From a virus, in IMG/VR virus record IMGVR_UViG_3300024062_000051, positions 1 to 27,334 of that record: 27,334 nt of DNA, one strand, 5' to 3'. Below, piece after piece: positions 1 through 27,334 of this stretch. The first letter of the stretch is position 1. Each line of letters begins with the position of its first letter. A program made the translations under genes and the position numbers. The notes under the pieces are model-generated. The model was not told the DNA's origin. It did not search any database and saw only the letters and a list, made by a program, of their open reading frames with translations.

Positions 1-1484
1 TCATCATCAGGAATCTCATCCCATACGGGAGGGCCAAGAGGATTTACTGTTAAGGCAACTGCATCAGTAAAAACTTGTTCACCACCTGCACCGCTATAAG
101 ATCGTATTCGACAACGTACAACACCATTATCTTCATCAAGAGTTGATTGCAGAACTAAGGTGTCTGTTGATTGTGTTCCATTTTCTACATCAGATAATTC
201 AGTATGTGCAGGTTGCCAACCGTTACCAATATCAGCTTGCCAGAGGTAATCAAAAACATTTGTATTTGGGTGTGATACTTCTACAGTAAATTCACCACCA
301 TTAGGTTCATCAACAATTAAAGGTACAGGTTGAGTATCTATATCAGCTGCTGTTCTTACTGTAGTCCATTCAAAAGTAGTCTGTTCAGTACCACCATTAT
401 TAGTAACACCCACAGTAATATCTTGTGTTCCAAGAGCAGTGAATGGAACAGTTAATAATCCAACACCATCTACTGAACCAACATCAGTAGTCCAGTCAGT
501 TAATGGAGTATTAGAAGTTACAAAAGGAACAAGATTTAAATCAACAGGATGATCTCTGTCATCGTTTACTTGTTCAGGAATCTCATCCCAGATAGGAGGA
601 AGTTCTTCATAGACTGTCCATATGAAGGTATTACTGTTGGCACTACCAAAAGAATTTTCTACATAGCAGGTCATGCTGTGGTCACCAAGATCAGTACCAC
701 CAGCTATTGTTACTAAGCCTGCTCCATCAATTGTTATTCCTGCTGGATTTCCACTTAAAGCCCATCCAGTAAGACCAGCTCCCAAGAGAATGTAGTCATT
801 CATGTCTACAGAATCAGGAAGATCTGTATCTAAGAATTGAAGATCAGGAACTGTATCCCATTCAGGTTCATCACCACTGAGAGTTATTTCCCAATCAAAT
901 GGTGCAGATGGAGATACACCATCATCATTTTCTGCTGTAACTGTAATGGACAGAGTACCTACTGGAGTTCCTTGTGGAATAACTAATATTCCATCTGCAG
1001 TGATACTGCCTTCAGTAGTAGTCCAATCAGTAATAGGTAGAAATGAAGTTACATAATCCTTCATATCCAACTGATCTGGTAACTGACTGTCTGGTGTAGA
1101 TTGGGGAGGGACAATATCCCAGACAGGGGGTTCAGGAATATGAACTGCTTCTAGTTCCCATTCAAAAGTATTACTGGTGTCATTGCCTGCTTCATTCTCT
1201 ACATAACAGGACATGGAGAGAACTTGAGCAGGGACAGTATCTAGGATTGTGACAACACCTAGAGAATCAATAGTTACTCCAGTAGGATTACCTATCAATG
1301 CCCAGTTTTCTAATCCTCTACCTTTTACCCATGTAGTCATGGGGATCTGATAGATAGTTCCTTGTTGGGCAGATCCATCAGGAACAATATCCCAGACAGG
1401 AGGTGTTATAGGAGCAAGTTCTCCTGCTCCCTCTCCTGTGGATCCTTGAGTAGAACCACTTTTACTTTTGACATGAGAAACCAT
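1..1484 (-). CDS. Ig-like multidomain fibre/adhesin protein, N-terminal part (runs off left edge)
   Basis: The frame is open from an ATG at 1484 to the edge of the window, giving 494 residues without a stop. The ATG lies 3 nt after the stop of the preceding gene and has a GGGG Shine-Dalgarno-like stretch. After a Ser/Gly/Gln-rich leader (residues 1-27) there are domains of about 90 residues, each opening with a (P/E)P(V/I/E)WD(I/T/E)(V/I)P motif at residues 28, 119, 206, 296 and 485. Each continues with an NP.G..ID..G..TI core and a V.N..G....F.W end, as in phage and bacterial putative Ig (He_PIG-like) domains. Residues about 386-484 look like a different, classical Ig-type domain (LWQ...L.L....DNG.VRCRI). 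No signal peptide, catalytic motif or T7 gp17-type N-terminus is seen. By context and composition I infer a virion surface fibre or adhesin. The family is fairly sure; receptor binding is a guess. Confidence 0.75.
   Translation of the reverse strand, partial: MVSHVKSKSGSTQGSTGEGAGELAPITPPVWDIVPDGSAQQGTIYQIPMTTWVKGRGLENWALIGNPTGVTIDSLGVVTILDTVPAQVLSMSCYVENEAGNDTSNTFEWELEAVHIPEPPVWDIVPPQSTPDSQLPDQLDMKDYVTSFLPITDWTTTEGSITADGILVIPQGTPVGTLSITVTAENDDGVSPSAPFDWEITLSGDEPEWDTVPDLQFLDTDLPDSVDMNDYILLGAGLTGWALSGNPAGITIDGAGLVTIAGGTDLGDHSMTCYVENSFGSANSNTFIWTVYEELPPIWDEIPEQVNDDRDHPVDLNLVPFVTSNTPLTDWTTDVGSVDGVGLLTVPFTALGTQDITVGVTNNGGTEQTTFEWTTVRTAADIDTQPVPLIVDEPNGGEFTVEVSHPNTNVFDYLWQADIGNGWQPAHTELSDVENGTQSTDTLVLQSTLDEDNGVVRCRIRSYSGAGGEQVFTDAVALTVNPLGPPVWDEIPDD
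333..1403 (-). repeat. Alternating A-B-A-B tandem Ig-like domain repeat inside the fibre gene
   Basis: Four consecutive domains occupy codons 28-118, 119-205, 206-295 and 296-about 384. Domains 1 and 3 resemble each other more than their neighbours: both have WAL.GNP.G.TID..G.VTI and SM(S/T)CYVEN....SNTF.W. Domains 2 and 4 share DWTT..GS and IT(V)...N..G....F.W. The repeat period of the pair is 178 and 177 codons (534 and 531 bp). This suggests duplication of a two-domain unit. Domain boundaries are set on the WD motif and are approximate. Confidence 0.7.
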
Positions 1485-1487
1485 TAC

Positions 1488-1703
1488 TTACCCCAAGATA
1501 ATAGTTCCAGTACCACTAAATTCTATATCGTTCATAGGAGCAGGTTGTGGCCCCCACTGAGTATCAGCCAAGATTGTGAATGGAGTTCCACCACTAATAG
1601 TGACTGTGACATCAGTTGTAGCAAATACTGAGAGATAAGTTCTATGCCTATCGAATGGGAGATTCCCTACTGGAATAGCCCGCATATTAGTTTGGTCTCT
1701 CAT
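1488..1703 (-). CDS. Small 71-residue protein, probable virion component (unknown family)
   Basis: The ATG overlaps the stop of the small terminase gene (ATGA). The protein is not recognised with certainty. It is rich in Thr, Gly, Pro and beta-branched residues, with alternating short strands (VTVTISGG, PFTILADTQWGP, IEFSGTGTIILG), so it is probably all-beta with no membrane segment or charged tail. A (D)VTVTISGG..PF.I....WGP.PAP layout ending in a G.GT..G strand recalls short beta modules that phages place beside tail-fibre genes. It lies between the terminase small subunit and the Ig-like fibre gene (3 nt gap to the latter). It could be a fibre-associated trimerisation or decoration module, but this is inference from composition and position only. 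Confidence 0.6.
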   Translation of the reverse strand: MRDQTNMRAIPVGNLPFDRHRTYLSVFATTDVTVTISGGTPFTILADTQWGPQPAPMNDIEFSGTGTIILG

Positions 1704-1945
1704 TCTTCATCTCCAACAATTCTTAATTTACGTTTAGCTCGTTTAGCTTTTAGTGCTTCATTAAGGGAATCCATATCTTGATTATCCTTAATAGAGCATG
1801 TGATTTCATTGTCCTTTAAAAACTTAACAGCAATAGAAATAATAGAAGGACTTGGCCCCTCTTCTGTCTCTAGATTCTCAATGAGAACATCAGCTACTCT
1901 GCTGTGTAATACACCTAATGCTTCTTCTGATGCTTTATTAGTCAT
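1700..1945 (-). CDS. Terminase small subunit / DNA maturase A (T7 gp18-like)
   Basis: This 81-residue protein is close to the 89 residues of T7 gp18. It is mostly helical and has the pattern usual in podovirus small terminases: a first helix (about residues 5-25, ALGVLHSRVADVLIENL), a P.P.I...A..FLK.N.I segment (about 33-50), and a basic tail (ALKAKRAKRKL). Gp18 recognises concatemeric phage DNA and partners the large terminase ATPase/nuclease, which is not in the window. The ATG at 1945 overlaps the end of the preceding virion gene by 8 nt and has an AGGAG ribosome site. Assignment rests on pattern and on its position after the internal virion proteins; there is no catalytic motif to check. 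Confidence 0.65.
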   Translation of the reverse strand: MTNKASEEALGVLHSRVADVLIENLETEEGPSPSIISIAVKFLKDNEITCSIKDNQDMDSLNEALKAKRAKRKLRIVGDEE

Positions 1946-4900
1946 TAAGAAAACTCCTGAATATTCCTGCCATAATATTAGTAAACCCTATTGTTCCTAA
2001 TGGAGCTAATGACTGTATCCGTGCATAGTCATTATCATTCATTGGCTCACCATTTGTGACTCTGTTATGGGCAGTCATCATTTTAGTGGCATATGAAAGA
2101 GCAGGCATTTCTGTATGAAGTCCTTCTACAGGATGACCACCCTGACCTAATCCAAAAGGGTGTCCCATAAATTGAGAAGCATATGGCCCAATAGTTGGAG
2201 TCATACCGGCTACTCCCATATAAGCCCAAGTATCAAAAGGTAGATTCTCTAACTGTCTTTCAAAATAATCTTGTCTCTCACCTAATGGTTGAGCACCAGC
2301 AACAGATGCATATCTAATAATTCTTGCTCCACTTGATGATGCAGCATTAAGAAAAATACCTGTAGCTGCTTCTTTGTCAGCAAATTTAAGTTGTCGTGCT
2401 TGTTGTTTCTCAGCAGCAAGTAAAGGGTAACTCTTAAACTGCATCATAAATGCAACCCAAGGGTTTTCCATCATATGTGACATTTCACCAGCAAAACCTG
2501 ATTGGACGTTCTGTCCTGCATGTCTATTTAAAATAATACCTGCTTCATCTAAATCAGCTTGTGACCATTTATGTATGTTTAATTCTCTTATGATTCCCTT
2601 CTCATCAACGTCAGCAAACTTCCTTATATTCTTAAAGAACATATTATTTGGATCTTCTATATCAATACCCAGATCCCTAAATCGTTTTACTGTTGTAAAA
2701 GGTTTATCTCCTCTCATTGATTTAGATACATCTTGTAATAGAGAAGCCATTGTTAATTGATCTTGCATACTCCTAATAGCACCATAACCAGTAAATCTAT
2801 CCTGCATGGCTTTCATAGTATTTCTATATTTTCCACCAGTACCAAACTCAATAGCTTTACTTAATGCACCGAAATCACTGTCATGCTGCTCATAATGGAT
2901 ATTTCTTCTTAAAATGCGATGTGCGTTTTGAAATAACCCAGTCATTTCTCCTAACTCACCCATTAATTTAGTATCACCCATTTGTTCTGGGGTAAGTTCT
3001 ATTCCCCTAGCTTGTTTCCTTAGTCCTTGTCTGCCACTTAACATTTGAGCAGCACCAATTAATCCAGATATTCCTCTATTTAAAGCCATACCTGTTTCAG
3101 CGAGTTGAGATTCTCCCAAGCCACCCATTCCAGCTAAAGAAACAAGATCTCTTACTTTCCTTACATCCATTGGTAATGAACCTTCAGGCTGAAGACCCAT
3201 CATGACATTTACAATATTACGCAGTGATTTAGTATCAACATGAGTACCAAGTAACTGTGCTTGTTTACCTACATTAGCTATATAGTCATTTATTGCAGCA
3301 TCACTACTCAAAGCAGGCATAGCTTCAGCAATACCAATACGTGCATTAGCTTCTTTTGAATACCTATCAAAATTACCAGAGGAATCCTTTTCCATCAGAT
3401 CCACCAGTTTCATGTTCTTACCACCAACTACACCTTCAGCATTTAGATCTAATCTCAATCTCCTGTGTGCATATGAAGGTAAAGCATCATCACCAGCACC
3501 CTGAAAGGCATCTACAAATCTTTGTATATCTGATGGCCTTACTTCATTATTTTTAAGTCCATCTACAATTTCTTGTAGTGTTGGTAAGAGTCCTGATAAC
3601 TGTTCTTCACCTAAAGGCTGATTACCTTTAGATACAGAATGCATACTATTAACTTTTGAATTAACGACTACTTTAGCTACTTTTGCAGCTATATCTTCAT
3701 CCATTCCTCCACCAACTAATCCTCTATGAAAGAGAGTAGTTAGTTGTTGTTTAGACTGAGGATCTTTAGTCAGTTGTCTAAATTGATGGTCATCATATCT
3801 TTGGTTTTGGTAATTCTTAATTTTGTTTTTAAGAGTTATTCCATCTACTTTACCAATACCATTGTTATGTATTTCCCCATACGAATCATTCAGTACTTTT
3901 GCATATTTTTGTATTGGGGCAGAAGCATTAGAGGGCTTACCTAAAAAGAGATCGTTTATGTGAATCATAACCTCTCTATTAATTTGATCTAATTCAGGAT
4001 GAGTCTTTGCATGACCATCTTGCATGATGAGTCTTTTAATTCTTCCCCATCCAAGTTCAGCTCCTACTTCATCTAGCAATTCTGAATATGCAGTATTAAC
4101 TTTATGGATACTTCTTTTATGCAGCATGGAAGATCTAATAGCTGCTGTATTAGGTCTAATAATATCTCCTGCAAATCCTGAAGGTGTCTCAAGTATATTG
4201 AGAGCAAACATTTGTGCTCCCGGTACTTCACTCTTAAGGAGTCGTGTTGCTAGAGATTCAGTTAGTGGCCCAAATTGGTTTTTTACTGCAGTTTGTAACT
4301 TATCATTAACAAATTGATCAGCAATAACTTTTCTATCTGCAGAAGAAGAAAATTCTTCAGTCATTGCTAAATAACTAGGTGATAATTCCAGAGCATCTAC
4401 ATAAGGATTTCTTGCTTTAATAGCAGCAAGATCTAATGCACCATTCATCTTAAATTCAATATCTTCCAATTGTTTAAGCGTATTCATAGCTCGTTCAATT
4501 GTTATATTTTTTGCATCTATATCAGCTAGTTGTTCAGTTATCTTATGGAACTGAGTAGGGAACTCATCTTGTAATCTAACAACAGTTTCTAGTCGTTGAA
4601 CATGGTTCATCCTACCCATAATTCTAACTAGCTCTTCAAGAGTCTCTCCACCATCAATGAAATCCACTACCATGTCATCAGGTAAAGCTCTTTTTATAGT
4701 TTCACCTAATCCCTCTCTAAAGGTACGCAATAAATTTACATCTTTTGTACTTGATAGAGTGCGTAATTCTTCATTAAGTTTATGAAGTGACCTTTGAGCT
4801 GTTTCAATAGAAGGAACTAAATCATTTTCAACGATATGTGCATTAGCATCTTCTTGATTCATAAAAGAACGCTGAACACGTATACCATTATTAAATCTAA

Positions 4901-5096
4901 ATGTAGCTAATCCTTCTTCTGCACCTTCAACAGCTTGATTTAATCCTCTATATAAATTTCTAACTGTCTCATCATCAAGTACCTCTAGTGGTAGTTCATC
5001 TAGAAGATCATCCACTACTTTCTTCATTTCAGAGAGAGTTGTATTGGCATTCTTTTGTGCATTCTCAATATCAACTTGGCATTTTTTAGTAGTCAT
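1938..5096 (-). CDS. Internal virion protein, C-terminal part of a T7 gp16-like ejection protein
   Basis: This is a 1052-residue protein from the ATG at 5096, which overlaps the previous stop as ATGA. A GTG at 5108 would add four residues but has no ribosome site. The N-terminal third is helical and charged with likely coiled coils. The C-terminal region carries an NPWVAFMMQFKSYPL-type segment followed by Gly/Ala-rich and hydrophobic stretches, as at the end of T7 gp16-like proteins. In T7, gp14, gp15 and gp16 leave the virion and form the trans-envelope channel for DNA. No lysozyme-type transglycosylase motif is seen, unlike T7 gp16, which has one at its N-terminus. With the 502-residue upstream protein it adds up to about 1550 residues (T7 gp16 is 1318), so the pair looks like a split gp16. 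Confidence 0.75.
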   Translation of the reverse strand: MTTKKCQVDIENAQKNANTTLSEMKKVVDDLLDELPLEVLDDETVRNLYRGLNQAVEGAEEGLATFRFNNGIRVQRSFMNQEDANAHIVENDLVPSIETAQRSLHKLNEELRTLSSTKDVNLLRTFREGLGETIKRALPDDMVVDFIDGGETLEELVRIMGRMNHVQRLETVVRLQDEFPTQFHKITEQLADIDAKNITIERAMNTLKQLEDIEFKMNGALDLAAIKARNPYVDALELSPSYLAMTEEFSSSADRKVIADQFVNDKLQTAVKNQFGPLTESLATRLLKSEVPGAQMFALNILETPSGFAGDIIRPNTAAIRSSMLHKRSIHKVNTAYSELLDEVGAELGWGRIKRLIMQDGHAKTHPELDQINREVMIHINDLFLGKPSNASAPIQKYAKVLNDSYGEIHNNGIGKVDGITLKNKIKNYQNQRYDDHQFRQLTKDPQSKQQLTTLFHRGLVGGGMDEDIAAKVAKVVVNSKVNSMHSVSKGNQPLGEEQLSGLLPTLQEIVDGLKNNEVRPSDIQRFVDAFQGAGDDALPSYAHRRLRLDLNAEGVVGGKNMKLVDLMEKDSSGNFDRYSKEANARIGIAEAMPALSSDAAINDYIANVGKQAQLLGTHVDTKSLRNIVNVMMGLQPEGSLPMDVRKVRDLVSLAGMGGLGESQLAETGMALNRGISGLIGAAQMLSGRQGLRKQARGIELTPEQMGDTKLMGELGEMTGLFQNAHRILRRNIHYEQHDSDFGALSKAIEFGTGGKYRNTMKAMQDRFTGYGAIRSMQDQLTMASLLQDVSKSMRGDKPFTTVKRFRDLGIDIEDPNNMFFKNIRKFADVDEKGIIRELNIHKWSQADLDEAGIILNRHAGQNVQSGFAGEMSHMMENPWVAFMMQFKSYPLLAAEKQQARQLKFADKEAATGIFLNAASSSGARIIRYASVAGAQPLGERQDYFERQLENLPFDTWAYMGVAGMTPTIGPYASQFMGHPFGLGQGGHPVEGLHTEMPALSYATKMMTAHNRVTNGEPMNDNDYARIQSLAPLGTIGFTNIMAGIFRSFLND

Positions 5097-6601
5097 GCAC
5101 ACGCCCACGCTTTTTCATTAGCTGCTCGAAGTTTTCTTTTAGCTTCTTCTACAGATTCACGAATATTAACTTCCATTTCATCCACTGTTTCTTCAGGTGT
5201 GGGTTTCTTTTGCTTCCTTGCACCCTTTAATATTTCTGCTGCGGCTTCATGATCCCCTGCTGATACAGCAGCATCATAAGCAACTCTTCTTTCTTTCTTA
5301 TGTTTAAGTGCTAGTTTTAATCCTGCTGCTAAATAATCTTTATTAGTAAAGAAGGCAGCAGCAACTACTCCTCCTATTGGCCCAGCTATTCCTGTTGCAA
5401 CAGCAACTCCTGCAGCACTTGCCACTGTCCTTTTTAACTTATGTTTCAATCTCTTTATTGCTGCATCACCTGCTTGATCTAATTTCTCTTCCATCCAACC
5501 CATTAACTTTTCATTAGAAGGTGTCTCTCCTGACATATCCTCATCAATAGCTTCTTTTGCTTTTTTCTTTTCAGCAGTTTTATTAAATTCTTTTACTTTC
5601 GCATCAACAGAATCTTGTGCTTTTTCTTTCGCTTTTCTTGCTGCAGTACCGGGATCTGCAAATCCAGTTTCTTTAAGTTCCCCAGGGAATCTCATTGCTT
5701 GCCTGACACCTACATCAACACCCCATGAATGTAGGTTTCTTTGCATATCATCATTTAAAGCAGGTAGTTTTCTTAATCCTGCTTGAACACCACCAAATAC
5801 TGCTGGCAATATGCCGGAAAATGCAGCACTCATAGCTATATTTTCCATATATTCCATTGTTTCAAATGTAGGATCACTGGCATACCGAGGGGCCATTCGT
5901 ATTGCTTCTTCAAATGCTCCCACAGTAGCAAATCCAGCCATTTGTCTTCCTTTACTACTTGCTGCAACACCCCTCAATACAGCAATACTAGACATTCTTT
6001 TAGCTAAAGCTATTCCTTTTACGATTCCATATCCGGGTATTAAATTAGTTGGATCTAAAAAGAATCCAGCCATATCTGCAGCTATTGTTTTACCTATATG
6101 AGTATTATGTTCTCTCTTTAATGCTGCTTCCCGTAATCTAATTCGATTAGATTCTCTTTTAGCTAAACCAAAGGTAGGAGCTTGAAGAATGTCATCATGA
6201 TAAATAGGACTAATACCATGAACTAATGCTTCTTGATTATCCCAAATAAGACCATCGTTTATTTCACTTTGCTGTGTCCCAGCAATAGCTTGATCAGTAA
6301 GTCTCCCTATATTGCCAAGCCAACTGTCTCGCTTCATGGAGTTCCATAAAGCCTGACCAAACGTATTTCCTGATGTCCATTCAGGTTCAGGAGTCCAGTC
6401 CTTACGCATACTGGGACTATATTTTAGAGCCTCATTAAAATCCTCTGCGTAACGAGTGCTCCCCTGTATTGAAGTTAATTCTTCTCTAGGAGGAGCAACC
6501 TCTTTAAATTCAATCCCAGACAGAACTTCCTTACTCTGATCCATAACAAATGTATCAGGTAAGTCACCCTTCGTTATAGGATTGGGATCTAATAAGCTCA
6601 T
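5093..6601 (-). CDS. Internal virion protein, N-terminal part of a split gp16-like ejection protein
   Basis: The product is 502 residues, with the ATG overlapping the preceding stop (ATGA at 6598-6601). The N-terminal 170 residues are soluble and charged. A membrane-prone segment, AGFFLDPTNLIPGYG..KG.A (about 178-198), and a Gly/Ala-rich hydrophobic stretch at 392-418 (VASAAGVAVATGIAG and on) suggest membrane insertion during DNA ejection. The region 320-390 is Lys/Glu-rich and the C-terminus (about 440-495) looks coiled coil. It lies between the gp15-like and the gp16 C-terminal-like genes and is translationally coupled to both. The DP.NLIP-type segment occurs in podovirus gp16-like proteins. 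I see no catalytic motif. Role as an ejection protein is well supported by order; exact equivalence is inferred. Confidence 0.7.
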   Translation of the reverse strand: MSLLDPNPITKGDLPDTFVMDQSKEVLSGIEFKEVAPPREELTSIQGSTRYAEDFNEALKYSPSMRKDWTPEPEWTSGNTFGQALWNSMKRDSWLGNIGRLTDQAIAGTQQSEINDGLIWDNQEALVHGISPIYHDDILQAPTFGLAKRESNRIRLREAALKREHNTHIGKTIAADMAGFFLDPTNLIPGYGIVKGIALAKRMSSIAVLRGVAASSKGRQMAGFATVGAFEEAIRMAPRYASDPTFETMEYMENIAMSAAFSGILPAVFGGVQAGLRKLPALNDDMQRNLHSWGVDVGVRQAMRFPGELKETGFADPGTAARKAKEKAQDSVDAKVKEFNKTAEKKKAKEAIDEDMSGETPSNEKLMGWMEEKLDQAGDAAIKRLKHKLKRTVASAAGVAVATGIAGPIGGVVAAAFFTNKDYLAAGLKLALKHKKERRVAYDAAVSAGDHEAAAEILKGARKQKKPTPEETVDEMEVNIRESVEEAKRKLRAANEKAWACA

Positions 6602-9519
6602 TTAAGTTTACCTAAACCTTTTAACCGGGTTTCTAAATCATCAGGTTCTTTTAGTCGGACTCTATCTGCTTGTTCTTGTCTAAATTGAGACCGTCCTTTT
6701 TCAAATTCTGCCATAGCTGCATTTTGTCTTGCCTGTCCTTCTTCTCTAGATTCACCTTCTCTAATGAAAGCTACATCAGGTGCCCCTTCATACTCAGTAA
6801 CTCTTCCTTGATTATGTCTTCTCTTAGATAATCGTCTTTTATTCCATCCTCTTGCAGCATTGATAGGCTCATTAATTAAATTATCTCTACGTCGTTGATC
6901 AGCTACTGCTTTAGTAACTGCATCAGCTCGTCTATCAATTAAGCTTTTATTATATTCATGTGCAGGCATGTAGTTATCACGCTCTTCTTGAGTTACATAA
7001 GGAGCCAAGAGTTCAGCATCATAGACACCCTTAGAATTAATAGGTACACCATGTTTTTGTACAAATGCATCTACGTTTTCATTAATAATTTTCATATTAA
7101 TTTCATGATCTAATTGTTCCATAGGAGAACGTCTATCTCCTGTAACTGCTTTCCATGCCTCAGAGTCATGAACAATTGAATCAGCATGAGCAGTTCTTGC
7201 TCTATCTATACGTACATTTTTTGGTACATCTTGAGGATTATCTACATGAGGTAAATCCAAAACATATGTATATGCACCCCTATCATCTTTAGGATCATCT
7301 CTTGGTATCTGTATACCAATCTGACCATTACCTAAATCAACAGGTACTGCACCATTAGATGTAAGAGGATTACCAAACCAAGAGGTCAACTTAATACCAC
7401 TTTGTTTTTCAATCTCATCTAAATGGTGTTGGTTGTTACCTACTTCTTTTAAAAACTCATTTAATCCACCTTTGGTATAACCAGCTTCTCTTACTTGGTT
7501 ATCAGCCTCACCTAAGTTAAAGAAGAATTCTTTACCATTTCCTGTAGATAAATAAGCACCTTCACTACTCACTTTAGCTATCGCATTAGTGAAAGCGATA
7601 TCTTGTTGTGACTGATTAGGATTTGTATATTGAGAAAGGAGATTAGAATATTCAGTTTCTACAGCATCAAGAATTGCCCTATTCGTATCTCTCTTAGCAC
7701 GACCAAATATTCCAAATAAAGCCCCTTCATCTGATCCATTCTGAACAGAAGAAAGAGCATCTCTTCTTTGTCTATGTCCAAGAGTATGAGTATTTTCTCC
7801 ATTATTAGTTAAGGAACCAGTAGTGTTTGTGGGTGCTTGTTTCCCCGGTACTCCTTGTCCTTGTGCCCCTAAACCTTGTGCCTGGTTGAGTTTCATTTGA
7901 GTAGCTAATGTAGCTGTAGTTACATTAGGATCTTTTAATTGTGTGTTGGCAAATTCCAATAAACCAAAATTATCTCCCAGTTCTTGATAGAACATAGCTG
8001 CTACAGCAGGATTCTGATTCATCATTGTCTGATAAGCATGTAGATCAGACTTAAGTTTTGCTTGTTGACCAGCATCCATATTCTCTAAATCATGATTAAG
8101 AGAATTTATAGTGGAATGCATAGCATTAGCTATTTCAGGAAGGAGTATCTTATTCTGCTCCATCATCTTAGCTGTGTAGTCAGCATCATCTATATAATTT
8201 TGTTGCCGTTCTTGAGGTGTTAAAGGTCGGCGTTCATAGGTAGGATCATTAGCTTTTTGCCGAGCATGAAATTCATTTTCTTGTTTTTCAGCAAGATGAG
8301 TCTGTAATCCCATTAACCTTTCATGGGGCTGCAGTTGTTCATAACCAGTAATATTTCCCCACTGATCTCTTACTGCAAAAGGAGTTTCTGTTCCTTCAGA
8401 AGCATCATCCTTTGCATGAAGTGCTCGTTCTTGTCTGTGTCTTCTTGATTCAGCATGACCCCAAGCTGCCTGCCTAACTTGATCCCTAACTGCATTTCTT
8501 CCACCTGGAGGAATTGCTTCAGGATAATCTGCAATTAAAGAATCAAATGCTTCTAGGGCACGAGTCTCATTCCCTTGAGCTATATATCCTGTGGGGCCAT
8601 AAATCGCATTAGAACGATTACCAAATTCCTCACCATTCTTAATGTCATGAACTCTTAAAGCACTTTCTACTCGTTGTTGATCTTCAAATGAAAGTTCATC
8701 AAGGAATCCTTCATCCTTAATAAACTGAGCAAATTCATTTCTTCCTTGTGTCAGTTCATCAGCAAATATCTGTGCCATAGCACTAGAAAATGCCAGATCA
8801 GACATACCTGACTTTTCTTTTAAGTCACGTAATTCCTGAAGACGAGCCTGACTATCTTCTTCAGATCGTTGAATATTAGGTGAACTTCGATCTGCGTTAT
8901 ATGTTTCAGCTATAGTGGTAGCTTGTTCAAGAACACTCTTTCTATTTTCAGCCTGTAAATATTCTTGATGCTTCCATTCCCTATCTCTCTCTAGGTTCTG
9001 GAAATCCCTACCCATAGATGAGGTGATAAGATCTTTCATCCCCTCACTATTATATTTACCAATCTCTTCTTCTAATTGTTCATCTTTCCATTCTTTCCAT
9101 TTCTCATCATCCCAACTATCAGCTCCACCAGTTTCAAGTAACTCCTGTGCTTTGAGATAAATCCTTCTTGAGTTATCTTCCGCTATTCTTTCTTGGGCAC
9201 CTCTTAGTGAGGCATCAGCACCAAAGATCCTGTTATGCCAAACATCAGATGCACTATCTGCTGCTTTCTTTCCTTCTTCAGTACCGGCAGCTTCATATGC
9301 TTCTAGTTCTTTTTTTCTATTAGCTTCAGCAATAGCAGGTTGAGCAACAGTTCCAGCCACATCAACTAATGCGGCCAAAGCCTCATGGTCTTGACCTAAG
9401 TGTCGTGTTTGTAATGCCCCTACTTGAGCAGTGCTTCTTGTTTGTTCTTTACTTGTAGGTTCAACAAGACCTTCATTAGTATTTTGTACTAATTCTCTAT
9501 GTGACTGACCGAATGACAT
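6598..9519 (-). CDS. Internal virion protein C (T7 gp15-like)
   Basis: This 973-residue protein starts at the ATG at 9519, with a full AGGAGG ribosome site 6 nt upstream. It overlaps the previous stop as TAATG. It is highly charged and almost entirely helical, with long Glu/Lys/Gln/Ala runs, coiled-coil character (about residues 60-200 and 920-970), and no signal peptide or transmembrane segment. T7 gp15 (747 residues) is the tubular middle part of the ejection machine and forms the periplasmic channel with gp16. This protein is longer but lies in the same place, after the gp14-like gene and before the gp16-like genes. A low-complexity Gly/Gln/Asn segment around residues 550-575 probably is a linker. 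The family is assigned mainly from order and size. Confidence 0.75.
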   Translation of the reverse strand: MSFGQSHRELVQNTNEGLVEPTSKEQTRSTAQVGALQTRHLGQDHEALAALVDVAGTVAQPAIAEANRKKELEAYEAAGTEEGKKAADSASDVWHNRIFGADASLRGAQERIAEDNSRRIYLKAQELLETGGADSWDDEKWKEWKDEQLEEEIGKYNSEGMKDLITSSMGRDFQNLERDREWKHQEYLQAENRKSVLEQATTIAETYNADRSSPNIQRSEEDSQARLQELRDLKEKSGMSDLAFSSAMAQIFADELTQGRNEFAQFIKDEGFLDELSFEDQQRVESALRVHDIKNGEEFGNRSNAIYGPTGYIAQGNETRALEAFDSLIADYPEAIPPGGRNAVRDQVRQAAWGHAESRRHRQERALHAKDDASEGTETPFAVRDQWGNITGYEQLQPHERLMGLQTHLAEKQENEFHARQKANDPTYERRPLTPQERQQNYIDDADYTAKMMEQNKILLPEIANAMHSTINSLNHDLENMDAGQQAKLKSDLHAYQTMMNQNPAVAAMFYQELGDNFGLLEFANTQLKDPNVTTATLATQMKLNQAQGLGAQGQGVPGKQAPTNTTGSLTNNGENTHTLGHRQRRDALSSVQNGSDEGALFGIFGRAKRDTNRAILDAVETEYSNLLSQYTNPNQSQQDIAFTNAIAKVSSEGAYLSTGNGKEFFFNLGEADNQVREAGYTKGGLNEFLKEVGNNQHHLDEIEKQSGIKLTSWFGNPLTSNGAVPVDLGNGQIGIQIPRDDPKDDRGAYTYVLDLPHVDNPQDVPKNVRIDRARTAHADSIVHDSEAWKAVTGDRRSPMEQLDHEINMKIINENVDAFVQKHGVPINSKGVYDAELLAPYVTQEERDNYMPAHEYNKSLIDRRADAVTKAVADQRRRDNLINEPINAARGWNKRRLSKRRHNQGRVTEYEGAPDVAFIREGESREEGQARQNAAMAEFEKGRSQFRQEQADRVRLKEPDDLETRLKGLGKLK

Positions 9520-10064
9520 TACCTACCTCCTAGAAATCCCTGAAGACCTGCACCAAATACCTGAAGTAATTGCCCTCTAGTATCTAGGGGTTCTAAATTG
9601 CTTCGTTGAGCATCAGCAGATAATTCTATATCTCTACTAGCCTGATCTATTCCAGCTAAAAAATTACTGGTCTGTGTCTCTATTGTTCCTGCTGCTCTAC
9701 CTGCGGATGATTCAATTTCTATTTCAGTTAATTCTACTGATTGCCCAGAAGTTCCTGATGCAGCCGCAGATACTTTAGCATTAGCTAAATCTGCTGCTTC
9801 ATTCATTTCTACTTGTAGTTGTCGTTGTTGAGATGTTTGGGTAATAGTTGCAACATCAGATATCAGTGCTTCTTGAGCCATACCTGCATTAGTATCAATG
9901 GCAACCATATCAATAACATATTGTTCCATTTGTCTTTGAGCTTCAGAATTCTTTTGCATGTTGCCTACAATGGCACCAGCGGCACTAACTGCAGCAGCAG
10001 CCATAGCTACCCAAGAATGAGCATACTCAGTAACTTCAGGAATTACATATAGGGGTAAGTCCAT
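9519..10064 (-). CDS. Internal virion protein B (T7 gp14-like)
   Basis: A 181-residue protein, close to T7 gp14 (196 residues). It has an N-terminal hydrophobic, Ala-rich segment at about residues 15-36 (VAMAAAAVSAAGAIVG) and then helical, Ala/Gln/Glu-rich sequence with a Ser/Gly-rich patch near 100-110. It ends in a Gly-rich hydrophobic tail (VFGAGLQGFLGG). T7 gp14 forms the outer-membrane pore of the DNA ejection channel, and the hydrophobic N-terminus fits this. It begins at a TAATG overlap with the tail tubular B gene and overlaps the gp15-like gene the same way. Assignment rests on size, layout and order. Confidence 0.75.
   Translation of the reverse strand: MDLPLYVIPEVTEYAHSWVAMAAAAVSAAGAIVGNMQKNSEAQRQMEQYVIDMVAIDTNAGMAQEALISDVATITQTSQQRQLQVEMNEAADLANAKVSAAASGTSGQSVELTEIEIESSAGRAAGTIETQTSNFLAGIDQASRDIELSADAQRSNLEPLDTRGQLLQVFGAGLQGFLGGR
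9526..9531 (-). promoter_or_regulatory. Strong Shine-Dalgarno site for the gp15-like gene
   Basis: A complete AGGAGG lies 6 nt before the ATG at 9519, inside the end of the upstream gene. It is stronger than at most other starts here, where translational coupling seems to dominate, and it fixes the start of the 973-residue protein. Confidence 0.7.
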
Positions 10065-12871
10065 TAGAATCTCCTTCCTACTTTAATATATGTTCCTCTC
10101 CATTCAAGCTGGAGTATTTCTGAATTGAAGGGATCCTCTGTCCATATCTCTATGTCTGCTTCATCATGTCTTTGTTTAAATGAAATTCGATGATAAGCAT
10201 CCCTTTCAGGATTATCGTTAGTAAATGTTTGAGTAGGCCATCCAGAAGGTGCATTAAGAATATCCACATTAAAAATATCCCCATACGCCCAAAAGCCATA
10301 ATCAGTGATACGAAATTTACTAGCTGTTTGTGGAGTTCCTGAATCATCCCGTATCCATCTCCTTGATGGCATAAATGCAGATCTAAATGGATAACCAAAT
10401 GCAGCACCACCACCACCTAGATTAATAGGTAGGTTTATATTTCCACCACCTACTGACCACCCTGTTATCTCTGCACCGGGATTAGGTGCATCTGTTCCTT
10501 GATAAACCTTAAGATTAGGTTCATCCATTGGGTACCCAGAAGGGATAGATATAGATGTGTTAATACCTGTAGCTGTATGTAATAAATCTAAGAATGTCAC
10601 TCTATCCATGAAAGGAGTGACTGCCTGATTCATCCTCATTTCTATTTGATGAGGTGTATCTGAATCATCATTAATAATTAGTTGCAGCTTATTTTCTTTA
10701 AAGTTAATACTTAAAATTGTTACATCTTCAGGAAAAATCCACTTAGACCATGCTTGTTGTGGATCTTTTTTATGGTCTCGATACTCATAAATATAAAGAG
10801 TATTTTGCTCCAGTTCACTCAAACAAATAATTATATTCAGTGTTGAGGAAGCTGTGATCTGAGTAATGTTTCCCGGTATCAGTTTCTGAACATGATTAGT
10901 AATACCTACTGCTATATCTTGGTTATCTGAAGCAGCATCAACTGAGAATCTACTCATGCCTGAAAATAGGGAGGAGTAAGCTACAGAGAAAAATACATCA
11001 CTTGCATTACTAATAGGTTTAGATGAATCAGTATTGTCATAACTAGTGGTTTGAGGAAGAGCTGCATTTTGTGATGTGATTCCTATAGAACCAATCAATT
11101 TATACTGAGCATTCTTACTAAATAACAAAGCATCGTTATTGTGAGAAACAATATGATTGAGAGACAAAGAGTCAGTAGCTGTACTTTTAATGCCAATAGG
11201 ATCTATAGCTAGTTGTTGAGTAGCAGTATCTCGAAACCACGCATGGGCCTTATCTGTCTGAGACATAGATACTGTCTCACCAGATAACATAACTAGTCTG
11301 TCTTGAAATCGACCTATGTCATTAATGGTATTGTTTAAGAATTCAGGGAAAGGATTTGTATCATCGTTTCCTGCTTGTCTTGCTCTGGGACTATGGATAT
11401 TTTTTAGTCCTAGCTCTATTTGAGGGCCAGTAACAAATGATCCATCTGCATTAATACCTAATACATGAGGTAAGGTAGAGGTATTCCAGTAATTTAATAA
11501 TGCAGGATCAGCACATTCATTCCATACTACCTCTGGTAAAGCACCAAAGAATCCTTCTATCTTTTCAAAATACACATCATATGTTTGCCCAACTACCAAA
11601 TCTTTAGGATCGAAGGGAGTGATACCTGCCCAAGTAACATCATTTTCCAATTGTTGAAGCTGTGTCTCAACAACCATCTCACCTGTTGTTTGATTAACAA
11701 TAGTTACAAATTCTATGTTCTCAGGAAGACCCGGAGCTTCATCAAGAACTAATACTATTATTGCTTCATCACTACCTACTTCTGCATAGCTATGTAGATG
11801 GTTAATTAATACTGCTTGTATGGTATTAGGTACTAAATTACCAAAAGGAGGAAGTAAGCCTGGATTTTCAGGATCAGCTATTCGTTGAAAGCCTTTAAAA
11901 TGAAGAGTCTGTATAAATATATTCTCACCAACTGTAAGTACAGCATCTTCAACTAATGATTCAGCTACCTTTTTAGCTGCATAAGTCTCTTCACCATCTG
12001 TCTCAACATATGCCGTAGCTCTCATCCAGAACTGACCTCTATCTGAGGTTTTATCTGGTCTCACCTTAACTACAGAATCATGTGCTGCATATTTAGGTAG
12101 GTTATTTATATCCTGAGTTTCATCATTCAGGGTTGCTGCTACTGCATCATTAGCACCATCAGTAGCTGTGATATCTGCATATTCTCCATCAGCTCTCTTA
12201 ATAAGAACTGTTGATCCTTGAACATGAACTTCATCACTAGCAAAGATAATGGCAGCAATTAATACCCCTATCTCTGTAGCAGTTGTATTAGTACCTGTGT
12301 CATCAGTAATGAAATCAGGTACTTCATGCTCAACAGCTAATTGAACATTATCACTACCTGTCCAGATAACTTTTATTTTAGAGAAGGAAGCAGGTGCTTG
12401 TTTAATAACAAGCATAGATTCTTTAGTCCATAGTTCTTCTATACTAGAGTTAAGTATTACCTCATTCTTATTCCCTAGATAAATAGTTTCTTCAATATTA
12501 GTAAAAGCTAATGAATCATTTCCTGTCAGAGTATTAAGATAACTAGATCCTAAGAAGGGAACTACATCATGTTCAATACCAAACTCATCAAATACCCTAA
12601 TGAGATGAGTACCACCTGATCCCTGACCCGGTAATATAAATACCCATATCAACAAGTCATTAAGAATAGTTGAGAAGATAACATCTATTTCAGGATCAAA
12701 AGAACTTCCAAGTGTTTCAGTAATAAAGTGAGAAGCTGGTCGCTTAACTAATCCCTCCATAGGATCACATCGCCAGTTATCTACCTTCTTAGCGAATATA
12801 CCAGGATGTCTTTTATCATCTAGGGTACTGATACCTGCGGTAACAGTTTTTACAGATCCATCAACACGCAC
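10064..12871 (-). CDS. Tail tubular protein B / nozzle (T7 gp12-like)
   Basis: This 935-residue protein is longer than T7 gp12 (794). The N-terminus has the family signature: a GIS......R.P..FA..V.NW...PMEGL.KRP block at about residues 13-46. In this family it precedes the beta-propeller-like body that forms the tail nozzle. The rest is rich in Thr, Asn, Asp and Ile and looks mostly beta. The start is a GTG at 12871 that shares its first base with the TAG stop of tail tubular A (TAGTG); no better ATG lies nearby. Gp12 with gp11 makes the tail tube and carries the fibre attachment sites. The identification is secure from signature and neighbour. Confidence 0.9.
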   Translation of the reverse strand: MRVDGSVKTVTAGISTLDDKRHPGIFAKKVDNWRCDPMEGLVKRPASHFITETLGSSFDPEIDVIFSTILNDLLIWVFILPGQGSGGTHLIRVFDEFGIEHDVVPFLGSSYLNTLTGNDSLAFTNIEETIYLGNKNEVILNSSIEELWTKESMLVIKQAPASFSKIKVIWTGSDNVQLAVEHEVPDFITDDTGTNTTATEIGVLIAAIIFASDEVHVQGSTVLIKRADGEYADITATDGANDAVAATLNDETQDINNLPKYAAHDSVVKVRPDKTSDRGQFWMRATAYVETDGEETYAAKKVAESLVEDAVLTVGENIFIQTLHFKGFQRIADPENPGLLPPFGNLVPNTIQAVLINHLHSYAEVGSDEAIIVLVLDEAPGLPENIEFVTIVNQTTGEMVVETQLQQLENDVTWAGITPFDPKDLVVGQTYDVYFEKIEGFFGALPEVVWNECADPALLNYWNTSTLPHVLGINADGSFVTGPQIELGLKNIHSPRARQAGNDDTNPFPEFLNNTINDIGRFQDRLVMLSGETVSMSQTDKAHAWFRDTATQQLAIDPIGIKSTATDSLSLNHIVSHNNDALLFSKNAQYKLIGSIGITSQNAALPQTTSYDNTDSSKPISNASDVFFSVAYSSLFSGMSRFSVDAASDNQDIAVGITNHVQKLIPGNITQITASSTLNIIICLSELEQNTLYIYEYRDHKKDPQQAWSKWIFPEDVTILSINFKENKLQLIINDDSDTPHQIEMRMNQAVTPFMDRVTFLDLLHTATGINTSISIPSGYPMDEPNLKVYQGTDAPNPGAEITGWSVGGGNINLPINLGGGGAAFGYPFRSAFMPSRRWIRDDSGTPQTASKFRITDYGFWAYGDIFNVDILNAPSGWPTQTFTNDNPERDAYHRISFKQRHDEADIEIWTEDPFNSEILQLEWRGTYIKVGRRF

Positions 12872-13482
12872 TAGAAACCACCCCCAGGAAATGTAGGATT
12901 CCTTAAGTTATATCTTTTGTATGGTCGAACTCGATACATGAGTCTTTGAAATGCGGGAGTAGTAAATACACTCCTCTGCCGTACTTGTAGATCCTCTTGT
13001 TTCAATAAGACATAACTTTCTTGTGCATCACCTTGAATTAGTTGTGCCTTATTAGAATCTTCAAGCTCATGGATAATCATATTTACTGCTGCTCGATACA
13101 TAATTGCATCTTGAGCAGAGGGAGGTAAGGCATCCCATTCAAGAAGAAGAATAATATCTAGACAAAGATTTATATCCCATTCATAACTATCTTCGTATGG
13201 ATTATAAGCTTTGCCTTCTCTCTCAATAACAAATTGAGGCCACTGCCCAATAACCTTCAAAGTATTATCAGGTAATACAACTTCATCACTACCATCAGGT
13301 TCATAAACCTGACGAATTAATCTATTAAACCACCAACCTTTTTTCTGTACCCAGATAGATGCTTCATTAAGTCTAAGTTGTGCAGAGACAATATCAGGAA
13401 GATCTACATTGAGATTGGCAACAGGGGCAGCACCAACATGAGATAGCAGGAAGTTAACTGCTTCTAATTCTGAATAGGACAT
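12871..13482 (-). CDS. Tail tubular protein A / adaptor (T7 gp11-like)
   Basis: The 203 residues match T7 gp11 (196). The N-terminus (ELEAVNFLLSHVGAAPVANL) followed by A...L......VQ.KGWWFN is the recognised pattern of this family. Gp11 forms a dodecameric ring that joins the portal to the nozzle. The ATG has an AGGAG site 6 nt upstream, and this is the first gene after the long structured gap, so its translation starts independently and is not coupled to the capsid gene. Confidence 0.92.
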   Translation of the reverse strand: MSYSELEAVNFLLSHVGAAPVANLNVDLPDIVSAQLRLNEASIWVQKKGWWFNRLIRQVYEPDGSDEVVLPDNTLKVIGQWPQFVIEREGKAYNPYEDSYEWDINLCLDIILLLEWDALPPSAQDAIMYRAAVNMIIHELEDSNKAQLIQGDAQESYVLLKQEDLQVRQRSVFTTPAFQRLMYRVRPYKRYNLRNPTFPGGGF

Positions 13483-13530
13483 AAGTTACTCCTGAAATAT
13501 AGAGTAATTATGAGTCTTTTTAGAAGGATT

Positions 13531-13756
13531 GGATAGCAACCGGGGATCTCCCAGTCCGATTCAACAACTGCGGATTTTGTTATTGAACTTAACTATCCAT
13601 AAGATGGTGTCGGTCTTTCCCGACTGTCACTGATATTTTTGTCTCTCAGGAAGACACTCCAAGTCAGATTAAGCCTCAGATAGTGGGTAGTCTTTCCTAC
13701 CAGTCAGGTACGGGCTGCAGTACCATGCCGATCCTATTTATACTCAGTATCAGTGA
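13531..13756 (-). ncRNA. Candidate structured RNA between capsid and tail tubular A genes
   Basis: The 290-nt gap 13483-13772 has no supportable reading frame but is dense in inverted repeats, read on the transcribed minus strand. Domain 1: 13748-13756 pairs perfectly over 9 bp with 13627-13635 and encloses hairpins at 13707-13724 (GGTAC/GTACC), 13686-13701 (GGTAG/CTACC, loop GAAAGA) and 13641-13655 (GTCTT/GAGAC). Next comes a hairpin at 13609-13624 (GTCGG/CCGAC, loop GAAAGA). Domain 2, 13531-13598, is a three-way junction: outer stem GGATAG/CTATCC, one 9-bp arm (13579-13587 with 13560-13568), and one 5-bp arm (13550-13554 with 13540-13544). The loop TCCG could pair with the junction CGGA as a pseudoknot. 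No U-tract follows, so it is not a simple terminator. It would be transcribed with the capsid message. The pairing is seen; RNA function is inferred. Confidence 0.6.
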
Positions 13757-13772
13757 GTCATCCCAGCGAGGA

Positions 13773-14792
13773 TTAGGCTTTATTAATTACACCAGCATGT
13801 TCCGCACGGTTAGGTGTGGCTGCAAATGCCAGATATGAATCAATGAACCATTGAAGTTCAATATCGCTGTAGTAGACCTTACTTGTCAGAGGAATAGTTT
13901 CACCAGACAAGAGAGCTTTAGGCATAATCAACAGTGCAACAACATTAGCCTCTGCAGCACTCACATCGTAGGCTGCGTTGTTTCCTGGGTTGGAGAGGAA
14001 ATGGTCTGTGACTGTTTCTTGAGGTAGTCGGTTTGTTTTAACAACAGGGATGCCGCAGGAACGCATGACTGTTCCGTTTGCGTAATCTCCATTGCCAAGG
14101 GAGTAGTCTGAGTTGAGCAACTTATCATTGCGAAGCAAAGTGTAAAACTGCTCAGGATTAACAAAGAGCGCAGCTCCTTCCAAATCAACATCATTCTCCT
14201 CGATGGACTGACACAAGTCCTCAATTGCTCGCTGCAATTTATCAGGATCTTGTTCATCACCTGCTGCATCCAGATCAATTTGAGTACCACCATACCAACC
14301 TTCAGGCAGACGAGTAGTACCACCAGTACCATCACCAGCTATGATATTGGCTGCTTTAACTCCTTGAATACAAATTGCTTCATCAAAGAATCGACCAATA
14401 ATCTTACCGTGATCCTTACCGAGTTCAGCCCGTACATCATAGTGAGCTTGGAAATCATCCAGCAGATGGACATTATTCCTAGCCAAGATAATGGTATCTA
14501 CTTTCACAGATACATTATCAAAATCTACCTGACCGGGTTCTGGTCGAACTCCAGGTGTAACAGCTTGCAAAGAAGTAGTACCAATCCTGTCGTTAGTAAT
14601 AGTGTCAGTACCACGGACAGGCTTAACATTAATATACTTCCTCATGATCGATGTTTTGATCATTTGAGATTCTACTTCACCACCATACTCTTCAATGTGC
14701 AGTGGGTTAACAGTACCAGTATCAATTTGAAATTGATGACCGGGACGAGTTAGTTCGCCTGTGAAAAACGGGCCATTGATTACATCAGCCAT
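13773..14792 (-). CDS. Major capsid protein (T7 gp10-like, HK97 fold)
   Basis: At 339 residues it is very close to T7 gp10A (345). It follows the scaffold gene and carries the recognisable flow of the podovirus family: an N-terminal MADVINGPFFTGE...QF arm, the early T.....(G)T.T....G..... strand region, a LLDDFQAHYDVRAELG..HG..I....D spine helix region (about 110-135), and a C-terminal P.RAEHAGVI tail similar to T7. It self-assembles with the scaffold into the procapsid. A ribosome site AAGGGG lies upstream of the ATG at 14792, 3 nt after the scaffold stop. It is followed by the long structured gap, and I see no frameshift signal for a longer form such as T7 10B. Confidence 0.92.
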   Translation of the reverse strand: MADVINGPFFTGELTRPGHQFQIDTGTVNPLHIEEYGGEVESQMIKTSIMRKYINVKPVRGTDTITNDRIGTTSLQAVTPGVRPEPGQVDFDNVSVKVDTIILARNNVHLLDDFQAHYDVRAELGKDHGKIIGRFFDEAICIQGVKAANIIAGDGTGGTTRLPEGWYGGTQIDLDAAGDEQDPDKLQRAIEDLCQSIEENDVDLEGAALFVNPEQFYTLLRNDKLLNSDYSLGNGDYANGTVMRSCGIPVVKTNRLPQETVTDHFLSNPGNNAAYDVSAAEANVVALLIMPKALLSGETIPLTSKVYYSDIELQWFIDSYLAFAATPNRAEHAGVINKA

Positions 14793-14795
14793 TGG

Positions 14796-15665
14796 TTAGT
14801 ACCCCTTCATGAGTGAAAATTGTCGTCTCTGTCGGAGAGCCTGAACTTCTTGAGAAGACTCACCATATTTCGCAACCGCTGGGCCGATTTGTTCCTGATA
14901 TTCTTTCTTACTCATGATGGCATTAGTACTTTGTGTTACTTCATCTCCCTGCATCAGTGCAGGTCTCTCTATATATTTTCCTGATGCTTTGTACTTACTA
15001 AATAAAGAATCTATAACTAACTCAGCCTTAATACCACCAGCACTGAGCATTTCATTCATTGCTTTGCGATCATCAGAAGATAGATTTACTGATTCAGACT
15101 TAGCAAACTGCTGTAACCCTGACCATGTTTCTTCAGGATTAGTTCCACCAAATTTACCAAATGCATAATCTTTAAGTCGCTTACCTTCTGCTGCCCCTGC
15201 TTCTCTTACTGCAGCAACAGATGTTTCAAGTTGGTTAATAACTAACTTGGCTACATCATTACCTAGTTCCTCGACTAGTTTCGCTTTGCTAGTTAGAGAT
15301 AGTTCTTGAGTACCAACTACTTCCTCAATGATTCTATCAGCACCTTCAAACTTAGAGTTATAAAGTAAGTTGGTAATCTGATCTATGTGCTCATTACCAC
15401 TAGGCTTAAAGTTAGCGGTATCTAGTGATGCTGGAGTTGTAGGTGTATCAGGTTGTGTCTCAGGTTGAGTATTAGCTGGAGCATTATCCTGATTAGTTAA
15501 ACCGTGATTCTCACCTGCAGCAACAGATTGTTGATTAGCTTTACTTGCAGAACTTGCAGCATTAACTGGGCTTTGACTTGGCCCTGCTGGAACTCCAGGT
15601 GTAGCAACTTGAGATCCGGGAGCTGGAGTTGCTGCTTGTACCACTGCTGGGGGAGTATCACTCAT
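14796..15665 (-). CDS. Scaffolding (capsid assembly) protein (T7 gp9-like)
   Basis: The 289 residues are close to T7 gp9 (307). The first 85 residues are a disordered Pro/Ala/Gln/Thr-rich segment. Helical, charged sequence follows (about 95-230), and the tail is basic (ALRQRRQFSLMKGY). This low-complexity N-terminus with a helical C-terminus is usual for podovirus scaffolds, where the C-terminal part binds the capsid protein. It sits directly before the capsid gene and after the portal. The ATG at 15665 overlaps the preceding small gene by 8 nt. The protein would leave the shell before packaging. Confidence 0.85.
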   Translation of the reverse strand: MSDTPPAVVQAATPAPGSQVATPGVPAGPSQSPVNAASSASKANQQSVAAGENHGLTNQDNAPANTQPETQPDTPTTPASLDTANFKPSGNEHIDQITNLLYNSKFEGADRIIEEVVGTQELSLTSKAKLVEELGNDVAKLVINQLETSVAAVREAGAAEGKRLKDYAFGKFGGTNPEETWSGLQQFAKSESVNLSSDDRKAMNEMLSAGGIKAELVIDSLFSKYKASGKYIERPALMQGDEVTQSTNAIMSKKEYQEQIGPAVAKYGESSQEVQALRQRRQFSLMKGY

Positions 15666-15852
15666 TTATTAATCTCTTGTGCAATATTTCTAAGTACTGC
15701 GACATTACAGTATGTTGTAATTGTAATAGTTTTCTATGTTTAGGTGTTAATGTTGCAAACATAGGGTCATGCCATATAAATATTTCTAATGAATCTAAAC
15801 TGCTTTTTAATTTTTCAGCTTCCAGTGTTATGTTTTTGTGCCAATCATTCAT
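15658..15852 (-). CDS. Small helical protein between portal and scaffold (unknown function)
   Basis: A 64-residue protein starting at an ATGA overlap with the portal stop and ending inside the scaffold start. It is a two-helix protein: LEAEKLKSSLDSLEIFI, then a LTPKHRKLLQLQHTVMSQYLEIL helix ending KRLINE. A short soluble protein of the form L..SL..L..FI......F..L....R.LL..Q...M..Y..IL..RI is common among tailed phages, and I recognise the pattern but know no assigned function. There is no membrane segment or metal-binding motif. Coupling to portal and scaffold genes suggests a role in head assembly or simple co-transcription. Confidence 0.7.
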   Translation of the reverse strand: MNDWHKNITLEAEKLKSSLDSLEIFIWHDPMFATLTPKHRKLLQLQHTVMSQYLEILHKRLINE

Positions 15853-17381
15853 ATACCTTCAACCCCTAACTGACCACCTAATCCTTCACCTGCTGCTTCA
15901 TTAAATGCAGTCTCAGCAATTTGTTCTTGTTTTTCTTCCTGTTCTGCTTCTACTTCTTCAGATGATTTAACGAACTTGGTATATTCCAGACCCCTATTAC
16001 TGGCTAGTACCTTAGCCATATCGTCATACTTAATAAAAGGAATCATTGGTTCAGGTATATTAGCCATCATAGCTAGATCATTAATGAACATAATAATTTG
16101 TTCATGTTCACTATTTCTGGATAGTGATTCTACACCAGTAAGAATGATGGGGTTCAATGCAGACAATGCCGGATTCACTGACTCTAATAATTTCTTTGCT
16201 ATTGGCTGTTGCATCTCTTCGCCAAGGCGAGAATAAACCCCTCCTAGAGATCCCTCTAGTTCATTTACATTCATTCTTATTTCTTCTGCTGTTACTCTCT
16301 CTGCATCTCGGGTTACTTGTGTATTTAACAGGAATGCAGAACTAATCCTACGCTCATATGTTTCCAGCATAGTAGTAGTGAACTGAAGTTCATTCAGTTT
16401 CTCTAGCTGGAGGTATGCAATATCAGTAGGAAGACCATGTACATAAGTACCAGCAGGAGACTCATTGAGAGCTTCAACATCTGTCTGTCCCATTGGATTA
16501 ACAAGAATCTTAATATCACTGGCAATAGCAGCCAGATTTAGATTGGATTCAGATAGAGATGAGATGACATGAAAGTCACCTGAATATTCTTCTACTAATC
16601 CATTCCCATAATCCTGTCCCCGTATCAGATTCCAAGTGAGTGCAGTCCACGGGAGTTTATCTTCAGGATAATTACCAGTAGTGGTAATAAGTTCAGCTTC
16701 TAATTCTTGTTTAACAAAGAAAGAATCAATTCCATTCCTAGTGATGCCAGTATAAAGATCTACTTTCTGGTCATCCTTAAATCCTTTACCCATCATCTCT
16801 GTTCTAAATTCAGCAGGTAGAGTTTCCATACTCTTCCTGTCTCTAGTGATGATTTGAAGAATGGCTCCACTCATATCCCGTTTAACAACATAATCTCTCA
16901 TGTTGTATACCTGGGCAGGAGCATCAAATTCTTCTGGATAAAAAATCAGAGTATTACCCAAGGCAATAAGATTCTTCATAGCCAAGATGACTGCAGTGCG
17001 TAACTTAATCTGTTCTGCATTACGCATTGCTTGTTGTTCAGCTCGGCTAGTAAAGATATCTATATCACCGGCAGTAAAACCTTCTTGTTCCTGCAACATA
17101 ACATCCTGTTCAGGAGTTAGTTCAATCTTAAAGAAGGGTCTTGAAGGAGGGAAAAGAGTAACAGCGATTTTATTACTGAGATGATTAAGAGCCTGTGCTC
17201 CTAAAGAATTATAATCATTCTGCATCTCAGTAGTGGAGTAATACTCTTCATGTGGAAATAGGAAGGGCAGTGTCCACCCTGCATAATCTTCCCATCGGTG
17301 TTCCAAGTAGGATCGTTCCCCTATCAGGAAATCAAATTGCTGCTTGAGGTCAGTCTCAACAGAGGACAATCCAATACTCAT
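15849..17381 (-). CDS. Portal / head-to-tail connector (T7 gp8-like)
   Basis: At 510 residues it is close to T7 gp8 (536). The N-terminus has the family hallmarks: an R.....W.DYAGWTLPFLFP stretch (about residues 28-44), then a G..AL.HL.NK....LFPPSRPFFKIEL block (about 60-88), as in podovirus head-tail connectors. The C-terminus is Glu-rich (EEVEAEQEEKQEQIAETAFNE is 21 residues long in full; its core is at about 477-495). Twelve copies form the ring at one capsid vertex, through which the terminase pumps DNA. The ATG overlaps the stop of the preceding 82-residue gene (ATGA). Identification is secure. Confidence 0.95.
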   Translation of the reverse strand: MSIGLSSVETDLKQQFDFLIGERSYLEHRWEDYAGWTLPFLFPHEEYYSTTEMQNDYNSLGAQALNHLSNKIAVTLFPPSRPFFKIELTPEQDVMLQEQEGFTAGDIDIFTSRAEQQAMRNAEQIKLRTAVILAMKNLIALGNTLIFYPEEFDAPAQVYNMRDYVVKRDMSGAILQIITRDRKSMETLPAEFRTEMMGKGFKDDQKVDLYTGITRNGIDSFFVKQELEAELITTTGNYPEDKLPWTALTWNLIRGQDYGNGLVEEYSGDFHVISSLSESNLNLAAIASDIKILVNPMGQTDVEALNESPAGTYVHGLPTDIAYLQLEKLNELQFTTTMLETYERRISSAFLLNTQVTRDAERVTAEEIRMNVNELEGSLGGVYSRLGEEMQQPIAKKLLESVNPALSALNPIILTGVESLSRNSEHEQIIMFINDLAMMANIPEPMIPFIKYDDMAKVLASNRGLEYTKFVKSSEEVEAEQEEKQEQIAETAFNEAAGEGLGGQLGVEGI

Positions 17382-17626
17382 ATCACTAGCCCAGTAGAAC
17401 CAAAACCAAAGAGATCATCTTCATCATCATCAAAGCCAAGTGAGATACTTGCTGACTCTGCTATACCCTGACCTTCAGTAGTCTGAAATATAGCTCGTTC
17501 CATTTCATCTCTACGTAGCTGTTGCTGCCGTGCTTCTTCTGCTTTTGCTGCTTTTTTAGCAGCATCTTTTTGTTTCTTCTTTTTCCTACCACCACCAAAT
17601 ATTCCAAAGGGATCTACTAAAGCCAT
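17378..17626 (-). CDS. Small Lys-rich protein upstream of portal (T7 gp7.3-like position)
   Basis: This 82-residue protein has an N-terminal GIFGGGRKKKKQKD patch, a Lys/Ala/Glu/Gln-rich helix (about residues 14-48), and an acidic Asp-rich, Phe/Gly-rich end (FDDDEDDLFGFGSTG). It is directly before the portal gene, where T7 has gene 7.3, a small basic virion protein needed for tail assembly and adsorption. Position and a basic N-terminus agree, but sequence similarity cannot be judged by eye. It overlaps the portal start (ATGA) and begins one base into the preceding stop (TAATG). A virion-assembly or tail-assembly role is a moderate inference. Confidence 0.6.
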   Translation of the reverse strand: MALVDPFGIFGGGRKKKKQKDAAKKAAKAEEARQQQLRRDEMERAIFQTTEGQGIAESASISLGFDDDEDDLFGFGSTGLVI

Positions 17627-17877
17627 TAGCCTAATCTCCTACCTACCACTTTCGTTTCAATGAACTTAAGCAGGTCTTGCTTACCTTGCTGATAAGCAAT
17701 ATCTGCCAGAGTCATATTAGGTTTCCATTCTACTTGTTGTAGTTTACTACGAATGAACTCAATATCATTTTTAACTAATCCACGAGGGTCTAGTTTAATA
17801 ACTTCCTTCTCTACATACCTAATATCAGGGATGTCATCCGAAGAAGTAGGGGTTGGTAAGGACTTCGGTGCTGTCAT
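17626..17877 (-). CDS. Small protein overlapping the RNA polymerase end (unknown)
   Basis: I choose the ATG at 17877 (83 residues, starting MTAPKSL), which has GGAA 5-6 nt upstream. An ATG at 17886 would add three residues but leaves no room for a ribosome site. Either way it overlaps the 3' end of the RNA polymerase gene by 44 to 53 nt, longer than other overlaps here. The protein is soluble. It has a Pro/Ser/Thr-rich N-terminus and a helical core with LADIAYQQGKQDLLKFIE near the end; this A...G...LL..I pattern occurs in small podovirus proteins of the head gene block. Not recognised further. Confidence 0.65.
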   Translation of the reverse strand: MTAPKSLPTPTSSDDIPDIRYVEKEVIKLDPRGLVKNDIEFIRSKLQQVEWKPNMTLADIAYQQGKQDLLKFIETKVVGRRLG

Positions 17878-20278
17878 ATGTTCCATATTCCGGTAGCTGG
17901 GGTAGGGGTGTTACTTCTTCCCATTGTCTTTTAATACCTTCAAGAACATCTGGGATATATAACTCACAAAAACATTCGTTAATGATCTCTCTAAATCTGT
18001 GTGTATCTGCTGCATAGGTACCAGCACAATCATGAATAGAGGTAAGGGTACTTATACCCTCCCTATCTCCCTTATTTATTAGCATCACTAGGTGACTACT
18101 TTCTAAACTCTGTATCAGATTTGGTGTGAGACTAACTCTAGATTTTTCTTTCAGTACACCATGAGCCTTATCTCTATAGAAAATAGTCTTGTTACCAAAC
18201 AACTCAGTCTTAATAGAGTCAGTAGTGAATAGTGTGTAGTGCTGATATACAGGGAAACCAGCAGGACTGACCCAACTTACTACTGAATCATGTTGAGCCA
18301 ACAGATCACTGCTTGCTCGTAACCAAGCCTTCAGTTCTTTAGCTGATTGAACATACTCATCAGTAATATCTAAGATCATCTGTGCTAAATATCTTATGTA
18401 ATCCCAGTTCTTTAAGTAGTTTTGATCTAATCCATATCTATGTGCATTAGCATTTATGTATTCATGTATCGCTAGGCTGGCCCCCCTTAAAGTAAGACCA
18501 TATGGAACTGGCATAACAACAGGTTTAACTGTGTACCTATCTATTCCACCACGGAGTAAGACTTTTCCCAACGGGTTGTCAGTATCTGCGGTAAGCCTAT
18601 TAATGAGTTCATTTGATACATCAGAGTAGATATCTTGCGGTAGTTTTGAATGAGTAAGATTAACTCTGGCACCTCCTTGGTGGTCATGTAACAAGGCTGA
18701 CATGTGTTGGAAACCATTGCAGCTACCGTCGAGGGTAACTGGCAAATGGGATATAAATGATTCGGAGAATTGCATTCGGGATAACTCATCCCACTCTCTA
18801 CAAAATGCAAAGAATCTGAAGGGGTCTTTAGCTTCCTTAAGCAGTGCTCTTCCTGCATTGCTGTGTGGTTCCCGGCTAGATTGTTGTATCCCTTCCAGGT
18901 TATCCATGACCCATTTATATCTATCAGAGTAAGAGACCGAGTTGTATCCATAACAATTAGCTCCATGAACAGCTAACCATTTAATACCGGACTTACCTAA
19001 TGGTTTGCCATGTGAGAATTTAAGTAATGCTCTCACATAATCTGTACCTTGTGGATTAATATAACTACTACAAGCGTATAACCTGCCTCTAAAGTCACAG
19101 TTATATACAAACCAAAAAGGAATATCTTGTAATATATTAGCAAGAGTAAGTACATTCTGTAGTAATAATACTTTGCTAACATTAGATCTATTCCATTTAA
19201 TTATTTCACTAGCTTCCTTACCCCAAGCTACTCTTGCTTCTGCTTGATCCTCAGGTGGTCTAGGAGAAACTTCTTTCTTTGTTAATGAGGGAAGAACATC
19301 TGGGAACTCACCTAATTCCATACATGATTTAATAAATACTAGAACAGACTCATTGATCCTCCATTCTGTAGCTTGGAGTATATTAGCAGCACGAATATGG
19401 GCAGCAGGGTTATGCCTATTAGTAAAATCTCTCTGCTGTTTTGTCTTGGTACGTATGAAAGGTACAGTCCTAGATATATCAATATCATGGAACCCACCAG
19501 TAATTGATCCTGATTCATCTCGTTTCCATGCAATTGGTTTTTCAATACAGGGTTGAGTTGAAGTCATTCTATTTAATAGGTAGCTAGTATGCTCACTAAT
19601 AAACTCAACTAATTCTGATGTAGCTTCAAGATAAAAGGATTTTCTTGTACCTGTCTTAATAGTTTTAATCTGTATGTAGTCATCCATCACTCTTGTGACA
19701 GATTTAATAACTCTCAAACCAATCTGTACTCGAATTCGGTTACCCCAAGGTTCCCAAGTCTTACCTAGATTCTGCCATTCTTTTTGTACAGCACGTATTA
19801 GTTCATCTTTCTTACCTTTTTTATTACTGTGCTCCAGTATGTGTCCCTTCACATGAGTGAAGTCCTTATTCTCTCTATTAAATATATTAAGAATTTGTTC
19901 TTCTTCTAATCGTTTACCTATTGTTTCAGCTATATGGTTTACCTGATTCTTATTCTTTTTAGTTTGAAATATACAATCCAATATAGTCATCAACCCTATG
20001 TAAGCAGCTCGATCATAATCTTTAAACAACTTACCGTGTACATCAGTTACTTCTACTGCATCTTTAAATATAGCGGCATACTTGCCACCAAGTCCTCTGG
20101 TTTTTCTATATGAAAGATCCTCCAGTTCATCACTGATGTACCGGAGGTTCTGATTAATTATAGACTGACCGACAGCAGTTTCAGATGCATACCCTCTATC
20201 AAAAGATCCGTGGATCCTTGATGAAGTTTTATCTCTCTTCTTCTGTCGGTACAGAAGTTCCCATTCAACTTCAGTCAT
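17834..20278 (-). CDS. Single-subunit DNA-dependent RNA polymerase (T7-type)
   Basis: The 814 residues compare with 883 in T7. Catalytic residues are present in order: DGSCNGFQH at 517-525 (D517 as T7 D537), K585 and Y593 in a K......(P)YG motif (spacing 8, as T7 K631/Y639), and IHD at 748-750 (H749/D750, as T7 H811/D812). The DFRGR block (395-399) and GFPVYQ.Y (674-681) are conserved too. The stretch 681-715, which should be the promoter-specificity loop, has little in common with T7, so the phage probably uses its own promoter sequence. The protein ends YFFG, whereas T7 ends FAFA. The gene lies next to the structural block (phiKMV-type order), not at the early end. It starts at a TAATG overlap and would transcribe the late genes. 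Confidence 0.97.
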   Translation of the reverse strand: MTEVEWELLYRQKKRDKTSSRIHGSFDRGYASETAVGQSIINQNLRYISDELEDLSYRKTRGLGGKYAAIFKDAVEVTDVHGKLFKDYDRAAYIGLMTILDCIFQTKKNKNQVNHIAETIGKRLEEEQILNIFNRENKDFTHVKGHILEHSNKKGKKDELIRAVQKEWQNLGKTWEPWGNRIRVQIGLRVIKSVTRVMDDYIQIKTIKTGTRKSFYLEATSELVEFISEHTSYLLNRMTSTQPCIEKPIAWKRDESGSITGGFHDIDISRTVPFIRTKTKQQRDFTNRHNPAAHIRAANILQATEWRINESVLVFIKSCMELGEFPDVLPSLTKKEVSPRPPEDQAEARVAWGKEASEIIKWNRSNVSKVLLLQNVLTLANILQDIPFWFVYNCDFRGRLYACSSYINPQGTDYVRALLKFSHGKPLGKSGIKWLAVHGANCYGYNSVSYSDRYKWVMDNLEGIQQSSREPHSNAGRALLKEAKDPFRFFAFCREWDELSRMQFSESFISHLPVTLDGSCNGFQHMSALLHDHQGGARVNLTHSKLPQDIYSDVSNELINRLTADTDNPLGKVLLRGGIDRYTVKPVVMPVPYGLTLRGASLAIHEYINANAHRYGLDQNYLKNWDYIRYLAQMILDITDEYVQSAKELKAWLRASSDLLAQHDSVVSWVSPAGFPVYQHYTLFTTDSIKTELFGNKTIFYRDKAHGVLKEKSRVSLTPNLIQSLESSHLVMLINKGDREGISTLTSIHDCAGTYAADTHRFREIINECFCELYIPDVLEGIKRQWEEVTPLPQLPEYGTYDSTEVLTNPYFFG

Positions 20279-20475
20279 TAAGGATCAACACAATTGGGAC
20301 ATCCTACTGGTGCTGCATCAGCCTCAAACATTAGTTCAATCTTCTTCTTAGTAATCTTGTCTGTATCTTTAGGATGAATATTTCTAGAGAACACACGATT
20401 CCAATACAGAATGTTATCTAGATCTTTTTTAGTAAGAGCTAAGATTTCTCCTTGTGTTGGTAGTCTAGGCTTCAT
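20278..20475 (-). CDS. Small protein before the RNA polymerase gene (unknown)
   Basis: This 65-residue, basic, soluble protein starts at the ATG at 20475. It overlaps the end of the preceding 86-residue frame by 11 nt and shares its stop with the polymerase start (TAATG). It has a helical N-terminal half (GEILALTKKDLDNILYWNRVF), a Lys-rich middle, and a C-terminal C..C pair (CPNC at about 59-62). I do not recognise it. Tight coupling to the RNA polymerase suggests co-translation. A single CxxC does not make a zinc finger on its own. Confidence 0.65.
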   Translation of the reverse strand: MKPRLPTQGEILALTKKDLDNILYWNRVFSRNIHPKDTDKITKKKIELMFEADAAPVGCPNCVDP

Positions 20476-20725
20476 TTGTTTGAGCCTCTAGGAATTCAAA
20501 GAAATCGACAAGATGACTGTGAATATCCCAGTCCTTATTAAACAATTCATTATATTGCTGGGTACCTTCCATGAGTGCAGCAAGATGTTTTTCTAGTGAA
20601 TCTTTTCTTGCCCACTCTCCATAACCTTTAAGGAAATAGAACCAAGATTCTCTATTCTTAGCCAGGTCAGCAAGCTTTACTTCGTCTGTTTTCTTTTGAG
20701 TCGTGCTCTCTTGTTCTTTAATAAT
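20465..20725 (-). CDS. 86-residue protein with apparent AUU start (unknown)
   Basis: This frame has no ATG, GTG or TTG near its beginning. It is bounded upstream by TAG at 20740-20738 and reads to TAG at 20467-20465. A GAGGAG ribosome site (20731-20736) stands 5 nt before ATT at 20725, so an AUU start is the most economical reading (a rare start known from infC). The coding content is convincing: 86 codons filling an otherwise empty 200-nt gap, Trp/Phe/Tyr/Leu-rich helices (ESWFYFLKGYGEWARKDSLE, then HLVDFFEFLE) and a final ATG overlap with the next gene. The first 49 nt overlap the end of the endonuclease VII gene in the -1 frame. The alternative is -1 frameshifting that fuses it to the endonuclease. 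Function unknown. Confidence 0.6.
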   Translation of the reverse strand: MIKEQESTTQKKTDEVKLADLAKNRESWFYFLKGYGEWARKDSLEKHLAALMEGTQQYNELFNKDWDIHSHLVDFFEFLEAQTNEA

Positions 20726-21102
20726 CGTTTCTCCTCGCTAGTTTTAAAACTGGGATGATCCATCCCATGAACATCTACATTATGTCTGATGTAATAGTCA
20801 GCCATCCTCTCTAATAAATAAGCTATATCTAAATGGCTGTTCACATCTACCGATGTATGCCACCTCTCAATACAATTAATTATCTTACCTTCGAGAGAAT
20901 TACAGCCACTACATAACACATCCCTTATCTGACCATGCTTATGGGAATGATCAAGACAAGGAGTGTGTTTAGCTACAGCCTTTTTCTTTTTGTGATTGTA
21001 GTAAGCCTCACTAAAATCACAGCCACAAACAGCACACTGATTATCCTGTTGTTCCTGGAATACTTTTCGTAGTCCTGCTATTTCACTGTGTTTTACTTTC
21101 AT
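20677..21102 (-). CDS. Recombination endonuclease VII (Holliday junction resolvase-type)
   Basis: The 141 residues compare with 157 in T4 endonuclease VII. The zinc-binding set is complete: C23..C26 (CAVC) and C64..C67 (CSGC), followed by N68. The catalytic PCLDHSHKHG.IR block is at 48-60 with D51-H52, as in this His-Me finger family. The enzyme cleaves branched DNA (junctions, mismatches and heteroduplex loops) and in T4 debranches DNA before packaging. In phiKMV-type phages the same enzyme sits in this position, between exonuclease and RNA polymerase. The C-terminus is basic (KRLLKNKRARLKRK), probably for DNA contact. It starts at an ATGA overlap. Confidence 0.92.
   Translation of the reverse strand: MKVKHSEIAGLRKVFQEQQDNQCAVCGCDFSEAYYNHKKKKAVAKHTPCLDHSHKHGQIRDVLCSGCNSLEGKIINCIERWHTSVDVNSHLDIAYLLERMADYYIRHNVDVHGMDHPSFKTSEEKRLLKNKRARLKRKQTK
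20731..20736 (-). promoter_or_regulatory. Shine-Dalgarno site for the AUU-start gene
   Basis: GAGGAG lies inside the endonuclease VII coding region, 5 nt before ATT at 20725. Its spacing is right for initiation at that codon and it is the main reason for choosing this start. It could be coincidental, because it also encodes Glu-Glu in the endonuclease frame. Confidence 0.45.
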
Positions 21103-21299
21103 TTCTTTACCAGTTCCTTGAATCCAAGTTCCTTAGCTATACGATTACACTCGTGATAATCATAAACATCACATCTAACACCAAGATACCTACGCCATGC
21201 AGCTCTCTTTTGTTTCTTAGTACCAGTGAGAGTGACAACATCTACTGTCTGAGACATTTCTTCATTAGCCTCATTGAGTGGTACGTAATATCTAGTCAT
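21099..21299 (-). CDS. Small protein upstream of endonuclease VII (unknown)
   Basis: A 66-residue soluble protein with ATGA overlaps at both ends, so it is surely part of the operon. The N-terminus is polar and a basic helix (KKQKRAAWRRYLGV, about 28-41) is followed by DVYDYHECNRIAKELGFKEL. There is no recognised domain. The basic helix suggests nucleic acid binding, and its place between exonuclease and endonuclease genes fits a role in DNA metabolism, but that is only positional. Confidence 0.65.
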   Translation of the reverse strand: MTRYYVPLNEANEEMSQTVDVVTLTGTKKQKRAAWRRYLGVRCDVYDYHECNRIAKELGFKELVKK

Positions 21300-21445
21300 C
21301 GTCTCTTACCATATTTACGATCCTTTTCTTTTTCTACTTGTGCTCTTCTCTCTCTATCTCTTTCATCTTTAGCATACATATCCCTTACATCAGATCTGGT
21401 AGGGGTATCTCTATCATCTTGTGGATCATAATGAGTAGGCATCAT
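21296..21445 (-). CDS. Small charged protein, 49 residues (unknown)
   Basis: The frame runs from the ATG at 21445 to TGA at 21296, with ATGA overlaps at both ends. These overlaps and the filled gap are the evidence that it is real. The product is extremely hydrophilic: Asp/Arg-rich at the N-terminus (YDPQDDRDTPTRSDVRD) and an Arg/Glu/Lys-rich helix after it (KDERDRERRAQVEKEKDRK) with coiled-coil character. It has no membrane segment, Cys or recognised motif. Possibly a small DNA- or protein-binding factor; not recognised. Confidence 0.55.
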   Translation of the reverse strand: MMPTHYDPQDDRDTPTRSDVRDMYAKDERDRERRAQVEKEKDRKYGKRR

Positions 21446-21603
21446 CTGTTCCTCATGAACTGTGCAAAGTCAGCATGTGCTTTCTCTCGTGTTGTATTTA
21501 TTTCTTCTAGCTCCTGTATACGCATCTCTTGTTTAAGTACGAATGCGAATAGAGTTTCTAGATCATCTTTATATTGATTCATAACAATATCTAAATTTTT
21601 CAT
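21442..21603 (-). CDS. Small helical protein, 53 residues (unknown)
   Basis: The ATG at 21603 follows the exonuclease stop by a single base (TAAGATG), and the frame ends at TGA 21442-21444, overlapping the next start. The protein is predicted helical throughout: a DIVMNQYKDDLETLFAFVLK helix and a RIQELEEINTTREKAHADFA helix, so it could be a short coiled coil. It contains no Cys and no membrane span. It fills the gap between exonuclease and the endonuclease group exactly, which supports coding. Function unknown. Confidence 0.6.
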   Translation of the reverse strand: MKNLDIVMNQYKDDLETLFAFVLKQEMRIQELEEINTTREKAHADFAQFMRNR

Positions 21604-21604
21604 C

Positions 21605-22684
21605 TTACCCATGCCTTAGTTCCTCAAACCATTCTTCAACATCTTCATTAACTGTTCTTCTCATCCACAAGAGACGAGCCTGCTCTAACATCATTTCATA
21701 GGGAGTACATTCCATACGGACATGCTCCCAGTTAAAGAAGATTGCTTTAGGTCGATACCAACTCTTATATGCATTCAATACATATTGGTAAGCACTCTTA
21801 TCAGTCTTACAGGTCTGCAGATACCGAGTAGCTAATACTCCACCAATCTTTTTGGCATCTTGTTCCTGAAACATACGTTCATATTTAGTCTGAGCTGCTC
21901 GTTTCTGTGCTGCAGTTAGTACTTTGCCATTAGGCATCCTTCCAGTAGCAACACGCTTCTGGATATCTGCCATTGCTTTGTTGGGACAGTACTCAAGGAC
22001 TAAAGATTTAGATAAGAAGGGTAAGCCAGGTATATTATCTGCTGAATCACCCATCAATAGTTGGTGCCAGAACCAACTGGTTCCCTTACCCACTACCTTT
22101 TTCTTACCATTACTATCTAAAACAGTACCTGTTTCTCCATAACCTAAAGGGAACTCCTCTATTTCAAATGTATCTTTGTTTAAGTGTTTACCCGGTACCA
22201 TCCACAGATCTTTATCAGGACTGAACAACACATCATCCTGTCCAAACTGTATTGATCTATACATAGCCTGACACATGGAGTCATCAGCTTCTTGTTCATA
22301 CTGAGGGTCAGAACGTACATTGATATTACTGAACTCAGCCATCCACATTCTGAGATCTAATACTCTCTGGGATTTATCTTCATTTGTTTTACTTCTATTC
22401 CCCTGATACTTTTTAACCTGAGCTATTTGTTCCCTACCTCCCTTTCTTCCCATAGTGAGGTGAAGAACAATAAACTCTGCTCCAGCAAGTACTCGCCATG
22501 CAGTAATCAGTTCCTTTAAATTACTGACATTCTCTGCATAGGTTTCCTCTAAATTACATGCCTTGTAGCTAAAGATATCTGCATCAGCATGAAGGACTCT
22601 TCCTGGCACCATCTTTGGTGCAGTACTAACGATAGGGGTATTCAATCCTTCATAAGCTAACTTCATGATGTCGTTTTCGTTCAT
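21605..22684 (-). CDS. 5'-3' exonuclease (FEN-like / T7 gp6-type)
   Basis: I take the ATG at 22684 (359 residues), which has AGGTGG 5 nt upstream and begins 2 nt after the peptidase stop. A GTG at 22693 would add three residues but lacks a good site. The acidic metal-binding residues of the PIN/FEN nuclease fold are visible: LHADADIFSYKA near the N-terminus (residues about 31-42), QEADDSM (about 130-136), SPDKDLWMV (about 155-163), and GDSADNIPG (about 212-220), the last being the helix-hairpin-helix-like motif. T7 gp6 removes RNA primers and degrades host DNA for nucleotides. It is longer than T7 gp6 (300), mainly by a C-terminal extension. Confidence 0.9.
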   Translation of the reverse strand: MNENDIMKLAYEGLNTPIVSTAPKMVPGRVLHADADIFSYKACNLEETYAENVSNLKELITAWRVLAGAEFIVLHLTMGRKGGREQIAQVKKYQGNRSKTNEDKSQRVLDLRMWMAEFSNINVRSDPQYEQEADDSMCQAMYRSIQFGQDDVLFSPDKDLWMVPGKHLNKDTFEIEEFPLGYGETGTVLDSNGKKKVVGKGTSWFWHQLLMGDSADNIPGLPFLSKSLVLEYCPNKAMADIQKRVATGRMPNGKVLTAAQKRAAQTKYERMFQEQDAKKIGGVLATRYLQTCKTDKSAYQYVLNAYKSWYRPKAIFFNWEHVRMECTPYEMMLEQARLLWMRRTVNEDVEEWFEELRHG

Positions 22685-22686
22685 GA

Positions 22687-23034
22687 TCACCACCTACCCT
22701 TCTCATTACGCACATCAATATGAGTAAAGGTTTCATAGATACCTATGCCATATCTATCAGGATATTCACCAAGTAAATAACCCTGCACTTCAGCAGGAGT
22801 ATAATTACGTGCTTTAATATCTGCAGCTTTACCTAATAGATGCTGACTATCAGGTGCTCCTCCAACAGCATCACTAGCATTATGAGCAGGACACCTATGA
22901 CCTGAATCAATAATGATTGGCCCCATCTTTACTCGAAGATGAACAAGTACAATTAATAATTCTGCATCAACTGTATCGCAATCACACTTGCCACAAGAAC
23001 AAGCAAACTCATACCTTTTAAAATATTGATGCAT
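22687..23034 (-). CDS. M15-family zinc peptidase (endolysin)
   Basis: This 115-residue single domain belongs to the Peptidase M15_3 family (phage DD- or LD-peptidases that cut peptidoglycan cross-links). Zinc ligands are visible: SQHLLGKAADI at 63-73 gives H65 and D72, and HIDVR at 105-109 gives H105 with D107. The SGHRCPAHN block (44-52) is the conserved substrate-site motif. A CSCGKCDC cluster at 12-19 near the N-terminus is usual in this group. There is no signal peptide and no cell-wall-binding domain, so a holin would be needed for export; the adjacent 54-residue membrane protein is the natural candidate. T7 has its amidase (gp3.5) in the same region. It starts 2 nt after the preceding stop, ATG at 23034. 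Confidence 0.85.
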   Translation of the reverse strand: MHQYFKRYEFACSCGKCDCDTVDAELLIVLVHLRVKMGPIIIDSGHRCPAHNASDAVGGAPDSQHLLGKAADIKARNYTPAEVQGYLLGEYPDRYGIGIYETFTHIDVRNEKGRW

Positions 23035-23036
23035 AA

Positions 23037-23201
23037 TTAATCCTTCTTTTTAATTTTATTACATAGATCTTTATATAAGACTTGGACACCTTCCTTAAAG
23101 GTATACATTCTTGTATCTCTATCTTCAATCTTATCAATAGCTATACATAGAAGTACAAAGATAGTCATTACAGTAAGGCAGATAATTACAAGAGTAATCA
23201 T
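23037..23201 (-). CDS. Small single-span membrane protein next to the endolysin (candidate holin or spanin)
   Basis: A 54-residue protein from the ATG at 23201, with AGGA upstream. The first 21 residues form one uninterrupted hydrophobic span (ITLVIICLTVMTIFVLLCIA). A charged, Lys/Asp/Glu-rich segment follows and the end is basic (NKIKKKD). This N-terminal single span plus hydrophilic tail fits a class III-type small holin or an inner-membrane spanin. T7-like phages keep small holins near late genes, but here the peptidase is the immediate downstream neighbour (2 nt gap), which supports a lysis pair. No lipobox or SAR motif is seen. The membrane span is clear; the lysis role is inferred. Confidence 0.55.
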   Translation of the reverse strand: MITLVIICLTVMTIFVLLCIAIDKIEDRDTRMYTFKEGVQVLYKDLCNKIKKKD

Positions 23202-23216
23202 TTATTTAATTTCCTA

Positions 23217-23238
23217 TTTAAAAGGACATCCTTGTCCT
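23217..23238 (-). terminator. Possible weak transcription terminator after the ssDNA-binding-protein gene
   Basis: On the transcribed strand AGGACA pairs with TGTCCT around a 4-nt AGGA loop and is followed by TTTTAAAT. The 6-bp stem with a run of only four Ts would be a weak or partial terminator. It stands 17 nt downstream of the ssDNA-binding-protein candidate's stop. Confidence 0.4.
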
Positions 23239-23254
23239 GTTATTGGTAATAAGT

Positions 23255-24043
23255 TTAATCTAGAGATGGATCACAAGAGATAATATCAATAGACATATCA
23301 TTTAAAGCACCTCCTTCTACAAACAATTGCTCTGCCTTACTACCATGCAGAGCAATATTCTCATCACTCAGGATAAGATTCTGGATCCAGTTCTTACTGG
23401 TTCCATCTTCTTTTTCACCTTCAATGAATAAGCTTTCCCACATCTTGTGATAACCAGCATCAGGCATACCGGGAGCTTCCCACATGAATAGACGGGGCTT
23501 CACATTCATTTCTGGTACTGGGATGTCCTCATATTCTCCTGTTGGCATTCCGAGATTAGTAATGGGAGACCGAGGAGCACCGATACTATACACACCATCT
23601 TTATCGAGGTTCGCATAAGTCTTTTCCTTATAAACATTGTGATAAACCGTACCCAAGAATGCCTGACCTAAGAATCTACTCAGTGCTGGGATAGTATCTT
23701 TTTGATAATGAACTGATCCGTCATAGTTCAGTTTATTAAATAGAGCCATGTACTTACTCTTGGCATGTCCAGACTTGTTAACTCTGACCATGACCTTGTG
23801 ATAGCCCTTAAACTCACCAGACTTATTGAGAATCTTGTGATCTGGATGAACTAATTCAAATTCAATTAGTACCTTTTTATTTTCTTTAGCCTTACCTTTC
23901 CATTCACCTGCATAGGTACCCAGTTCAATTACACTACACAGCCTTAATAGAGCCACACCTTCTCTAGGGGGCTTAAAATCACCACCACCAGCAGCAGTAT
24001 CGACTACATCTTGCGTTTCGTTGGCAATATCCATCAAACTCAT
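23255..24043 (-). CDS. Probable single-stranded DNA-binding protein
   Basis: A 262-residue protein directly downstream of the DNA polymerase, where phiKMV-type phages keep a conserved gene. The N-terminal half (about residues 20-140) has a pattern of beta strands and glycines (FKPPREGVALLRLCSVIELG.Y, KVLIEFELVHPDHKI, GYHKVMVRVNKSG) that resembles the OB-like core of phage ssDNA-binding proteins such as DUF669 types. The C-terminus is acidic (DMSIDIISCDPSLD), as often in SSBs that recruit partners. The ATG at 24043 has AGGA upstream. It has no enzymatic motif. T7 has its SSB (gp2.5) well before the polymerase. I trust the replication role more than the exact family. Confidence 0.5.
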   Translation of the reverse strand: MSLMDIANETQDVVDTAAGGGDFKPPREGVALLRLCSVIELGTYAGEWKGKAKENKKVLIEFELVHPDHKILNKSGEFKGYHKVMVRVNKSGHAKSKYMALFNKLNYDGSVHYQKDTIPALSRFLGQAFLGTVYHNVYKEKTYANLDKDGVYSIGAPRSPITNLGMPTGEYEDIPVPEMNVKPRLFMWEAPGMPDAGYHKMWESLFIEGEKEDGTSKNWIQNLILSDENIALHGSKAEQLFVEGGALNDMSIDIISCDPSLD

Positions 24044-24063
24044 ATTCTGTATCCTTTATAAAA

Positions 24064-24079
24064 TTTTTTAGTCAAAAAA
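24064..24079 (-). other. A/T-only hairpin between DNA polymerase and ssDNA-binding-protein genes
   Basis: On the transcribed strand TTTTTT (24074-24079) pairs with AAAAAA around GACT, and TTTT follows further on. A pure A/T stem is weak, so this could be a marginal terminator, or chance in an AT-rich 52-nt gap (24044-24095). Confidence 0.25.
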
Positions 24080-24095
24080 ATGTCATGGAATCTAA

Positions 24096-26300
24096 TTAAG
24101 GTTCTATATAGTGCTCCATGTCGTACCAATTGTTACCAATCTCTACACTCACTGGGAATGGGACATTTATTCCCATATCAAAATAATAATTAAATACGTT
24201 AGGCACCTTCTCCATTATATGACGAGTTATCTTTACCACTCTGTCTAATTCATCAATATGACTGTCGATTAAGACACAATCATGTACGGTATTTACTAAA
24301 TAGGCTTTATTTAAGAAATTATTCTGTTTATTGAATTCCCTCCATATTTTACCAATTATAGTTTGTACTATCTCTCCACCTAGACCCTGTACTGGCCAGT
24401 TTTTTCTTTCAGTTGGAGAGAAACCTAAAGGCTTACCCTGCTCTTTCATGAAGTCAGGGGTCTCCTTTTCAGTCCATATATACCTAGTTCCTGTAGGAGA
24501 GAACCACTGACCTTGTTTAGGCCAGTAGGTAATACCATTTATTGTTTTTGGATTACCAAGTGACTCTCTGGATTTATGGATTGCTTCTTCAACTGAGGCA
24601 TCAAAGGCTGAGATTCCTGGGTACATTGCTTCTTCAGCAATAATAAGTTGTTTAACTTGTTCCCTAGACATTCCTGTTGAGTCTGCAATAGCAGATACTC
24701 CAGCTCCATATGCGCGTTGAAAAGTGAATCCTTTAATTTGTGTTCTTTGTGCTGAAACGACAGGATCACCAGAAAGATGAAGATGTTTAAGATCCCTATA
24801 ATCATCACCAGTCGCAGCGGATAGACGTTTAACATGAAAATCTATTCCTTCTCTAATGTCACTGCAGAGTTGTTTATCTTGACTGAGAACTCCTTGAACA
24901 ATAACTTCCAATTGTGAGTAGTCGATCTCAATAATTCGTCCATGTCTTCCAAATCTGCTAATGAACATCCGCTTAACGAGGGATTTATCTCCTCTTGGAA
25001 TATTTTGCATATTCGGGTCTGATGAACTAAGTCTGCTTGTAACTGTAGAAGTGTGGTTAAGCTTGTGATGTATTCTTCCATCAACGTCAACAAGAGTGAG
25101 CATTCCTTTTCTATTACCATTCTTATCTTCGCTCCAATAGTAGGTAGTTAAATCCTTAGATATCTTCTGTGTTTTAGCTAAATCAATAAGGAAGGGGATC
25201 CGTCTATTCCCCAATTCCTCAATAACTTCAGAGCTTGTTCTATAAATAGGATTACCTGCTCCATCATTAAGAGCAGTTTCCCATTCCTCTTTAGCCTGAG
25301 TTTTACCCTCAATGAAATGTAAAACATCTTGAATAGCACCTTTAGGTTTAGTCAGATCAGGCACTGTTTTATTCTTATATTTAATCTCCCCCATCCTCTT
25401 ACCTGATTGGTATCGGTAGGGGATACTATGACCATCCACTGCTGATTCAACCATAACTACTTCTTTCTCTACCTTCTTTGCATAGAGCTGATTACCGTTA
25501 CTATCTAAATACGGTTTCCATTCTTTATATTTGGCAACTCCTCCAAACAGGAGATATGAACGGTGATAGTTGGATTTCCAATTGAAGGTAAATCCTTCAG
25601 GGAATCCAGGTAATTCATCATTAAGTCGATCAATAAGGTTGTCATATTGAGACTGCAACTGAATTCTATCTCGCTCTCCAATCTGTTCATCTATCTTTAA
25701 TCCTCTATATTCCATCTCTGTAGTGGCAAGTAATCCATCCATTCTATTCCATACCATTTGTAGGAAATTAGGATGGATATTCTGTGCGTGTTGATACTGC
25801 TCACTAAATATTTGATAGGTGTTATCTACATCCCCTTTTAAATATTTTATTAAAAGATCCTCTGGGATCTGAGGGGTATCAATCCCTTGTTCCCATAGAG
25901 CTTTAACCTCATCTATCTTTAAGGATCCTCCGTATTCCTCTGTAATTGAGTCCATTGAAACCATGTGTGAGGATTGTTGCATTCCTTGCAATAGATAATG
26001 AACATACTGGCAATCCCATATCCTTCCACCTCTACGGAAGTAGTCCTGCAACTCACTTTTGCTCCACATGTAGAGCAGGTCAAACTTGATGTTGAAGCCA
26101 ATTAGTACCTCCGTTTCAGGTGTAATAGGTACATAATGATGAAGAAACCCTTGATGATCTGCAAAATAATTACAGAAGGTATCTTCATCATCATGCTTGT
26201 ATCCTGATGCCACTACCCAATTTTCAAGACAGAAGGGGGAAGCTTTTCTCTTATTATAAGTTTGTACTGTTGTTTCCAGATCGAGAGTGAGAGTTCTCAT
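24096..26300 (-). CDS. Family A DNA polymerase with 3'-5' proofreading (T7 gp5-type)
   Basis: At 734 residues it is close to T7 gp5 (704). The exonuclease motifs are complete: D7/E9 in LTLDLET, N70/D74 in GFNIKFD, and Y153/D157 in YLKGD. The polymerase motifs follow: motif A DYSQLE at 460-465, motif B R519...K523...F527...Y531-G, and motif C VHDC at 672-675 with H673/D674. The position equal to E. coli Phe762 is F527. Motif A has I at position 467, where E. coli Pol I has Arg (DYSQIELR). T7 polymerase uses thioredoxin inserted at the thumb; I cannot see whether this one does. The ATG at 26300 lies inside the end of the preceding gene (47 nt overlap). It would copy the phage genome with a primase-helicase that is not in the window. 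Confidence 0.97.
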   Translation of the reverse strand: MRTLTLDLETTVQTYNKRKASPFCLENWVVASGYKHDDEDTFCNYFADHQGFLHHYVPITPETEVLIGFNIKFDLLYMWSKSELQDYFRRGGRIWDCQYVHYLLQGMQQSSHMVSMDSITEEYGGSLKIDEVKALWEQGIDTPQIPEDLLIKYLKGDVDNTYQIFSEQYQHAQNIHPNFLQMVWNRMDGLLATTEMEYRGLKIDEQIGERDRIQLQSQYDNLIDRLNDELPGFPEGFTFNWKSNYHRSYLLFGGVAKYKEWKPYLDSNGNQLYAKKVEKEVVMVESAVDGHSIPYRYQSGKRMGEIKYKNKTVPDLTKPKGAIQDVLHFIEGKTQAKEEWETALNDGAGNPIYRTSSEVIEELGNRRIPFLIDLAKTQKISKDLTTYYWSEDKNGNRKGMLTLVDVDGRIHHKLNHTSTVTSRLSSSDPNMQNIPRGDKSLVKRMFISRFGRHGRIIEIDYSQLEVIVQGVLSQDKQLCSDIREGIDFHVKRLSAATGDDYRDLKHLHLSGDPVVSAQRTQIKGFTFQRAYGAGVSAIADSTGMSREQVKQLIIAEEAMYPGISAFDASVEEAIHKSRESLGNPKTINGITYWPKQGQWFSPTGTRYIWTEKETPDFMKEQGKPLGFSPTERKNWPVQGLGGEIVQTIIGKIWREFNKQNNFLNKAYLVNTVHDCVLIDSHIDELDRVVKITRHIMEKVPNVFNYYFDMGINVPFPVSVEIGNNWYDMEHYIEP

Positions 26301-26523
26301 TTTTTAATCTCTCTAATTTCATTTGATGAGCATATAAGCCTGTTTTAATGTCCTCTAATTTAATTAATAGCTGTTCCTGATCCCGGATATATGCAGGTTT
26401 GTAACAGTTCCTTGTATTGGGGTCAGCTAGATACTCCTCTCTATATGTATTAAGAGTTTCTCTAGCTGCTGTAATGGATTGTTTAACTAACTTAATCGAC
26501 GCGAAGGATGAGATCTTTTCCAT
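26254..26523 (-). CDS. Small helical protein overlapping the DNA polymerase start (unknown)
   Basis: An 89-residue protein from the ATG at 26523, which lies 32 nt inside the preceding gene. Its own end lies 47 nt into the polymerase gene. It is helical and basic/charged (KLVKQSITAARETLNTYREEYL, then RDQEQLLIKLEDIKTGLYAHQMKLERLK), likely a short coiled coil, with a polar Asn/Ser tail. Both overlaps are longer than the 1-11 nt usual here. It is not recognised. The dense positioning supports coding, but the overlaps also leave open that a shorter version is used. Confidence 0.55.
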   Translation of the reverse strand: MEKISSFASIKLVKQSITAARETLNTYREEYLADPNTRNCYKPAYIRDQEQLLIKLEDIKTGLYAHQMKLERLKNENSHSRSGNNSTNL

Positions 26524-26842
26524 CTTCTTTGTTCCTTATGCAGATAATTTCATACTCATAACAAAAAATGATTTCCTTAGCTGTAGTAATAGTAGCTATG
26601 GGGTACAAATCTGGATCGCTGGGATAGCTATATATACCTTCTTCATTTACAGATCCCTTAGTACCAAACGGATCTAAGGGGTAACCATAATGCCACTCAA
26701 TTATTTCTTTTATAGGGGCATTCTCTATAATTGAGTTTTGTGCCCAGGCATAGATAATCTTAGTCCTATAGATCAACATTGCCTGTGTATACACCGCATT
26801 AAACTTTTCAAAGGGGTCATAATTAATTGTAACGACTCTCAT
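26492..26842 (-). CDS. 116-residue protein of the early/middle block (unknown)
   Basis: The ATG at 26842 shares its first base with the preceding stop (TAATG). The protein is soluble and rich in Ile, Tyr and Glu. It has a helical N-terminal part (FEKFNAVYTQAMLIYRTKII), a WHYGYPLDPFGTKG turn-rich middle, and a beta-type end (TITTAKEIIFCYEYEIICIR). I do not recognise a domain, and there is no membrane span or nuclease motif. It is probably one of the many small phage-specific genes that sit before the replication genes. Confidence 0.6.
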   Translation of the reverse strand: MRVVTINYDPFEKFNAVYTQAMLIYRTKIIYAWAQNSIIENAPIKEIIEWHYGYPLDPFGTKGSVNEEGIYSYPSDPDLYPIATITTAKEIIFCYEYEIICIRNKEDGKDLILRVD

Positions 26843-27291
26843 TATTTCAATTCCTCATGAAGTTCAGACATCATCTTCTCAATCTTTTTTAAACGCTTAT
26901 TTATCTTAAGCAGCAGATCTAATTGCTCAACTACTGGAAGAAGTTCCTTAAACTCTTCTATTGCAGGTTCTACAACAGGGGGTGCTTTATGTACTTCTTT
27001 TTCTTTCTCACTCGCTACAAACTCTATCAAGTCTTGAGTAAGCAGGTTGTGAGTTTTACAGATACGCTCTATACCACTAAGGGTCACACAGATATTGGGT
27101 CTACCGGGAATCCCATTGATGGCACAACGAAAAGCTTCGTTTGTATTGAGTTTCTTAGCTATTTCACTACTCTTAGCTGAAGTATTAACAAACCCCATTA
27201 CATCCATCATCACATAGCCAGTTGTTCCCAAGTAATTACCTGACCGGATATAGCTTTGTCCACAAGCAAGCAATTCAACTTCCATCTTCAT
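26842..27291 (-). CDS. 149-residue protein with C-terminal coiled coil (unknown; faint antirepressor-like look)
   Basis: The ATG at 27291 has GGAGA 6 nt upstream (27298-27302) and follows the hairpin terminator. Residues 1-85 form a compact domain (GYVMMDVMGFVNTSAKSSEI, then NGIPGRPNICVTLSGIERIC), whose layout recalls phage antirepressor-type modules, but only faintly. Residues 95-149 are Pro/Glu/Leu-rich and end in a Lys/Leu/Glu coiled coil (LLLKINKRLKKIEKMMSELH). As the first gene after the hairpin it may open a new transcription unit. Function is open; the coding call itself is sound. Confidence 0.7.
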   Translation of the reverse strand: MKMEVELLACGQSYIRSGNYLGTTGYVMMDVMGFVNTSAKSSEIAKKLNTNEAFRCAINGIPGRPNICVTLSGIERICKTHNLLTQDLIEFVASEKEKEVHKAPPVVEPAIEEFKELLPVVEQLDLLLKINKRLKKIEKMMSELHEELK

Positions 27292-27306
27292 ATGTTATCT
27301 CCAGAG

Positions 27307-27331
27307 AATAAAAAGCCCTCACTAGGAGGGC
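27307..27331 (-). terminator. Rho-independent-type transcription terminator
   Basis: On the minus strand GCCCTC pairs with GAGGGC (27326-27331 with 27315-27320) around a 5-nt CTAGT loop and is followed by TTTTTATT. This is a textbook intrinsic terminator reading in the direction of the genes. It should end transcripts from genes beyond the right edge, with the 149-residue gene starting 15 nt past it, so a promoter must lie upstream or read-through must occur. Confidence 0.85.
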
Positions 27332-27334
27332 ATA

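Follow-up and report, generated by a model that had tools for sequence, protein, structure and literature searches.

A hairpin of about 22 nucleotides, made up of a UGAC foot, one nucleotide, a 5-bp stem of free sequence and a GAAAGA (rarely GAGAGA) loop, occurs in untranslated RNA from over 100 otherwise unrelated bacterial viruses, its stem varying by compensating mutations, and is, as judged from comparison of sequences, a real RNA family that resides on the transcribed strand. Two hairpins that almost certainly belong to this family lie in the gap between the major capsid and tail tubular A genes of the phage analyzed here. We found no earlier description of the motif, or of such phage RNAs, in the open-access literature, and its novelty is conditional on that search.

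The window (the whole stretch of 27,334 nucleotides analyzed) is one 27-kb virus record, the proteins of which match T7-like head, tail, DNA polymerase and single-subunit RNA polymerase families, the latter being PHROG 414, and the main genes of which are on the minus strand (see Table 1 for the features of the capsid/tail border). An earlier note on this DNA had singled out the capsid/tail gap as the one long gene-free gap of the genome, and had described its content as a non-coding RNA, structured on the transcribed strand, that is followed by no U-tract, is unlikely to be a simple terminator and cannot be assigned to a known RNA class by eye. This description stands. The gap holds no minus-strand open reading frame of at least 20 amino acids, and the only other candidate gap, 20476–20676, is spanned by a 90-codon open frame. 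The transcribed strand of the gap contains neither a run of five T nor a terminator-like site, so that an intrinsic terminator of the T7 T-phi kind, with a GC-rich stem and a U run, was rejected. With Rfam 15 covariance models no match was obtained in the window at gathering score and none in the gap up to an E value of 10. No sigma-70 promoter-like site is found in the gap and no tRNA in the window. Comparison of the gap DNA with phages and plasmids returned short, chance-level similarities only, its sole homologue being one near-identical contig, which is also all that was retrieved when tail genes were used as bait for closer relatives. The 90-codon frame on the minus strand (20465–20737) overlaps the end of the 20677–21102 gene and lacks an ATG, GTG or TTG close to where it begins; it possibly uses an unusual start codon, or is a frameshift product of the upstream gene.

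Table 1. Features of the capsid/tail border in the window (P, pair probability)
Feature	Position	Strand	Details
Major capsid gene	13773-14792	-	PHROG 267
Non-coding capsid/tail gap	13483..13772	-	290 nt; holds the element
Multibranched region enclosing copy 1	13627..13756	-	closing helix 9 bp, 13748-13756/13627-13635, P 0.85
Hairpin copy 1	13685..13706	-	UGAC-U-GGUAG[GAAAGA]CUACC-C; R1 E 9.2e-6; P 0.90
Hairpin copy 2	13608..13629	-	UGAC-A-GUCGG[GAAAGA]CCGAC-A; R1 E 6.1e-8; P 1.00
Three-way junction, closed	13530..13599	-	70 nt; closing helix 8 bp, arms 10 bp and 7 bp; P 0.95-0.98
Small hairpin with Shine-Dalgarno AGGAG of tail tubular A	13486..13507	-	MFE helix 13507-13501/13492-13486, P 0.78
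Tail tubular A gene	12871-13482	-	PHROG 446

Folding of the transcribed strand gives −82.2 kcal/mol for the 290-nt gap (z −2.26 against shuffles) and −69.1 kcal/mol for 226 nt of it (z −2.58), with z about −2.3 to −2.8 against dinucleotide shuffles overall, and with z at +0.37 for the opposite strand. The gap thus folds better than shuffled sequence and yet is not unusual for this genome: 226-nt windows on the same strand have a mean z of −0.89, and 15 of 181 others (8%), nearly all of them coding, fold as well or better relative to their own shuffles. Because such a share of the phage's other windows is equally extreme, folding energy proves little for a special RNA, and after this genome-wide control we dropped it as proof of a structured RNA. 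The MFE fold comprises twelve helices of 5–10 bp, where the earlier note had counted at least seven, and eight of the twelve have a mean pair probability of at least 0.78. Its well-defined parts (0.90–1.00) are the two GAAAGA hairpins and the three-way junction, the latter starting 8 nt after hairpin copy 2 and not itself supported by covariation. The multibranched region corresponds to the first domain of the earlier note, and its inner helices (pair probability 0.25–0.32) have no comparative support. Given these low probabilities, and given that the 9-bp closing helix overlaps the UGA of the conserved foot of copy 2, this domain may not be a functional fold. The proposal that the complete 226-nt two-domain fold is one conserved RNA is not supported, the conserved part being a 22-nt hairpin that is present twice; a ribozyme or packaging RNA is likewise without support, and the suggestion of a capsid-mRNA stabilizer or processing site continues to be a good guess.

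Copy 2 is positioned 77 nt downstream of copy 1, and the two have identical feet and loops and different, fully paired stems; at three of the five pairs both bases differ. No other GAAAGA hairpin in the window has a stem of at least 4 bp. A covariance model, R1, built from 30 hairpins, none from the window, retrieves both copies from the 27-kb window at E values of 6e-8 and 9e-6, followed by a next match at 0.08. That the gap is decayed or filler intergenic sequence folding by chance would agree with its energy, which lies inside the range of coding windows, but is hardly credible in the face of these two matches, of the appearance of a same-loop, different-stem hairpin pair in just 1 of 20,000 gap shuffles (and in no window tile away from the gap), and of the covariation across phages described below.

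The family was traced in the viral collection with two patterns. In the first scan the shared foot, the loop and a downstream AUCU were fixed and four stem positions on each side were left free; this yielded 31 stretches, and five or more pairs form in 12 distinct loci from outside the window's species, the random expectation being about 2%. The second scan, with 18 fixed bases, yielded at least 120 viral contigs, where about one is expected on the grounds that a specific 16-mer gave 15 stretches in total in the same collection. Both stem pairs that the pattern does not constrain are formed in 80 of 80 distinct hits, as C-G, G-C, U-A, A-U or U.G. Ten of these are U.G and none is C.A, from which it follows that the molecule is RNA and that its strand is fixed. 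This count constitutes the unbiased pairing test, as alignments A5 and A6 hold only hits chosen for at least five pairs; in rows preselected in this way all pairs are formed (100%), with 42 double-sided changes and a covariation of 0.92 versus at most 0.17 when slid. Variation in foot and loop is underestimated, since the patterns fixed UGAC and GGAAAGAC. No Rfam family covers the hairpin in the loci scanned. A 21-base version matches seven bacterial genome contigs, and a Rufibacter genome contig and L139 appear to be the same element.

Cultured carriers include Acinetobacter phage Alexa, E. coli phage mEp390, Cronobacter phage ESP2949-1, Stenotrophomonas phages Pokken and BUCT708, Pseudomonas phage Medea1, Klebsiella phage P7641 and Synechococcus phage MinM2, the last with a GAGAGA loop. 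Intergenic regions bearing the hairpin are long, with a median of 417 nt, and the next gene runs in the direction of the hairpin in 50 of 59 intergenic cases; the window copies likewise occupy an untranslated gap, on the coding strand and in the same direction as the next gene. The hairpin is found within regions of 300–1000 nt without annotated genes (mEp390, Medea1, MinM2, Klebsiella P7641 and BUCT708), in early-operon leaders beside repressor genes (mEp390 and BUCT708), upstream of terminase (Rufibacter prophage contig L139, ESP2949-1 and DIBBI) and ahead of tRNA arrays (Pokken). Gene-free regions of an E. coli prophage (L282:2076-3109), Stenotrophomonas BUCT708 (L278:801-1500), mEp390 (L271:1972-2280) and Klebsiella P7641 (L274:925-1626) share modules by eye, among which are a GGAAGCGCAUUCC...GGAGUGCGCUUCC hairpin and GCUGUGUGUAGUCUUGG, and together resemble a large noncoding phage RNA of modular build that often adjoins the repressor gene. 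Leaders by repressor genes, terminase-upstream sites and positions before tRNA arrays are places where antitermination helps, and the hairpin could accordingly be a nascent-RNA antiterminator that, like HK022 put, binds the elongating host RNA polymerase and allows readthrough of long untranslated stretches. We consider this improbable: put RNAs have two stem-loops in about 70 nt and target the host RNA polymerase (PMC9378689); the window phage encodes a single-subunit RNA polymerase of its own, which is expected to transcribe the late genes; and R1 finds nothing in HK022 24000-40751, a record in which the put sites are not annotated. For this stretch of HK022, put itself was rejected as the source of the hairpin.

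In 16 of 125 distinct hits, a tRNA-like acceptor stem begins at a distance of exactly 3 or 4 nt downstream of the hairpin, control offsets giving 0–6 at any position. The window copies are not among the 20 loci with a tRNA-like domain (acceptor stem 3–4 nt after the hairpin and a TTCRA T-loop); the three-way junction following copy 2 is analogous to such a domain in place, not in sequence. Many of the hairpin-adjacent domains have an odd length of 60–144 nt and some seem to have no anticodon arm, and many hits are without an adjoining tRNA-like domain. A general closed domain beside the hairpin was rejected, the adjoining 12 nt being, in general, no more often paired as part of a closed domain than they are in shuffles. 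At seven loci (L153, L196, L203, L209, L212, L215 and L223) a tRNA-like domain of 60–144 nt directly after the hairpin features good D and T arms and an anticodon/variable region that is missing or greatly altered, and several of these seven are not called as tRNA by ARAGORN. Tandem copies are common (L156, L207, L219, L224 and BUCT708). Similarity between related loci often ends after the hairpin (L155/L163/L183, L213/L226 and L165/L200) and at L169/L194/L204 ends before it, and at some loci (e.g., L169 and L204) the hairpin and a nearby terminator-like stem are both kept.

The hairpins may alternatively serve as recognition modules within a noncoding phage RNA that acts in trans and is excised from the transcript, for instance a counter-defense or sponge RNA, which in the window would comprise a region of roughly 230 nt with both copies and the three-way junction. 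The long unannotated regions listed above, the tandem copies and the unusual length of the neighboring tRNA-like domains point in this direction, as do further segments common by eye to the E. coli prophage and Stenotrophomonas BUCT708, such as GGAAUGUGCAAGCCA and GGCGGUACGGUGU. We nevertheless deem it unlikely: the window RNA is part of a structural operon, the gap lacks a sigma-70 promoter-like site, and no similarity to those RNAs was detected in its other parts. As possible main rivals to a role in marking RNA borders we regard a trans-acting RNA and a put-like antiterminator.

Turning to the relatives of the phage, the nearest cultured ones by capsid are Foturvirus phages of Alteromonas, with 58% capsid identity, and capsid searches of the viral collection provided about 75 loci with a readable gap, some of them redundant. 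In most readable gaps the capsid stop codon is directly followed by a single strong stem, behind which a U run is usually present. In the four closest relatives (77–79% capsid identity), a terminator comes first and a small hairpin that covaries lies between it and tail tubular A; the window's gap sequence is found in none of these. Sister and cousin gaps span about 40–170 nt, with 308 nt and a small ORF in one sister; short or unrelated gaps in related phages, which the earlier note had named in advance as speaking against its structured RNA, are thus what the relatives have, most with an ordinary terminator hairpin. R1 gave no significant match in 42 capsid-relative loci (233 kb), and at a capsid/tail border the hairpin occurs in one species only, being absent from the equivalent gap of relatives. 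Whole-gap covariation is not computable, the sole homologue being identical. Since relatives carry other sequence, mostly terminators, the window gap is a replacement in its lineage, and the replacement point coincides with a drop in similarity to the sister from 78% identity in the capsid to about 40% in tail tubular A. This drop, together with the frequent break of similarity at the hairpin elsewhere, would suit a selfish or recombination-promoting repeat, in which 22 near-identical bases are kept for module swapping and the RNA is not read. Such a site would, however, conserve sequence, whereas here the stem is free, pairing is kept and U.G is found but never C.A, which makes this reading very unlikely.

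The borders of the relatives have features of their own. In one sister phage (L051:1475-1633) an ORF for a 52-aa lysine-rich protein is inserted in the capsid/tail gap. The second covarying hairpin of the sister phages, just upstream of tail tubular A (L001:4130-4180, L002:3120-3170, L051:1645-1700 and L084:3300-3350), has the form AACCUGA-stem-loop-stem-UCUUUG with differing stems, GACAGG/CCUGUC, GAUGCAGC/GCUGCAUC and GACAUACC/GGUGUGUC, and in L001 and L002 its loop bases could pair with the sequence after UUUG to form a pseudoknot. In eight Foturvirus-like loci (L007, L008, L009, L015, L017, L022, L047 and L048), the capsid gene is followed by a stem in two parts that contains a small internal loop and varies in its lower part; it looks less like a plain terminator than like the RNase III sites of T7.

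With its fixed loop and foot and its free stem, the hairpin qualifies as a site read by a putative factor, and the fixed tRNA-like spacing, the tandem arrays and the module borders suggest that units are marked in untranslated phage RNA. Most likely, a factor-recognized hairpin delimits or stabilizes RNA units. A putative protein, widespread in Gram-negative hosts or carried by the phages, would read the fixed loop and the UGAC foot; the hairpin would then mark the border between RNA units, and the long transcript would be cut, capped or protected there. In the window, the capsid mRNA would gain a stable 3' end and would be separated from the tail mRNA, the hairpins taking over the job of the intrinsic terminators of sister phages. 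The hairpin family and its two copies are there to be read in the sequences, and it is from these that we infer the factor and its effect. We hold this border or processing role tentatively, and with the same reserve regard the gap as an untranslated stretch of late transcript in which two recurrent hairpins, read by a factor, may mark an RNA-unit border. By extension, it is plausible, if some way from assured, that the hairpin is an uncatalogued RNA signal, read by one conserved factor, with which phages of many Gram-negative hosts organize their untranslated RNA; among the elements organized in this way could then quite conceivably be noncoding RNAs, tRNA-like domains and, in the window, the border between capsid and tail. 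The noncoding RNA of phages has been little charted, and the hairpin points to a shared RNA-handling step of infection. It offers a simple tag for finding phage noncoding RNAs as well as a bait for the factor that reads it.

Several known systems invite comparison. GOLLD, ROOL, T4 RNA C/D and bacterial YrlA are likewise structured RNAs that occur in phages, beside tRNA genes or with tRNA-like parts; at Rfam gathering scores GOLLD, ROOL and YrlA are found neither in the window nor in the loci scanned, and T4 RNA C/D was rejected as the source, with no R1 match in the T4 RNA C/D region. YrlA, or Ro60 Y RNA, was rejected as well, as 0 of 18 hairpin-bearing records pass the YrlA cut-off and the window has no Rfam match. 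A TROVE (Ro60) protein is encoded in two of these 18 records, both of them large phages (L156, 322 kb, and L223, 94 kb) that also contain weak YrlA-like matches, and in L223 a tmRNA is present in addition. Like HK022 put, it is an RNA hairpin that phages encode in untranslated leaders, and next to which no dedicated protein factor is known. Like lambda boxB, to which N binds, the hairpin combines a 5-bp stem with a fixed purine-rich loop that starts with GAA and is read as RNA. Lambda boxB has a GNRNA pentaloop with boxA adjacent, and a boxB/nut identity was rejected in view of the GAAAGA hexaloop and fixed UGAC foot of both window copies. The window gap occupies the position of T7 T-phi and of the terminators of the sister phages, between the major capsid gene and the first tail gene; T-phi, between T7 genes 10 and 11, is one stem followed by a U run, whereas the window gap has no run of five U and carries several hairpins.
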